A DNA stretch of 64,000 nucleotides from Glycomyces harbinensis. Its GTDB lineage: Bacteria > Actinomycetota > Actinomycetes > Mycobacteriales > Micromonosporaceae. The stretch's first letter is position 1; each line of letters starts with the position of its first letter. The notes under the pieces were generated by a model. It did no database searches and had not been told where the DNA came from. It saw only the letters and a list, made by a program, of their open reading frames with translations. A program made the translations under genes and the position numbers. Positions 1 to 64,000 of the stretch are shown one piece after another. The stretch is from NCBI RefSeq assembly GCF_900101745.1, contig NZ_FNAD01000010.1:62001-126000 (forward strand). Direction: 5' to 3'.

Positions 1-719
1 GACCCGCCGATGTCCACGGTGTACGTGGTCAGGAACGAGCCGATCGGCGTGGCCGCCGAGGCGCCGAGGCAGGTGGCGGCGGCGAACAGCAGCAGCCGCA
101 GGTCGAAGCCCCTGGCGTCGGCCTTCTTGGGCCGCACCGCGGGCTTGCCGAGCCCGGCGAGCGGGATGAGCGCGAGCAGGACCAGGGCGGCGCCGAGCAC
201 GAACGCCCACCGCCATCCGAGGGTCAGCGCCACGGCCGGGACGCTGAGCCCGCCGAGCATGATGCACAGCGGCACCGACGCCTGCTTGGCGCCGAACAGG
301 AGTCCCCTGCGGCCCATGGGCGCCCACTCGGTGAGCACCGTGTTGGACGCGAGCTGGCCGAGCCCGTTCGCGGGCGCGCACAGGATCATGAACGCCGTCA
401 AGACCGCCGGGTGGTGCGCGAAGGCCGCGATCCCGAGCATCGCCGCGGCCGAGAGCGCGACGGCGATCCTCGCCGTGATGAGCGCGCCGAACCGGTCGAC
501 GAGGCGCCCCGAGGGCACTGTGGTGAGTGCGGAGACCGCGAAGTAGAGCCCCGAGACCAGGCCGATCGCGCTGACGCTCATGCCCAGTTCGCCCGAGACC
601 TGGACGGCGAGCCCGCCGAAGAGGAACAGCGGGAGGACGGCGGCGACCTGGACGCTCATGGCGGTCACGACGGTCGTGGAAGTCCTGGGGGCCGTGGGGG
701 CTGCGGTGGCGGTGGGCAC
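1..719 (-). CDS. MFS transporter, 3' end outside window
   Basis: This is the N-terminal part (about 239 codons) of a major facilitator superfamily membrane transporter; the rest lies beyond base 1. The translation shows successive hydrophobic helices. Between helices 2 and 3 lies the MFS loop motif A region (read as PSGRLVDRFGAL), followed by helices rich in Gly and Ala. GTG at 719 gives the longest reading frame with a Thr/Pro/Ala-rich lead-in; ATG at 659 is an equally good start that places helix 1 right after the N-terminus. The substrate cannot be told from this fragment. It is transcribed away from the IclR-type regulator starting at 1335, and such divergent pairs are often regulator and target; that link is an inference. 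Confidence 0.85.
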   Translation of the reverse strand, partial: MPTATAAPTAPRTSTTVVTAMSVQVAAVLPLFLFGGLAVQVSGELGMSVSAIGLVSGLYFAVSALTTVPSGRLVDRFGALITARIAVALSAAAMLGIAAFAHHPAVLTAFMILCAPANGLGQLASNTVLTEWAPMGRRGLLFGAKQASVPLCIMLGGLSVPAVALTLGWRWAFVLGAALVLLALIPLAGLGKPAVRPKKADARGFDLRLLLFAAATCLGASAATPIGSFLTTYTVDIGG

Positions 720-1334
720 GTCGGCAACCGTACTCCAAGCGGCCGAATCGTCCCAGATCCTGTTCACATACAGGGATTTAGCGCTATGCGTAGCCAGTAC
801 GGGTGAACCGTCTTGACGCGACCACACAGCGTGTGCGACGGTGGACTCGGCCTCGCATTTCGGGCTTCAGAAGACCGCGTCACCCAGTCGTTCCCCGCCC
901 CGGTTCCGTCCGCGATCAGCCCTTCCCCTTGCGGGGGAGACGAAACGCGGCGGCCCTGGTGGGAGGGAGCCGCCGCGTTTCGGTTATTCGAATGTCCGCG
1001 GAGGCGACGAGGAAGTTTGGTGGGGACTCGACGCCGCCGCCGCGGGTTGTCCGCGACCGGCAAGCCGGTGCGCGAACGGTGCTGACACATAGATACTGCC
1101 TTGAATGCGACGGTGACGCAACCGGCTGTTGTTTATATAGTTAGATCACGGCCGACCTGGCCGGTGCCGGACCCGGCGCCGAGCCTTCGGGTCAACGGCG
1201 GCAATTGGAGCGGCGGCATGGTGGAGCAGCGGCGACCAGGAGACGAGTCGCGCAGGGGCGACCCGGGCGAGTCCGGCGCGCGCTCGCGCGTGGGGCGCTC
1301 CAGGCCCGATCGACCGAATATCAAGGCCCCCAAA
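720..1334. other. Divergent intergenic region, 615 bp
   Basis: This gap separates the MFS gene from the IclR-type gene. No convincing reading frame occurs: the short open frames overlap one another on both strands and their codons are not biased. It holds a perfect hairpin at 941-982 (listed separately) and an AT-richer patch around 1128-1145 that could hold a promoter for the regulator, but I cannot fix -35 and -10 boxes. Confidence 0.6.
941..982. terminator. Perfect 14-bp hairpin, terminator-like
   Basis: Bases 941-954 and 969-982 are exact reverse complements (arm CGAAACGCGGCGGC) separated by 14 bases. Only a short T-containing run follows on the + strand. A strong terminator-like hairpin between two divergent genes has no obvious transcript to end, so an unannotated short RNA is possible. 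Confidence 0.5.
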
Positions 1335-2114
1335 ATGGCCGGAATACATCCGGCGCAGGCCGAACCGACCAAGATGATCCAGAGCGTCCAGCGGGCGCTG
1401 CGCATCATGGAGCTCGTCGGCCGCCACGCGGACGGCGTCTCCGCGCCGCGCATCGCGTTCGAGTGCGGCCTCAACCGGGCCACCGCCTACAACCTGCTGC
1501 GGACCCTCGTCTACGAGCGCTACCTGCGCCGCGACGACGAGGGCCGCTACTCCCTGGGCCTGGAGGTCTCCGACCGGTACTCCGAGCTGACGCGCGCGAT
1601 GGCGGGCCCGAGCACCTGCGGGCAGTACATGCGCCGCATGTCGACCGAGACGGGCTACTCGACCTTCGTGGCGCGCTTCGTCGAGGGCCGCCCCGCGGTC
1701 ACCGACGTCATCGAGGGCAACAAGAGCCCGCACGTGGAGGACCTCATCGTCGGCTTCGACGACGGCGCCCACGCCACCGCGCTCGGCAAGGCCCTCCTGG
1801 CGACGCTCCAGCCGATGGACCGGGCCCGCTTCCTGCGGTCCGCCGGGATGCGCAAGTTCACCGGCCACACCCTCACCGAGCCCGACGCGTTCGAGTACGA
1901 CCTCGCCGTCTACGGCGAGTCCGGCGTGTACGCCGAGATCGGCCAGTTCAAAGAGGACGTGGCCTGCGCCGGGGTCGTGATCCGCGAAGGGGAGGCCCCG
2001 GCCGAGCGGATCGTCTTCGCCGTCGCGCTGCCCCTGGAGGACCTCCGCAACACCTGGCCGATCCTCACCCAGCGCCTGCGCGAGGCCGCCGCCGAACTCC
2101 AACCGCTGCTCTAG
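1335..2114 (+). CDS. IclR family transcriptional regulator
   Basis: The 259-residue product has the usual IclR size. Residues about 13-70 form the N-terminal winged helix-turn-helix (motif RALRIMELV, then the recognition region NRATAYNLLRTL). The remainder is the C-terminal effector-binding domain, including the conserved HATALGKALLA stretch. IclR proteins act as dimers, usually as repressors of a neighbouring catabolic or transport operon in response to a small molecule. The open frame extends upstream to 1101, but those codons give a low-complexity, Arg-rich lead with no homology. The ATG at 1335 gives the family's normal length, although no clear Shine-Dalgarno precedes it. The divergent MFS transporter gene is the likeliest target (inference). 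Confidence 0.85.
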   Translation: MAGIHPAQAEPTKMIQSVQRALRIMELVGRHADGVSAPRIAFECGLNRATAYNLLRTLVYERYLRRDDEGRYSLGLEVSDRYSELTRAMAGPSTCGQYMRRMSTETGYSTFVARFVEGRPAVTDVIEGNKSPHVEDLIVGFDDGAHATALGKALLATLQPMDRARFLRSAGMRKFTGHTLTEPDAFEYDLAVYGESGVYAEIGQFKEDVACAGVVIREGEAPAERIVFAVALPLEDLRNTWPILTQRLREAAAELQPLL

Positions 2115-2191
2115 CCGGGCAACCCCGCCGCATCGGGCGCGCGTACTGAGGGGGTCGAAGTACCGACCCCTTCTGAGAGGACAGCCTTCCG

Positions 2192-3415
2192 ATGCAGCGG
2201 ACCACCACCGCGGGCCTGATCGGCCTCGCGGTCATCCTGGCGGCCACGGCCGCCTGCTCCGACGACTCCGGAGCCGACGCGGCCGGCGGTGACGGCGAGC
2301 CCGCCGGCGCGGGGGAGGAGTTCGACGGGCCGCGCCTGGTCGACATGGTCAACGAGAGCGCCCGGCTCCAGTACGAACTGGAGAGCGCCGAGATCCGGAT
2401 CATCAAGAACTGCATGGAGCTCCAGGGCTTCACCGTCCACGACCAGTTCTGGTTCACGGCCGGCGAGCCCGCGGAGCAGGACGCGCTGTTCGGCGCCGAC
2501 GACTGGGGCGACTGGATTCCCGAGGTCGAGGAGGCCGCCGAGTTCGGCCTCGGCCACTGGGCGTACAGCGACGAGGGCCAGTCCGACGACGCCCTCGAGG
2601 CCTACTACGAGCACCAGGGCATCGACCCCTCGGCGGAGGAGGCCATGGCCTCGGGCGACGGGGGTGGGGGCGCGATGCCCGACAACAGCGCGTTCGAGGC
2701 GCTCAGTCCCCAGGAGCAGTACGACTGGTACGTCGCCTACTGGGGCGAGGAGGCCGCCGCGCAGGAGAACGGCTACCTGATCGGCGAGGACCGGCCGGAT
2801 TCCGGCGGCGAGGCCACCGACGGCGAGATCGAGCTCGGCGGCGACTTCGACTACGTGCAGGCCGAACCGGGCGGCTGCCAGCGCGAGATGATCGACGCCC
2901 TCTACGACGACCTGCAGCTGGTCGTGGACTCCGAGGGCGAGGGCGACGCGGACCGCACGGCGGTCTGGACCTGGGTCCCGGTGAACCCCGTGGACGACTT
3001 CGCGGTCTACGAGGAGTTCGACGTCCTCTACGGCGAGCGGCTTGCCGCGGTCCAGGGCGAGCTGGTCGACTGCCTCGCCGAGCACGGCCGCCCCGGCTGG
3101 GAGTTCGACGAGGAGGGCTCCCTGCCGATCTCCGACTACCTCTACGAGCTGTACGACGGCGAGGTGGACGTCCACGAGCACCCGGACCTGCCCGGCGACG
3201 CCCCGTCCGACTACGAGGGCAAGAAGGCCTTCGAGATCGCGTTCGCCGTCGAGCTCGCCGAGTGCGGCGACGAGACGGGCTACCGCGAGACGGCGGCGCA
3301 GGCGTGGGCCGACACGCAGAACGAGTACTACCTGTCGATCGAGACGTCGGTGTACGCCTGGCAGGACCAGATCCGCGGCATCCTCGAGACGGCCCAAGAG
3401 GTCATCGGGGGCTGA
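2192..3415 (+). CDS. Secreted acidic lipoprotein of unknown function
   Basis: I do not recognise a family. The 407-residue product starts with a lipoprotein signal: positive QRR-like N-terminus, hydrophobic core and a lipobox ending in Cys22 (ATAAC). The mature protein should therefore be diacylglycerol-anchored on the outer face of the membrane. A Ser/Gly/Ala/Asp linker follows. The body is strongly acidic (many Glu, Asp, Tyr and Trp) with a few Cys that may pair (for example in NCMELQG, GGCQRE, VDCLAEHG and AECGDE). A good Shine-Dalgarno (GAGAGGA near 2175) supports the start. It follows the IclR gene by about 77 bp on the same strand and could be its own unit. Confidence 0.75.
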   Translation: MQRTTTAGLIGLAVILAATAACSDDSGADAAGGDGEPAGAGEEFDGPRLVDMVNESARLQYELESAEIRIIKNCMELQGFTVHDQFWFTAGEPAEQDALFGADDWGDWIPEVEEAAEFGLGHWAYSDEGQSDDALEAYYEHQGIDPSAEEAMASGDGGGGAMPDNSAFEALSPQEQYDWYVAYWGEEAAAQENGYLIGEDRPDSGGEATDGEIELGGDFDYVQAEPGGCQREMIDALYDDLQLVVDSEGEGDADRTAVWTWVPVNPVDDFAVYEEFDVLYGERLAAVQGELVDCLAEHGRPGWEFDEEGSLPISDYLYELYDGEVDVHEHPDLPGDAPSDYEGKKAFEIAFAVELAECGDETGYRETAAQAWADTQNEYYLSIETSVYAWQDQIRGILETAQEVIGG

Positions 3416-3477
3416 GCCACCGCAACCGAGTGCTCAGCGGTGGCCTGCGGACCGACGTTCGCAGGCCACCGGGACCG

Positions 3478-3861
3478 CTACTCGGTGAACCCCTGGTAGG
3501 AGCACCCGGCGATGGCGTGGCACAGGCGCATCCGGTAGGCGACGAGTTCGAGCACGTTGTAGTTGAAGCTCACCGGGTTGCCGTCGCCGGCCCCGTTGTG
3601 CTCGCACCGCAGCGTGGCCCAGCCGTGTGTCGGCGTGTACACCTGGAGGCACCCCTCGGGCCCGTAGCCGTCGGCTTGGTCGTCGTAGATCTTGAAGACG
3701 TCGCCGTCGTCCACGTGGACCATGTGCGCGACCTGCCGGCCGTCGATGTCCGAGAGCAGCAGCAGCGTGTTGCCCGCGAAGGCCGGGCTGGTGGTGCTCA
3801 GCAGCACCGTGACGCCGAGGGCGAGCGTGAGCCCCAGGCGCATTGTCCAACGCTTGATCAT
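3478..3861 (-). CDS. Small secreted protein, unknown family
   Basis: The 127-residue product has a classical Sec signal peptide: MIKRW start, hydrophobic core of about 20 residues and an AFA cleavage site near residue 29. The mature part of about 98 residues carries four Cys (GCLQV, RCEH, LCHAIAGC), enough for two disulfides, as expected of an exported protein. A strong Shine-Dalgarno (GGAGGA) sits just upstream of the ATG. It is convergent with the lipoprotein gene ending at 3415. No catalytic motif is visible and I assign no function. Confidence 0.75.
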   Translation of the reverse strand: MIKRWTMRLGLTLALGVTVLLSTTSPAFAGNTLLLLSDIDGRQVAHMVHVDDGDVFKIYDDQADGYGPEGCLQVYTPTHGWATLRCEHNGAGDGNPVSFNYNVLELVAYRMRLCHAIAGCSYQGFTE

Positions 3862-4077
3862 GCGTGTTCCTCCTTGTACCGCAAGCGATCACCTCGATGG
3901 TGTCGAGATGACTTCGCGGTGGGAGGACGTTCCCTGCGTCACACCGGTTGCCTCAATGGACAGGTGTCCTCCCGCACCGTTCCCGGAAAGCATTGCCGCC
4001 CGCGGATCGTGTCCACGGGCCGCCGCACTGACGTAGTGGTTCGTGGCGATGTGCCACATCGCCTGTATCGTCGGTCT

Positions 4078-4230
4078 ATGGGCGAGACGATCATCAAGGA
4101 GAAGGTGAAACGGGGAATGGCGGGCACGCCCCCTCTGGACTACCGCCGGTTGCGCGCCGACCTGGACGAAGCCTTCGACACCGAACTGAGCGACCCCTAC
4201 GAGCGTAGCGATGACTGTTCGAGCCGCTGA
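4078..4230 (+). CDS. Small antitoxin-like ORF, possibly orphan
   Basis: This 50-codon frame has strongly GC-biased third positions and a leaderless promoter signature: TATCGT at 4066-4071 lies exactly six bases before the ATG. The product is charged, with a basic N-terminal half (IIKEKVKRG) and an acidic tail (DLDEAFDTELSDPYERSD). This is typical of type II antitoxins, which bind DNA by the N-terminus and toxin by the tail. An ATG at 4211 overlaps its 3' end, as a toxin gene would, but that frame runs into the kor terminator without resembling a toxin. It is either a solitary antitoxin, a remnant of a lost pair or an unrelated small protein; the assignment is weak. Confidence 0.45.
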   Translation: MGETIIKEKVKRGMAGTPPLDYRRLRADLDEAFDTELSDPYERSDDCSSR

Positions 4231-4265
4231 GCTCGCTGGTGCAGGTCCATGCCGTCTAGCGAAGC

Positions 4266-4299
4266 GGAAGGGCCGACCCCCGCGGGGGTCGGCCCTTCC
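4266..4299 (-). terminator. Rho-independent terminator of the kor operon
   Basis: Bases 4266-4281 and 4284-4299 are exact complements (16 bp) closing a minimal loop. It lies just downstream of the korB stop codon. Without a long T-run this is the typical actinobacterial form. It could also stop transcripts of the small + strand ORF ending at 4230. Confidence 0.85.
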
Positions 4300-4310
4300 C
4301 CTTGTGTCCC

Positions 4311-7191
<2,881 letters not shown>

Positions 7192-7579
7192 CTAGTTCTC
7201 CTCATGCGGGTTCTGGTGCACGCAGGACTGCGGCGTTTCGGGCTGGGGAGCGGGGGGCTCCGCCAGGTCTTACTTGCGATGCTACGCGGCGCCCGCGGCG
7301 CGATGCCAATGCAGCGCGGCGTGCGCGATGTAGGCGACACCACTTGACGACATACCTCTCACCTGCTGGGATAGGACAGCCTAACAAGTGACGTGGACCT
7401 CTCGATCCGGCTGTGCCGACGCCGGATCCGAACCGGCGGCGCGTCCTTCCATCGTCCCGGATCGTGGGCTCTCATGGGGTCCGGCGACACGCCGCGGACC
7501 GCTCGCGGCCGCGGATCGGACTCGCGTCCCGGCCGAGTCGACCGTACTTTCTGGAGCGGCGCTGCCAGGAGCGGCGCGG
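7192..7579. other. Intergenic region upstream of korA, 388 bp
   Basis: No credible gene is seen. On the - strand a TAGGCT hexamer (complement of 7378-7383) could be the -10 box of the kor operon, but no good -35 accompanies it. The remainder is GC-rich sequence without clear repeats. It also holds the 3' flank of the membrane protein gene ending at 7580. Confidence 0.4.
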
Positions 7580-8485
7580 TCAGGACCCGCTGGAGGAGGT
7601 GCCGGCGCTCGTGCCGGCGTCGGTGGTCGGGGTCTCCGACGGCGTGGAGCTGCTGGAGCTCTCGTCGGCGGTCGGCTCGGCGGTCGCGCCGTCGTCGACG
7701 AGCACGAACAGCTCCTCTTCGGCGTCCCACTCGTAGTCGGCCGTCCAGGCCGCCTCGGCCCCGTCGAGGCCTTCGACCGCGACGATCCCGTCCTCGACCG
7801 AGGTGACGGCGGTCAGCTCGTGCTCGCCGTCCGGCTGCCACACCCACCCGAAGGAGGCCAGCACCGGACCCTCGTCCGCGTCCTCCTCCATCGTGAACGC
7901 GGCGACGCCGATCAGCTCGTCGCACCGCAGCGCCAGGATCGTGTCGTTCTCGCCGTCGCCGTCGGCGTCGCCCTCGGTGACGCCGACGATGCTCCAGCCG
8001 GTCTCGGCCGTGATCTCCCACGACTCGAAGTCCGCGGCCTGCGCGCCCTCCTCGCAGGAGTCGGCCCAGTCGCCTTCGAACGGGCCGCTGACGATCAGCG
8101 CCTCGAGGTCGTCGGCGGGCGGCGGGGGCGTGGAGACGGTCGACTCGCCGCCGGACATGCCCGGCGAGGCCGGGTCGCCGGGCCACGCGCTCGGCGACTC
8201 CTCCGAGGTCGCGTCGCCCACGGCGGCACTGCCGGCGTCGGGGGACTCGGGCCCGCCCGAGAGCGGGCCGAGGGTCTGCGCGACCGCGAAGCCGCCCGCG
8301 GTGACCGCGGTGCAGGCGCCCACGACCGCGGCGAGCGAGACGAGGCGGCGCCGGCGCAGCGCGGCCGGGCCGCGCATGATGAGGTCGTTGACCGGCGGGG
8401 GCGGGAAGTGCGCCGCCGATTCGGCCTTCAGGCTCGCGAAGGCCTCCGCGACCGCGCGGTCGTCATCGTGGGGGTCGATGGTCAT
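7580..8485 (-). CDS. Membrane-anchored partner of the ECF sigma factor
   Basis: The 301-residue protein has a short cytoplasmic N-terminus (about 45 residues) and one membrane helix (LVSLAAVVGACTAVTAGGFAVAQ, roughly residues 50-72). A Pro/Ser/Gly-rich linker follows, then an extracytoplasmic domain of about 150 residues and a Ser/Thr tail. Its ATG overlaps the stop codon of the sigma gene (ATGA at 8482-8485), so the two are co-translated; this position is typical of anti-sigma factors. I do not see the His-x3-Cys-x2-Cys motif of zinc anti-sigma proteins. An anti-sigma role is inferred from context only. It may instead be a surface protein under control of the sigma factor. Confidence 0.7.
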   Translation of the reverse strand: MTIDPHDDDRAVAEAFASLKAESAAHFPPPPVNDLIMRGPAALRRRRLVSLAAVVGACTAVTAGGFAVAQTLGPLSGGPESPDAGSAAVGDATSEESPSAWPGDPASPGMSGGESTVSTPPPPADDLEALIVSGPFEGDWADSCEEGAQAADFESWEITAETGWSIVGVTEGDADGDGENDTILALRCDELIGVAAFTMEEDADEGPVLASFGWVWQPDGEHELTAVTSVEDGIVAVEGLDGAEAAWTADYEWDAEEELFVLVDDGATAEPTADESSSSSTPSETPTTDAGTSAGTSSSGS

Positions 8486-9093
8486 GAGCGGTCCTCCTTC
8501 ACGGAAGCTCGGCGGCCCGCGGGCCGCGGCAGGCGCTGCGCGCCCGGGATCGCGCGCCTGATGCGGATCGGCATGGTGTCGGGGTCGTCGGAGGCCGCGG
8601 TCTTCGCGGACGGGGCCCCGCCGTCGGTGAGCAGCACCGCGAGCTCCTTGCGGCCGCGGTGCAGCCAGGACTTGACGGTCCCCTCGCGCGCGCCCGTCTG
8701 GGCCGCGATCGCGCTGATCGTCATGTCGGCCATGTAGTGCATGACCAGGGCCTGGCGCCGCTTGGTCGGGATCTTCCTGAGCGCGGCGACCAGCGCGACG
8801 TGGTCGGCGCTCGCGGCCGGGGCGGGCTCGGGGGCCGAGGACTTCTGGAGGAACTTGCGCGCCACCTGGTTCCGGCGGTGCCGGCTCGTCGCGAGGTTCC
8901 ACGCCACGCGGCGCACCCACGCGACCGGCTCCTCGTAACCGCCGACCTTGTCCCACCGCTGCCACGCCCGCAGGAAGGCCTCCTGGACCAGGTCCTGCGC
9001 TTCGGTGGCGTCCCCGAGGTACGCGCATACCTGGGCAGCGAGCTCCGAGAAGTGATTCTCGTAGAGGTCGGTGAACTCCGCCTCCGTTCGCAC
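8482..9093 (-). CDS. ECF RNA polymerase sigma factor, SigE family
   Basis: The product carries sigma region 2 (FTDLYENHFSELAAQ through QDLVQEAFLRAWQRW) and region 4 (KIPTKRRQALVMHYMADMTISAIAAQ, then the recognition helix GTVKSWLHRGRKEL). This is the compact layout of the actinobacterial SigE/SigE-like 70-kDa ECF group. It directs RNA polymerase to a small stress or envelope regulon. I chose the GTG at 9093, which has GGAG five bases upstream and starts just before region 2, giving 203 residues. ATG 9132 and ATG 9381 are in-frame alternatives; the region from 9381 has coding-like composition (see findings). It is coupled through ATGA to the downstream membrane protein. Confidence 0.88.
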   Translation of the reverse strand: MRTEAEFTDLYENHFSELAAQVCAYLGDATEAQDLVQEAFLRAWQRWDKVGGYEEPVAWVRRVAWNLATSRHRRNQVARKFLQKSSAPEPAPAASADHVALVAALRKIPTKRRQALVMHYMADMTISAIAAQTGAREGTVKSWLHRGRKELAVLLTDGGAPSAKTAASDDPDTMPIRIRRAIPGAQRLPRPAGRRASVKEDRS

Positions 9094-9660
9094 ATCCGCT
9101 CCAGCGCAAGTAGGGGAATCAAGGGCATCCATCGGGCCCTGTCCGTCGTGCCCGGCGGCACCCATTGTCGCTTTCGCAAAGGCGGAGACACGAGGCGGGG
9201 TCGCCATGTCGACAACGCGGTCGGCGACCGCGACGGCGCTTCCGCGACCGGCCGGGCCGCGCACGAGCGCGTCGAACTCGACGCCCACCGGCCAGGTGCC
9301 CGACGCGATCCGGGTCCACTTCGCCGAGGCTGCGGCGGGCCGGCGGTCGGCCCGGTGCAGCGGAGCGCTGGCGGCGGTCATGCGGTGATCCCATTCCTTA
9401 TGTCTGTGCTCAGCGGGCGGTACGGCCGCCCGACTGGCGCCGAACGGTTCTCGTGCGTCTTGCGGCGCGCGGGCGGCGGCCCTGGGAGCCGTCCGGCGTG
9501 AATCCTCTTCGTACAACAACACGTCCACGGGTGCCGAGCGGTTGCGCACAGTGCGCTGGAGTTCTACGAAAATTGTTCAAACCAGAACCTTCTCCGCAGG
9601 ACCGCGAAACCCGGCGTTCAGAGGTTCCCGCCAACCCCCTTGCGGCATTAGGGTGTCGGT
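9094..9660. other. Region between sigma factor and nuoA, 567 bp
   Basis: On the - strand the sigma frame stays open from 9094 to 9381 (ATG) with GC-biased third positions, so it may be a real N-terminal extension or the remnant of another gene. From 9382 to 9640 I see no gene. Its + strand end holds the leaderless nuoA promoter. Confidence 0.5.
9649..9654 (+). promoter_or_regulatory. -10 box of leaderless nuoA promoter
   Basis: TAGGGT lies exactly six bases before the nuoA ATG at 9661 and there is no Shine-Dalgarno, so transcription should begin at the A of the start codon. The -35 region is weak. Confidence 0.55.
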
Positions 9661-10029
9661 ATGGACACCTCCGGACTCGGGAATTACGCGGTATTCGGGG
9701 TGCTGCTGCTGGCCGGCTTCGCGTTCGTGGCCGCCGCCATGGCGGCGAACCGCCTGCTGCGGCCCTCCGCGCCCTCGCCGGCGAAGGGCGCGACGTACGA
9801 GTGCGGCGTCGACCCGGTCGGCAAGGACTGGGCCCAGGTGCAGATCCGCTACTACGTCTACGCGTTCCTGTTCGTGCTCTTCGCGGTCGAGGCCGTGTTC
9901 CTGTTCCCGTGGGCCGCGGTCTTCCGCGAGTTCGGGACGGCCGCGGCGGTCGAGATGGGCCTGTTCGTCGGCGTCCTCGCCCTCGGACTCGCCTACGCCT
10001 GGAGGAAAGGGGTCCTGCGATGGCGGTGA
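9661..10029 (+). CDS. nuoA: NADH-quinone oxidoreductase subunit A
   Basis: NuoA is a three-helix membrane subunit of respiratory complex I at the junction of the membrane and peripheral arms. The 122-residue product shows helices at about 8-30, 60-85 and 92-115. The conserved loop after helix 1 includes YECGVDPVG, with the Cys whose exposure changes during turnover. Helix 2 contains the [16 protein letters not shown] signature with its conserved acidic residue. It appears leaderless and overlaps nuoB by 10 bp. It heads a four-gene unit nuoA-B-C-H that lacks the other complex-I genes. Confidence 0.95.
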
Positions 10030-10580
10030 ACCTGCCGAATCCCGCCCGCGCCGGCGAGAACCCGAACGTCCTCGGGGAGCCGATCCGCTTCGTGCTCAAC
10101 TGGGGCCGGCGCTATTCGCTGTGGGTCTTCAACTTCGGGCTGGCCTGCTGCGCGATCGAGTTCATCGCCGCCTCGATGAGCCGCCACGACTTCATGCGCC
10201 TGGGCGTGATCCCGTTCGCGCACTCGCCGCGCCAGGCCGACCTCATGGTCGTCTCCGGCACGGTCACCGACAAGATGGCCCCGGCGATCAAGCGCCTCTA
10301 CGACCAGATGCCCGAGCCCAAGTACGTGATCTCCTTCGGCGCCTGCTCCAACTCCGGCGGCCCCTACTGGGACTCGTACTGCGTGACCAAGGGCGTCGAC
10401 CAGATCATCCCCGTCGACGTGTACGTCCCCGGATGCCCGCCGCGCCCCGAGGCCCTGCTGTACGGCATCGGGCAGCTCCAGAAGCAGATCGGCGCCGAAC
10501 CGCTTCGGCGAAGCGCGCGAGCCGGTGAATCGGCGCCGCGCAAGCCCGGCCTGCGCCCGCTGCTGAGGAGGCCCCGATGA
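10020..10580 (+). CDS. nuoB: NADH-quinone oxidoreductase subunit B
   Basis: NuoB holds the terminal [4Fe-4S] cluster N2, which passes electrons to quinone. All four cluster Cys are visible: the adjacent pair in GLACCAIEF, one in [10 protein letters not shown] and one in [11 protein letters not shown]. The 186-residue length is normal, with a variable basic C-terminal extension of about 30 residues rich in Arg and Pro. GAGGAAAGG precedes the ATG, which overlaps the nuoA stop. The stop overlaps the nuoC start as ATGA. Confidence 0.95.
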
Positions 10581-11221
10581 CCGACCCGCAGACCCAGGCC
10601 CCCGCACCCGACCCCTGGCACGGCCGCGTCGGCGCCGCCCTCGGCCTCGACGACACCGGTACCGACGGCCCCCGCGCCGTCGCGGACGTCGACGCCAAGG
10701 ACTGGCGCGAAGCCGTCCGCATCTGCCGCGACGACCTCGGCTGCGACTTCTTCGACTGGCTCTCCGCCGTGGACGAGGGACCGGCGGACCCCGAAGGCGG
10801 GCGCCCCGGCGGCTTCCGCGTCGTCGCCCACCTCTGGTCGGTCGCCGAGCGCCGCGGCGTGCTGCTGCGCGCACTCCTCGCCGAAGGCGCCGTCGACTCC
10901 GTCACCGACCTCTACCCCGGCGCGGACTGGCACGAGCGCGAGACCCACGAGATGTTCGGCGTCGACTTCCCCGGCCACCCCGACCTCAAGCCGCTCCTGC
11001 TCGCCCCCGAATTCGAGGGCCACCCCCTCCGCAAGGACTTCGTGCTCGCCTCCCGCGTCGTCAAGGCCTGGCCCGGAGCCAAGGAACCCGGCGGCGACCG
11101 CCCGACCAAGCGCGCCCCCAAGCGCCCGCCCGGCGTCCCCGACGACTGGATCGAACCCGAGACCCGGCCCGCGCCCTCGACCCGGCGCCCGGACCCGCCG
11201 GAGGCCCCCGGTGCTGCTTGA
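10577..11221 (+). CDS. nuoC: NADH-quinone oxidoreductase subunit C
   Basis: This 214-residue product is the 30-kDa subunit of the complex-I peripheral arm, which contacts NuoD and NuoB. The family signature is near residue 120 ([16 protein letters not shown]), followed by the usual EGHPLRKDF. The C-terminus carries a basic Pro-rich extension. It is translationally coupled to nuoB (ATGA) and overlaps nuoH by 11 bp. NuoC normally works with NuoD, but nuoD is not present here, so the partner must be encoded elsewhere. Confidence 0.92.
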
Positions 11222-12164
11222 GCTCGTCGTCAAGATCGCCGCCGTCCTCGCCGCGTTCCTGGTGCTGCCCCTGGTCGTCGGCCAGACCGAGCACAAGCTC
11301 ATGGCGCACATGCAGGGCCGCCTGGGACCCATGCACGCCGGCGGCTTCCACGGCTGGGCCCAGCTCATCGCCGACGGCGTCAAGTTCGCCCAGAAGGAGG
11401 ACCTCGTCCCCGACGCCGCCGACAAGCCCGTCTTCAAGCTCGCGCCCGCCGTCGCCCTCCTGCCCTACCTCCTGGTCATCCTCTTCATCCCGCTCGGCCC
11501 CGGCGACCTCGTCGGCTCGAACCTCGACATGGGCCTGTTCGTCGTCGTCGCGCTCGTCGGCATCGGCGTCCTCGCCGTCCTCATGGCCGGCTGGTCCTCG
11601 GCGAACAAGTACACCCTCGTCGGAGCCCTGCGCGGCGCCGCCCAGCTCATGGCCTACGAACTGCCGCTCGTGCTCGCCGCCGCGTCCGTCGCCGTCGCGG
11701 CCGGGACCCTGAGCCTCCCCGCGATCGTCGAGGCCTGGAACCCCTGGTGGCTGCTGTGGCAGTTCCCGGCCATGGTCGTGTTCTTCACCGCCGGGCTCGC
11801 CGAGATCCGCCGGCCCCCGTTCGACGCGCCCATCGCCGACTCCGAACTCGTCTTCGGCTACCTCACCGAGTACGCCGGGCTGCGCTTCGCGCTGCTGCTC
11901 CTCGCCGAGTACGTCGGCATCGTCGTCATCGCCGCGCTCACCACCGTGCTCTTCCTCGGCGGCTGGCGCGGCCCCGGCCCCGAATCCCTCGGCTGGCTGT
12001 GGACGCTCCTCAAGACCGGCGCCCTCGCGGCCGTCGTCATCTGGCTGCGCGTGGCCTGGCCCCGGCTCCGCGTCGACCAGATCCAGGCCCTGTGCTGGAA
12101 GGGCCTCGTGCCCGTCGCGCTCGCCCAGCTCGTGCTCACCACGACCGTCGCCCTGGCCCTCTGA
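11211..12164 (+). CDS. nuoH: NADH-quinone oxidoreductase subunit H
   Basis: NuoH is the eight-helix membrane subunit that, with NuoB and NuoD, forms the quinone site and links it to the proton channel. The 317-residue product has the expected hydrophobic profile. Conserved cytoplasmic loops include MQGRLGPMHAGGFHGW, QLMAYELPLVL and AEIRRPPFDAPIADSELV, the last with the acidic cluster conserved in NuoH. The start is a GTG inside the 3' end of nuoC. It ends the nuo unit: nuoD, E, F, G and I-N do not follow, and the next gene encodes a penicillin-binding protein. Confidence 0.93.
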   Translation: MLLELVVKIAAVLAAFLVLPLVVGQTEHKLMAHMQGRLGPMHAGGFHGWAQLIADGVKFAQKEDLVPDAADKPVFKLAPAVALLPYLLVILFIPLGPGDLVGSNLDMGLFVVVALVGIGVLAVLMAGWSSANKYTLVGALRGAAQLMAYELPLVLAAASVAVAAGTLSLPAIVEAWNPWWLLWQFPAMVVFFTAGLAEIRRPPFDAPIADSELVFGYLTEYAGLRFALLLLAEYVGIVVIAALTTVLFLGGWRGPGPESLGWLWTLLKTGALAAVVIWLRVAWPRLRVDQIQALCWKGLVPVALAQLVLTTTVALAL

Positions 12165-12236
12165 TACGCCTCTGTACCATTTGGTTTGATTGCGCCCCAA
12201 CGCAACTGAATCGACCGCAACCCGCGTCTACACCGC

Positions 12237-14348
12237 ATGGAAGGCAGAGAAACCTCCACCCGGACGGGACGCACGCTGCGGCTGCGGCGGATTCGCCGCA
12301 ACGCCGCCGTCGGCGCCGCCGAAGTCCCCTCCGAGCAGCCGGGCCGCAAGGGACACCGCCGCAGAGGCAGGCGACGCCGGGGCCGCCGGCGCCGCATGGC
12401 CGCCCTCACCGCCGTGCTCGCGCTCCTGGCCGGGACCGCCGTCGTCGTCGGCTCGGTCTTCTACGCCGGCGTCGACCTCCCCGACGAGCTCGACGCCGCC
12501 CTCTCCCAGGGCTCCACCGTCTACTACAGCGACGGCACCACCGTCATGGGCGAACTCGCCGCCGAGCAGCGCACCTCCGTGGGCCTCGACGAGATCGCCG
12601 ACGACCTCGAACACGCGCTCGTGGCCGCCGAGGACGCCAACTTCTACTCCCACCCCGGCATCGACGCGAAAGGCGTGCTGCGCGCCCTCGTCAACAACCT
12701 CACCGGCGGCTCCCAGCAGGGCGCCTCGACCCTGACCCAGCAGTACGTCGGCCTCGTCGCCGACATCCGCGGCGACGGCTCCTACCTCCGCAAGGCCCGC
12801 GAGGCCGCGATGGCGATGAAGCTGGAGGAGGAGTTCACCAAGGACGAGATCCTCAACCACTACCTCAACATCGTCTACTTCGGACGCGGCGCGTACGGGG
12901 TCGAGGCCGCCGCGCAGGCATTCTTCGGCCGCCCGGCCGCCGACCTCTCCACGTCCCAGTCGGCGCTCCTGGTCGCCCAGATCAAGTCCCCGGACGGGCC
13001 CTACGACCCGCGCGACCCCTACGACCAGGGCGGCACCGTCGAAGAGGCCACCGAACGCTGGGCGTACGTGCTCGACCAGATGGTCGCCACCGGCGAACTC
13101 GACCCGGTCAAACGCGGAGCGCTGACCGAGCTCCCCGAGACCCTCGACCCGACCGACGACGCCGAAGGGCTCGGCCCCGAGGGCTTCGTCACCAACGGGT
13201 TCGTGCTCGCCGAGCTGGCCGACGCGGGGCTCACCACCGACGAGGTGCTGCGCGGGGGCTTCGCCATCACCACCACGCTCGACGCCGAACTCCAGGAGAC
13301 CGCGCTCGACCGCACGGGCCTGCGCGAGGTCACCGCGGACGACGAGGACATGTCGGCCGCTCTGGCAGCCGTCGAACCGGGCACCGGGCGGGTCCTCGCC
13401 TACTACGGCGGCGAGGACGGGGCCGGACTCGACCAGGCCGACGACGTCGGGCACCGCCCCGGCACCGCGTTCAACGTCGTCACCGCGGTGGCCGCCAACC
13501 TGGCGGGCCTCGACCTGATGAGCCCGGTCCTGGACGGCTCCTCGCCGCAGTACTTCGACACCTACCTCGACGAGGACGGCGAACCGAAGCCGCTGGTGAA
13601 CACCGGCGGCGCTTCGGTCGAGTCGATCAGCTTCGAGCGGGCCGTCGTCGAGAAGCTCGACACGCCCGTCTACTCGGTCGCCGAGCAGATCGGTGGGGAG
13701 GCGATCGCCGCGGCCGCCGCCGGACTCGGGGTCGAGCGCCTGTGGGACCCGCACGACCTGGACGAGAACGGCGTGGCCGCCGAGATCGCGACCGGCGACG
13801 CCGCGGCCCGGTTCCACCCCGACCTCGGCATCGGCGCCTACCCGATGACGGTCCTCGACGCCGCGTCCGTGTACGCGGCCCTCGCGGCCGGAGGCACCGT
13901 CGCCGAACCCTATTTCGTGGAGCGCGTGAGCGGCCCCGACGGCCTCCTCTACGAGGCCGAACCCGAGATCGCCGAGGAGACGATCCCCTCGTGGGCGGTC
14001 AACAGGGCCCAGGCGTACCTTCTGACGCCCGCGAACGACCGGGACGAGCTCCCCCTCGCCGTCAACGCCTCGGCGACCTGGCACCTCGGGTCCGACCCGA
14101 ACCTGGCGCTCGCGGTCTGGGCCGGGGACGAGCGCCGGGAAGGCGACGGCGCCTCCCCGTACAACACGGTCGCCGAGGGGATCTGGTGGACGTTGATGAA
14201 GTCCAGGCCCGACCGCTTCATCGCCGACCGGGAGGACTACGAGGCCCTGCAGGCCGAGGTGTGGGAAGACGAGCTCGCGTACGAGGAGTCCGCGAAGCCC
14301 GGCGCCGAGGACCCCGTCGCCGAGCCGCCGACCGAAGACCCCGCTTGA
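12237..14348 (+). CDS. Class A penicillin-binding protein with degenerate transpeptidase domain
   Basis: The 703-residue protein has a basic cytoplasmic N-terminus, one membrane helix (about 54-78) and a complete GT51 peptidoglycan glycosyltransferase domain (about 95-270). The latter shows EDANFYSHPG (132-141), QGASTLTQQ (161-169) and LEEEFTKDEILNHYLN. A transpeptidase-like domain follows (about 340-690), but none of its three catalytic motifs survives. The SxxK box reads TAFN (410-413), the SxN box reads KLD (473-475) and the KTG box reads NAS (610-612). It should polymerise glycan strands but not crosslink or bind beta-lactams covalently. A Glu/Pro-rich tail ends the protein. It follows nuoH by 72 bp. 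Confidence 0.9.
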   Translation: MEGRETSTRTGRTLRLRRIRRNAAVGAAEVPSEQPGRKGHRRRGRRRRGRRRRMAALTAVLALLAGTAVVVGSVFYAGVDLPDELDAALSQGSTVYYSDGTTVMGELAAEQRTSVGLDEIADDLEHALVAAEDANFYSHPGIDAKGVLRALVNNLTGGSQQGASTLTQQYVGLVADIRGDGSYLRKAREAAMAMKLEEEFTKDEILNHYLNIVYFGRGAYGVEAAAQAFFGRPAADLSTSQSALLVAQIKSPDGPYDPRDPYDQGGTVEEATERWAYVLDQMVATGELDPVKRGALTELPETLDPTDDAEGLGPEGFVTNGFVLAELADAGLTTDEVLRGGFAITTTLDAELQETALDRTGLREVTADDEDMSAALAAVEPGTGRVLAYYGGEDGAGLDQADDVGHRPGTAFNVVTAVAANLAGLDLMSPVLDGSSPQYFDTYLDEDGEPKPLVNTGGASVESISFERAVVEKLDTPVYSVAEQIGGEAIAAAAAGLGVERLWDPHDLDENGVAAEIATGDAAARFHPDLGIGAYPMTVLDAASVYAALAAGGTVAEPYFVERVSGPDGLLYEAEPEIAEETIPSWAVNRAQAYLLTPANDRDELPLAVNASATWHLGSDPNLALAVWAGDERREGDGASPYNTVAEGIWWTLMKSRPDRFIADREDYEALQAEVWEDELAYEESAKPGAEDPVAEPPTEDPA

Positions 14349-14356
14349 TACACGAA

Positions 14357-14394
14357 CACCGGTGCCCGGCCGCGACAGCGACCGGGCACCGGTG
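14357..14394. terminator. Bidirectional terminator
   Basis: Bases 14357-14369 and 14382-14394 form an exact 13-bp stem with a 12-base loop. It lies between the convergent penicillin-binding protein and zinc-ribbon genes and can serve both. Confidence 0.85.
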
Positions 14395-14410
14395 GAGGTT
14401 CTCGTGAGGC

Positions 14411-14740
14411 TCAGGCGGCCTTGGCGGCGCTGCCGGAGTCCGACTTCGCGGCCGACTTCTTGTCGCCGCCGCCCTCGGACTTGGTCTCGGCCTTCTTCGC
14501 GCCGTCCTTCGCCGGACCGTTCTTCGACCCGTTCGAGCTGAGCGAGGAGGAGTCGGTGGACCGCGAGTCGGTGCGGTAGAAGCCGCTGCCCTTGAACGTG
14601 ACGCCCACGTTCCCGAAGACCTTGCGCAGCGCGCCCTTGGCGGCGCAGCTCGGGCAGTCGGTCAAGCGGGCTTCAGAGAACGACTGGTGCTTGTCGAACT
14701 CGTAACCGCACTCCTTGCAGCGGTATTCGTAGACGGGCAC
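14411..14740 (-). CDS. FmdB-type zinc-ribbon protein, Ruc-like
   Basis: The 109-residue protein starts with the FmdB zinc ribbon (MPVYEYRCKECGYEF, then DCPSC), giving four Cys as a metal or redox switch. It continues with a low-complexity Ser/Lys/Gly/Ala tail that should be disordered. The start is a GTG with GGAGG upstream. The neighbourhood (5-formyl-THF cyclo-ligase, galU, moeA, rimJ) matches that of mycobacterial Rv0991c, described as the redox-regulated chaperone Ruc with the same ribbon-plus-disordered-tail layout. Chaperone activity here is inferred from that resemblance and synteny. Confidence 0.82.
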   Translation of the reverse strand: MPVYEYRCKECGYEFDKHQSFSEARLTDCPSCAAKGALRKVFGNVGVTFKGSGFYRTDSRSTDSSSLSSNGSKNGPAKDGAKKAETKSEGGGDKKSAAKSDSGSAAKAA

Positions 14741-14830
14741 GTCCTACCTCCAGCAGTCAACTCAGATCCCGATCGACATTAGCAGTCAACGCAGAAGAGT
14801 GCTAATCCCATCCGCCCGGGGAGTGTGATC

Positions 14831-15463
14831 TCAGCGCAGCGACGTGAATCCCTTCGACGGCGTGATGACGCCCGTCACCGGCCGGTCGTGCGGTTCGGCC
14901 GGGACCGGCAGCCCGAACTCGCCTTCGCGCAGCAGCGCCACCACCGGCACGTCCGGTCCCACCCGCGCCAGCGCCCGGTCGTACGAGCCGCCGCCGCGAC
15001 CCAGTCGAATCCCGTCATGTGAGACGGCCAGCCCTGGGACGATCACCACCGCGACATCCGCGACCGCCTCCGGGGGCAGCACCGCGTCCGCCCCCGGCAC
15101 CTCGCCGGCCTCGCCCGTCGCCGGCTCCGACGAGCCCGCCCCGCCCACGTCGTCGCCCGTCTCCTCCAGGGGCCCAACGGGTACCGACTCGCGCCAGGCG
15201 AGATCGTTGTCGGGCAACAGCACCGGCAAGAGCACCTTGTAGACCACGCTGAGCCGTTCGGGCAGTTCGGGTTCCAGCGCCGAGCCCGGCTCCGCCCCGA
15301 ACGGGCGGTACGCGGCGACCGTCGCGCCCTCCTCGACCGCTTCGATCAGGAAGTCCCGCAACGCCTTCCATGTGGCCAGATCGGCCTGTCCGCGTGCTTC
15401 GCCCGGCATCGCCGTGCGCCGCGCGAGCAGTTCCCGGCGCGCCGCCCTCTTCGTCTCGTGCAT
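14831..15463 (-). CDS. 5-formyltetrahydrofolate cyclo-ligase
   Basis: The enzyme uses ATP to convert 5-formyl-THF to 5,10-methenyl-THF, returning stored folate to the one-carbon pool. The 210-residue product has the basic N-terminal KRAARRELLARR helix. The ATP/folate-site signature is at the C-terminal end (GIRLGRGGGSYDR). The ATG at 15463 has a GGGGA Shine-Dalgarno; an upstream ATG at 15526 would add 21 residues of no known function. A Gly/Glu-rich insertion of about 30 residues interrupts the middle. Its position between the zinc-ribbon gene and galU matches Mycobacterium. Confidence 0.9.
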   Translation of the reverse strand: MHETKRAARRELLARRTAMPGEARGQADLATWKALRDFLIEAVEEGATVAAYRPFGAEPGSALEPELPERLSVVYKVLLPVLLPDNDLAWRESVPVGPLEETGDDVGGAGSSEPATGEAGEVPGADAVLPPEAVADVAVVIVPGLAVSHDGIRLGRGGGSYDRALARVGPDVPVVALLREGEFGLPVPAEPHDRPVTGVITPSKGFTSLR

Positions 15464-15620
15464 CGGCTTCCCCTTCGTCTCTACCTGCACCTCGAGGGTT
15501 TCCCCCGAATGGCCGGGCGCATTCATCCTTTCGGCCAGACTGCCAGAAAACCCCGTGCCGCGTCGTGTTCACTCAGTAGCGCTAGGTAGTGTTCTAGGGA
15601 GTGAACTTGAGGGGGCTTCG

Positions 15621-17612
15621 GTGTCGCTGCGCTCACGGCTCACCACGGCGTTCCTCGTCGTCGTGCTCGGGCCGGTCCTGGTGGGGGCCGTCTTCGTCGC
15701 TGCCGTGATGTCCCAGCTATCGGACTCCCGCGGCGAAGCGCTGGCGAATTCGGCCGTGACGATGGTCGACTCCACCCTCGGCACGATCTGCGAGCGCATC
15801 CAGGCCTCCGCGGCGGCCGTCGCCCTCAATTACAGCAACAGCAGCGGCAGCGAGGCGGACGCGGTCGAGATGGCCGCCCTCCTGGTCGACCGGTCCGTCA
15901 TCGACGGCGTCGTCTTCTCCAGCATCGACACCGCCGGGGCCGAGGCCGCCCCCCGGGCCGACGTCGGCGTCGAGGCCCCCGACGGCGCGTGGGTCGACTG
16001 CGGCGAGACCGCCGCCTACGCCGGAGCCGGACCCATCGAAGCCCTCGGCGCCCAGGCCGAGGTCCAGGCCGCCGACGGCTCCACGGCCGTCTTCAGCGCC
16101 TTCCGCGTGGTCGACGTCGAGTTCCTCGGCCGCATCGCCCGCGTCGCCGACGCGGAGCTGGTCCTCCAGGACAGCCGCACCGACCCGCTCGAGGCCGGCG
16201 CGGTCGACGCGGGCCGCTGGGACTTCACCGACGCGTTCCTGCCGCTGAGCATCGGCACCACCGCCACCGACGTGACCCCCATGTACTGGACCCTCGCGGC
16301 CATGGTCACCGCCTCGGCGGTCTGCGCCATGGGCCTGGCCGCCTGGCTCGCCCGCTCCACCACCCGCCCGCTCGCGGAGCTCTCGGCCGCCGCCGAGCGC
16401 GTCTCCGAAGGCGACCTCGACGTGCGCGTGCCCGCCCACGGCCGCGACGAGGTCGCGCACCTGGCGTTCGCGTTCAACCGCATGACCGCCCAGACCCAGG
16501 CGTACGTGCAGGCGCTCACCGCCTCCCGCGACCAGATGCGCGGCCAGCTCGGGCGCCTCGGCCAGACCCTGACCGCCACCCTCGACCTCGACCGCATCCT
16601 GGAGGTCATCCTCGACACCGCGATGGTCACCGCCGGGGCCGAGGCCGGCGTCGTCATGCTCGTCGACGTCGACGACGCCGACCAACTGCGCCAGCGGGCC
16701 GGCGAAGGCGACCTCGGCATCGACCAGCCCGCGTCCATCCGCATCGGCCAGGGCATCATCGGCGCGATCGCCGCCAGCGGCGCCCCCGCCCACGGCCGCA
16801 TCACGGGCGGCGCCCTCGGCGACTGGCACCGCGCCGACACCGAACCCGACGCCCGCACCATCGTCGCGGTCCCCTTCAGCGGCCGCCAGCCCGTCGACCA
16901 GGACTTCATCGCCGGACGCCAGCCCTCCGAACCCGACCTCGGCGCAGCCCCGCAGCCCGGCGGGGTCCTCGGCGTCCTCGTCCTCTACAACCGCGTCGCC
17001 GGCGAGGCGTTCGAGTCCGGCGACGTCGACACGCTCCGCACCTTCGCCGGGCAGGCCTCCGTCGCCGTCGAGAACGTGCTCCTGCACCGCCAGGCCCAGC
17101 GCCTGAGCCTCACCGACCCGCTCACGGGCCTGTGGAACTACCGGTTCATGCAGACCTCGCTGCGCCGCGAGGCCGAGCGCACCCGCCGCTACCAGCGCCC
17201 CTCCGCGCTCCTGGCCATCGACCTCGACCGCTTCAAGGCCGTCAACGACGCCTACGGCCACCCCGTCGGCGACCAGGTCCTCATCGAGCTCGCCCGGCGC
17301 ATCACCGCGCAGATCCGCGAGGTCGACCTCGCCTTCCGCCACGGCGGCGAGGAGTTCATGGTCCTGCTGCCCGAGACCGACGCCGCCGGGGCCGAAGTGG
17401 TCGCCGAGCGCCTCGGCCGCGCCGTCGCCTGCCGCCCCTTCAAGGTCAACGAGTCCTCCGGCGGCCGCGAACTGCGCGTCAGCGTCTCCATCGGCGTCGC
17501 CGTCCTCGGCGTCCACGCCGACAGCGCCACCGCCGTCCTCGCCGCCGCCGACGAAGCGCTCTACGCCGCCAAGGCCGCCGGACGCGGCACCTGGCGCACC
17601 GCCCCCGTCTGA
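15621..17612 (+). CDS. Membrane diguanylate cyclase (HAMP-GAF-GGDEF)
   Basis: This 663-residue sensor should make cyclic di-GMP in response to an extracellular or redox cue. Helix 1 (about 8-30) and helix 2 (about 221-245) flank an extracytoplasmic domain of about 190 residues. HAMP (about 245-297, with STTRPLAELSAAAERVSEGD), GAF (about 315-490) and GGDEF (about 497-663) follow. The active site is intact as GGEEF near 575. An RxxD inhibitory site (REVD) sits five residues before it, so product inhibition is likely. The GTG start has GAGGGGG upstream. It separates the cyclo-ligase from galU, which are adjacent in Mycobacterium, so it is probably a lineage-specific insertion. Confidence 0.93.
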   Translation: MSLRSRLTTAFLVVVLGPVLVGAVFVAAVMSQLSDSRGEALANSAVTMVDSTLGTICERIQASAAAVALNYSNSSGSEADAVEMAALLVDRSVIDGVVFSSIDTAGAEAAPRADVGVEAPDGAWVDCGETAAYAGAGPIEALGAQAEVQAADGSTAVFSAFRVVDVEFLGRIARVADAELVLQDSRTDPLEAGAVDAGRWDFTDAFLPLSIGTTATDVTPMYWTLAAMVTASAVCAMGLAAWLARSTTRPLAELSAAAERVSEGDLDVRVPAHGRDEVAHLAFAFNRMTAQTQAYVQALTASRDQMRGQLGRLGQTLTATLDLDRILEVILDTAMVTAGAEAGVVMLVDVDDADQLRQRAGEGDLGIDQPASIRIGQGIIGAIAASGAPAHGRITGGALGDWHRADTEPDARTIVAVPFSGRQPVDQDFIAGRQPSEPDLGAAPQPGGVLGVLVLYNRVAGEAFESGDVDTLRTFAGQASVAVENVLLHRQAQRLSLTDPLTGLWNYRFMQTSLRREAERTRRYQRPSALLAIDLDRFKAVNDAYGHPVGDQVLIELARRITAQIREVDLAFRHGGEEFMVLLPETDAAGAEVVAERLGRAVACRPFKVNESSGGRELRVSVSIGVAVLGVHADSATAVLAAADEALYAAKAAGRGTWRTAPV

Positions 17613-17751
17613 CCCCTCCGAACGGCCCCGCCGCCTGCGCGGACGCACCGCCCGCCACACCGGACGCACCGGTCCCGACCGGCACCGCGAGTCACGAACC
17701 TTCACCCGATGTTCGACAGGGTGGCTGACATCTGACGCAGCGTGTGCACGC

Positions 17752-17757
17752 TACCCT
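17752..17757 (+). promoter_or_regulatory. -10 box of leaderless galU promoter
   Basis: TACCCT ends six bases before the galU ATG at 17764 and no Shine-Dalgarno is present. A CTGACA at 17725-17730 is a loose -35 candidate at long spacing. Confidence 0.5.
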
Positions 17758-17763
17758 CGCGGT

Positions 17764-18654
17764 ATGTCTGATACCTCGCCCCGCGCCACGAAAGCCGTCA
17801 TTCCCGCCGCAGGCTTCGCGACCCGATTCCTCCCGGTCACCAAGGCCGTCCCGAAGGAACTCCTCCCCATCGTGGACAAGCCGGTGCTCCAGTACATCGT
17901 CGAAGAGGCCGCCGCCGCCGGAGCCGACGACATCACCCTCGTCACCGCCCCCGGCAAGGACGCCATGGTCGACTACTTCGACGCCCGCGCCGACCTCGAC
18001 AACGCCCTCCGCGCCAAGAAGAAGGACGCGATGCTGGCGAAGGTCAAGGCCCCCGAGTCCATCGCCGAGATCACCTCGATCCGCCAAGGCGGCGCCAAAG
18101 GCCTCGGACACGCCGTCGGCCGCGCCGCCTCCCACGTCGGCGACGAGCCCTTCGCCGTCCTCCTCGGCGACGAGTTCTACCCCCTCGGCGACCGCCTCCT
18201 GCCGCGCATGATCGACCTCCAGGCCGAGACCGGCGGCATCGTCCTCGCCCTCATCGAGGTCCCCGACGACCAGGTCTCCCGCTACGGCGTCGCCGCCGTC
18301 CAGGCCACCGACGACCCCGACGTCGTCGAAGTCACCGGACTGGTCGAGAAGCCCGCCCGCGAAGACGCGCCGTCGAATCTCATCCTCATCGGACGCTACG
18401 TCCTCCCCGGCTCGATCTTCCCCGTACTCGACGCCACCGGCCCCGGCTCGGGCGGCGAGATCCAACTCACCGACGCCATGGACACCATGCGCGCCAAGGG
18501 AACCCCAGTCCACGCGGTCATCTTCCGAGGTCGCCGCCACGACACCGGAGAACCCGTCGCGTACCTTCAGACCCTCGTCGAGCTCGCCAGCGAGCGCGAC
18601 GACTTGCCCGGCTTCAACGCCTGGCTGCGGGAATTCAGTGCGACACTTGACTGA
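17764..18654 (+). CDS. galU: UTP-glucose-1-phosphate uridylyltransferase
   Basis: GalU makes UDP-glucose from UTP and glucose 1-phosphate for cell-wall, glycolipid and storage sugars. The 296-residue length is normal. The nucleotide-binding start reads KAVIPAAGFATRFLPVTKAVPKE in two consecutive blocks, and PKELLPIVDKPVLQYIVEEA follows. GEIQLTDAM and the sugar-site VEKP motif come later. It appears leaderless. It opens the galU-moeA-rimJ unit known from Mycobacterium. Confidence 0.95.
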   Translation: MSDTSPRATKAVIPAAGFATRFLPVTKAVPKELLPIVDKPVLQYIVEEAAAAGADDITLVTAPGKDAMVDYFDARADLDNALRAKKKDAMLAKVKAPESIAEITSIRQGGAKGLGHAVGRAASHVGDEPFAVLLGDEFYPLGDRLLPRMIDLQAETGGIVLALIEVPDDQVSRYGVAAVQATDDPDVVEVTGLVEKPAREDAPSNLILIGRYVLPGSIFPVLDATGPGSGGEIQLTDAMDTMRAKGTPVHAVIFRGRRHDTGEPVAYLQTLVELASERDDLPGFNAWLREFSATLD

Positions 18655-18708
18655 CCTGGCGACCGCGCTGCGGCGCTGAGAGGCATTTGACCGACGGGGG
18701 GAAGAACA

Positions 18709-19947
18709 GTGAAGGGGACCGGCGACGCGACGCCATTGGCCGACTTCCTGTCGAAGGCGCTGGCCCTGGTCCGACCCCTGCCCCCGGTCGACATCGACAT
18801 GACCCAGTCCACCGGCGCCGTCCTGGCCGAGAACGCGGTCAACCCCGGGCCGCTGCCCGCCTTCGACTACGCCGCGATCGACGGCTACGCGTGCGCCGCC
18901 GACGACATCGCCGGCGCCAGCCCCGAACGCGGCGTCGGCCTGAAGGTCCTCGGCGACCTCGCCGCCTCCTCGTGGCGGCCCGTCCGCCTCGTCGCCGGCA
19001 CCTGCTTCTCCGTCGCCGCCGGGGCCGCCCTCCCCGTCGGCGCCGACATCGTCGTGCCCCTCGCCTGGACCGACGAGGGCATGGCGACCGTCGACGTCCG
19101 CCAGGCGCCCCGCCGCGGGCACGGCGTGCGCCGCATGGGCTCCGAACGGCCCGCGGGGGAGATCCTCGCCCACGAGGGCCGCCGCATCACCCCCCAGCTC
19201 GTCGGCCTCCTCGCCGGCGCCGGCATCGCCGACGTCGTCGTGCGGCCCACCCCCCGCGTCGTCGTCATCGCCACCGGCGACGAACTCGTCGACACCGGCC
19301 GGCCCTCCCAGCCCGGCCAGCTCATCGACGTCAACTCCCACCTCGTCACCGCCGCCGCCTCCGAAGCCGGCGCCCACGCCTACCGCGTCGGCATCTGCGA
19401 CGACGAGCCCGACGCGCTCCGCTCCGTCCTCGACGACCAGATCCTCCGCGCCGACCTCGTCATCACCACCGGCGGCACCGGCACCGGCCCCGGCGACATG
19501 GTCCGGCGCACCTTCTCCCGCGACGGCGCCGTCGACTTCGCGCCCATCGCCGTGTACCTCTGCGAGACCATGGGCTTCGGCACCATCGGCCCCGAAGAGG
19601 TCCCCGTCGTATGCCTCCCCGGCGACCCCGTCGCCGCGACCATCGCGTTCGAAGTCATCGCCCGCCCGCTCATCCAGCGGCTCGCCGGCGCCGAACCGGT
19701 TTTCCGGCCCAGCGTGCGCGCCAACCTGACCGAGCCCGTATCCTCACCGAGCGGGCTCAGGGAATTCCGCCCCGTCCGCGTCGCCGAGAGGCGCGGCGGC
19801 GGCTACACGGTCGCCCCGCTGGGATCGGCGTCCTACACCCTCTCCGGGCTCGCCGAGGCCACCGGCCTCATGACGATCGGCGAGAACGCGACCCGGGTGC
19901 CCGCCGGATCGACCGTAGACGTGCTCCTGCTGGACCGGAACCGATGA
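18709..19947 (+). CDS. moeA: Molybdopterin molybdenumtransferase
   Basis: MoeA inserts molybdate into adenylylated molybdopterin at the last step of molybdenum cofactor synthesis. The 412-residue product has the typical N-terminal region (PLPAFDYAAIDGYA) and the catalytic domain motifs ATGDELV and TGGTGTGPGD. The C-terminal beta domain begins near residue 335. The start is a GTG behind GGGGGGAAG. Its TGA stop lies inside ATGA at 19944-19947, which opens the first of three chained mini-ORFs leading to rimJ. Confidence 0.94.
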   Translation: MKGTGDATPLADFLSKALALVRPLPPVDIDMTQSTGAVLAENAVNPGPLPAFDYAAIDGYACAADDIAGASPERGVGLKVLGDLAASSWRPVRLVAGTCFSVAAGAALPVGADIVVPLAWTDEGMATVDVRQAPRRGHGVRRMGSERPAGEILAHEGRRITPQLVGLLAGAGIADVVVRPTPRVVVIATGDELVDTGRPSQPGQLIDVNSHLVTAAASEAGAHAYRVGICDDEPDALRSVLDDQILRADLVITTGGTGTGPGDMVRRTFSRDGAVDFAPIAVYLCETMGFGTIGPEEVPVVCLPGDPVAATIAFEVIARPLIQRLAGAEPVFRPSVRANLTEPVSSPSGLREFRPVRVAERRGGGYTVAPLGSASYTLSGLAEATGLMTIGENATRVPAGSTVDVLLLDRNR

Positions 19948-20036
19948 GCCCGCCGAACCCAATTGCACACGGACGGCGACCTGTGGCCGTCCCGCACCAC
20001 TCGCCATCCGAACCGTCCCCGGGCGGTGACCGATGA
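19944..20036 (+). CDS. Mini-ORF 1 of moeA-rimJ relay
   Basis: The ATG overlaps the moeA stop (ATGA 19944-19947). Thirty codons run without interruption to a TGA that itself lies in the next ATGA (20033-20036). The peptide is Pro/His/Ser-rich and unlike any known domain. Its value is probably in passing ribosomes downstream rather than in the peptide (inference). Confidence 0.4.
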   Translation: MSPPNPIAHGRRPVAVPHHSPSEPSPGGDR

Positions 20037-20086
20037 CCGCCCCCCACGACCCGCCCTCCCACCTGAGGCCGGACGGCCGCCGATGA
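20033..20086 (+). CDS. Mini-ORF 2 of moeA-rimJ relay
   Basis: Seventeen codons begin in the ATGA that ends mini-ORF 1 and stop in the ATGA at 20083-20086. The start context CGATGACCGCC is repeated at mini-ORF 3. Confidence 0.4.
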   Translation: MTAPHDPPSHLRPDGRR

Positions 20087-20118
20087 CCGCCCGCCGCGAT
20101 CTGGACCGAGACCGATGA
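20083..20118 (+). CDS. Mini-ORF 3 of moeA-rimJ relay
   Basis: Eleven codons begin in the ATGA that ends mini-ORF 2 and stop in the ATGA at 20115-20118, whose ATG is the rimJ start. RimJ has no Shine-Dalgarno of its own, so this chain may deliver ribosomes to it by termination-reinitiation. Confidence 0.4.
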   Translation: MTARRDLDRDR

Positions 20119-20777
20119 CCCTTTCCAACCCCGGCTGGCCCGTGCACCTCGAACACGGCGACGTCAGCGTGCGGCCCTTCCGCCGATCCGACGCCGCCCG
20201 CTGGTCCCAGCTGCGCCGCGCCAACGAAGCCTGGCTCGCCCCCTGGGAACCCGGCACCGGCACCACCTGGCACGAAGCCCACTCCCCGGCCGCGTTCCGC
20301 GCGATGCTCCGCGGCCTCAAACGCTCCGTCAAGGACGGCACCAGCTGGCCGCTCGCCGTCTGCTGGCAGGGACAGCTCGCCGGCGGCCTCACCGTCGGCA
20401 ACATCGTGCGCCGCGCCTTCGGCTCGGCCTACGCCGGCTACTGGATCGACCGCGGCCACGCCGGGAAGGGCATCACCGCCACGGCGCTGGCCATGGTCGT
20501 CGACCACGCCCTCACCGTCGGGCGCCTGCACCGCATCGAGGTGAACATCCGGCCCGAGAACGGCCCGTCGAACCGGGTCGCCGAGAAGCTGGGCCTGCGC
20601 CAGGAGGGCCTGCACAAGCGCTACCTCTACATCGACGGCGACTGGCGCGACCACTACGGGTACGCCGTCACCGCCGAGGAGATCGCCACCGAGCGGATGA
20701 TCGACCGGATGGCCCGCCTCGCCCGCGCCGAATCCGAGCGCGGCGCCTCGAAGGACCCCCGCCAGACCTCGCAGTGA
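20115..20777 (+). CDS. rimJ: GNAT acetyltransferase, RimJ family
   Basis: The 220-residue protein belongs to the RimJ/RimL GNAT family, which acetylates protein N-termini (ribosomal S5 in E. coli) or small amines. The N-terminal VRPFRRSDAARW is the usual entry to the fold. The acetyl-CoA loop is seen around YWIDRGHAGKGITATAL, and NIRPENGPSNRVAEKLGLR is the conserved C-terminal motif B. Its place after galU and moeA equals that of rimJ in Mycobacterium. The ATG sits in an ATGA with the preceding mini-ORF. The true acceptor cannot be read from sequence. Confidence 0.85.
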   Translation: MTLSNPGWPVHLEHGDVSVRPFRRSDAARWSQLRRANEAWLAPWEPGTGTTWHEAHSPAAFRAMLRGLKRSVKDGTSWPLAVCWQGQLAGGLTVGNIVRRAFGSAYAGYWIDRGHAGKGITATALAMVVDHALTVGRLHRIEVNIRPENGPSNRVAEKLGLRQEGLHKRYLYIDGDWRDHYGYAVTAEEIATERMIDRMARLARAESERGASKDPRQTSQ

Positions 20778-20783
20778 GGCCCG

Positions 20784-21551
20784 CTAGTTCCTGGCCGTCA
20801 GGATGATCGGCCCGTCCTCGGTGATCGCGACCGTGTGCTCCATGTGGGCGCCCCGCGAGCCGTCGGCGCTGCGCAGCGTCCAGCCGTCGGGGTCGTAGCG
20901 GATCTCGTCGGTGGTCTGGAGGAACCACGGCTCGATCGCGATGACCAGGCCCGGCTTGAGCTTCATGCCCCGGCCCGGCCGCCCGTCGTTGGGGATGTGC
21001 GGGTCGCCGTGCATGGTGCGCCCGACCCCGTGCCCGCCGAACTGGGTGTTCACCCCGTAGCCGTCGCCGCGCGCGACGGTGGCGATCGCGTGGCCGATGT
21101 CGCCGATCTTGTTGCCCACGGTCGCGGCCCCGATCCCCGCCTCGAGCGCCCGCGTCGTGGTGTCGATGAGGCGCAGGTCCTTGTCCGCGGGCGCGCCGAC
21201 CACGACCGACAGGGCCGAGTCCGCGACCCAGCCGTCGACCTCGGCCGCGAAGTCGAAGCTCACCAGGTCGCCGTCCTTGAGCTTGTAGTCGTGCGGGAGG
21301 CCGTGCAGGACCGCGTCGTTCACCGAGGTGCACAGGACCTTCCCGAACGGGCCGGCGCCGAAGGACGGGGCGTAGTCCACGTAGCAGGAGACCGCGCCGG
21401 CCTCCTTGATGCGGCGGGCCACCAGTTCGTCGAGTTCGAGCAGGTTCATGCCGACGTCGGCGACGCGCGACAGCTCGGTGAGCGTGTCGGCGACGAACCG
21501 CCCGGCGGGGCGCATCGCCTCGATCTCGGCGGGGGAGTACAGCTCGATCAT
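20784..21551 (-). CDS. map: Methionine aminopeptidase, type I
   Basis: MetAP removes the initiator methionine from new proteins. The 255-residue product has the five metal ligands: the two Asp in the VDGWVADSA stretch, His in GGHGVGRTMHG, Glu in AIEPWF and Glu in HMEHTVAI. The substrate-side HGLPHD loop is also present. The ATG at 21551 has GAGAGG upstream; the frame extends eight codons further without support. It is convergent with rimJ and divergent from a small HTH gene. Confidence 0.95.
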   Translation of the reverse strand: MIELYSPAEIEAMRPAGRFVADTLTELSRVADVGMNLLELDELVARRIKEAGAVSCYVDYAPSFGAGPFGKVLCTSVNDAVLHGLPHDYKLKDGDLVSFDFAAEVDGWVADSALSVVVGAPADKDLRLIDTTTRALEAGIGAATVGNKIGDIGHAIATVARGDGYGVNTQFGGHGVGRTMHGDPHIPNDGRPGRGMKLKPGLVIAIEPWFLQTTDEIRYDPDGWTLRSADGSRGAHMEHTVAITEDGPIILTARN

Positions 21552-21612
21552 GGACGGCCTCTCAGACGTTCTCATTGGGAAAGCACTTCACGGACGGCCC
21601 TTCAAGGGCTGT

Positions 21613-21642
21613 CGGTATTTGTATACCGGTACTATAATACCG
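21613..21642 (+). promoter_or_regulatory. Two overlapping operators around a leaderless promoter
   Basis: Two 16-bp dyads share two bases: CGGTAT...ATACCG at 21613-21628 and CGGTA...TACCG at 21627-21642. The second encloses the perfect -10 box TATAAT (21633-21638), which ends six bases before the ATG at 21645. Binding of a dimeric repressor here would block polymerase, most simply the HTH protein encoded immediately downstream. Confidence 0.6.
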
Positions 21643-21644
21643 AT

Positions 21645-21905
21645 ATGATTCGACCGCCGCTGAGGCCCGAAGAGCACGACCGCGGTCGCGCGCTCGGGCG
21701 GGCGCTGCGCTCGGCCCGCGGCCCGCGCAGCATCCTGGACGTCGCCGCCGAGGCCGGCATCTCCCCGGAGACGCTGCGCAAGATCGAGACCGGCCGCATC
21801 GCCACGCCGGCGTTCTTCACCATCATGGCCCTCTGCGACGCCCTCGACATCGCCCCCGGTGAACTCGCCGGGCATTCCCGCCCCGAACATCCGATGACCG
21901 GCTGA
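21645..21905 (+). CDS. Small XRE-type helix-turn-helix regulator
   Basis: The 86-residue protein is little more than an HTH domain: [32 protein letters not shown] spans helices 1-3 across two adjacent blocks, and [20 protein letters not shown] forms helices 4-5. This is typical of the XRE/lambda-Cro fold. It has no Shine-Dalgarno and appears leaderless. The two palindromes at its promoter suggest that it controls its own synthesis and perhaps map (inference). Confidence 0.82.
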
Positions 21906-22003
21906 CTCGACCCTTCCATGGCCTGTCAACGGCGCCAAGGGCGCAGGTCACGCCCGGTCCCGATGGGTCCGGAAACGCGCCCGCCCCGGGATAGGCTCAG
22001 CGC

Positions 22004-23137
22004 GTGGACGCCGTGACGCAACTTCCGACGGTGGGCATGATCGGCGCCGGTCAGCTCGCCCGCATGACCCATCAGGCCGCCATCGCCCTCGGCCAGAGCC
22101 TCAAGGTGCTCGCGGGCGACCCCGCCGAGAGCGCCGCGGTCGTCACCCCCGCGACGACCCTCGGCGACTACCGCAGCGTCGAGGACCTCCGCGGCTTCGC
22201 CAAGGGCTGCACCGTGGTCACCTTCGACCACGAGCACGTCCCCCAAGAGGCCCTGAAGGCGCTCGTCGCCGAGGGGATCGACGTCCAGCCCCGGCCCGAG
22301 GCCCTCCTGTACGCCCAGGACAAGCAGGCCATGCGCACCCGCCTCGCCGGCCTCGGCATGCCGCAGCCGCGCTGGGCCCCCGTCGACTCCATCTCGGACG
22401 TCGAGGCGTTCGGCCTCCCGTGCGTCCTCAAGGCCGCCACCGGCGGCTACGACGGCAAGGGGGTGTGGATGATCGACACCCCCGCCGACGCCCAGGCCGT
22501 GCTCGCCTCGGGCATCCGCCTCATCGCCGAGGAGCGCATGGCCCTCCAGCGCGAGCTCGCGGTCCAGATCGCCCGGTCCCCGCGCGGCGAGACCGCCGTC
22601 TACCCCGTGGTCGAGACCGTCCAGACCGACGGGATCTGCACCGAGGTCATCGCCCCCGCACCGCACCTCGACCCGGCGACCGCCGCCGAGGCGAAGCGCA
22701 TCGCCGAGACCGTCGCGACCGAGCTCGGCGTCTGCGGGATGCTCGCCGTCGAGCTCTTCCAGACCTCGCACGGCCTCTTCGTGAACGAGCTCGCGATGCG
22801 CGCCCACAACTCCGGGCACTGGACCATCGAAGGCGCCCGGACCAGCCAGTTCGAGCAGCACCTGCGCGCTGTCCTCGACTACCCGCTCGGCTCGCCCGAG
22901 ACCGCCGCGCCGTACACCGTGATGGCGAACGTCCTCGGCGGGAAGCCCGGCGGCCGGCGCCTGGACGAACGGCTCCAGCACCTCCTCGCCGAGGACCCGG
23001 CCGCGCACGTCCACCTCTACGGCAAGGCCGTCCGGCCCGGCCGCAAGATCGGCCACGTCACCGTCTGCGGCGACGACCCCGAGACCCTGCGGCGCCGCGC
23101 ACTGCGCGCCGCCGAATGGCTCCAGGAAGGCGAATAA
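22004..23137 (+). CDS. purK: N5-carboxyaminoimidazole ribonucleotide synthase
   Basis: PurK uses ATP and bicarbonate to carboxylate AIR to N5-CAIR in purine synthesis. The 377-residue ATP-grasp protein opens with the Rossmann-like [20 protein letters not shown]-grasp features follow ([14 protein letters not shown], the acidic [12 protein letters not shown] region, and [14 protein letters not shown] with its metal Glu and Asn). The start is a GTG without a strong Shine-Dalgarno. purE follows two bases after the stop. Confidence 0.95.
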
Positions 23138-23139
23138 GC

Positions 23140-23652
23140 ATGGCACAGCAGCAACCCCGCGTCGGCGTGATCATGGGATCGGACTCCGACTGGCCCGTCA
23201 TGGGAGCGGCCGTCGAAGCGCTCAAGGAATTCGACGTCCCCCACGAGGTCCGCGTCGTCTCGGCCCACCGCACCCCGCACGGGATGCTCTCCTACGCCGA
23301 CTCCGCGGCCTCCCGCGGCCTCCAGGTGATCATCGCCGGAGCGGGCGGCGCCGCCCACCTGCCGGGCATGGTCGCCTCGGCGACGCCGCTGCCGGTCATC
23401 GGCGTCCCCGTGCCGCTGGCGCACCTCGACGGCATGGACTCGCTCCTGTCGATCGTGCAGATGCCCGCGGGCGTCCCGGTCGCGACGGTCTCGGTGGCCG
23501 GGGCCCGCAACGCCGGCCTGCTGGCCGTGCGCATCCTCGGCGCCACCGACGAGGCGCTGCGCTCCAAGATGTCGGACTACCAGGTCGACCTCGAGCGCAT
23601 GGTCACCGAGAAGGACGCGAACCTCCGCTACCGCATCGCGCACCCCGAATAG
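23140..23652 (+). CDS. purE: N5-carboxyaminoimidazole ribonucleotide mutase
   Basis: PurE shifts the carboxyl group of N5-CAIR to give CAIR. The 170-residue class I enzyme shows [12 protein letters not shown] near the N-terminus, the catalytic-site SAHRTP, and [13 protein letters not shown]. It lies directly behind purK, with GAAGG upstream of its ATG, so the two consecutive purine steps are co-expressed. Confidence 0.96.
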
Positions 23653-23655
23653 CGC

Positions 23656-23684
23656 TTGCGGCGCGGGACCGCCGCCCATAGCCT
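23656..23684 (+). promoter_or_regulatory. Leaderless promoter of the RidA gene
   Basis: TTGCGG (23656-23661) and TAGCCT (23679-23684) are spaced by 17 bases. The -10 box ends six bases before the ATG at 23691. This is the best -35/-10 pair among the leaderless promoters in the window. Confidence 0.6.
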
Positions 23685-23690
23685 CGCCCC

Positions 23691-24080
23691 ATGTCCGAAA
23701 CTCTGCACCCCACCGGCGGCTACGAGCACGTGACGATCGTCGAGGCGGGCCGCACGGCCTACCTCGCGGGCCAGTGCCCGGTCGACGCCGACGAGAACGT
23801 GGTCGGCGTCGGGGACCTGGAAGCGCAGATCGAGCAGACCGCCGCGAACTGCCTGGCCGCGCTCAAGGCCGCCGGGGCGAGGCCCGAAGACGTGGTCCGC
23901 TCGATCGTCTACGTGGTGAGCAGTGACAGCAAGGTGGTAGGCGGCGCCTGGCACCGCTTCTTCGAGCACCGAGAACTCGGCCCGGCCTTCAACGCCGCGA
24001 GCACCGTCGTAGGAGTGACCACCCTGGGCTACGCCGGCCAACTGGTGGAGGTCGACCTCACCGCCCGCCTCCCCAATTGA
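23691..24080 (+). CDS. RidA/YjgF family protein
   Basis: The 129-residue product has the RidA fold. RidA proteins hydrolyse reactive enamine/imine intermediates released by PLP enzymes, or act in related amine catabolism. Family positions include AYLAGQCPVD, the internal CLAALKAAGARPEDVV helix and a C-terminal LVEVDLTARL. In place of the canonical catalytic Arg loop near the C-terminus I read TTLGYAGQLVEVD, so strict RidA deaminase activity is uncertain and one of the Rid1-7 subgroups fits better. It is transcribed from its own leaderless promoter. Confidence 0.85.
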   Translation: MSETLHPTGGYEHVTIVEAGRTAYLAGQCPVDADENVVGVGDLEAQIEQTAANCLAALKAAGARPEDVVRSIVYVVSSDSKVVGGAWHRFFEHRELGPAFNAASTVVGVTTLGYAGQLVEVDLTARLPN

Positions 24081-24117
24081 ACATTTCTCGTATATATGCC
24101 GGTGGTACCATATGCAT

Positions 24118-24378
24118 ATGGCTAAGAAGCGCACCATGGTCTACGCGGACGAGGAAGACCTCGCGATCATCAAGGAAGCCGCGAAGCGGTACGGCGTGTC
24201 CGAGGCGGAGATCATCCGCAACGCGATCCACCGTGCCGCGATGTCGAGTCGGATCTGGGAGGAGCCGTTTTTCAGTAGAACTTCGAAGCCCTTGCGTAGC
24301 GAGTCTCATCGTGAGGCCAAGGAGCAGGTCTGGGATGACCAGTACGAGCGTTACCGGCGAATGCGGGATGAGCGTTGA
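24118..24378 (+). CDS. Ribbon-helix-helix antitoxin of a VapBC-type pair
   Basis: The product of about 86 residues begins with an RHH DNA-binding motif (KKRTMVYADEEDLAIIKEAA then YGVSEAEIIRNAIHRAA). It has a charged C-terminal tail that would cover the toxin. ATG 24118 is preferred because TACCAT (24106-24111) ends six bases before it; ATG 24112 adds two residues. A perfect 12-bp palindrome (CATATG twice) spans 24109-24120 over the start and is a natural autoregulatory operator. Its stop overlaps the TTG start of the PIN-domain toxin. Confidence 0.82.
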   Translation: MAKKRTMVYADEEDLAIIKEAAKRYGVSEAEIIRNAIHRAAMSSRIWEEPFFSRTSKPLRSESHREAKEQVWDDQYERYRRMRDER

Positions 24379-24812
24379 TCGTTGTAGTCGCGGACACCTC
24401 TGGGTTGATCGCCGCGCGAAGCGCTGAGGATCCGGACGGCCCTGGCGCCAGGGAGGTCCTTCGACAAGCTGGCCACCTGGTGATCTCGCCGCTGTTGCTG
24501 GCAGAGTTCGATAACCTCGCTACGCGCGAGTTTGGTCGGCCTGAGGCGATGCATGCGGTCGACGACCTGCGGGCGCGGGTGGACAATGAGCGTGCCGAAA
24601 TCCCCCACATCACCTCCCGGATGCTTGGCCTCGCCCAGGACATCCGACGGCAGTATCTTGATCTCGATCTCGACCTGGCGGATGCAATCAATGTCGTCAT
24701 CGCCGCCGAGTACGAGACTGACGCGATCTTGACGCTCGATCGAAGGGATTTCCGAGCGCTCCGACCGCTGGCGCAGTTCAAGGCGTTCCGCTTGCTTCCC
24801 GACGACTTGTAG
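24375..24812 (+). CDS. PIN-domain ribonuclease toxin (VapC-type)
   Basis: The 145-residue protein has the PIN signature acidic residues: Asp in VVADTSGLIAA near the start, Glu in LLAEFDNLA, and Asp in DLDLADAINVVIAAE with DAILTLDRRDF near the end. VapC toxins cleave tRNA or rRNA when freed from antitoxin. The start is a TTG whose last bases overlap the antitoxin TGA (TTGA), a coupling typical of toxin-antitoxin pairs. Its last 35 bases overlap the convergent methyltransferase gene. Confidence 0.87.
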   Translation: MIVVVADTSGLIAARSAEDPDGPGAREVLRQAGHLVISPLLLAEFDNLATREFGRPEAMHAVDDLRARVDNERAEIPHITSRMLGLAQDIRRQYLDLDLDLADAINVVIAAEYETDAILTLDRRDFRALRPLAQFKAFRLLPDDL

Positions 24813-25968
24813 CGTGGCAGTAGATTGCCACATGGGCTTCGCCCACTCGGGTCGCCACTAGCGTTGCCTCGTTCGGGCCCTTGAGCTTCAGTTGTTTTCG
24901 CAGCTCGGCCGGGTCGATCCCGGTGCCCCGTTGTTTGATCGTCAAGCGGCCGATCCCGCGTTCTGCAAGTAGCGACCTCAGCTTCTTCGGGTGCAGCGGC
25001 CAGACCTCCTCGACCTTCCACGCCCTCGCGAACGGGCTCTCCTTCAGCTCGTCGCCGTACAGGTAGGCGATGGTCTCGTTCGCCGTGTGGGCTTCCAACC
25101 GCTCCGCCAACTCGGCCACCAAACCCGCCCGGATCACCGCTCCGTCCGGCTCGTAGAGGTACGCCGCGACCTCGCCGACCACGGCCTTCTCCTCGCCTTC
25201 TCCGGTCAGCTCGTGCCACTCGCCCGCCTTGCAGACGCTCGCCCTCCGTCTGACCTCCGCGGCCTCGCCCAGCCACAGGCACGCCTCGACCACGTCCCGG
25301 TCCACCGAGACCCATTCCGCCTCGGCCCCTTCCGGAATCCACTCATGCCCCACCCCAGGGCCCAGTTTCACCGCCGCGAACCTCGCGCCCGCCAGGTGCT
25401 CCAGCAACCGGTCCAACGGCGGCGAATACGCGGCCGGGTTGAAGTTCCGCCCCGCGCCCGAACGCCTCGCCGGATCCGCGAAGGCCGCCTCCAGCAGGGG
25501 CGCCTGCAACGCGTCTCCCACCCTGACTTCGACCGACACCCCTGCCGCCTCGGCGTTCGCCCTCGCGTACGCGGCCGTCTCCTCGCTCATGTCCACGGCC
25601 TCGACCCGCAGCCCCGCCTCCGCGAACGCCAGCGCCTCCGTGCCGAGCCCGCAGCACAGGTCCGTCACCTCGCCCGCGCTCCGCGCGAACCTCGCCGCCC
25701 GCCGCCGGGCCACCACCCACCGCGTGGCCTGCTCCAGGCCCGCCCTCGTGAAGTAGAGCCGCTCCGCGCGCTCGCCGAACTTGCCCCTCGCGTGGACCCG
25801 AAGGTCCGCCAGCGTCAGGGCCGCCGCCGCCATCGCCGGGTCCACGCCCGCCTTCCGCAGCGTCAGCGGAGCCCGGCCGCCGTCCTCCCGCAATGCCTTC
25901 TCGGCCCTCCGCTGGAGGTCGTCATCGGCTCTCAGGGCTTCGAGCAGGCTGGTGTCCACGCGTCTCAT
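24778..25968 (-). CDS. SAM-dependent methyltransferase with THUMP-like C-terminal domain
   Basis: The 396-residue protein has a class I methyltransferase core: the SAM-binding VTDLCCGLGTEALAFAEAG near residue 100 is followed by VEAVDMSEETAAYARANAE. The catalytic-type loop reads ADPARRSGAGR. A C-terminal THUMP-like region (about 290-390) holds WPLHPKKLRSLLAERGIGRLTIKQRG across two blocks. This combination is found in a widespread actinobacterial family whose target is probably RNA, but the substrate is not known to me. The 3' end overlaps the toxin gene tail to tail. Confidence 0.85.
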   Translation of the reverse strand: MRRVDTSLLEALRADDDLQRRAEKALREDGGRAPLTLRKAGVDPAMAAAALTLADLRVHARGKFGERAERLYFTRAGLEQATRWVVARRRAARFARSAGEVTDLCCGLGTEALAFAEAGLRVEAVDMSEETAAYARANAEAAGVSVEVRVGDALQAPLLEAAFADPARRSGAGRNFNPAAYSPPLDRLLEHLAGARFAAVKLGPGVGHEWIPEGAEAEWVSVDRDVVEACLWLGEAAEVRRRASVCKAGEWHELTGEGEEKAVVGEVAAYLYEPDGAVIRAGLVAELAERLEAHTANETIAYLYGDELKESPFARAWKVEEVWPLHPKKLRSLLAERGIGRLTIKQRGTGIDPAELRKQLKLKGPNEATLVATRVGEAHVAIYCHATSRREASGTP

Positions 25969-26026
25969 GGTATGACTTTGGAGACCCGGCCTTGACGGCC
26001 CCCACCTGGGCGAATTAACTTACGCC

Positions 26027-26053
26027 TTAGCACTCGCAGACCGAGATTGCTAA
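26027..26053 (+). promoter_or_regulatory. CIRCE operator 1 (HrcA site)
   Basis: TTAGCACTC at 26027-26035, nine bases, then GATTGCTAA at 26045-26053. This is the CIRCE inverted repeat with a single mismatch in the right arm. HrcA represses groESL through such sites until heat shock. Confidence 0.85.
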
Positions 26054-26057
26054 GCGC

Positions 26058-26063
26058 TATGAT
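26058..26063 (+). promoter_or_regulatory. -10 box of groES promoter
   Basis: TATGAT lies between the two CIRCE elements, so transcription would start at or inside the second element. No convincing -35 hexamer is visible upstream. Confidence 0.5.
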
Positions 26064-26067
26064 CGGA

Positions 26068-26094
26068 TTGGCACTCTCACCTGGAGAGTGCCAA
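26068..26094 (+). promoter_or_regulatory. CIRCE operator 2 (HrcA site)
   Basis: TTGGCACTC at 26068-26076, nine bases, then the exact complement GAGTGCCAA at 26086-26094. Both arms carry the same compensating change from the consensus, so the dyad is perfect. It lies downstream of the first CIRCE. Confidence 0.85.
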
Positions 26095-26188
26095 CAGCCA
26101 CCCGGCCGGTGCCTCGGCACCCGCGACGACGAGAGCCGTGCTGTCGTGGCGGACAACGTATCGAACACGTCAGGTTTGGAGAAACCAA

Positions 26189-26488
26189 GTGAGCAAGGCT
26201 GCCATCAAGCCGCTGGGCGACCGCATCGTGGTCCAGGCGAACGAGGCCGAGACCACCACCGCCTCCGGCATCGTCATTCCCGACACCGCCAAGGAGAAGC
26301 CCCAGGAGGGCACCGTTCTGGCCGTTGGCCCGGGCGCCTTCGACGACAAGGGCAACCGCCTCCCGATCGACGTCAAGGTCGGCGACGTGGTCATCTACTC
26401 CAAGTACGGCGGCACCGAGGTCAAGTACAACGGCGAGGAATACCTCGTCCTGTCCTCGCGCGACGTCCTCGCGGTCGTCGAGAACTAG
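26189..26488 (+). CDS. groES: Co-chaperonin GroES
   Basis: GroES caps the GroEL chamber during folding. The 99-residue product starts at a GTG with GGAG upstream and reads [10 protein letters not shown], followed by the mobile loop ([18 protein letters not shown]) that docks to GroEL, and [18 protein letters not shown] at the end. Two CIRCE operators precede it. groEL follows after 81 bp that contain a hairpin. Confidence 0.97.
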
Positions 26489-28207
<1,719 letters not shown>

Positions 28208-28250
28208 GGACTGAAAGCCCGGGGCGCGAGTCCCGGGCCGCAGCCGGAAA

Positions 28251-28282
28251 GCAGGGCCGCCGACTCGCGTCGGCGGCCCTGC
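28251..28282 (+). terminator. Terminator of groES-groEL
   Basis: A perfect 14-bp stem (28251-28264 with 28269-28282) closes a TCGC tetraloop, followed by TTCG. Confidence 0.88.
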
Positions 28283-28376
28283 TTCGCGTTCAGCGGGTCC
28301 GGCGAACCCGTTCCGGCCTTCGCCCGCGACTCCAATCCCTGGCCGCGGCCCCGGACGGAACTGCAAGTGTCAACAT

Positions 28377-28404
28377 CCCGACAGTTTGTCGCGTAACTGT
28401 CGGG
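28377..28404. promoter_or_regulatory. Perfect 10-bp inverted repeat
   Basis: CCCGACAGTT (28377-28386) and AACTGTCGGG (28395-28404) flank eight bases. The arms are less GC-rich than the surroundings, which suits a protein-binding dyad. TAGAGT follows at 28412-28417 as a possible -10 box. Confidence 0.45.
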
Positions 28405-28423
28405 AAACCGATAGAGTTCAAGA

Positions 28424-28459
28424 GCCTTCGCGGCCTTTGGGGATCGGAGCCGCGAAGGC
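28424..28459. terminator. 11-bp terminator-like hairpin
   Basis: GCCTTCGCGGC (28424-28434) pairs exactly with 28449-28459 and is followed by ACTTTTAC. It could end a short + strand RNA begun near the preceding dyad, or trap transcripts of the - strand ATPase gene that stops at 28570. Confidence 0.5.
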
Positions 28460-28569
28460 ACTTTTACGCCCGCTTTCGAAGGCGTTGCCCGGGTATCGAA
28501 GCCCGAACTCCCGGAGGCGTTCCGGACCGCCCGCCCCGCCCTCCCGTTCGGGTAGCGGACCTTCGGGTC

Positions 28570-30306
28570 TCACTCCCCGCTCCGGCGCACCCGCAGCTCC
28601 CGCATCCGGTTGAGCGTCGCCGCCACCTCGTAGCGCCGCGGCACCGCCAGGTCCACGTCCCGGATCTTCAGCAGCGCCGCGGTCCCGCCCGCCTCGAGGG
28701 CTTCCTCCAAGCGGTCCAGCGCCTCCGACACGGTCGCCTCGCCGTCGATCCAGCCCTGGCGCACGGCCGCCTCGATCGCCAGGCCGATCCCGGTGGTCAT
28801 CGCCGGGTCGGTGATCTGCTCCACCGATCTGACGTCCACTTCGGACTCGCCGAAGCGCAGTCCGTCCGTGCCCTCGGCGCGGATCTTCTGCTTGCCCCTC
28901 GCCTCGGAGGACACCGACCGCGGGTCGATCACCCTGGCGCGCGGCATCCGGAAGCCCTCGGCCTCCACGCTCCGTCCGGTCGGCTTGGCCGCCAGGGCCT
29001 TCGCACGCTCGGTCACGTCCTCGGGCCGGTAGGCGTCCATGAGCACCACCCGGTCGGCCACGTCCATGTAGTCGCCCGAGCCGCCCATCACCAGGACCAC
29101 GGCGACGCCGTGGTCGTCGGCCATCGACCGCACCAGGTCCACCAGCGGGGTCAGCGGTTCGCGGTCCTTGGCGACCAGCTCCTGCATCCGCGCGTCGCGG
29201 ATCATCAGGTTCGTCGCGGCCGTGTCCTCGTCGATGAGCAGCACCCGCGATCCGGCCTCGAGCGACTCCACGACGGCCGCGGCCTGCGAGGTCGAGCCCG
29301 ACGCGTTCTCGGTCGTGAAGTGCCGCGTGTCGTCGCCCGAGGGCAGATGGTCGACGAACGCGTGGACGTCGACGCCGGTGACGGACCGGCCGTCCTCGGC
29401 GCGGATCTTGACCGCCGACGGGTCGGCCACCACGAAGTCCCGGCCGTCGCCCGGCACGTGGTCCCACACGCCGGACTCCAAGGCCCGCAGCAGGGTCGAC
29501 TTGCCGTGGAAGCCGCCGCCGACGATGAGCGTCACGCCCGGCTCGATGCCCATGCCGCGCACCGTCCCCGCGTGCGGGAGCGTGAACTCGACCGCCATCG
29601 ACGCTGGGGCCGCGAACGGCACGCCCGACTCCATCGGCCGATCGTCCACGCCCGAGCGGCGCGCGAGCATCGACCCGTCGGCGACGAACGCGACCAGGCC
29701 CCGCTCGGCGACCTGCTCGCGCAGGGCCGCAACGTCGTCGGCGTGGCGCACCCACCGCTCGGCCTCGGCGGCGTCGACCGCGAGCGCGTCGTCGGCGGCG
29801 TCCGGCAGCAGCTCGCACAAGAGCCGCGCGGCCTCCCGCCCGGCGATGCGCCGGCCGTGCCCGGGCAGCTGCGCGCCCAGGCGGAACACCACCGATCCGT
29901 CCTCGCCGACGTCGCACGAGGCCCGCCGCAGGATCTCCTGGCCGCCCGCGTCGATCCTCAGATCCCTTGTCCGGCAGGCGCTGCGCAGCCGCTTGGCGAG
30001 CAGCACCGCGAGGGCCCGGCGGCGCACGGCCGTGGCGTGCCAGTCGGACACGAGGTCCGCCGACTCGGCGTCGAAATGGAGTTCGATACGGCTGGGCGGC
30101 GCGTACGGATCGGCCTGGACTTTGAGAATGTCCAGAATCGCCGGACCTGACCACCATTTGCCACGCAGGGATTTATATCGGCCGTAACTCGTACCTTCCA
30201 GGGCCGTTAGTTCGTTAGACAGGTCATGGCGAGGTGGATGTGAACGATGGTCACCAAAATCGCGGGACTCACTCTGGTGGAGTCGTCCGCCTCTTCGCTG
30301 TGTCAT
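28570..30306 (-). CDS. ABC-class ATPase (Pfam ABC_ATPase family)
   Basis: The protein of about 578 residues belongs to the predicted ATPases of the ABC class, a stand-alone family without membrane parts. An N-terminal domain (about 25-230) precedes the P-loop GGGFHGKSTLLRAL (Walker A). VLLIDEDTAATNLMIRD is the Walker B segment, and VLVMGGSGDYMDVADRVVLMD is the H-loop-like region. The family's role is not established; RNA-related functions have been suggested from its neighbours in other genomes. The ATG at 30306 is tentative: conserved sequence seems to begin only around 30200 and no better start codon exists in frame. Confidence 0.85.
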   Translation of the reverse strand: MTQRRGGRLHQSESRDFGDHRSHPPRHDLSNELTALEGTSYGRYKSLRGKWWSGPAILDILKVQADPYAPPSRIELHFDAESADLVSDWHATAVRRRALAVLLAKRLRSACRTRDLRIDAGGQEILRRASCDVGEDGSVVFRLGAQLPGHGRRIAGREAARLLCELLPDAADDALAVDAAEAERWVRHADDVAALREQVAERGLVAFVADGSMLARRSGVDDRPMESGVPFAAPASMAVEFTLPHAGTVRGMGIEPGVTLIVGGGFHGKSTLLRALESGVWDHVPGDGRDFVVADPSAVKIRAEDGRSVTGVDVHAFVDHLPSGDDTRHFTTENASGSTSQAAAVVESLEAGSRVLLIDEDTAATNLMIRDARMQELVAKDREPLTPLVDLVRSMADDHGVAVVLVMGGSGDYMDVADRVVLMDAYRPEDVTERAKALAAKPTGRSVEAEGFRMPRARVIDPRSVSSEARGKQKIRAEGTDGLRFGESEVDVRSVEQITDPAMTTGIGLAIEAAVRQGWIDGEATVSEALDRLEEALEAGGTAALLKIRDVDLAVPRRYEVAATLNRMRELRVRRSGE

Positions 30307-30494
30307 GCCCCCAGTTTCCCATCGGGGACGAGGTCTTCGCGTCAGCGAGCCCGAACACCATGCGTCCACGCCTCATCCCGGATACCTCGAAAAGTCACTC
30401 GAAAAATTCGCGCGAACTCGCGTCATGGCGGCGGACCGCCTGCGTGCTGGATATAGAGACACGCACGGCCTACCGCAGCGAAAGGTAGAACAAA

Positions 30495-31115
30495 GTGAGA
30501 ACCGTACTGGTCTGTGTTAAGACCCCTCAAGCCGGACAGAAGATCTCGGCCTGCGCGACCCGCATGGGTCTGGCGCAGGCGGTCAAGTCGGTCGAGGGAT
30601 CCCCCGAGCTGTTCATCGAACTCGGCCGCCGCCAAGTGGACGTGGTGCTGGTCGACGTGGCGCTCGCCGCCCCCGACCCGGTCAAGTTCGTCAAGACCGT
30701 CCGCACCCGCTCACCCCGGACCGGAGTCCTCCTGTCCGGGGCCGCCGATCCCCGCACGGCCGCCATGGTGGTCGCCGCGGGCGCCCGCGGCGTCATCCGC
30801 ACGCCGTCCAACAACTCCGACGACCTGCTGGTCGCCCTGGCGCAGGCGATCATGTTCGCCTCGCCGAGCCTCCAGCGCGTCACGGAGACCGTCCCCCGCC
30901 AGCGCTCGACCCTCCAGGGCATGAAGCTCACCGAACGCGAGCTCCAGGTCCTGCGCGGCATGAGCGAAGGCAAGTCCAACGCCGAGATCGGACGCGACCT
31001 GTTCGTGTCCGAGGACACCGTCAAGACCCACGCGCGGCGCATGTTCCGCAAGCTCGGGGCGCGCGACCGCGCACACGCGGTGGCCGAGGCCTTCCGCTCG
31101 GGACTGGTCTGCTAG
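30495..31115 (+). CDS. BldM/WhiI-like atypical response regulator
   Basis: The 206-residue protein has a receiver-like N-terminal domain (about 1-120) and a LuxR/NarL HTH (about 142-206). The HTH (LTERELQVLRGMSEGKSNAE then VSEDTVKTHARRMFRKLGAR) is very close, from memory, to Streptomyces BldM, a regulator of development. The receiver lacks the usual acidic pair (CVKTP where an active receiver has a DD), although an Asp remains at the phospho-site position (LVDVAL), so phosphorylation is unlikely. Position between groEL and guaB matches the bldM neighbourhood. The start is a GTG with AAAGG upstream; no kinase gene is adjacent. Confidence 0.85.
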   Translation: MRTVLVCVKTPQAGQKISACATRMGLAQAVKSVEGSPELFIELGRRQVDVVLVDVALAAPDPVKFVKTVRTRSPRTGVLLSGAADPRTAAMVVAAGARGVIRTPSNNSDDLLVALAQAIMFASPSLQRVTETVPRQRSTLQGMKLTERELQVLRGMSEGKSNAEIGRDLFVSEDTVKTHARRMFRKLGARDRAHAVAEAFRSGLVC

Positions 31116-31499
31116 TTGCCGTCCACTGAGGACTCGAATGCTCCGACTGGCAGGACGAGCGATTCGGGCCGCGGGCGTCTGGCAGGGCCCCGCACGGCCG
31201 GTCCTCTCTATCTTTCACGCGCGCAGAACGACTCGCTCGATGTGAAGCGGGTGTGGCCCATCCACGCCCGCCGCACGACTCGCCGACGGTGAGATGAGCG
31301 CGGCCGTCCACGCTCGCGGAACGACTCGCCGACGGTGAGATGAGCGCGGCCGTCCACGCTCGCGGAACGACTCGCCGACGGTGAGATGAGCGCGGCCGTC
31401 CACGCTCGCGGAACGACTCGCCGAGACTGAAGTGGGCGAGGCGAACCACGCGCGCAGGACGACCTGCGAACAGGGCCGCCGCCGCCGCTCCACGGTGGT
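31116..31499. other. Convergent intergenic region with minisatellite, 384 bp
   Basis: Besides the 46-bp tandem repeat array (31229 to about 31470), no gene is seen. Open frames through the array arise only because the repeat is free of stops in several frames. Confidence 0.7.
31229..31470. repeat. 46-bp tandem repeat array, about five units
   Basis: The word CGACTCG recurs at 31229, 31276, 31322, 31368 and 31414, and a decayed copy begins at 31460. The steps are 47, 46, 46, 46 and 46 bases. The central units are identical over their length and the outer ones have diverged. Each unit has a small hairpin (CTCGCC-GAC-GGTGAG, one G-T pair). There are no unique spacers. Confidence 0.9.
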
Positions 31500-32666
31500 T
31501 CAGCGGCGATCGGCCAGCGCGAGCAGTACCTCGTCGCCTCCCGGAGTGGCGACGAGCTGAAGCCCGACCGGCGCATCCTCGACCGCGCCGGCGGGCAGGG
31601 CGAGGGCCGGCGCCCCCGACAGCCCTGCGATGCACGTCAACCGCACGATCGCCTCCCGGTCGGGCTCCTGCCCGATACGGGGGGCCGGTCCGGGCGCGGC
31701 GGGGACCGCCAGGGCCGTCCCCGCGGGGATCCGGTCCCTGACCAGTGCCACGACGCCGCTGCGGACCCTCCCGGCCGCGGCGACCTCCGCGCTGCCGATC
31801 ATCGACGCGTTCGCGAACCGGGCCTTGACGCCCGGTCCGAACTCGGGGCCCTCGGCCTCGATCCACGCGCCGTGCGCCTGCCAGGCCTCCCAGGCCTGCA
31901 AGGTCGCGTAGGCGACCCTGGCGTGCTCCAGCGGCGCAACGGGATTCGGGGCCGTGCCCAATGCGCCCTCGAGCGCGCCCGCGAACAGCGGCGACGGGTC
32001 GATGTCGATCCCGAGCGCTTCGACCGCGGGCATGACCGCGGCCTTCACCGCGTCCGAGATCTCGCCCCAGACGTCTTCGGGGACGAGCAGTCTCGTGATC
32101 GGCGCGCTCGACCGCGGCTCGCCCAGGAGCACGCCCATGGCCGCCCGCAGCGTGGCCGCGTCCCGCGTGAGGACGCCGGCCGTGTCGAACGTCGGCGCGA
32201 GCGGCACCGCGCCTTCGAGACTCACCCGTCCGTGGGTGGGCCGCAGCCCGTACAGGCCGCAGTAGGAGGCCGGGACGCGGATCGAGCCGCCGGTGTCGGT
32301 CCCGAGCCCGATGTCGGCCAGCCCCAGCGCGACCGCCGAGGCCGACCCCGAGGAGGACCCGCCGGGCACCCGCCCGGGCGCGGCCGGATTGTCCGGCGTC
32401 CCGTAGTGCGCGTTGGTGCCGTTGAGGCTCCACGCGAGCTCGTCCGTGACCGTCTTCCCGACCACCTTCGCCCCGGCGGACCGCAGCAGCGCCACCGCCG
32501 CCGCGTCCTCCGTCGGGACCGCGTGCGTCTCCAGCCAGCGCGGATTCCCCGCGCCCGTGGGCGTACCGGCCAGGTCGAACAGGTCCTTGACGGCGAGCCG
32601 CAGCCCGGTCAGAGGCCCGCCGCAGCCCGCATGGTCCTCGTAGGCGGCGATGAACGGGTCAGACAT
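31500..32666 (-). CDS. Amidase (amidase signature family)
   Basis: This cytoplasmic enzyme of 388 residues has the Ser-cisSer-Lys triad of the amidase signature family: Lys in LRLAVKDLFD near residue 27, then the Gly/Ser stretch PGGSSSGSASAVA and the nucleophile Ser in GTDTGGSIRVPAS. It is shorter than many family members (often 450-500 residues), as in AtzF-like and indoleacetamide-type hydrolases. GAGGAGA precedes the ATG. It overlaps the 3' end of the acetamidase/formamidase-like gene by 8 bp, so the two hydrolases form one operon. The substrate is unknown; the locus points to a ring-derived amide or ureide. Confidence 0.9.
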   Translation of the reverse strand: MSDPFIAAYEDHAGCGGPLTGLRLAVKDLFDLAGTPTGAGNPRWLETHAVPTEDAAAVALLRSAGAKVVGKTVTDELAWSLNGTNAHYGTPDNPAAPGRVPGGSSSGSASAVALGLADIGLGTDTGGSIRVPASYCGLYGLRPTHGRVSLEGAVPLAPTFDTAGVLTRDAATLRAAMGVLLGEPRSSAPITRLLVPEDVWGEISDAVKAAVMPAVEALGIDIDPSPLFAGALEGALGTAPNPVAPLEHARVAYATLQAWEAWQAHGAWIEAEGPEFGPGVKARFANASMIGSAEVAAAGRVRSGVVALVRDRIPAGTALAVPAAPGPAPRIGQEPDREAIVRLTCIAGLSGAPALALPAGAVEDAPVGLQLVATPGGDEVLLALADRR

Positions 32667-33729
32667 CGGCGGTCTCCTCGTCGATCAGGTCCAGATGCTT
32701 CGGCAGCGTGCAGTGCACGCCCTTGACCAAGTCCACCACCTGCGAGATGCGCAGGTCCACCGCCGCGCTGAGATACGCCAGGGCGACCGGCCCCGGCAGG
32801 CCGTGGCGCTCGCGCAGGAACGCCAGGGCGCTGCGGGTCGCCTTGCGCGCCGCCTCGTCCAAGTCCTCGTCGAGCCCGGTCGTGATCCAGTGCTCGGCGG
32901 TCTCGGCGAACGGGCCGCCCAGGGCCGCGGCGAGCTTGCGCGAGGCCGGATCGGCGTGCACCGTCAACCGCAGGGTCGCCCGCAGCGGCGCCTCGAACGC
33001 CGTCAGCGCGACCTCGCCGTCCCCCTGCGAGAAATGCGGGTCGCCGGTGTAGAACGACGCGCCCGGGACCGCAACGGGCAGATACAGTTTCGCGCCCTCG
33101 CCGAGCAGCCGGATGTCGAGGTTCCCGCCGTGCGCGCCCGGCGGCACGGAGTGCACCGGGCCCTCGGTCGCCGGGGCCGTGCCCATGATCCCCAGGAACG
33201 GCGCGAGGCCGAACCGCAGCGACCGGCCGTCCCCGACCGGGATCACGCCCCGCCCGGCATCGTCCACTGTGGCTACGATGCTGACGTCGCCCTCGCCGAG
33301 CGGGTACTCCCCGGCGAGCGCACCGCGCCCGTGCCGGTTGCTCACCACCCCGTACGAGGCGCGCCGCTCCAGTTGCAGCACTTCGACTTCGAGCACGTCG
33401 CCCGGCTCGGCGCCCTCCACCCGGACCGGCCCGGTCACCACGTGCGGACCCGCATCCGGACCCCGCTCGCAGTCGCGGGCGATCGCGGCCGCGTCCTCCA
33501 GGACCGCGCCGACGCCCGCCGCCGCGAAGAACGCCGCCGGGTCGCCGCCCTGGTCCTCCAGCAGCCCTTCGTGGCTCACGGTGTCCACGCACACGGTCTG
33601 CCCGGAGCGGACCCGCAGCACCGGCTCGCTGACCGCGTTCGGCAGCAGGCCCCACGAGATCGTCTCGGGGCGGGAAGGGAGGTACGCATCCGCGGCGTCG
33701 CAGGCGTCGAACGGCTGAAGCAGCTTCAT
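32659..33729 (-). CDS. Acetamidase/formamidase family hydrolase
   Basis: The 356-residue protein belongs to the FmdA/AmdA family, metal-dependent hydrolases that release ammonia from formamide, acetamide or related amides. Family features include the early VSHEG, the central EGPVHSVPPGAHGGNLDIRLL region over two blocks, FYTGDPHFSQGDGEV with its metal-binding His and acidic residues, and the C-terminal SQVVD/KGVHCTLPK stretch. It is divergent from the gntR gene and shares a 72-bp intergenic region with a GTATACGA site at 33763. There is no clear Shine-Dalgarno. It is co-transcribed with the amidase. Confidence 0.9.
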   Translation of the reverse strand: MKLLQPFDACDAADAYLPSRPETISWGLLPNAVSEPVLRVRSGQTVCVDTVSHEGLLEDQGGDPAAFFAAAGVGAVLEDAAAIARDCERGPDAGPHVVTGPVRVEGAEPGDVLEVEVLQLERRASYGVVSNRHGRGALAGEYPLGEGDVSIVATVDDAGRGVIPVGDGRSLRFGLAPFLGIMGTAPATEGPVHSVPPGAHGGNLDIRLLGEGAKLYLPVAVPGASFYTGDPHFSQGDGEVALTAFEAPLRATLRLTVHADPASRKLAAALGGPFAETAEHWITTGLDEDLDEAARKATRSALAFLRERHGLPGPVALAYLSAAVDLRISQVVDLVKGVHCTLPKHLDLIDEETADV

Positions 33730-33762
33730 GGGAGAGGCACCGCGTTCCAGGGGCGAGGGACT

Positions 33763-33770
33763 GTATACGA
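33763..33770. promoter_or_regulatory. Candidate GntR operator, site 1
   Basis: GTATACGA lies between the divergent hydrolase and gntR genes. The GTATAC core is palindromic and of the kind bound by FCD-type GntR proteins. Related sites occur at 34834, 36970, 37015 and 37081. Confidence 0.5.
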
Positions 33771-33801
33771 CAATGGTGGCCTGATCGTAGTGGAGGCATT
33801 C

Positions 33802-34503
33802 ATGGCAGGCGACAAGGGGCCGCGCAGATCCCCGCAGGAGGCGGTCCGAGCCGTCCGCGAGGACATCATCAGGGGCGTCTTCGCCCCCGGAGAGCGGCTC
33901 ACCGAGGACGCGCTGGCGACGAGGTACGGGGTCTCGCGGGTGCCCGTGCGCGAGGCGCTGCGGGTGCTCGAGGCTGAGGGGTTCGTCGAGGCCAAGCCCT
34001 ATATCGGGGTGTTCGTGCGGGAGCTGAGCGAGGCCGAGGCCGAGGACCTGCTCGAGCTGCGGTCGGTCGTCGAGCCGATGTGCGCCGCGCGGGCCGCGCG
34101 CAACCGGACCCCGGAGCAGCTGGGCCGCTTGAAGGAGCTGCTCAACCTCGGTTGGGACGCGGTGCACGACGGGCGGCTGACCGAGGTGCCGCGGTTGAAC
34201 TCGCGGTTCCACGAGGTCATCGCCGAGGCTTCCGGGTCGGAGGTGCTCGGGCAGATGATCCGCCAGCTCAGCCAGAAGATCGCCTGGGTCTATGCGGTGG
34301 AGCTGCCGCGCCGGGCCGAGGACTCCTGGCGCGAGCACGAGGAGATCCTGGAGGCCCTCGCGGCCGGCGACGCCGACCGGGCCTCGGCCCTGCTCGCGGA
34401 GCACATCGCCAAGGCCACCAACGCTTATCGGCGCCGGGTGCGCGAGGCCGCGCAGGCCCCGGAGGACCCGGCCCCGACCGCGGCCCGAACGGGCGGGGAC
34501 TGA
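33802..34503 (+). CDS. GntR family regulator, FCD type
   Basis: The 233-residue protein has the GntR winged HTH (about 10-75: VREDIIRGVFAPGERLTED then YGVSRVPVREALRVLEAEGF). An all-helical FCD ligand domain follows (about 85-215), with metal/ligand residues in the RLNSRFHEVIAEASG, ELRSVVEP and REHEEILEAL segments. GGAGG at 33792 sets the ATG. FCD regulators respond to carboxylic acids or pathway intermediates. The repeated GTATAC sites through the locus make it the probable controller of all four transcription units here (inference). Confidence 0.92.
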   Translation: MAGDKGPRRSPQEAVRAVREDIIRGVFAPGERLTEDALATRYGVSRVPVREALRVLEAEGFVEAKPYIGVFVRELSEAEAEDLLELRSVVEPMCAARAARNRTPEQLGRLKELLNLGWDAVHDGRLTEVPRLNSRFHEVIAEASGSEVLGQMIRQLSQKIAWVYAVELPRRAEDSWREHEEILEALAAGDADRASALLAEHIAKATNAYRRRVREAAQAPEDPAPTAARTGGD

Positions 34504-34563
34504 CCGGCGGCGGCCTGAACGGGCAGGGCGCCGCCGGCGGGGGGACCGACCGGCGGCAGCATG

Positions 34564-34605
34564 GCCGACCGCCGACCGCCGACCGCCGACCGCCGACCGC
34601 CGACC
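34564..34605. repeat. Heptanucleotide tandem repeat
   Basis: GCCGACC is repeated six times in a row, followed by a partial copy. A seven-base unit would change the reading frame if translated, so it is non-coding slippage-prone sequence downstream of gntR. Confidence 0.85.
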
Positions 34606-34831
34606 GACCGGGCCGCAGGCCACGGCCGGTGGGTGCACACTTCCGGGTGACAAGACCGCCCGATCGGCCGGCTTCTGTCACACCCGCGCGGGAAGGTTAC
34701 GGCCACGGCCCCCGGGTGGGTGGGGGTTAGGGATGGCAACTCCTACCGCAAGCCCCCAAGGCGCCCTAGCGCAAGCCCCAGAGTGCTCCACTACAAGCCC
34801 CCCAGTGCCCTGGAATCGTCCTCGCGAATAG

Positions 34832-34841
34832 TCGTATACGA
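34832..34841. promoter_or_regulatory. Candidate GntR operator, site 2
   Basis: TCGTATACGA is a perfect 10-bp palindrome about 93 bases upstream of the TauE gene, containing the GTATACGA word of site 1. Confidence 0.55.
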
Positions 34842-34933
34842 TCGGGTCCGGGTCGCGCCCGCGCGGCCTGCGGACGCGCAGTGGCGCGCCGCCGCCCCCT
34901 GGCCGCTCGTCGCACTGCGACCGGAAGGACCCC

Positions 34934-35677
34934 ATGGACCCTCTGCACCTCGCCCTGCTCGTCGCCGCCGGCTTCGGCGCGGGCGTCTGCAACGCCGTGG
35001 CGGGCGGCGGGAGCCTCCTGTCCTTCCCCGCGCTCCTCGCCTTCGGCCTGCCGCCGGTGACCGCCACCGTCACCAACGCCGTCGCCGTCTGGCCCGGCTA
35101 CCTCGGCGGCGCCGTCGCACTGCGCTCGCAGCGCACCGAGTTCCGCCCGCTCATCCCGCGCCTGGTCGCCCTCGGCGCGCTCGGCGCCACCGTCGGCGTC
35201 GCCGCGCTGCTCCTCGCGTCCCCCGACGTCTTCGCCGCGCTCGTGCCCTGGCTGATCCTCGCCGCGACCGCCCTCTTCGCGTTCCAGCCGCTCCTCACCA
35301 AACGCCTCGCCGCGCGCGGCGGCGGCTCGAAGGCCCTCCTCTACGGCGGCGTCTTCTTCGGCGGCGTCTACGGCGCGTACTTCAACGGCGGCATGGGCAT
35401 CGTGCTCCTCACCGCGCTGGCCCTCGGCATCGACGCCGCGATCGGCCGCCTCAACGCCCTGCGCACCCTGCTCACGCTCACCGTCGCCACCACCTCGATG
35501 GTCGCCGTCGCGATCTTCGGCCCCATCGACTGGCTCATCGTCCTCGTCCTCGCGCCCGCCACCCTCCTCGGCGGCGTCGCCGGCGCCAAGCTCAGCTCCC
35601 GGCTCAAGCCGATCGCCTTCCGCATCGTCGTCATCGCCTTCGGCACCGCCGCCGGCGGCGTGATGCTCCTGACCTGA
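34934..35677 (+). CDS. TauE/SafE family permease
   Basis: The 247-residue membrane protein has the TauE/SafE fold of two four-helix halves. Each half starts with a conserved loop: GAGVCNAVAGGGSLLSFPAL in the first and GGVYGAYFNGGMGIVL in the second. Family members export small organosulfur or carboxylate anions, or import them. GGAAGG precedes the ATG. It heads a unit with the amidohydrolase gene at 35750, and lies downstream of a GTATAC palindrome and short repeats. It may release an acid product of the pathway (inference). Confidence 0.88.
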   Translation: MDPLHLALLVAAGFGAGVCNAVAGGGSLLSFPALLAFGLPPVTATVTNAVAVWPGYLGGAVALRSQRTEFRPLIPRLVALGALGATVGVAALLLASPDVFAALVPWLILAATALFAFQPLLTKRLAARGGGSKALLYGGVFFGGVYGAYFNGGMGIVLLTALALGIDAAIGRLNALRTLLTLTVATTSMVAVAIFGPIDWLIVLVLAPATLLGGVAGAKLSSRLKPIAFRIVVIAFGTAAGGVMLLT

Positions 35678-35749
35678 TCCCGACCCCCGACAGGCCTCGG
35701 ACCCCGGGCGCACCCGGGAACGACGCCCACCCACGAGAAAGGCACCGCC

Positions 35750-36937
35750 GTGACCGACCTCCTCCTGAAGAACGCCCGCCCCTGGACCCCCGGCGAACCC
35801 CTCGACACCACCGACATCGCCATCGCCGACGGCCGCATCGCCGCGTCCGCGCCCGTTGCGGCCCAAGTCATCGACCTCGAAGGCGCGATCGTCCTCCCCG
35901 GCTTCGTCGACGCCCACTGCCACCTCGACAAGACCATGTTCGGCGGCCCCTGGACCCCCAACACCGGCGGCCGCACCCTCCCCGGCCGCATCGCCAACGG
36001 CGAGGGCCGCCGCGGCGAACTCGGCCTCCCCAGCCCCGACTACGCCGCGAACCTCCTGGGCGCCATGATCACCGGCGGCACCACCCACGTGCGCAGCCAC
36101 ATCGACATCGACCCCGAAGTGGGCCTGCGCGGCGTCGAATCGGTCCGCGAAGCCGCCTCCCGCCACGCCGGCAGAGTCGACGTCGAACTCGTCGCCTTCC
36201 CCCAAGGCGGCCTCCTCACCCGCCCCGGCGTCGCCGCACTCCTCGAAGCGGCGCTGCAAGACGGCGTCGAGGTCATCGGCGGGCTCGACCCCGCCGGCTA
36301 CGACCGCGACCCCGCCGGCCAGCTCGACCTCGTCTTCGGCCTCGCCGAGCGCTACGGCGCCAAGATCGACCTCCACCTGCACGACCAGGGCCTCCTCGGC
36401 GCCTGGGAGTACGAGCTGATCATCGAGCGCACCAAGGCCGCCGGGCTCGCGGGCCGCGTCGCCATCAGCCACGCCTACGCCATGGGCGGCTTGGAGGCCG
36501 ACCACCAGCGGCGCATCGCCGATGCGCTCGCCGAGGCCGGGGTCGCCATGATCACCTGCGCCGTCGGCGGCGCCCCCGTCGTCCCGGTGCGGCTCATGGC
36601 CGAGGCCGGCGCCCGCCTCGCCATCGGCAACGACGGCATCCGCGACCTCTGGACCCCCTACGGCGACGGCGACATGCTCCGCAAGATCAACCAGGTCGGC
36701 TTCCGCGACCGCCTCGTGTCCGACCCCGAGATCGAACTCGCGCTCGCGGCCGGAACGCACGGCGGCGCGGCCGTCCTCGGCCTCGGCGACTACGGCCTCG
36801 CGATCGGATGCAAAGCCGATCTCGTCGCCGTGAACGCCTCCGCCCCAGCGGAAGCCGTGGTCAGCGTCCCGCAACGCCGTCTCGTCGTCAAGGGCGGCGC
36901 CGTCGTCGCGGCGAGCGGCACCATCATGCCGCGCTGA
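35750..36937 (+). CDS. Cytosine-deaminase-like amidohydrolase, copy 1
   Basis: The 395-residue metal hydrolase resembles cytosine deaminase and AtzC-type enzymes, which remove an amino or alkylamino group from N-heterocycles. Metal ligands are visible: VDAHCHLDK (His-x-His), DLHLHDQG, SHAYAMG, and the catalytic-position Asp in GNDGIRDLW. The latter is the form expected of an active enzyme. The start is a GTG with GAAAGG upstream. It is the second gene of the unit headed by the TauE permease. Confidence 0.9.
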   Translation: MTDLLLKNARPWTPGEPLDTTDIAIADGRIAASAPVAAQVIDLEGAIVLPGFVDAHCHLDKTMFGGPWTPNTGGRTLPGRIANGEGRRGELGLPSPDYAANLLGAMITGGTTHVRSHIDIDPEVGLRGVESVREAASRHAGRVDVELVAFPQGGLLTRPGVAALLEAALQDGVEVIGGLDPAGYDRDPAGQLDLVFGLAERYGAKIDLHLHDQGLLGAWEYELIIERTKAAGLAGRVAISHAYAMGGLEADHQRRIADALAEAGVAMITCAVGGAPVVPVRLMAEAGARLAIGNDGIRDLWTPYGDGDMLRKINQVGFRDRLVSDPEIELALAAGTHGGAAVLGLGDYGLAIGCKADLVAVNASAPAEAVVSVPQRRLVVKGGAVVAASGTIMPR

Positions 36938-36969
36938 TCTACGGCTCGCGAGCTTCGCCGAGACTGATT

Positions 36970-37086
36970 GTATACGAAATAATCCCGTAATCGTTCGGTA
37001 CGCGGACCGCAATGGTATACCTATAAAACTGAGCCATGAACGCACGGCTCAACACCGATCACGGGCTCCGGCCGGGTCATGTATAC
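36970..37086. promoter_or_regulatory. Three GTATAC operator candidates before the ABC operon
   Basis: GTATAC occurs at 36970-36975 (as GTATACGA), 37015-37020 (followed by CTATAA) and 37081-37086 (as GTATACGA) within 117 bases upstream of the importer genes. The middle one overlaps a plausible -10 region, so a bound regulator would block transcription. Confidence 0.5.
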
Positions 37087-37106
37087 GACTCCCACGGGCG
37101 GTCGCG

Positions 37107-37859
37107 ATGAGCATCGACCCGGCCCTCGCCTTCAGCGGCGTGTCCCTCACCTTCGACAACGGCACCCGCGCACTGGCCGACGTGGACCTCCAGGTCCGCC
37201 CCGGCGAGTTCGTCTCCCTCGTCGGACCCTCCGGCTGCGGCAAGTCCACGATGCTGCGCCTCGCCGCCGGATTCGAAACGGCCACGGCCGGAACCGTCGA
37301 CGTCGCCACCGGCCACCTCGGCTACGTCTTCCAAGAGGCCACGCTCCTGCCCTGGCGCACCGTCGCACGCAACGTCGAGCTCCCCGCCGAACTCGACGGC
37401 GTCCCCAAGCGCGAACGCCGCGAAGCCGCCCGGGACGCCGTCGAACGCGTCGGCCTCGCCGGATTCGAGGACCACCGCCCCGCCCAGCTCTCCGGCGGGA
37501 TGCGCATGCGCGCCTCCATCGCCCGCGCACTCACCATGAAGCCCGAGCTCTTCCTCTTCGACGAGCCCTTCGGCGCGCTCGACGAGATCACCCGCCAGCG
37601 CCTCAACTCCGAGGTCGGGAACCTCTTCGTGCGCGACGGCTTCGCGGGCGTGTTCGTCACCCACTCCGTCCCCGAGTCGGTGTTCATGTCCACCCGGGTC
37701 GTCATCCTCAACGGACAACCGGGCCGGGTCGCCGCCGACATCCCCGTCCCCTTCGCGTTCCCGCGCGACCCGGAACTGCGCTACACCGCCGAGTTCGCCG
37801 CCATCGCCTCCGAGGTCTCGGCGGCCCTGCGCGGCGCGAAGCTGGAGGCCCACGCATGA
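37107..37859 (+). CDS. ABC importer ATP-binding protein
   Basis: The 250-residue ATPase belongs to the nitrate/sulfonate/taurine group (SsuB, TauB, ThiZ-like). Walker A is GPSGCGKST, the Q-loop is GYVFQEATLLPWRTV, the signature is LSGGMRMRASIARAL, Walker B is LFLFDEPFGALDE and the H-loop is VFVTHSVPESV. It energises the permease encoded next, whose ATG overlaps its stop (ATGA). Confidence 0.94.
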   Translation: MSIDPALAFSGVSLTFDNGTRALADVDLQVRPGEFVSLVGPSGCGKSTMLRLAAGFETATAGTVDVATGHLGYVFQEATLLPWRTVARNVELPAELDGVPKRERREAARDAVERVGLAGFEDHRPAQLSGGMRMRASIARALTMKPELFLFDEPFGALDEITRQRLNSEVGNLFVRDGFAGVFVTHSVPESVFMSTRVVILNGQPGRVAADIPVPFAFPRDPELRYTAEFAAIASEVSAALRGAKLEAHA

Positions 37860-38707
37860 CCGCCACCCTCGAAGCCGCCGCCCCCGTCACCGAAGACGAA
37901 GCGCCCCAGCCGAAGCGCTCGCTCTGGCCGTTCAAGACCGCCCCGGTGCGCGTCTTCGCGCCGGTCGCCGTGTTCGTCCTCGTCATCGCCGCGTGGGCCG
38001 CCTCCAGCCACCTCCTCGTCCCCGAGGCCTCCCGGTTCCTGCTGCCCTCGCCCGAGGAGGTCGTCGCCCAGGGCCTGCTCGACCCGACGGCGCGCACCGA
38101 GATCCTCACGGCCCTGTGGTCCACCGTCCAGGTCGCCCTCGTCGGGCTCGTGCTCGCGATCGTCCTCGGCGTGCTCTTCGCGGTCGTCATGAGCCAGACC
38201 CGCTGGGCCGAGTACTCCCTCTACCCGTACGCCGTCGTGCTCCAGACCATCCCGATCCTCGCGGTCGTGCCCCTCTTCGGGTTCTGGTTTGGCTACGAGT
38301 TCGGCTCCCGCGTCATCGTCTGCGTGATGGTCTCGCTGTTCCCGGTCATCACCAACACCCTCTTCGGGCTGAAATCCGTGGCCCCGGCCGAGCACGACCT
38401 GTTCACCCTGCACGGCGCGAACCGCTTCCAGCGCCTGTGGAAGCTCCAGCTGCCCGCCGCGCTCCCGGCCATGATCTCGGGGTTCAAGATCTCCGGCGGC
38501 CAGGCCGTCATCGGCTCGATCGTCGCCGACTTCTTCTTCCGCCAAGGCGAACCGGGCATCGGCCGCATGATCGACGTCTACCGCCAGCGCCTCGCCACCG
38601 AAGAACTCCTCACCGCGCTGCTCCTGTCCTCCCTGGTCGGCCTGTGCCTGTTCTGGGCCTTCGACCTCCTCGCCGGGCGCATCGACCGGATGCACGGCAA
38701 ACGCTGA
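37856..38707 (+). CDS. ABC importer permease
   Basis: The 283-residue membrane protein has about six helices and the binding-protein-dependent transport signature with the EAA-type coupling loop (LHGANRFQRLWKLQLPAALP), which contacts the ATPase. It is of the SsuC/TauC type. A cytoplasmic N-terminus of about 30 residues precedes helix 1. It is translationally coupled to the ATPase gene. Confidence 0.92.
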   Translation: MTATLEAAAPVTEDEAPQPKRSLWPFKTAPVRVFAPVAVFVLVIAAWAASSHLLVPEASRFLLPSPEEVVAQGLLDPTARTEILTALWSTVQVALVGLVLAIVLGVLFAVVMSQTRWAEYSLYPYAVVLQTIPILAVVPLFGFWFGYEFGSRVIVCVMVSLFPVITNTLFGLKSVAPAEHDLFTLHGANRFQRLWKLQLPAALPAMISGFKISGGQAVIGSIVADFFFRQGEPGIGRMIDVYRQRLATEELLTALLLSSLVGLCLFWAFDLLAGRIDRMHGKR

Positions 38708-38790
38708 GCCCCCGCCGAACCCCGACCCGACACCGCCCCCATCGCCGCGGGCGCGCCCCTCACCGACCCCCGAACCCTTAGGAGCGACCC

Positions 38791-39918
38791 ATGCAACGCC
38801 GACTCACCGCCGCGGCGGCGATCGCGACCGGCGCGAGCCTGCTCGCCGCCTGCACCGCGACCGCCACCGACGTCCCCGCCCCCACCGGCGAAGGCGTCCT
38901 CGCCGACATCTGCCCCGCCACGATCGTGATCCAGACCGACTGGTTCGCGACCCCCGAGCGCGCCGCCGCGTTCCAGCTCGTCGGCCCCGACGGGACCGTG
39001 GACGTCGACAAGGGCGCCTACACCGGCCCGCTCGGCGACACCGGCGTCAACGTCGAGGTCCGCCTCGGCGGCCCCTTCCTCGGCGGCCAGCCGATCCCGG
39101 CGCAGATGTACCAGGACACCTCGATCACCCTCGGGTTCGTGCCCACCGACGACGCGGTGCGCGCCAACGCCGAGTTCCCGGTCACGGGCGTGTTCGCCTC
39201 GCTCGACATCAACCCGCAGATCGTCATGTTCGACCCGGCGACCTACGACGTCGAGTCCTGGGACGACGTGGCCGCGACCGAAGCGCCGATCGTCTACAGC
39301 GAAGGCAAGGTCTTCATGGACTACCTCGTCGCGAACGGCTACGTCGACCAGTCCCAGGCGGACGCGTCCTTCGACGGCACCCCGAGCCGCTTCGTCGCGG
39401 AGGGCGGCGCGGTCATGCAGCAGGGCTACGTCTCCAACGAGCCCTACCGCTGGGAGCACGACGTCGAGGGCTGGCTCAAGCCCACCGACTACCTGCTGAT
39501 CCACGAGGCGGGCTACGAGATCTACCCGCACGCCTGGTCGGTGCGCTCGGGCGAGCTCGAGGAGCTCAGCCCCTGCCTCGAAGCCCTCGTCCCGATGCTC
39601 CAGCAGGCCCAGGTCGACTACGTGAACGACCCCGCACCGGTCAACGAGGCGATCCTGCGCATCGCCGAGACCATCCCCGACGGACCCCCGATCACCTTGG
39701 AGGGCAACGCGGACTCGGTCGACGTGCAGCTCGCCGAGGGCATCGTCGGCAACGGCCCCGACGACGCGCTCGGGGACTTCGACACCGAACGCGTCGACCG
39801 GGTCATCGCCTCGGTGATCCCGATCTTCGAAGGCTACGGCGAGACCGTGTCCGAAGGCCTGAGCGCCGAGGACATCGTCACCAACGAGTTCATCGACCCG
39901 GCCATCGGCCTGCGGTAG
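38791..39918 (+). CDS. ABC importer solute-binding lipoprotein
   Basis: The 375-residue protein has a lipobox ending in Cys21 (LLAAC) and resembles the SsuA/THI5-like solute-binding class used by thiamine-precursor, sulfonate and nitrate importers. The mature protein shows the IVIQTDWFATPERAA entry strand that begins such folds. AGGAGCG lies upstream of its ATG. With the ATPase and permease it completes the importer. The ligand cannot be read directly; two deaminase-like enzymes nearby favour an N-heterocycle (inference). Confidence 0.88.
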   Translation: MQRRLTAAAAIATGASLLAACTATATDVPAPTGEGVLADICPATIVIQTDWFATPERAAAFQLVGPDGTVDVDKGAYTGPLGDTGVNVEVRLGGPFLGGQPIPAQMYQDTSITLGFVPTDDAVRANAEFPVTGVFASLDINPQIVMFDPATYDVESWDDVAATEAPIVYSEGKVFMDYLVANGYVDQSQADASFDGTPSRFVAEGGAVMQQGYVSNEPYRWEHDVEGWLKPTDYLLIHEAGYEIYPHAWSVRSGELEELSPCLEALVPMLQQAQVDYVNDPAPVNEAILRIAETIPDGPPITLEGNADSVDVQLAEGIVGNGPDDALGDFDTERVDRVIASVIPIFEGYGETVSEGLSAEDIVTNEFIDPAIGLR

Positions 39919-39928
39919 CCGCACCCGG

Positions 39929-39956
39929 CGCCCGGCCGCACCGACGCGGCCGGGCG
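39929..39956 (+). terminator. Terminator-like hairpin after the importer operon
   Basis: An 11-bp perfect stem (39929-39939 with 39946-39956) with a six-base loop is followed by GCCTTCG. It should reduce read-through into the second amidohydrolase gene. Confidence 0.75.
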
Positions 39957-40035
39957 GCCTTCGCTCCCGCGACCCGGCCGCGATCCCGAACCCGTGGATC
40001 GCGCCGTCCGCGCGCGACCCGTGGAAGGAGCGGCC

Positions 40036-41343
40036 GTGACCGCACCAGTCCCGCTCACCGCCGTCACCGGCGCGACGACCCCCGACGGTCCAGCGGACCT
40101 CCGCATCGGCGACGGGCGCGTCACCCGCGTCGACCGCCCGGCGTCGGACCCGCCGGGCACTGTTGAGAACGGGGGGCCCCGAGCCGCGACTCACCCGACC
40201 CCGGGATTGCGCGAAACCCCCGAATCGGTCGCGCTTGCGGCCGCCGGCCGCGTCGTCCTCCCCGCGTTCGTCGACGCGCACGTCCACCTCGACAAGGCCT
40301 ACCTGCTGCCCGCCGTCGAGGACGCCCTCGCCGCCGAAGGCGCCGAGCTCACCGCCGACCTCTCCGACGCCATCGCCACCGTCGCCCGCCTGCGGCCGCA
40401 CCTGCCCGCCGGGCTCGTCGCCGCAGGCGCCCAGCGAGCCGTGGACACCTTGTCCCGCAACGGCACCGTGGCCGCCCGAGCCATGGTCGAGATCGACCCC
40501 GCCACGGGCCTCGGCCTCCTCGACCTCCACCGCGACCTCGCCGACCGCAACGCCGACCGCATCGGCCTCCAGCTCGTCGCCTTCCCCCAGCGCGGACTCG
40601 AACCGCCCGGCCAGACCGGCCTCATGGCCGCCGCCATGGTCGAAGGCGCCGCGGTCGTCGGCGGCTGCCCCTACGTCGACACCGACCCCGCGGCCCACCT
40701 CGACTTCGTCTTCGACCTCGCCGAACGCACCGGCGCACCCGTCGACCTGCACCTGGACTTCTCCGACGACCCGTCCGCCTCCCAGATCGACCTCGTCGCC
40801 GAACGCACCCGCGCCCTCGGCTTCGCCGGACGCGTCGCGATCGGGCACGCCACCACGCTCGCCGCCATGGAACCGGCCGTCGCGGACAAGGCCTTCGCGG
40901 CCCTCGCCGGCGCCGGGATCGCGCTGGCGGTCATGCCCGCCACCGACCTCTACCTCGCCGGGCATCCGCGGCCGTCGAGCGCCGGCTTCGCGACCCGTTC
41001 GGTGGCACCGCTACTGCGCGCCGCCGAACTCGGCGTGCGCGTCTCGATCACCAACAACAACCTCTGCAACCCGTTCGCGCCCTATGGGAACGGCAGCCAG
41101 ATCCAGGCGGCCTGGCTCGCGGGGATCTTGTTCAGGGCCGTCGGCCGCGCCGAGCGGCGGGTGCTGCTGGACGCGATCACCGCGAACCCCGCCGCGGTCC
41201 TCGGCCTGCCCGGACACGGGCCCGCCGCCGGGGCCCGGGCGGATCTGGTGGTGATCGAGGCGGACCGGGTGGAGGACGTGATCGTCCAGTCGGCGCCGGT
41301 CGCCGCCGTCGTCAAGGACGGCGCGCTCGTCCACGGCGCCTGA
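40036..41343 (+). CDS. Cytosine-deaminase-like amidohydrolase, copy 2
   Basis: The 435-residue protein is a second member of the cytosine deaminase-like group. It keeps VDAHVHLDK, PVDLHLDFSDD and IGHATTL. Where copy 1 and characterised enzymes have an Asp (GNDGIRD), it reads TNNNLCNPF, so the last metal/catalytic Asp is replaced by Asn. An insertion of about 40 residues rich in Pro precedes the first metal motif. The GTG start has AAGGAG five bases upstream. It may act on a different substrate, or be impaired. Confidence 0.87.
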   Translation: MTAPVPLTAVTGATTPDGPADLRIGDGRVTRVDRPASDPPGTVENGGPRAATHPTPGLRETPESVALAAAGRVVLPAFVDAHVHLDKAYLLPAVEDALAAEGAELTADLSDAIATVARLRPHLPAGLVAAGAQRAVDTLSRNGTVAARAMVEIDPATGLGLLDLHRDLADRNADRIGLQLVAFPQRGLEPPGQTGLMAAAMVEGAAVVGGCPYVDTDPAAHLDFVFDLAERTGAPVDLHLDFSDDPSASQIDLVAERTRALGFAGRVAIGHATTLAAMEPAVADKAFAALAGAGIALAVMPATDLYLAGHPRPSSAGFATRSVAPLLRAAELGVRVSITNNNLCNPFAPYGNGSQIQAAWLAGILFRAVGRAERRVLLDAITANPAAVLGLPGHGPAAGARADLVVIEADRVEDVIVQSAPVAAVVKDGALVHGA

Positions 41344-41424
41344 AGCGCCGCATCAGGCGCGGCGCGGCCCCGGGCCGTCCGGCCTCGTCTCGAGTCCCGG
41401 CCCGGCTCCGCCTTCGGCGCGGCC

Positions 41425-41793
41425 TCAGTTCGCCTCGCCGTGCTGCTTGAGCCAGCAGTCGCAGAATCCGCGGGCGTAGTCCCAGGTCACATAGTGCGCG
41501 GGATCGGGATCGAAGGCCGGCTCGTGGACCTGCGCGCAATTGGCCTCCAGGAGGCCGCGCAGGTTCGCCATGAGCAGGCCCCACGTGAAGTAGTGCGGCT
41601 CGTCGCAGTCGGCGCAGTCGACGACGACGCCCCGGAATCCCTGCGGCTGCAGCACCTTCTCGAACATCTCCAGTTCGTGGAGGTCCTCGAGGAGGTCGGC
41701 GCGGTCGTCGTCGTCCAGCTCGGGTTCGAACGGGGCGAGCGCCTCCGCGTGATCGGGATCGTCGGCGAACGGGTCGCGAGGCTCCTCATACAC
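41425..41793 (-). CDS. DUF5319 family protein
   Basis: The 122-residue acidic protein belongs to a small family conserved beside guaB in actinobacteria. It has an Asp/Glu-rich N-terminal third. The conserved core contains CADCDEPHYFTWGLLMANL and a C-terminal FCDCWLKQHG; the paired Cys and His suggest a metal site. Function is unknown. The GTG start is preceded by TAGGCT exactly six bases upstream, so it appears leaderless. Confidence 0.82.
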   Translation of the reverse strand: MYEEPRDPFADDPDHAEALAPFEPELDDDDRADLLEDLHELEMFEKVLQPQGFRGVVVDCADCDEPHYFTWGLLMANLRGLLEANCAQVHEPAFDPDPAHYVTWDYARGFCDCWLKQHGEAN

Positions 41794-42022
41794 GGTTCCA
41801 GCCTAACGCCCGGAAGCGACGCTGCCAGGGCTCCCGCACGGCGGATCCCCCGGACGGCGCACGAACGCACGAGCAGGCGGGCCCGGCGGCCGCCGAGAAC
41901 GGCGCCCCGCCGACCCGCGCTCTCTCCCGGATGCGTGCCAGTGTCGCGATCGGGTGCTGACAAGCAGGGGCCTGCTCATTAACATGGGCCGCAAGCCAAC
42001 CGACCGACACGAGGAGACGGCA

Positions 42023-43920
<1,898 letters not shown>

Positions 43921-43944
43921 TCGGGCCCTGTAGGAGGAGAGACT

Positions 43945-45066
43945 GTGCGGGAATTGGTCGAGATCGGCCCCGGCAAGATCGTGGCGCGGGGCTGGCGTCT
44001 GTCCGAAGTGGCGCTCGTACCGACCCGGCGGACCCGGGACATCGACGATGTCTCCACCGAATGGCAGCTCGACGCCTACCGGTTCGAGATCCCGGCCGTG
44101 GCGCATCCGTCCGACGCGACGATGAGCCCGGCCTCGGTGATCGAGATGGGCCGCCTCGGCGGCCTGGGCGTCCTGAACGGCGAAGGGCTCTGGTGCCGCT
44201 ACGTCGACCCGACCTCGCTGCTCAAGGAGCTCGCGGACACCCCGGCGGAGAGCGCGATCGAGCGGCTCCAGGAGATCTACGCCGAGCCGGTCAAGCCCGA
44301 GCTCGTCGCCGAGCGGATCGCCGAGATCCGCGCGGGCGGGATCACCACGGCGATCCGCTTCAGCCCCCAGCACACCGCCGAACTCGCGCCGCTCGCGGTC
44401 GAGGCCGGGGTGGACCTGCTGGTCATCCAGGGCACCATCGTCTCCGCGGAGCACGTCTCCTCCGGCGGCGACGTGCTCAACCTCAAGCAGTTCATCGCGG
44501 ACCTGGACGTCCCCGTCGTCGTCGGCGGGGCCACCAACTACAAGACCGCCATGCACCTGATGCGCACCGGCGCGGCGGGCGTCATCGTCGGGGTCGGCTC
44601 CGACGACTGGTCGACCACCGACACCGTGCTCGGCATCGACGTGCCGATGGCCTCCGCCATCGTCGAGGCCGCCGCGGCCCGCCGCGACTACCTGGACGAG
44701 ACCGGCGGGCGCTACGTGCACCTCATCGCCGACGGCGAGATCACCCACTCGGGCGCGATCGCCAAGGCCATCGCCTGCGGCGCCGACTCGGTCATGCTCG
44801 GCTCGATCCTCGCGGACGCGGCCGAGTCCCCGGCGGCGGGCGCGTGGTGGCACTCGGCGGCCTCGCACCCGAAGCTCCCGCGCGGACGCTTCCGCCAGGG
44901 CGACTCGGGCGACGTGGAGGTCCCCGACATGGAGGCGATCCTGTACGGCCCGAGCAACAGCTCGGACGGCAGCCAGAACCTCTTCGGAGGCCTCCGCCGG
45001 GCCATGGCCAAGACCGGCTACACCACGGTCAAGGAATTCCAGAAGGCCAGCCTGGTCACCGCATAA
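43945..45066 (+). CDS. guaB3: GuaB3 family IMP dehydrogenase-related protein
   Basis: The 373-residue product is the GuaB3 paralogue found next to guaB in actinobacteria. It lacks CBS domains. The barrel keeps ALVPTRRTRD near the start, LVIQGTIVSAEHVSSGGD, and VMLGSILADAAESP. It lacks the canonical Cys-Thr-Thr catalytic loop of true IMPDH, so IMP oxidation is doubtful; related cyanobacterial proteins were reported as GMP reductases. The start is a GTG with GGAGGAGAG upstream. Confidence 0.92.
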   Translation: MRELVEIGPGKIVARGWRLSEVALVPTRRTRDIDDVSTEWQLDAYRFEIPAVAHPSDATMSPASVIEMGRLGGLGVLNGEGLWCRYVDPTSLLKELADTPAESAIERLQEIYAEPVKPELVAERIAEIRAGGITTAIRFSPQHTAELAPLAVEAGVDLLVIQGTIVSAEHVSSGGDVLNLKQFIADLDVPVVVGGATNYKTAMHLMRTGAAGVIVGVGSDDWSTTDTVLGIDVPMASAIVEAAAARRDYLDETGGRYVHLIADGEITHSGAIAKAIACGADSVMLGSILADAAESPAAGAWWHSAASHPKLPRGRFRQGDSGDVEVPDMEAILYGPSNSSDGSQNLFGGLRRAMAKTGYTTVKEFQKASLVTA

Positions 45067-45468
45067 CAAGAGCCAATCGAGGCCCGGCCCGCAAAAGCGG
45101 ACCGGGCCTCGGCGCGTCTGGAAACCATGAGCGGTCACGGTGCGTCCGACCGGGCTGCAGCCGAACCGCGGTGGCCGATGTCGGCGAGTGTCCACGACGT
45201 CGCCTCCTTCGCGTTCGGAGCCGTGAGGGGTTTCGGCTCTACCGCCTTGATTTTAGTGGGGTGGGCGGGACGCGTGGGTACGGTCCTAGCGTCCGGTTCG
45301 GGGTCCTCTGTTCGGGGGAGGGGCTGTCCGCTTACCGGCGATTTGTGCGTCCGCACACAGGTATCTGTCAGCTAGGCCACGTATCCTTGCGAGCGTGAAG
45401 CGCAAGAAGCACCCCGTTCCCACAAGGAGTGGGGAACAACACACCCGGCTTTCGGCGTTGGTGCTGCT
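45067..45468. other. Intergenic region before the cyclase gene, 402 bp
   Basis: It contains the guaB3 terminator and, at its 3' end, a 25-codon upstream ORF overlapping the cyclase start (both listed separately). The middle (45115-45380) is G-rich and holds no frame with coding bias. Confidence 0.55.
45078..45111 (+). terminator. Terminator of guaB-guaB3
   Basis: A 15-bp stem with a single C-A mismatch (45078-45092 with 45097-45111) closes an AAAA loop directly after guaB3. Confidence 0.85.
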
Positions 45469-45472
45469 GTGA
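45395..45472 (+). CDS. Upstream mini-ORF coupled to the cyclase gene
   Basis: Twenty-five codons from GTG 45395 end in a TGA that overlaps the GTG start of the cyclase gene (GTGA at 45469-45472). A TATCCT hexamer at 45382-45387 would start transcription at or one base before its start codon. The peptide begins with a basic run (KRKKH) and ends Leu-rich. The cyclase has no Shine-Dalgarno, so translation may depend on this ORF. Confidence 0.4.
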   Translation: MKRKKHPVPTRSGEQHTRLSALVLL

Positions 45473-48400
45473 CCTGCCCGTTCTGCTCCGTGCCCACCGT
45501 GCCCGGCGCGCGCTACTGCCACAACTGCGGCGCGCCGCTGTCCCCCGAGGCGACCGCTCCGCAAACGGAGCGCCGCTACGTCACGGTGCTCTTCGGCGAC
45601 CTCTCCGACTTCACCACCTGGTCCGAGAGCCTCGACCCCGAACGCGTTTCCTCCGTCACGGACCGTCTGCTGGCCGAATGCGTCTCCGCCGTCAACGAGT
45701 TCGGCGGCCACGTCGACAAGCTCATGGGCGACGGCCTCATGGCCGTGTTCGGCGCCCCGCTCTCGCACGAGGACGACGCCGAGCGCGCCGTGCGCGCCGC
45801 CCAGGCCATGCAGAAACGGGTGCGCAGGCTCCTCAAGGCCGAGTCCGGTGGGGGTCTTCCCATCGGGCTTCGCATTGGCCTCAGGTCCGGGCTCGTCGTG
45901 GCCGGCATGCAGGCGAACCTCGAGTACACCGTCATCGGCGACACCGTGAACACCGCGTCGCGCCTGTGCGCCGCCGCCGCCGTCGGCACCATCTGGGCCG
46001 GCGAGGAGACCATGCGCGCGACCAAGCACGCCGCCGCCTGGCGCCGCCTCAGCCCCGTGCGCCTCAAGGGCAAGCGCGAGCCCGTCGAGGTGTTCCAGCT
46101 CCTCGGCCTCGAGGACGAGCCCGGCACCCGCGCCAGCCTCGGCGACACCGCGTCCTTCATCGGACGCGACGCCGAGATCGGCCGCGTCACCGGCCGCCTC
46201 GAAGCCGTCATCGACCGCAGCGAACCCCTGGTGCTCATCCACACCGCCGAAGCCGGCATGGGCAAAACGCGTTTTGCCCGCGAGGTGCGGACCGTCGCCA
46301 CCGAGCGCGGCGCTCGAGTCTTGACGGTCCGGGTTGCTCCCTACGGCGAAGGCCGCCGCTTCGGGCCCCTCGCCGACCTGGTCAGGAAGGCCGCGGGCCT
46401 GCGCTTCGACGACGACCGCGCCACCGCCGAGGCCAAGATCCGCCGCATCGCCGACGGCCACGCCGACCACGGCGAATGCCGCCTCAACATCACGCTCCTG
46501 CTCGGCCTCCTCGGCCACGTCCGCCCCGGCTCCGCCGACCGCGTCGGCGGCTTCACCGGCCAGCAGTCCGACGCGCACACGATCCCCGAGGCCGTCGCCG
46601 AGCTCATCACCCACATGGCGACGCAGGCCCCGCTCGTGCTCAACATCGACGACCTCCACACCGCCTCGGCCGACGGCATCGACGCCCTCGGCGTCGCGCT
46701 GTCGAAGATCCACGGCCCCGTCCTCGTGCTCCTCTACGGGCGCCCCGAGCTCACCCGCTCCTCCGGCGTCCTCACCCGCATCTCCGAGGCCGAGGTCCAC
46801 CCGCTGCCGCCCCTCGCCGGCGCCGACGCCGCGCGCCTCCTGCGCGAGTTCCTCGGCGGCGGCCGCATGCCCAAGCCCGACGAGGACCGCCTCCTCGGCT
46901 TCGCCCAGGGCAACCCGTACTACCTCGCCGAACTCGTCACCCTCCTCACCGAGCAGGGCCTCCTCGCCGACGCCGGCGACCACTGGCGCCTCGCCGCCGG
47001 GTCCCTCACCGGACGCGTCCTCTCCCGCGACCTCGCGCAGGTCCTCGGCGCCCGCATCGACGCGCTCAGCCCCGCGGCCCGCTCGCTCCTGCGCGCCGCC
47101 TCGATCTTCGGCGACGCCGTGCCCCCCGAGGCCACGCAGCTGCTGGAGAAGGAGGTCCCCGGCGAGTTCGAGCGCGCCCTCCAGGAACTGCTCGACCGCC
47201 GCATGCTGCGCCGCCGCTCCTACGGCGGCTACCGCTTCGTGACCCCCCTGCTGCGCCAGGCCGCCTACGCGCCCATCGGGAAGGCCGACGCCGCGCACGC
47301 GCACGCCGAGATCGCCCGCTGGGCCGCCGACACCGAACTCGAGGGCCAGAGCGCCGACGACCTCGTCGTCTTCCACGCCGAGCAGGCCGTCACCCTCGCC
47401 AAAGAGGTCGAGATCGAAGCGCTCGACGAGGTCTGGAACGTCCTCCCGCTCGCCGTCGAGGCCGTCCGCAAGCAGGCCGCCCGCGCCATGGACGCCTCGG
47501 AGCCCGAGCGCGCCGTCGCCCTGCTCAACGGCGTCGAACGCCTCGCGACGCTCTCCTCCGACGACCGCCTCCTGCGCGGCCGGGCCCTGACCCGCCTGGG
47601 CCGCACCGTGGAAGCCGAGGCCGAGATCGAGGGCCTCGCCGTCGACATCGGCCTCATCGTCCCCACCGACGACCACGACGAGCACCCGTCCGGGCGCCTC
47701 TTCGGCGACGACTTCCCCGAGGACGAGGCCGAACTGGTCGCCCAGCTGCTCCTGCTGCGCGGGCGCCTCCACCGCTACAAGGGCGAGCTCCAGGACGCCC
47801 GCACCGCCTGGACGGCCGCGCTGGCGCTCTCGCGGCGCGAAGGCCTCGCCGGGCCCCGCTGCGACGCGCAGTGCCGCATCGGCCTCCTCGACTTCCTCGC
47901 CGGGCACCTGTCCGAGGCCGAGGCCCGCTTCCTCGACGCCTACGACACCGCCTTCGGCGTCGGCGACGACCGGCGGCTCGCCTGGGCCCTCCAGCACCGC
48001 GCCTGGGTCCTGGTCGCCCGCGGCGACTTCGACGGCGCCGACGACGTCCTGCGCGAGGCCGCCAAGGCCTTCGCGCGCCAGATGGACCTCGTCGGCCGCG
48101 CCTGGGTCCGCGGCGTCTCCGCGTTCGCCCTCCTCATGGCCGGGCGCTTCACCGAGGCCAAGCGGCTCTCCGACGTGTTCATGCCGATCGGCGAGCGCTC
48201 GGGCGACGTGTTCGCCGTCGGGCTCCTGCGCGCGATCGGCGCCGCCGCCCAGATCAGCCTGGGCATCCCGGCCGGCGCCGACGCGGCCGCCCGCAACTCC
48301 TTCCGCGACTTCGAGCGCATCGACGACGACTGGGGCCGCGGCTTCGCCAAGTACGTGCGGGCCCTCGCGGCCCGCTCGATCGGCGCGCTCGACCACGCCC

Positions 48401-48855
48401 TCGACCTCGCCGCCGGCGCCGAGGAGTACGGGGCCAAGACCGGCCACCCGCTCCTGATCAGCCTGACCCACAACCTCAGGGGCCGCTGCGCCCTCGAAGC
48501 GGGGGACCCGGCCATGGCCGAGGCCGCCGCCGAGGAGGCGCTCGCGCTGGTGACCGACGACGTGCTCGAACCGGGCCGCGCGGCCAACACCGCGCTCCTG
48601 GCCGACGTGCGCGCCGCCAAGGGCGACCGCGCCGAAGCCCTGCGGATGCTCGAACCCCTTGCGGCCCATTACGACGAGCCGTCCCTGGGCTGGCCCCGCC
48701 GCGCCATCGTGGCCCGCTACGCCCGCCTCCTCGACGAGGACGGGCAGATCGACGCGGCCGCCAAGTGGGCCGAGACCGCGCTCAAGTCCTTCGGCGAGGA
48801 CCCCGCGTCCACCGCCTGGGCCGAGGGCTACCTCGAGCGCACCGCGGTCGTCTGA
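45469..48855 (+). CDS. Class III nucleotide cyclase with ATPase and TPR domains
   Basis: This 1128-residue protein joins four parts. First comes a double-CxxC zinc ribbon (1-25: CPFCSVPTVPGARYCHNCG). A class III cyclase follows (about 35-215) with both metal Asp (LFGDLSDFT, KLMGDGLMAVFG), the purine-site Lys before the second Asp and the N-x3-R pair (DTVNTASRL), so it should be active. Then comes a STAND-type ATPase (about 220-480, P-loop TAEAGMGKTRFA), and finally many TPR-like helical repeats (about 600-1110). Such proteins are thought to be signal-controlled adenylate cyclases. The start is a GTG overlapping the stop of a 25-codon upstream ORF. Confidence 0.92.
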   Translation: MTCPFCSVPTVPGARYCHNCGAPLSPEATAPQTERRYVTVLFGDLSDFTTWSESLDPERVSSVTDRLLAECVSAVNEFGGHVDKLMGDGLMAVFGAPLSHEDDAERAVRAAQAMQKRVRRLLKAESGGGLPIGLRIGLRSGLVVAGMQANLEYTVIGDTVNTASRLCAAAAVGTIWAGEETMRATKHAAAWRRLSPVRLKGKREPVEVFQLLGLEDEPGTRASLGDTASFIGRDAEIGRVTGRLEAVIDRSEPLVLIHTAEAGMGKTRFAREVRTVATERGARVLTVRVAPYGEGRRFGPLADLVRKAAGLRFDDDRATAEAKIRRIADGHADHGECRLNITLLLGLLGHVRPGSADRVGGFTGQQSDAHTIPEAVAELITHMATQAPLVLNIDDLHTASADGIDALGVALSKIHGPVLVLLYGRPELTRSSGVLTRISEAEVHPLPPLAGADAARLLREFLGGGRMPKPDEDRLLGFAQGNPYYLAELVTLLTEQGLLADAGDHWRLAAGSLTGRVLSRDLAQVLGARIDALSPAARSLLRAASIFGDAVPPEATQLLEKEVPGEFERALQELLDRRMLRRRSYGGYRFVTPLLRQAAYAPIGKADAAHAHAEIARWAADTELEGQSADDLVVFHAEQAVTLAKEVEIEALDEVWNVLPLAVEAVRKQAARAMDASEPERAVALLNGVERLATLSSDDRLLRGRALTRLGRTVEAEAEIEGLAVDIGLIVPTDDHDEHPSGRLFGDDFPEDEAELVAQLLLLRGRLHRYKGELQDARTAWTAALALSRREGLAGPRCDAQCRIGLLDFLAGHLSEAEARFLDAYDTAFGVGDDRRLAWALQHRAWVLVARGDFDGADDVLREAAKAFARQMDLVGRAWVRGVSAFALLMAGRFTEAKRLSDVFMPIGERSGDVFAVGLLRAIGAAAQISLGIPAGADAAARNSFRDFERIDDDWGRGFAKYVRALAARSIGALDHALDLAAGAEEYGAKTGHPLLISLTHNLRGRCALEAGDPAMAEAAAEEALALVTDDVLEPGRAANTALLADVRAAKGDRAEALRMLEPLAAHYDEPSLGWPRRAIVARYARLLDEDGQIDAAAKWAETALKSFGEDPASTAWAEGYLERTAVV

Positions 48856-49387
48856 GCCCCATGGGGATCACTCCGGGTCTGACCGCCTGCGGCGCACCGG
48901 AGTGTGAACCGTCCCGGCTCCCGCGCGCGATCGCGCGGACCGACGCACTCCCTGTCTGCCGACCCGCCGGGCCGGTGCTGGGATGCTGAGAGGATGAAGC
49001 AGACGCAACGGGTGGACGGGCGGTCCTTTCGGACTCCTGCCGCTACGGCCGGGGCCCGTTCCAGTCGGACCGCCCGTCCTCCCGCGCGTCACACGGGGGA
49101 TGCATTCACTATGCGCCACCGGTACTTCGCCCTCGGCGAGCGACACATCATCCGTTCGGCCAGTTATCGCTGGCTTTTCGTCCAGGGGTATACAGAATCA
49201 TGGACGCGTTGCCGTACCGTTATTCCCAAAAGGTCCCATGACTCGGAACCCCCAGATCCGGTCGCTCTGACCTGAGGTTCGGAACGTCCCCCCGCAATGA
49301 CCCGTGCACGCATGTGCGCACCGACCTGCACCAAGGCCCGACGCCAGGCTCACGGCCGCGCGTCGCCGAGAACGGAGGCTGTATCCA
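48856..49387. other. Intergenic region between cyclase and kinase, 532 bp
   Basis: I see no gene with coding bias. It holds a long perfect inverted repeat (49014-49079), a CG palindrome near 48925-48940 and a GTATAC within a possible -10 box (TATACA, near 49189) that might be the kinase promoter. Confidence 0.5.
49014..49079. other. Structured intergenic element with 13-bp perfect arms
   Basis: Arms at 49014-49026 and 49067-49079 (GGACGGGCGGTCC and its complement) enclose 40 bases that can fold further (GGCC runs). It is too long-looped for an ordinary terminator and could be a structured RNA. Confidence 0.45.
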
Positions 49388-51301
49388 GTGGACACCATCT
49401 CGTCCTACGGTGCTCCAACCGGTCCCCACCTCTCCGCGAACGCCCCTCTCGCGCCCCCGGGACTGCACGTCGAAGCCGATCCGGAGGCGCTCCTCCAGGG
49501 GATAGAACGCCTGACCGGCTTCACCGAGATCGACCGCGGCGCCTTCTCCACCGTCTTCAGCGCCACCCGGTTCGACGACGGCTCCGAAGTCGCCGTCAAG
49601 ATCGAGGCCAGGCCGCTCACCGACGACGCGGGGCTCGAGCGCTTCCGCCACGAGGTCCAGACCGCCGGGCGCCTCTCCGACCACCCCTGCGTGGTCAAGA
49701 TGCTGTCCGCCGGCCTCACCCACCAGGCCAACCCGTACGTGGTCATGGAGCGCTGCCGGGGGTCGGTCGCCGACCTGCTCGACCGCCACACCACGATCCC
49801 GCCGCACCGCACCATCGAGATCGGCATCCGCATCGCCGACGCCCTCTCCGCGGCGCACGAGGCCGGGATCGTCCACCGCGACGTCAAGCCCGCGAACATC
49901 CTTGTCAACCACACCGGCCACGCGGTCCTCGCCGACTTCGGCCTCTCCAGCCTCATCCCCGTGCCGCGCCCCGGCGAGCCCGTGTCGACCATGGCCACCC
50001 CGGCGTACGCGCCGCTGGAGGTCTTCCAGATGCGCGAGGCGGGCCCCAGCGCCGACGTCTACTCGCTCGCGGCCACGCTCTACACGATGCTCAGCGGCAG
50101 CCCGCCGCGCTTCCCCTCGGACGGCGTCCCCGACATCAACCAGGTCGCGGCCCTGTTCGACCAGCCGATCCCGGCGATCCCCGGCATATCGCCCCTGCTC
50201 CTGGAGATGCTGCGCACCGCGCTCATCAACAACCCCGACGGCCGCCCCACCGCGGTCGAGTTCCGGGAGTTCCTCGCGAGCATCCCCGAGGCCTCCACCG
50301 GGATCATCCCGCGCCTCACCGACGACGGCTCCCTGCGCGGACCGGTCTCCCCCGCGCCCCAAGGCGTCGGCGTCTACGGCGCCTACTCCTCGCCGCCGCG
50401 GCCCGAGGTCCGCGACGACGCGCCCCGCTCCGGGTACGTCGAGCTCGACCCCTCGACCTTCCCCGACGCGCCCTCGACGCTGCGCCTGGCCCCCGGCAAG
50501 CGCCGCGGCCGCATCCCGACCCACCCCGCCGAAGCGCAGGCCGCGCCCCCGTACGTGTCGCCGATCAGCCCCGAGCGCACCGGCACCGCCCGCGTCGCCA
50601 GCGCCCCGGTGACGCCTCCGGCGAGCCCGCCCCGCCAGGCGAGCGCGCCGGTCAGCCCGCCTCCCGCGGCGAACGAGACCGCCAAGTGGCAGTCCTTCTC
50701 TTCGGGCGGGGCCCGCGAGGACTACGACGCGCGCCTTCCCGTCCCGGTGGCGCGCAACGAGACCGGCCTGACCCGCCGCGAACGCCGCCTCAAGGACGGC
50801 GACGGCGGCGGCTCCGGCGTCGGCCGCCTCATCGGCATGGGCGCCGCGGGCCTGGTGATCCTGGGCCTGCTCATCGCCGGCGGCGTGTGGCTGTTCGGCG
50901 GCGACGAGCCGACCGACCTCGCCGAGCAGTCCATCGCCGACGACTACGTCAGCGAGTGCCCGCTCAGCGCGGACGGCGCGGGCTGCGTCACCGAACCGAC
51001 CTGCTTCGACGCCGAGTTCGCTTCGGCCAGTTGCGAAGGCGCCCACATGTGGGAGGGCTACGCGACCGGACGGCTGCCGGAGGGCGTCGAGGACGCCGAG
51101 GCCGCGCGGGCCGACGAGACCGTCGCCGCGGCGTGCGTCTCCGGCGAACGCGAGGACGGGCCGCTCGCGCAGCTCGTCGGCAGCGACTCGATCTACTGGC
51201 TCACCGACGTCCACCTGCCCGGCGACGGCACGTTCATGTGCGTCGCCCAGCTCAAGGACGGCACCGAGGCGACCGGACCGACCTTCTTCCGCGAGGGGTG
51301 A
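49388..51301 (+). CDS. Transmembrane Ser/Thr protein kinase
   Basis: The 637-residue protein is a PknB-class kinase. The N-terminal kinase domain (about 45-300) has the Gly loop GAFSTVF, the VAVKIE lysine, HRDVKPANI, the DFG triplet and an APLE version of the APE motif. A Pro/Ser-rich cytoplasmic linker (about 320-475) leads to one membrane helix (about 480-503). An external domain of about 130 residues follows with six Cys (for example SECPLSADGAGC and SCEGA) rather than PASTA repeats. GGAGG stands 11 bases before the GTG at 49388. It may sense an envelope signal; substrates are unknown. Confidence 0.92.
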   Translation: MDTISSYGAPTGPHLSANAPLAPPGLHVEADPEALLQGIERLTGFTEIDRGAFSTVFSATRFDDGSEVAVKIEARPLTDDAGLERFRHEVQTAGRLSDHPCVVKMLSAGLTHQANPYVVMERCRGSVADLLDRHTTIPPHRTIEIGIRIADALSAAHEAGIVHRDVKPANILVNHTGHAVLADFGLSSLIPVPRPGEPVSTMATPAYAPLEVFQMREAGPSADVYSLAATLYTMLSGSPPRFPSDGVPDINQVAALFDQPIPAIPGISPLLLEMLRTALINNPDGRPTAVEFREFLASIPEASTGIIPRLTDDGSLRGPVSPAPQGVGVYGAYSSPPRPEVRDDAPRSGYVELDPSTFPDAPSTLRLAPGKRRGRIPTHPAEAQAAPPYVSPISPERTGTARVASAPVTPPASPPRQASAPVSPPPAANETAKWQSFSSGGAREDYDARLPVPVARNETGLTRRERRLKDGDGGGSGVGRLIGMGAAGLVILGLLIAGGVWLFGGDEPTDLAEQSIADDYVSECPLSADGAGCVTEPTCFDAEFASASCEGAHMWEGYATGRLPEGVEDAEAARADETVAAACVSGEREDGPLAQLVGSDSIYWLTDVHLPGDGTFMCVAQLKDGTEATGPTFFREG

Positions 51302-51401
51302 GGGCGCCGCAAGACGACCGGGAACGAAAGCGCCCCGGCACCACACCTGGTGCCGGGGCGCTTCGTCGTCGCCGTACCGGGAGAAGGGGTACGGCTTCCG
51401 A

Positions 51402-52397
51402 TCAGAACTCCTCGTCGAGGTCGACCTTGCCTTCCACGGCCACTTGGTAGGCGGTCGGCCTGCGTTCGAAGAAGTTCGTCAGCTCCTGCACGTCCTGGAG
51501 CGCCATGAACGGGAACGGGTTCTCCGAGCCCCATTTCTTCGGCATGCCGAGGCGCGCGAGGCGCTGGTCGGCGGCGTACTCCAGGTACGACTTCATGTCC
51601 TTGACGGTCATGCCGGGCATGCCGTCGCCGATGAGGTCCTCGGCGAACTGGAGTTCGGCCTCCACGGCCTCCTCCAGCATGTCGGTGACCTGCTGCCGCA
51701 TCCGGTCGTCGAACAGCTCGGGCTCCTCCTGGCGCACGATGTCGACCACGCTGAACGCGAAGTTCATGTGGCAGGACTCGTCGCGGAAGACCCAGTTGGT
51801 GCCGGTGGCGAGGCCGTCGAGCAGGCCGCGGCTGCGCAGCCAGTACACGTAGGCGAAGGCGCCGTAGAAGAACAGGCCCTCGATGCACGCGGCGAAGCAG
51901 ATGAGGTTGAGCAGGAACGTCCGGCGGTCCTCGCCGGTCTTCAGCTCCTGCATGTCGAAGACCGAGTCGATCCACTTGAAGCAGAAGTCGGCCTTGCGCT
52001 TGATCGAGGGGATGTTGTTGACCGCGTCGAACGCCTTCGTGCGCTCCTCCGGGTCGGGCAGGTAGGTGTCGAGCAGCGTCAGGTAGAACTGGACGTGCAC
52101 GGCCTCCTCGAACAGCTGGCGCGACAGGTACAGGCGGCCCTCGGGGGAGTTGACGTGCTGGTACAGGTTGAGCACCAGGTTGTTCGCCACGATCGTGTCG
52201 CCGGTGGCGAAGAACGCCACGAGGCGGTGGATGAGGTGCTGCTCCTGGGGCGTGAAGGCGGCCAGGTCGGTCAGGTCGGAGGCGAGGTCGACCTCTTCGA
52301 CGTGCCAAGTGTTCTTGATGGCGTCCTTGTACTGCTCGTAGAAGTCCGGGTACTTCATCGGTCGCAGTGTCAGGTCCATACCTGGGTCGAGCAGCAT
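51402..52397 (-). CDS. nrdB: Ribonucleotide reductase beta subunit (class I)
   Basis: NrdB carries the diiron-tyrosyl radical cofactor that starts deoxyribonucleotide synthesis in NrdA. The 331-residue product keeps the carboxylate and His ligands: Asp in FATGDTIVANN, EEAVHVQFY (Glu-x-x-His with the radical Tyr four residues on), CIEGLFFYGAF, and RDESCHMNF. The Tyr marks it as a tyrosyl-radical enzyme rather than the Mn/Fe class that lacks it. GAGAGGA precedes the ATG. It follows nrdA by 117 bp on the same strand. Confidence 0.95.
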   Translation of the reverse strand: MLLDPGMDLTLRPMKYPDFYEQYKDAIKNTWHVEEVDLASDLTDLAAFTPQEQHLIHRLVAFFATGDTIVANNLVLNLYQHVNSPEGRLYLSRQLFEEAVHVQFYLTLLDTYLPDPEERTKAFDAVNNIPSIKRKADFCFKWIDSVFDMQELKTGEDRRTFLLNLICFAACIEGLFFYGAFAYVYWLRSRGLLDGLATGTNWVFRDESCHMNFAFSVVDIVRQEEPELFDDRMRQQVTDMLEEAVEAELQFAEDLIGDGMPGMTVKDMKSYLEYAADQRLARLGMPKKWGSENPFPFMALQDVQELTNFFERRPTAYQVAVEGKVDLDEEF

Positions 52398-52514
52398 GGG
52401 CGTCCTCTCTCGGTTTCTTGTCGGTTGGCGCGGCGCGTCGAGTGAGAGGCGGCGCCGTTGCGGGGCAAGGGGTTCGGAGCGGCGGGGCCTTGCGGTCCCG
52501 CCGCTCGGCGGGTC

Positions 52515-54884
52515 CTACTGGCAGGCCTCGCAGCTCTCCGGGTTCTCCAGGGAGCACGCGATGTCGGCCGGGACGACCTCGAGCTCGGTGGGCTTCTGCT
52601 CGGCCGGCTCGGCGCTCACGGTGGTCTGGTTGATGCGCGTGGCCGGGCGGCTGCGCAGGTAGTACGTGGTCTTGAGGCCCTGCTGCCACGCGTAGCGGTA
52701 CATCGACGAGAGCTTGCCGATGGTCGGGCTGGCCTGGAACAGGTTGAGCGACTGGGCCTGGTCGATGAACGGCGTGCGGGCGGCGGCCAGGTCGATCAGG
52801 GCGCGCTGCGGCAGCTCCCAGGCGGTGCGGTAGCGCTCCTGGAGGTCGGCCGGGATCACGTCGATGCCCTGGACGGAGCCCTCGGCGACCACGATGGCCT
52901 GGCGCACGCGCTCGTTCCAGATGCCGCGCTCCTTGAGCTCGGCGATCAGGTGGCGGTTGACCTGGAGGAACTCGCCCGACAGGGTCTCGCGCTTGAAGAC
53001 GTTCGACACGACCGGCTCGATGCACTCGGCGCAGCCGGCGATCGAGGCGATGGTCGCGGTCGGCGCGATCGCGATCATGAGCGAGTTGCGCAGGCCGTGC
53101 TCGGCGATCTCGCCGCGGACGGCGTCCCAGCGCTCGTTCAGCGTGACGCGCGCGTTCGGGTAGTGGTCGGCGTGGAGCACGCCGTCGGCGGCGCGGGTGT
53201 CGGCGAAGTTCGGGTGGGCCCCGAGCTCGGCGGCGAGCCTCGCGGAGGTCTCGTACGCGACGAGGGCGATGCGCTCGCTGATCGCGGTCGAGAGCGCGAG
53301 CGCCTCCTCGGAGTCGAAGGTGAGCTTCAGCTTGAAGAACACGTCGGCGAGGCCCATGCAGCCCAGGCCGATCGGGCGCCACTTGCGGTTGGCCTTCTCG
53401 GCCTCGGCGGTCGGGTAGAAGCCGAGGTCGATGGTGCGGTCGAGGAACTTGACGGCGCTGCGCACCGTCTGCTCCAGCCGCTCGAAGTCGAAGCCCTCGG
53501 TGGAGCAGTGCTCGGCGAGGTTCACCGATCCGAGGTTGCACACGGCGGTCTCGGAGTCGTTGGTGACCTCCAGGATCTCGGTGCACAGGTTCGAGAGGTG
53601 GATGACGTTCTCTTTGCGGGCGGTCTGGTTCGAGGTCCGGTTCGCGGTGTCGGAGAAGGTGATCCAGCCGTTGCCGGTCTGGGCCAGGGTCCGCATCATG
53701 CGCCCGTAGAGTTCGCGGGCGGCCACGGTCTTGCGGGCCTTCCCGGCGGCTTCGGCGGCCCGGTAGGCCTGGTCGAAGTCGTCGCCCCACAGGTCGACCA
53801 GCTCGGGGGTCTCCTTGGGGTCGAACAGGGACCACTGCGAGTCGGACTCGACCCGGCGCATGAACTCGTCGGGGATCCAGTTGGCGAGGTTCAGGTTGTG
53901 GGTGCGGCGCTCGGTGTCGCCGGTGTTGTCGCGCAGCTCCAGGAACTCCTCGACGTCGGCGTGCCAGGACGCGAGGTAGACGCAGGCGGCGCCCTTGCGT
54001 CGCCCGCCCTGGTTCACCGCCGCGACGGACGAGTCGAGGGTCCGCAGCCACGGCACGATCCCGTTGGAGTGCCCGTTGGTGCCGCGGATGAGTGAACCGC
54101 GCGACCGCACCCGCGACCACGCGATGCCGATGCCGCCGGCGTACTTGGAGAGTCGCGCGACCTGGCTGTAGCGCTCGTAGATCGAGTCGAGCTCGTCCTT
54201 GGGGGAGTCGAGCAGGAAGCACGAGGACAGCTGCGGGCGGCGGGTCCCGGAGTTGAACAGGGTCGGCGAGGACGGCAGGTAGGCGAGGGCCGACATGAGC
54301 CGGTACAGTTCGGCGGCCTCCTCCACGGACTGGCTCAGGCCGCAGGCGACGCGCAGCATGAAGTGCTGGGGCCGTTCCAGCACGGACCGGTTCTCGGGGT
54401 GGCGCAGCAGGTAGCGGTCGTAGACGGTGCGCAGTCCGAAGTACTCGAAGCGGTCGTCGGCGGCCTCGTCGATGACGGCGTCGAGCGCGGGGCCGTTGGC
54501 CCGCACGAACGCGACCAGGTCGGTCGAGAGCAGCCCGTTGGCGTCGCTCGCGCCGATCGAGGACGTGAAGCTGGTGACGCCCTCGCCCGCGGTCTCGTCG
54601 GCGATGTGCTCGGCGAGGAGCCGGGCGGCGAGCTTGGAGTAGGTCGGCTCGGAGGCGACGGTCGACGAGGTGATCTCGATGGCCCGCTCGCGCAGGCCCG
54701 CCTCGGTCGCGCCGGGCCACAGGCCCGCCTCGATCTGCGCGATGACCTTCTCGGCGTCCACGTCGGGCAGTCCGGCCGCGTGGACGCGGAGGCGCTCGGC
54801 GATCCGGGCGGCGGGGCCCTGTTCGGGCTCCCGCTGCTGCGGTGCGGTGGTGGTGGCGGATGGCGTGGTGGCGAGCCCGGTCAT
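52515..54884 (-). CDS. nrdA: Ribonucleotide reductase alpha subunit (class I)
   Basis: NrdA reduces ribonucleoside diphosphates using the radical supplied by NrdB. The 789-residue product has the three active-site Cys (SSCFLLDS, SNLCTEI, TAVCNLGSVN) and the radical-relay region near the C-terminus. The tail ends in a redox CxxC (SCEACQ) that is reduced by thioredoxin. The N-terminus is short and does not show a complete ATP-cone, so allosteric activity control may be altered. I chose ATG 54884, with GAGGGG eight bases upstream, over the longer frame to 55064. Confidence 0.95.
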   Translation of the reverse strand: MTGLATTPSATTTAPQQREPEQGPAARIAERLRVHAAGLPDVDAEKVIAQIEAGLWPGATEAGLRERAIEITSSTVASEPTYSKLAARLLAEHIADETAGEGVTSFTSSIGASDANGLLSTDLVAFVRANGPALDAVIDEAADDRFEYFGLRTVYDRYLLRHPENRSVLERPQHFMLRVACGLSQSVEEAAELYRLMSALAYLPSSPTLFNSGTRRPQLSSCFLLDSPKDELDSIYERYSQVARLSKYAGGIGIAWSRVRSRGSLIRGTNGHSNGIVPWLRTLDSSVAAVNQGGRRKGAACVYLASWHADVEEFLELRDNTGDTERRTHNLNLANWIPDEFMRRVESDSQWSLFDPKETPELVDLWGDDFDQAYRAAEAAGKARKTVAARELYGRMMRTLAQTGNGWITFSDTANRTSNQTARKENVIHLSNLCTEILEVTNDSETAVCNLGSVNLAEHCSTEGFDFERLEQTVRSAVKFLDRTIDLGFYPTAEAEKANRKWRPIGLGCMGLADVFFKLKLTFDSEEALALSTAISERIALVAYETSARLAAELGAHPNFADTRAADGVLHADHYPNARVTLNERWDAVRGEIAEHGLRNSLMIAIAPTATIASIAGCAECIEPVVSNVFKRETLSGEFLQVNRHLIAELKERGIWNERVRQAIVVAEGSVQGIDVIPADLQERYRTAWELPQRALIDLAAARTPFIDQAQSLNLFQASPTIGKLSSMYRYAWQQGLKTTYYLRSRPATRINQTTVSAEPAEQKPTELEVVPADIACSLENPESCEACQ

Positions 54885-54996
54885 CTCTGCGTCCCCTCGT
54901 GCTGTGCTCGTGCGATCCGCTGCGGATCGCACTCCTGCGGCGCGGCGGCGCCGTCGACCCCACGCGGGGTCGACGGCACCGACCTGACAGAGCAGA

Positions 54997-55015
54997 ATCA
55001 TACATGTAGTGGTTC
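54997..55015 (-). promoter_or_regulatory. Possible nrdA promoter and NrdR-like half site
   Basis: On the - strand TATGAT (complement of 54997-55002) can be the -10 box of nrdA. It overlaps CACTACATGTATG, which resembles half of an NrdR box. NrdR normally uses two boxes about three helical turns apart; I cannot find a clear second one. Confidence 0.35.
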
Positions 55016-55243
55016 GCTCCTGGGGTCGCCCCAAGATGTTGAGTTTTTCGAGGGTTTCGGTCACTGAACCCCCAGCGTGTCCGCTAGGCTCGAGGGTTTC
55101 CGCGGGGTCAGCCTATGCCGCGGATCCGACACTTCTCCCGCGAAACCGCCGCGGCCGCGGCGGTGTGATCCTCGCCGGGGAAACCGCCTGCGGGAACCGG
55201 GTCGGCGGCTGATAGCATCGTGGCGGCCTGTTCAGTCAGGCAT

Positions 55244-55316
55244 GCCTCCGTAGCTCAGTGGATAGAGCACTGGTTTCCGGGACCAGGTGTCGCAGGTTCG
55301 AATCCTGCCGGGGGCA
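55244..55316 (+). tRNA. tRNA-Arg (anticodon CCG)
   Basis: The 73-base gene folds as a full cloverleaf. The acceptor stem is GCCTCCG with CGGGGGC. The D-arm contains TAGCTCAGTGGATAGAGCA. The anticodon stem is CTGGT/ACCAG around TTCCGGG, giving anticodon CCG for CGG codons. The T-arm is GCAGGTTCGAATCCTGC. The 3' CCA is not encoded (the bases after the discriminator A are CCG) and must be added enzymatically. Confidence 0.97.
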
Positions 55317-55445
55317 CCGTAACTACCAGGATCTCAGCGATCCGAGAGCCTCGTTCAGCACGGCGATGCAGCCGAGAACGCGACCCTGCGCGAGTCGATG
55401 CGACTCGCGCATATTTTTTGCCTCCCAGTGATCTGGAGCGAACCG

Positions 55446-56747
55446 GTGGGGAAGAACAACCGCAAGTCGAACGCCCGTCGCGGTGCCGCGTCGGGCGCGT
55501 TCACCCCTGCCGACCTCGACGGCGAGGCCCTGCCTCCCGTCGGCCGCGCCCGTTATGCGGTGCTCGGTGTCCTCAACGCCTCGCCCGCCGACCGGCTCGA
55601 CTGGGTGGACGCCGCGTCGAACCTCGAAGGCGAGTCGAGCGACCCCGACTGGCCCGCCGTGCTGGCGGGCGTCTTCGAGGAGCTCGGCGACGACCTCATC
55701 GAGCACTCCTGGCGGCGGGGCTGGATGCCGCGGGAGGTCTTGAGCGCCATACGGAAGAAGCTCAACGCCGAGGTCGCCCGGGCCGGGGCGGTCATGATGC
55801 TCGGCCAGCTGTCGCGCTACCCCGAGTCGCAGCTGAGCGACCGCTGGATCGTCCAGCGCGAGGAACTCGCCGAGCAGGTTGCGTCCAAGGGCGTCGCGGA
55901 GGCGTGCAAGGGCCTGGGCCGCTGGGAGCGGATCGAGCTGTGGGCCGCGGTGCTCGAAGCGCTCGACCTGATCGACTCCGTCCCCGAGATCCCCCGCGTG
56001 GAGCCGCTTCCGGGCAGTCCCATGATCGCGCACCGCCTCGGCGTGGCCGAGTCCTCCAGGACCTACGAGCGGATCCGGGCGCTGCTGGCGAAGGCCGAGT
56101 CGACCGACTCGGACGCCGAGGCCGAGGCGTTCACCGCCAAGGCGCAGCAGCTCATCGCGCGCCACAGCATCAACGAGGCCCTGCTCGACGAGGCGGGCCA
56201 GGGCCACCGCGAGCCGGAGACGCTGCGCATCATCATCGAGCGGCCCTACGAGCAGCCCAAGTCGGAGCTGCTGGCGCAGATCGCCCACGCGAACCACTGC
56301 CGGCCCGTGTACTGGGCGGCCGGGGGCTTCACCACGCTGGTCGGCGACCGGGGCGACCTGCGGTCGGTCGAGCTGCTCTACAGCTCGCTGCTGGTGCAGG
56401 CCACCTCGGCCATGACCCGCGCGGGCTCGCTGGTCGACCGGTCGGGGAAGTCGGCGACGCGCTCGTTCCGGCAGTCGTTCCTGGCCTCGTTCGCGTGGCG
56501 GATCGGGGAGCGGCTGCACGAGTCCGCGGCCGACACCGAGCGCGAGGTCGCCGAGGAGACCGGCACCGACCTGGTGCCGGTGATGCGCGAGCGCGACGAC
56601 CGCGTGGACGCCAAGACCGACGCGCTGTTCCCCAACCTGGTCCGCGGGCGCGCCATCCGGGTCACCAACTACGAGGGCCACGTCGCGGGGAGGGCCGCCG
56701 CCGACGCCGCCCGCCTGACGACGGGCGATCCGATCACTCGGGACTGA
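55446..56747 (+). CDS. DUF2786 domain protein
   Basis: The 433-residue protein contains the DUF2786 helix pair at about 215-255 (RIRALLAKAESTDSDAEAEAFTAKAQQLI over two blocks), found alone or with phage- and mobile-element-type partners. The rest is helical, with conserved-looking stretches such as HANHCRPVYWAAGG and SFRQSFLASFAWRIGERL. Function is unknown to me. The start is a GTG with GGAG seven bases upstream. It begins 130 bp after tRNA-Arg; I looked for a duplicated tRNA 3' end and found none. Confidence 0.8.
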   Translation: MGKNNRKSNARRGAASGAFTPADLDGEALPPVGRARYAVLGVLNASPADRLDWVDAASNLEGESSDPDWPAVLAGVFEELGDDLIEHSWRRGWMPREVLSAIRKKLNAEVARAGAVMMLGQLSRYPESQLSDRWIVQREELAEQVASKGVAEACKGLGRWERIELWAAVLEALDLIDSVPEIPRVEPLPGSPMIAHRLGVAESSRTYERIRALLAKAESTDSDAEAEAFTAKAQQLIARHSINEALLDEAGQGHREPETLRIIIERPYEQPKSELLAQIAHANHCRPVYWAAGGFTTLVGDRGDLRSVELLYSSLLVQATSAMTRAGSLVDRSGKSATRSFRQSFLASFAWRIGERLHESAADTEREVAEETGTDLVPVMRERDDRVDAKTDALFPNLVRGRAIRVTNYEGHVAGRAAADAARLTTGDPITRD

Positions 56748-56756
56748 GCTGATAGT

Positions 56757-56915
56757 TTCCGGAACTTCCGGAACAAAGACAGCGCTTCCCGGTCGCGACA
56801 GACGATCGATGCTGATGGATTTCGCGGGATCTCGTCTCAGCAAAGCTGTCAGCAGTGGATTTGTCCAAAATGTCGCACCGATGTGGAGCAAAAAAGTTCC
56901 GATAATTTTCCGGAA
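56757..56915. repeat. Three TTCCGGAA palindromes
   Basis: TTCCGGAA occurs at 56757-56764, 56766-56773 and 56908-56915, each followed by C, in the gap between the DUF2786 and xylanase genes. The first two are nine bases apart. They are candidate binding sites for a regulator of the xylanase. Confidence 0.5.
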
Positions 56916-56917
56916 CT

Positions 56918-56982
56918 CATTGACACCATTGACACTCCCGGTCCAGGATGTTCACATCGAAAGAAATAGACATCTTTCGATG
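56918..56982 (+). promoter_or_regulatory. Xylanase promoter region with CGAAAG/CTTTCG operator
   Basis: CATTGACAC is directly repeated (56918-56926, 56927-56935), giving two overlapping TTGACA -35 candidates. Further on, CATCGAAAG (56955-56963) and CTTTCGATG (56974-56982) form a perfect 9-bp dyad around ten bases. CGAAA...TTTCG dyads are reported as operators of xylanase genes in Streptomyces, so this is probably the xylan-responsive site. Confidence 0.6.
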
Positions 56983-57004
56983 CGGTCCGCCATCGTGCGG
57001 ACCG
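56983..57004 (+). other. 8-bp hairpin in xylanase leader
   Basis: CGGTCCGC (56983-56990) and GCGGACCG (56997-57004) form a perfect stem upstream of the strong GAAGGAGGAAGG ribosome site. It may protect the 5' end of the message. Confidence 0.5.
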
Positions 57005-57032
57005 TTCCTCACCCCCCTCAGAAGGAGGAAGG

Positions 57033-58028
57033 ATGTCCAAGGACAACGCGTCCATCGGACCGTTCAGTCGCCGGAGCATGCTGCTCGGCGGCGGCGCCGC
57101 GCTGATCTTCAGCGGCGCGGGGCTGCTGACGCCCGGCACCGCCAGCGCCCAGCAGGTCATCAACACCAACCAGGAGGGCACCCACAACGGGTACTACTAC
57201 TCCTTCTGGACCGACACCCAGGGCCGGGCCTCGATGACCCTCGGCGCGGGCGGGAACTACAGCAGCACCTGGAACGGCGCCAACAACTGGGTCGGCGGCA
57301 AGGGCTGGCGCAACGGCAGCCGCCGGACCGTGAACTACAGCGGCTCGGTCAACCACGGCAGCAACGGCTACCTGGCCATGTACGGGTGGACCGCCAACCC
57401 GCTGGTGGAGTACTACATCGTCGAGTCCCACGGTCCGTACAACCCCAGCAGCGGCGCCACCAACCGCGGCACGGCCAACATCAACGGCGGCAACTACACC
57501 CTCCTGCACTCCATGCGCTACGACAAGCCGTCGGTGGAGGGCACCAGGACCTTCGCGCAGTACTGGAGCGTCCGCCAGGGCAACCGCAGCTCCGGCACCA
57601 TCGACACCGGCGCCCACTTCGACGCGTGGGCCCGGGCGGGGATGAACCTGGGCAGCTTCAACTACTACATGGTCATGGCGACCGAGGGCTACCAGTCCAG
57701 CGGCAACTCCAACATCACCGTCGACAGCACCGGCGGCGGGAACCCGGACCCCGATCCCGACCCGGGCGGCCCCTGCACGGCCGTCCTGTCGGCCGGCCAG
57801 CGGTGGGGCGACCGGTACAACCTCAACGTGGCCGTCTCGGGTTCGAGCGACTGGAGGACGACGCTGAACATCCCCTCGCCCGCGAAGGTCATCGCGACGT
57901 GGAACTGCAGCGCCTCCTACCCGTCGGCGCAGCAGCTGGTCGCCACCTCCAACGGCAGCGGCAACAACTTCGGCGTCACGATCCAGGCCAACGGCAACTG
58001 GAACTGGCCCACGGTCTCCTGCGGTTAG
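57033..58028 (+). CDS. Secreted GH11 endo-1,4-beta-xylanase with CBM2
   Basis: This 331-residue enzyme cuts xylan internally. A twin-arginine signal peptide (SRRSMLLGG then an ASA cleavage near residue 40) exports it folded. The GH11 jelly roll spans about 45-230, with the nucleophile Glu in [10 protein letters not shown] and the acid/base Glu in [11 protein letters not shown] Pro/Asp linker ([10 protein letters not shown]) leads to a C-terminal family 2 carbohydrate-binding module (about 245-331), bounded by two Cys and rich in surface Trp and Asn. A strong Shine-Dalgarno and a xylanase-type operator precede it. It stands alone. Confidence 0.96.
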
Positions 58029-58163
58029 CGGGGACCGCGGACGGGAGACCCGCAACCACCACGAGGTGGCGCCGGGATGAACTCGGCGCCAACGGCAACG
58101 GACCGGTCGCGACGCGACCGGTCCTCGCCGTCCTCGGTCTCCCGGCCGTTCGCGGGCCGGGCA

Positions 58164-58169
58164 TAGGAT
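58164..58169 (+). promoter_or_regulatory. -10 box of leaderless lipoprotein promoter
   Basis: TAGGAT ends six bases before the ATG at 58176; no Shine-Dalgarno is present. Confidence 0.5.
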
Positions 58170-58175
58170 CGCACC

Positions 58176-58826
58176 ATGCGATCGCCATCCCTCGTGCTCA
58201 GTGCACTCGTCCTCGTCGCCGCCGGAGCCTGCTCCGGCGAGGAGACCCCGCCCGCCGAGGACGTCATCCCCGACGCGGCCGAAGCCATGGCCGAGGTCGA
58301 GTCGGTCCGCTTCGAGCTCGCGGTCGAGGGGAAGGTCGACGGCCTGTCGGTCAAGTCCGCCGACGGGGTCGTCACGGCCGACGGCTCCGCCGAGGGCACC
58401 GGCACGATCACCGCCATGGGCATGGACCTCGAGGTCGAGTACGTGATCATCGGCGAGGACGCCTGGGTCAAGGGCCTCACCGGCGGCTTCCAGCAGATCC
58501 CCGTCGGCGACGAGATGCTGCCGTACGACCCGACGATCCTGCTCGCGCCCGACCGCGGGATCGCGGCCCTGCTCGAAGCGGTCGACTCCGCCGAACCGCA
58601 GGACTCCGAGGAGGTCTCCGGCTTCGACGCCTACCGGTACGAGGTCGTGTTCGACCCGCAGGTGTTCGCCGATTTCATTCCGGCCGAAGGCGACTGGAAC
58701 GAGGCGACCGTGTGGTTCGACCAGGAGACCGCGCGCGTGGTCAAGGCCGAGTTCGCCCAAGGGGACGCCGTGATCACCCTGCTGCTGTCCGACTACGACG
58801 ACCCGGTGACGATTGAAGCCCCCTGA
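58176..58826 (+). CDS. LppX/LprG-type lipid-carrier lipoprotein
   Basis: The 216-residue lipoprotein has a lipobox with Cys19 (AAGAC) and a LolA-like beta fold typical of the LppX/LprA/F/G family. Conserved features include SVRFELAVEGKVDG, VEYVIIGEDAWVKGLTGGF and a C-terminal VIKAEF-like strand (VVKAEFAQGDAVITLLLSDY). Mycobacterial LprG carries triacylated lipids and lipoglycans across the envelope with the MFS protein P55 encoded next to it. The same arrangement here (MFS gene overlapping by 14 bp) supports a lipid-export pair. It appears leaderless. Confidence 0.87.
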   Translation: MRSPSLVLSALVLVAAGACSGEETPPAEDVIPDAAEAMAEVESVRFELAVEGKVDGLSVKSADGVVTADGSAEGTGTITAMGMDLEVEYVIIGEDAWVKGLTGGFQQIPVGDEMLPYDPTILLAPDRGIAALLEAVDSAEPQDSEEVSGFDAYRYEVVFDPQVFADFIPAEGDWNEATVWFDQETARVVKAEFAQGDAVITLLLSDYDDPVTIEAP

Positions 58827-60294
58827 ACCCATCGCGAAGCGTCGGCTCGCGATCGGCGCGGCGGGCGCCGCCGTCCTGCTCGGATCGATCGACGCGTACG
58901 TGCTCGTGTCGGTCCTGGTCGACATGATCGGCGACCTGGAGATCCCCGCCAACCACCTGGAACGCGCGACGCCCCTGGTCACCGGCTACCTCCTCGGCTA
59001 CACCGCGGGCATGCCGCTGCTGGGGCGCCTCTCGGACCGCTTCGGGCGCAAACCGGTCATCCAGATCTGCCTGGCGGCCTTCGCGATCGGCTCGATCGTC
59101 AGCGCCACCGCGACCGAACTGGCCCCGCTCGTGGCCGGACGCGCACTCCAGGGCCTCGCGGGCGGCGCGCTCCTGCCGGTGACGATGGCGCTCGCGTCCG
59201 ACCTGTTCTCCTCCGCCCGCCGCCCGGTCGTGCTCGGCTGGGTCGGCGCGGCCCAGGAGCTCGGCGCGGTCCTCGGCCCCCTGTTCGGCGCGGGCGTCGC
59301 GGCCCTGGTCGGCTGGCGGGGCATCTTCTGGATCAACCTGCCGCTGGCGCTCCTGGCGGCGCTCGCCGTCCACTACGCGCTGCCTTCGGCGAAGGCCGGG
59401 CGCGACGCCGGACGCGTCGACGTGATCGGCGGCCTCCTCCTGGCACTCGCCTTGGGGCTGTTCACCGTCGGGCTCTACAACCCCGACCCCGAACGCGCGG
59501 TCCTGCCCTCGTGGGGGCCGGTCGCGATCGGCGCGGGCGTCGCCGCGCTCGTCGTCTTCGCCCTCCAGCAGCGCCGCTCCCGCGTGCACCTGCTCGACCC
59601 GACCGGAGTCCGGTGGCGGCCCTTCGCGGCCGGGCTCGCCGCGAGCCTCGCCGCAGGGGCCGTCCTCATGGTCACCCTCGTCGACGTGCAGCTGCTCGCC
59701 CAGACCCTCCTGGGCCGCGACTCGGCCGGCGGCGCGCTGCTGCTGATGTGGTTCCTGGTCGGCCTCCCCGCAGGGGCCCTCGCGGGCGGGGCGATCGCCT
59801 CGCGCACGGGCGAGCGCGTCCCGGCCGTCGTCGGCTTCGCGGCCGCGGCCGCCGCCTACGTGTGGGTCGCCCGGTCCCTGCCCGACATCACCCCCGGCGG
59901 CCTCGCGCTGGCCGGGGCCGCGCTCGGCGCCACGATCGCGCCGCTGTCCTCGGCCGCGCTGCGCGCCACTCCCGAAGGGAGCCATGGCACCGCGTCGGCC
60001 GCGGTGGTCGTCGCCCGCATGATGGGGATGCTCGTCGGCGTCGCGGCCCTCACCTCCTGGAGCCTCCACCGCTTCCAGGAGTCGACCGCCGACCTCGACA
60101 CGCCGCTTCCGTTCGGCGTCTCCGAGACCGTGTTCGCCGAGCGGATGGAGATCTACCAGGAGGCGCTGAGCGCCGCGCTCGCCGCGCAGTACGCCGACGT
60201 GTTCACCGCCGCCGCGTTCATCTGCCTCGCCGCCGCTCTCGTCTCGGCGGCCCTGCCCGGACGTGTGCGAGAGCGCACTCAGAACCTCGCTTGA
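58813..60294 (+). CDS. MFS transporter, P55-like (DHA2 type)
   Basis: The 493-residue membrane protein has 14 predicted helices, as in DHA2 exporters. It shows the loop motif GRLSDRFGRKPVIQI and helix 5 motif GAAQELGAVLGPLFGAGVAA. The start is a TTG that overlaps the 3' end of the lipoprotein gene by 14 bp, so the two are co-translated. Mycobacterial P55 exports triacylglycerides and drugs together with LprG; a corresponding role is inferred from the gene pairing and family. Confidence 0.9.
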   Translation: MKPPEPIAKRRLAIGAAGAAVLLGSIDAYVLVSVLVDMIGDLEIPANHLERATPLVTGYLLGYTAGMPLLGRLSDRFGRKPVIQICLAAFAIGSIVSATATELAPLVAGRALQGLAGGALLPVTMALASDLFSSARRPVVLGWVGAAQELGAVLGPLFGAGVAALVGWRGIFWINLPLALLAALAVHYALPSAKAGRDAGRVDVIGGLLLALALGLFTVGLYNPDPERAVLPSWGPVAIGAGVAALVVFALQQRRSRVHLLDPTGVRWRPFAAGLAASLAAGAVLMVTLVDVQLLAQTLLGRDSAGGALLLMWFLVGLPAGALAGGAIASRTGERVPAVVGFAAAAAAYVWVARSLPDITPGGLALAGAALGATIAPLSSAALRATPEGSHGTASAAVVVARMMGMLVGVAALTSWSLHRFQESTADLDTPLPFGVSETVFAERMEIYQEALSAALAAQYADVFTAAAFICLAAALVSAALPGRVRERTQNLA

Positions 60295-60310
60295 GGCGCC
60301 CGCGAGTGGA

Positions 60311-60316
60311 TAAGGT
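60311..60316 (+). promoter_or_regulatory. -10 box of leaderless GNAT gene
   Basis: TAAGGT ends six bases before the ATG at 60323. Confidence 0.45.
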
Positions 60317-60322
60317 TGCGCC

Positions 60323-60613
60323 ATGGCGGATCTTTCTGTGGTCGAGAATGTCGAAGAGCACCGGTACGAGCTGCGCGACGCGGCCGGGACCGTGCTCGGC
60401 TACCTGGAGTACCTGACCCGCGAGGACTTCACCGTCCTGCCCCACACCGAGGTCGACCGGTCCCTGCGCGGGAAGGGCTGGGGCGACCGCCTGGTGCGCC
60501 ACGCCCTGGACGACCTGCGCGCCAAGGGCGCCAAGGCCTACCCGACCTGCCCGTTCGTGGACCGCTGGATCCAGCGCCACGAAGAGTACGAGGACCTCCG
60601 CTACCAGCCCTAG
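60323..60613 (+). CDS. Small GNAT-like protein (YjdJ/NATD1 family)
   Basis: The 96-residue product is a minimal GNAT fold. YLEYLTREDFTVLPHTEVD is followed by the acetyl-CoA-binding RGKGWGDRLVRHALDDLRA, and TCPFVDRWIQRHEEYEDL ends the protein. Members are widespread; the acceptor is not established. It appears leaderless. It follows the MFS gene by 28 bp but has its own promoter signal. Confidence 0.88.
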   Translation: MADLSVVENVEEHRYELRDAAGTVLGYLEYLTREDFTVLPHTEVDRSLRGKGWGDRLVRHALDDLRAKGAKAYPTCPFVDRWIQRHEEYEDLRYQP

Positions 60614-60787
60614 GCCCCCGCTTCCGCGCGTCCCGGAGCCGCCGGTCACGTCTGCTGCGGACTGTTCACCTCCGCGCAAACTGCGGGTTCACTTGTCGTT
60701 CACCTGTGGATGAAGCATCTTCAATATGCGTCTCCCGGCTGCCCGAACCCGGCCCTGTCACCGTCCCTTTGCGAACGGGGGGCGCTG

Positions 60788-61309
60788 ATGCTGTCCGCGC
60801 TCATCCTCCTGCGGCACGTCGCCGAAACCATGCCCTCCGCGGGCCCGGCCGAGGCACGCCTCTCCGAGGCGCAGTTCCGCCGCGCGCGGGCCCTGGCCGA
60901 CTTCCTCCAGCTGTACAACCCCACCGAACTCCTGGCCGGCCCCGGCACCGGCTGCACCGACACCCTCGCACCGCTCGCCGGGCGCCTCGACCTGCGCATC
61001 ACCGTCACCGACGACCTCGCCCCCGCCGCCCCGAAACTCCCCAGCGCCGCCCACACGGCCGTCTGGACCGCCGCCCGCGCCCTGCGCACCCTCCCCGACG
61101 CGCGCCGCACCACCATCGTCTGCGCCGAGAGCGCCGTGCTCGCCGCCCTCCTGGTCGCCGTCGCCGCCCGCGACGGCCACGACCTCTCCCGCTACGAGCA
61201 GCCCATCCCGCTCGGCGACGACACCGGGGTCCTCCCGGCCGGCGCCGGATGGGTCCTCCACCGCGACGACGGCCTCCTCGTGGACGTCAAGCCGCTCGCC
61301 GTGCGGTGA
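60788..61309 (+). CDS. Degenerate histidine-phosphatase-like protein
   Basis: The 173-residue product looks like a histidine phosphatase. LILLRHVAET stands where the catalytic RHG normally is, followed by LSEAQFRRARALADFLQL, the usual dividing helix. The His and Arg of the first motif remain but the Gly is Val. The second catalytic His, expected in the strand read here as TTIVCAESAVLAALL, is replaced (AES). Catalysis by the standard mechanism is therefore doubtful, and a binding or regulatory role is possible. ATG 60788 has GGGGGG upstream; the frame extends to 60710 without support. Confidence 0.65.
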   Translation: MLSALILLRHVAETMPSAGPAEARLSEAQFRRARALADFLQLYNPTELLAGPGTGCTDTLAPLAGRLDLRITVTDDLAPAAPKLPSAAHTAVWTAARALRTLPDARRTTIVCAESAVLAALLVAVAARDGHDLSRYEQPIPLGDDTGVLPAGAGWVLHRDDGLLVDVKPLAVR

Positions 61310-61435
61310 CCCGCCCGGCGGCCGCGCGGGTGAAGCCGCAGGCCCCGCGGTTATTCGATTGCCCCCGCAGGTCAGGTGCGCGTAAGCTCGACCGTTCGTC
61401 TGCGCAATCCTGTACCGATCCACCGGGGGAGCACC

Positions 61436-63475
61436 GTGCCTTCTGACAGCACCGCCGAAGCCGAACTCCAGGCCGAACTCGACAACCACGAGCGCGCCCG
61501 CCGCTACACGGCCGCCATGCGCGCGGCCACCACCGAGATCCACGCGGCCTACGCCGGCGAGGTCGACGAAGGCGGCAAGAGCCGCGCCTACGGCGACGTG
61601 GGGCCCGACAAGCTCTTCGGCTGGGCCATGGCCAACTACACCGTCCCGCGCATGGCCGACCTGACCGACCGCGACATCGCCCTGTTCTTCGGCCGCATCT
61701 GGATGGACGACGGCGAGGACTTCCACATCGGCCGCCGCCACATCCGCGACGAGCACGGCGACCCGCTCGTCCTCGACTGGCGCGCACCGCTCTCCGAGAG
61801 CTTCTACCGCGCCTCGGCCCACGACCGCAAGGACGTCGCCCGACGCCGCCGCTTCGGCTTCCAGGGCGCCCGCATCACCGGCTTCGAGGACGAGAACCTG
61901 CTGCTCGGAGAGGCGTTCGCCTCCGACATCCTCACCGAGGAGATCGAGCGCCCCCGCACCGGCCCGATGCGCGACATCGCCGCGACCATCCAGCCCGAGC
62001 AGGACGAGCTCATCCGCCGCGAGGCCGCAACGAACCTGTGCGTCCAGGGCGCCCCCGGCACCGGCAAGACCGCCGTCGGCCTCCACCGCGCCGCCTGGCT
62101 CCTCTACAACTACACCGAGAAGCTCGACAAGGCCGGCGTCCTCGTCGTCGGCCCCAACGAGGGCTTCCTCTCCTACATCTCGGGCGTCCTCCCCACCCTC
62201 GGCGAGTCCTCCGTCTGGCAGGTCACCGTCCACCAGCTCACCGGCGCCCACACCGCCACCGCCGTCGACTCCCGCGAAGCGGCCCTCGTCAAGCACGACG
62301 CCCGCATGGCCCTCGTGTGCGAACGGGCCGTCTGGGGCCACGTCGGCACCGTCGCCGCAGCAGGCATCACCCCCGACGAAGGCCTCCTCATCGCCGACGG
62401 CGGCTGGCGCTGGCGCCTCGGCCTCAACTATCTCGAGACGGCGGTCGCCAACGCCCGCAAGCACACCCGCACCTACACGGCCGGGCGCAAGGCCGTGGAG
62501 GACGCCATCGTCCAAGGCGCGCGCCGCCAGGCCGAGATCCGCTCCGGCCACTCGCCCGACTCGAAGTGGGCCACCAGGATCAAGCGCGTCCCCGCCGTCC
62601 AGGCGTTCCTCGACGCGGTGTGGCCCAAGCTCAACACCAAGACCGTGATGAAGAAGCTCTACGGCGACGCCGACTTCCGCGCCGACGCCACCCGCGGCAT
62701 CCTCACCGAGGACGAGGCCGCGCTCCTGAGCGGGAAGCCCGCCAAGCCGACCGCGGCGGACCTCCTCATCACCGACGAGATCGAGTCGTACCTCAAACTC
62801 CGTGAACCCTCGGAGTCCTTCGGCCACATCGTCATCGACGAAGCGCAGGACCTCTCCCCGATGCAGTGCCGCGTCATCGCCCGCCGCTCCGGCAAGGGCT
62901 CGGTGACCGTCCTCGGCGACCTCGCCCAGGGCACCACCCCCTGGGCCGCCTCCTCCTGGACCGACCAGATGCGCCACCTCGGCAAGGACCGGGTCGAGCA
63001 CACCGAGCTGACCACCGGCTTCCGCGTCCCCGCGGTCATCATCGAACTCGCCAACCGGGTCCTGCCCCACCTCGGCGTCGACGTCGCCCCCGCCCGCTCG
63101 ATCCGCTCCGACGGCTCGCTCGACCGGGTCGAGGACCCCGACCTCCCCGCGGCCGCCAGGGAAGCGGTCGGCAAGGCCCTCGCCGAGGAAGGCCTCGTCG
63201 GCGTCATCGCCGCCGACGAGCGGGCCGAGGCCCTGCGCACCCTGCTCGCGGGGACCGACCGCGTCGAAGTGGTCGCCGCGAGCCTCGCCAAGGGCCTCGA
63301 GTTCGACCACGTGGTGGTCGTCGAACCCGCCGAGATCGTCGAGGCCCCCGCGTCCGCAGGCCCCTCCTCCTCCGACCGGGTCGGCCTGCGCCACCTGTAC
63401 GTCGCGCTCACCCGCGCCGTCTCGCGCCTCACCGTCGTCCACGCCCGGCCGCTCCCGCCCGAGATGGCGGCCTGA
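61436..63475 (+). CDS. UvrD-like helicase of the HelD/HelR group
   Basis: The 679-residue SF1 protein resembles actinobacterial HelD/HelR, which enters RNA polymerase, removes it from DNA and in some species confers rifamycin tolerance. An N-terminal helical segment (about 5-45) precedes the family-specific YFGR-like block (DIALFFGRIWMDDGEDFHIGRR over two blocks, then VLDWRAPLSESFYRAS). Walker A is GAPGTGKTAVGLHRA, Walker B is VIDEAQDLSPMQ and the late motif is LYVALTRAVSRLTVVH. GGGGGAG precedes the GTG start. No rifamycin-associated inverted repeat is evident upstream. Confidence 0.9.
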   Translation: MPSDSTAEAELQAELDNHERARRYTAAMRAATTEIHAAYAGEVDEGGKSRAYGDVGPDKLFGWAMANYTVPRMADLTDRDIALFFGRIWMDDGEDFHIGRRHIRDEHGDPLVLDWRAPLSESFYRASAHDRKDVARRRRFGFQGARITGFEDENLLLGEAFASDILTEEIERPRTGPMRDIAATIQPEQDELIRREAATNLCVQGAPGTGKTAVGLHRAAWLLYNYTEKLDKAGVLVVGPNEGFLSYISGVLPTLGESSVWQVTVHQLTGAHTATAVDSREAALVKHDARMALVCERAVWGHVGTVAAAGITPDEGLLIADGGWRWRLGLNYLETAVANARKHTRTYTAGRKAVEDAIVQGARRQAEIRSGHSPDSKWATRIKRVPAVQAFLDAVWPKLNTKTVMKKLYGDADFRADATRGILTEDEAALLSGKPAKPTAADLLITDEIESYLKLREPSESFGHIVIDEAQDLSPMQCRVIARRSGKGSVTVLGDLAQGTTPWAASSWTDQMRHLGKDRVEHTELTTGFRVPAVIIELANRVLPHLGVDVAPARSIRSDGSLDRVEDPDLPAAAREAVGKALAEEGLVGVIAADERAEALRTLLAGTDRVEVVAASLAKGLEFDHVVVVEPAEIVEAPASAGPSSSDRVGLRHLYVALTRAVSRLTVVHARPLPPEMAA

Positions 63476-63773
63476 ACCCGCGGGCCGCCGGGCGCGCTGT
63501 GGCCCCCGCCTCCGCTTGCATACCGATTCGGTCACGAATATCGAACACCGATGTGAACGCCGAGATTGTCGGCGAACGCCCAAATTCGTACGGTTCCTTT
63601 ACGAAAAGCTTATAAACCGCCTGTTACCAGCGAGTACGCCCTCCTCATAAGCCGCACGACACCCCTGTGGACGGTCAAAGGGACACATCGGTCGCAGTGG
63701 CATCCCCTGCTCATATTCGCTCAGAGCCACGCGAATCATTTCGCACAGCGCAGCGCGAAACATGAGGAGAACG
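63476..63773. other. Intergenic region before the solute-binding protein gene, 298 bp
   Basis: This region is richer in A and T than its surroundings, especially 63530-63620, with a TATAAA-like stretch near 63611-63616 that could be a -10 box. I see no gene and no clear operator. Confidence 0.4.
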
Positions 63774-64000
63774 ATGTTGCAAGGTAAGCGACCGGCGGCC
63801 GCCGCAATCGGCGTGGGCGCGGCCCTGGTCATGGTCGCCGGCGGGACCACCGCCTGCGGAACGGGCGACGAGTCGGCGAACCCCGGCTTCCAGGGGTGCC
63901 AGGCCGACCCGGTCACGTGCAACTCCGGCGAACGTGCCGACGGCGGCGAGATCACCTGGGGCCTCGACGGGTCCTGGACCGGATGGAACCCCAACACGAG
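63774..64000 (+). CDS. Solute-binding lipoprotein of an ABC importer, 3' end outside window
   Basis: Only the first 75 codons are present. They encode a lipoprotein signal peptide with a lipobox ending near Cys28 (GTTAC), a short linker with two further Cys (GCQADPVTC), and then GEITWGLDGSWTGWNPN. The last segment is the typical opening strand of family 5 (oligopeptide/nickel type) solute-binding proteins. GAGGAGA precedes the ATG. Transporter genes would be expected beyond the window. Confidence 0.8.
   Translation, partial: MLQGKRPAAAAIGVGAALVMVAGGTTACGTGDESANPGFQGCQADPVTCNSGERADGGEITWGLDGSWTGWNPNT

Follow-up and report, generated by a model that had tools for sequence, protein, structure and literature searches.

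The 167-nt gap between a moeA-like and a rimJ-like gene of Glycomyces harbinensis, a member of a genus of soil bacteria, is spanned by three mini-ORFs, and from the comparison of related genomes we put at roughly three in four the probability that they form a relay of tiny cistrons keeping rimJ translationally coupled to moeA/glp via termination-reinitiation. The locus lies in the window, by which we mean the whole stretch of 64,000 nucleotides analysed here, and all its features are on the forward strand. The moeA-like gene (18709..19947; Pfam MoeA_N, MoCF_biosynth and MoeA_C), for whose product the top NCBIfam model is Glp (gephyrin-like divisome protein) at 405 bits, below the curated cut-off of 475, ends in the ATGA of junction 1 (19944..19947), which also opens mini-ORF 1 (MSPPNPIAHGRRPVAVPHHSPSEPSPGGDR, 30 codons, 19944..20036). 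Junction 2 (ATGA, 20033-20036) opens mini-ORF 2 (MTAPHDPPSHLRPDGRR, 17 codons, 20033..20086) and junction 3 (ATGA, 20083-20086) opens mini-ORF 3 (MTARRDLDRDR, 11 codons, 20083..20118), the stop of which falls in junction 4 (ATGA, 20115..20118) together with the start of a rimJ-like GNAT acetyltransferase gene (20115..20777, Pfam PF13302) that has no Shine-Dalgarno sequence upstream. The chain had been proposed in a sequence-only reading of this DNA, and the bases from the moeA stop to the rimJ ATG at 20115, including all four ATGA overlaps, are exactly as it claimed. It had also pointed out that the ATG-to-ATG distances of 89, 50 and 32 are all 2 modulo 3, which is true but does not amount to three additional coincidences, because every mini-ORF ends in ATGA. 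A stop/start overlap or a spacing of a few bases between co-directional reading frames, one criterion of coupling, is present at each of the four junctions. The 12-base repeat CGATGACCGCCC occurs twice in the window, across junction 2 (20031..20042) and across junction 3 (20081..20092), and two copies were found in 0 of 100 shuffles; the tail of mini-ORF 3 is similar to the moeA C-terminus, LLDRNR.

An unbroken chain appeared in 8.1% of 20,000 Markov-resampled 167-nt gaps with the outer ATGAs fixed, nearly always with three mini-ORFs, and in 28% when the gap length was drawn at random between 20 and 200 nt. A simple gene caller, run on 432 kb of the source genome (window included), yielded 194 co-directional pairs no more than 400 nt apart; 52 of them overlap directly and 11 are joined through one or more mini-ORFs, in some cases via weak starts. 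Taken alone, the single moeA-rimJ chain is weak evidence, being only mildly unlikely; the weight for the putative relay comes from the comparison across genomes.

All 22 Glycomyces genomes examined carry moeA directly upstream of rimJ, at 14 different gap lengths ranging from -4 to 196 nt. Under a rule that each stop be followed by a start (ATG, GTG or TTG) at -1 (ATGA type) or +2 (TGATG type), and with only the conserved rimJ start counted as a landing site, the chain reaches rimJ exactly in 21 of the 22 genomes, over 13 of the 14 distinct gap lengths, and uses ATGA or TGATG junctions exclusively. The check suggested earlier, that relatives should conserve phase rather than sequence, was thus passed in these 21. 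The number of mini-ORFs is zero in one genome, one in 11, two in eight and three in one, the source genome, which has the highest step count of all. Individual loci illustrate how the chain is kept. In L017 an inner ATG is lost and the 142-nt gap forms a single 49-codon ORF with its stop on the rimJ ATGA; in L007, the closest to the window, both inner ATGA sites are out of phase and are read over by one 67-codon ORF, the stop of which again lies on the rimJ ATGA; in L010, TGATG replaces ATGA with the frame unchanged. The sole broken relay is that of L021 (its gap is identical to that of L047, Glycomyces sp. L485), where rimJ also lacks a Shine-Dalgarno sequence; compared with L016, the T run is longer (six T in the L021 gap) and the gap is longer by two bases. 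An unbroken chain that is nearly universal despite changing length and sequence suggests that ribosomes are handed along the mini-ORFs.

On a quick two-gene tree of moeA and rimJ (the window plus 21 named loci; 5 of 19 inner branches open), in which G. amatae (L034) is nearest to the window at 94% identity, parsimony requires at least 13 changes of gap length between moeA and rimJ, with one loss of the relay. The neighbouring galU-moeA gap served as a control: at the same loci it underwent at least 11 length changes and at least 9 phase changes by parsimony, and the gene downstream of it, moeA, has a strong Shine-Dalgarno sequence in the window (-9.7 kcal/mol). Read as length changes in phase, these counts give 12 of 13 between moeA and rimJ (P=1.7e-5 at a chance of 1/3) and 2 of 11 in the control gap (Fisher P=5e-4), both P values being computed from a table entered by hand from the parsimony counts, with each change treated as one event. 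Spacing or frame kept in evolution, a further criterion of termination-reinitiation coupling, is thus found at moeA-rimJ, unlike the neighbouring gap. In the galU-moeA gap (18655-18708), a G run before the moeA start is kept in 22 loci, while length and phase vary.

The claim that rimJ lacks a Shine-Dalgarno sequence was confirmed, the predicted duplex with the anti-Shine-Dalgarno reaching -3.0 kcal/mol, compared with the -9.7 of moeA; the median for starts at overlap junctions is -7.4 kcal/mol (n=249, five Glycomyces genomes). No Shine-Dalgarno sequence was found before rimJ in any of the 22 Glycomyces genomes (duplex energies of -3.0 to -3.5). According to the passages cited, a spacing of ~20 nt almost abolishes coupling (PMC10666635), and a downstream ORF without a Shine-Dalgarno sequence at UAAUG or AUGA is read solely by ribosomes arriving from the upstream ORF (PMC9955659). 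Little coupling would therefore be expected for a rimJ gene that lacks such a sequence and lies 167 nt away, were it not for a means of conveying ribosomes over the gap, which the chain would provide. In the mechanism we propose, a ribosome finishing moeA at UGA would restart on the overlapping AUG, read the mini-ORF, end in the next AUGA and repeat the cycle until the start of rimJ, which would depend on the ribosomes so delivered. The junction would have lengthened in Glycomyces, probably via tandem duplication over the stop/start overlap followed by indels; nearly all surviving changes of the gap leave the chain unbroken, for which selection is the probable cause, and it is the continuity of the frame, more than the peptide, that would be under selection.

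An alignment of the seven codons that immediately precede rimJ, anchored at the stop in 20 genomes, shows 854 nonsynonymous and 106 synonymous differences in 1,330 pairwise codon comparisons. Nine related genomes retain part of the LDRDR tail (21 synonymous and 35 nonsynonymous differences over 216 for the last 6 codons). A peptide function, or a regulatory leader peptide, was considered and rejected, as most of the rimJ-adjacent mini-ORF is unconserved beyond this partly kept tail. An RNA element in the gap found no support: no Rfam family matched within 19000-20800, and the fold energy of the window gap is ordinary (z = -1.37).

These results also bear on a regulatory relay in which the number or the sequence of the mini-ORFs sets the MoeA:RimJ ratio, in the manner of leader-peptide control. 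We regard this as improbable, although it stands better than the other alternatives. Ribosomes would be expected to be lost at each reinitiation step, such that three steps would lower rimJ output, and none of the other 22 genomes has as many steps as the source genome; on the other hand, parsimony on the tree requires at least 6 changes in mini-ORF number (broken genome excluded), and neither the largely unconserved peptide nor the Rfam search and folding energy point to a regulatory device. The sequence-only reading had the chain meter ribosomes into rimJ, which finds no support here: the count is 0, 1, 2 or 3 depending on the species, and since it varies, a fixed attenuation is not conserved. 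What survives of that reading is the frame-constrained chain, the absence of a Shine-Dalgarno sequence before rimJ and growth by duplication. Taken together, the evidence fits preserved coupling better than dosing.

To place the gap in a wider context, we considered 88 other genomes of the family, the best by similarity of 228 non-Glycomyces genomes searched (8 loci plus 80 fetched). Under a test that favours success, since any in-frame start close to that of the aligned gene was accepted as the end of the chain, 59 of these best 88 of 228 have a direct moeA-rimJ overlap and 12 a chain of at least one mini-ORF; no chain was found in 8 with a gap of at least 5 nt and in 8 with a gap of 0-3 nt, and one was unscorable. 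Gaps of at least 5 nt thus occur in 20 of the 88, split into 12 with and 8 without a chain, and a predicted Shine-Dalgarno sequence of -6.4 kcal/mol or stronger precedes the candidate rimJ start in 7 of those 8, as well as in several of the chains. Because the direct ATGA or GTGA overlap is the commonest form among the best 88 of 228, it is probably the ancestral arrangement. In Salinispora, three loci (L060, L061 and L065) keep a 16-codon chain across a 43-nt gap and three (L059, L083 and L102) have a 42-nt gap with the chain broken; a strong Shine-Dalgarno sequence precedes rimJ in all six. In two other members of the family (L159 and L178), repeated peptide units make up the mini-ORF between moeA and rimJ, which has 66 and 33 codons, respectively, and is in phase.

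Growth through a duplicated stop/start junction, also suggested earlier, is upheld in the window and in L007, L013, L016 and L017, where the 15 bases immediately upstream of rimJ agree at 12 positions with the 15 that precede the moeA stop (null mean 5.2). No resemblance between these two junctions was seen in the five short-gap genomes or in L011 and L024, and in the 16 chains of other genera tested junction similarity was mostly at background level. A duplication origin appears to hold for part of the Glycomyces cases, and we claim it for Glycomyces alone.

The signature of duplication is clearer in the nuo operon, examined because the source genome has a chain at the junction we take to be nuoJ-K (the names nuoC-D, nuoD-E, nuoG-H and nuoL-M are likewise presumed). 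Thirteen junctions were compared over 22 genomes under the lenient landing rule of the family test, which was also applied to the control pairs, and 278 cells out of 286 were scorable. Among the 15 lengthened ones (gap >14 nt), a single mini-ORF spans the gap in phase in 14: 8 of 9 at nuoC-D, 2 of 2 at nuoD-E, 1 of 1 at nuoG-H, 2 of 2 at nuoJ-K and 1 of 1 at nuoL-M. The sole failure, at nuoC-D of G008 (87-nt gap), misses the phase by one base. The junctions lengthened by single in-phase mini-ORFs are those of loci L330-L347 and, in the source genome (G000), lie outside the window at 40-56 kb of contig C19. The moeA pair, P3 (nuoJ-K) and P4 had been picked for a chain in the source genome and are biased accordingly; the other nuo junctions and the survey described below are free of that bias. 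In 14 of the 15 lengthened cells, the similarity between the ends of the gap exceeds that of 95% of unrelated junction pairs, the exception being the source genome's own nuoJ-K, and junction copies are seen in G017 nuoD-E (GGCTGCGACCGATGAGCT twice) and G003 nuoG-H (GGCGGTCGAGGCATGAACGA twice). The last 10 codons of the nuoC-D mini-ORFs differ by 65 synonymous and 50 nonsynonymous changes among 8 genomes; these tails, better conserved than the rimJ-adjacent one, look like a copy of the nuoC end, and the peptide may have a role there. The nuoC-D insert varies in presence and absence among close relatives, and in most carriers its mini-ORF contains a GC-rich hairpin, recognized by eye, with the core GGGGTGGCG.AGCCCC (for example, at survey position 311974 of G013).

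Such a hairpin would fit an origin from MIRU-like mobile or repetitive elements, which might have landed in (A/G)TGA sites and brought the phase with them as a property of the element. Both ends of the inserts are stop/start overlaps, as is the downstream end of a MIRU in the account cited (PMC12548453). We nevertheless consider this quite unlikely: the hairpin core was found nowhere beyond the nuoC-D junction in 1.7 Mb of five genomes, the inserts at different junctions are, by eye, mutually dissimilar, and a dispersed element was rejected as the source of the moeA-rimJ gap by a whole-genome search with it, in which the full-length gap matched its own position and every other match was short (best E 0.006).

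The survey of five genomes included 249 overlap junctions (orthologues counted per genome) and 464 comparison rows, 34 of which had a gap of at least 15 nt: 20 with a chain, one with a conserved start but without a chain and 13 lacking a start where extrapolation placed it. For 11 of the 13, an ORF of more than 200 codons opens at the overlap and was read as the downstream gene; these were excluded from the expansion count. The 20 chain rows represent 8 different cells (genome and junction) distributed over 5 junctions, and 6 of these cells are already in the nuo count; the survey adds one case with two mini-ORFs. A chain in G013 (gap 28) seems to have arisen by splitting off the first codons of the downstream gene itself, not by duplication. 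Elsewhere, a 76-nt gap at 61546>60473 holds a 28-codon chain opened by TTG in G003, G013 and G005; in the source genome the same gap has 77 nt and the chain is lost by one base (G000 contig C19 60473-62719, partly outside the window). Lengthening without a chain was seen at 72019>72576 in G003, at 25449>24655 in G000, at 100790>102020 in G000 and G005, at 67334>66310 in G003 (other genomes overlap by 8) and at 28535>29192, where four genomes have a common 36-nt gap. For control pair P1, under the same permissive landing rule as in the family test, the 7 loci yielded two one-mini-ORF chains (one of them in the source genome), one alternative overlapping start and three failures, with the upstream gene absent from one; for P2, the downstream partner was unmatched by the script in 8 of 9 loci. 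Adjacent genes that by eye resemble ABC permeases (L280 and L289) overlap directly in 12 of 14 loci and are separated by an in-phase mini-ORF of 41 codons in G000 or 95 codons in G003. Counterexamples notwithstanding, the same process of junction lengthening appears to have acted at other coupled Glycomyces junctions, such as those of nuo.

The comparison also bears on chance as an explanation. GC-rich DNA has few stops, and the ATGA ends of moeA and rimJ might be fortuitous and the inner ATGAs incidental; the frequencies reported above for resampled gaps (8% and 28%) and for co-directional pairs in 432 kb (11 of 194) show that one chain could arise in this way. Chance is, however, strongly disfavoured by the 21 intact chains in 22 genomes with 14 gap lengths, by the 12 of 13 length changes in phase compared with 2 of 11 in the neighbouring gap and by the 14 of 15 nuo junctions in phase. 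Least probable of all is a -1 frameshift at each AUGA giving fused MoeA-mini-RimJ products, which would obey an identical phase rule and has a parallel in uPPE2-PPE2 of Mycobacterium tuberculosis, where the cited passages describe stop suppression and frameshifting beside reinitiation at AUGA (PMC11260477), but would require several successive shifts in the source genome and sits poorly with a mostly unconserved peptide.

Beyond the relay at moeA-rimJ, we tentatively propose, at somewhat less than even odds, that coupled junctions lengthen through a frame filter. Tandem duplications that include a stop/start overlap would be retained chiefly at lengths of 2 mod 3, since only at these would the copy become a mini-cistron that passes ribosomes on, and intergenic regions would fill with serial mini-cistrons selected mainly for continuity, the peptide hardly mattering, and would thereby supply short translated ORFs. 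The three-step chain of the window would be a long product of this process, and chains like it would be expected at any tightly coupled junction that lengthens, in and beyond Glycomyces. Related species with 0, 1, 2 or 3 mini-ORFs, and one with a broken chain, at the same junction constitute natural replicates, which make it testable whether intercistronic short ORFs merely carry ribosomes. If so, a peptide function need not be invoked for many of the short ORFs that ribosome profiling detects between operon genes, annotators should be prepared for serial mini-cistrons where junctions are coupled, and the in-phase fraction of lengthened junctions would measure, per gene pair, how essential coupling is.

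Termination-reinitiation is described, in the passages cited, at ATGA and TGATG overlaps, the common -4 and -1 overlaps of co-directional genes (PMC6728339, PMC10666635, PMC12548453), and ribosomes are presumably handed over at moeA-rimJ as in these known systems. The difference is that here 0-3 mini-cistrons stand between two real genes, with the frame kept while length and sequence turn over. The closest precedent is provided by the mycobacterial MIRUs (Supply 1997, cited in PMC12548453), in which a short ORF is inserted at a start codon and is coupled downstream through a -4 overlap. This anatomy is matched here, the mini-ORF stretch being apparently an insertion, as judged from relatives with a direct overlap. 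MIRUs are, according to the same source, repetitive and apparently mobile (PMC12548453), whereas the moeA-rimJ gap is not dispersed and appears to be partly a local junction duplication. A short ORF is likewise linked to translation of the next gene in iraD (PMC5574718), in uPPE2-PPE2 of M. tuberculosis (PMC11260477), in Salmonella mgtQ, located between mgtC and mgtB (PMC8092293), and in the axe-txe minigene (PMC8708949). As far as the cited passages go, each of these is one gene-specific regulatory short ORF, whereas the mini-ORFs described here are serial, variable in number and mostly unconserved as peptides. In Enterobacteriaceae, ~13% of the intergenic small ORFs that run in the same direction as the downstream gene stop within 10 nt of its start, and ~37% of those overlap that start by 1-4 nt (PMC11188072); they were studied as possible coding microproteins, and the cited portions describe neither chains nor sequence-free conservation of phase. 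In bicistronic designs and short-ORF boosters, a dispensable short ORF similarly brings ribosomes to a downstream start (PMC13255528, PMC12548453); as described in the passages cited, these are engineered, with the booster carrying a strong ribosome-binding site (PMC13255528), whereas the present case is natural and rimJ lacks a Shine-Dalgarno sequence. The sources cited already describe overlap coupling, coupling through a single short ORF and the insertion of MIRUs at start codons with a -4 coupling (PMC12548453). In the literature searched, which included few subscription journals, neither serial mini-ORF relays nor a frame-filtered duplication of junctions was described, and what appears to be new is a series of mini-ORFs whose frame is conserved across a genus over changes in number and sequence, linked to duplication of the junction.
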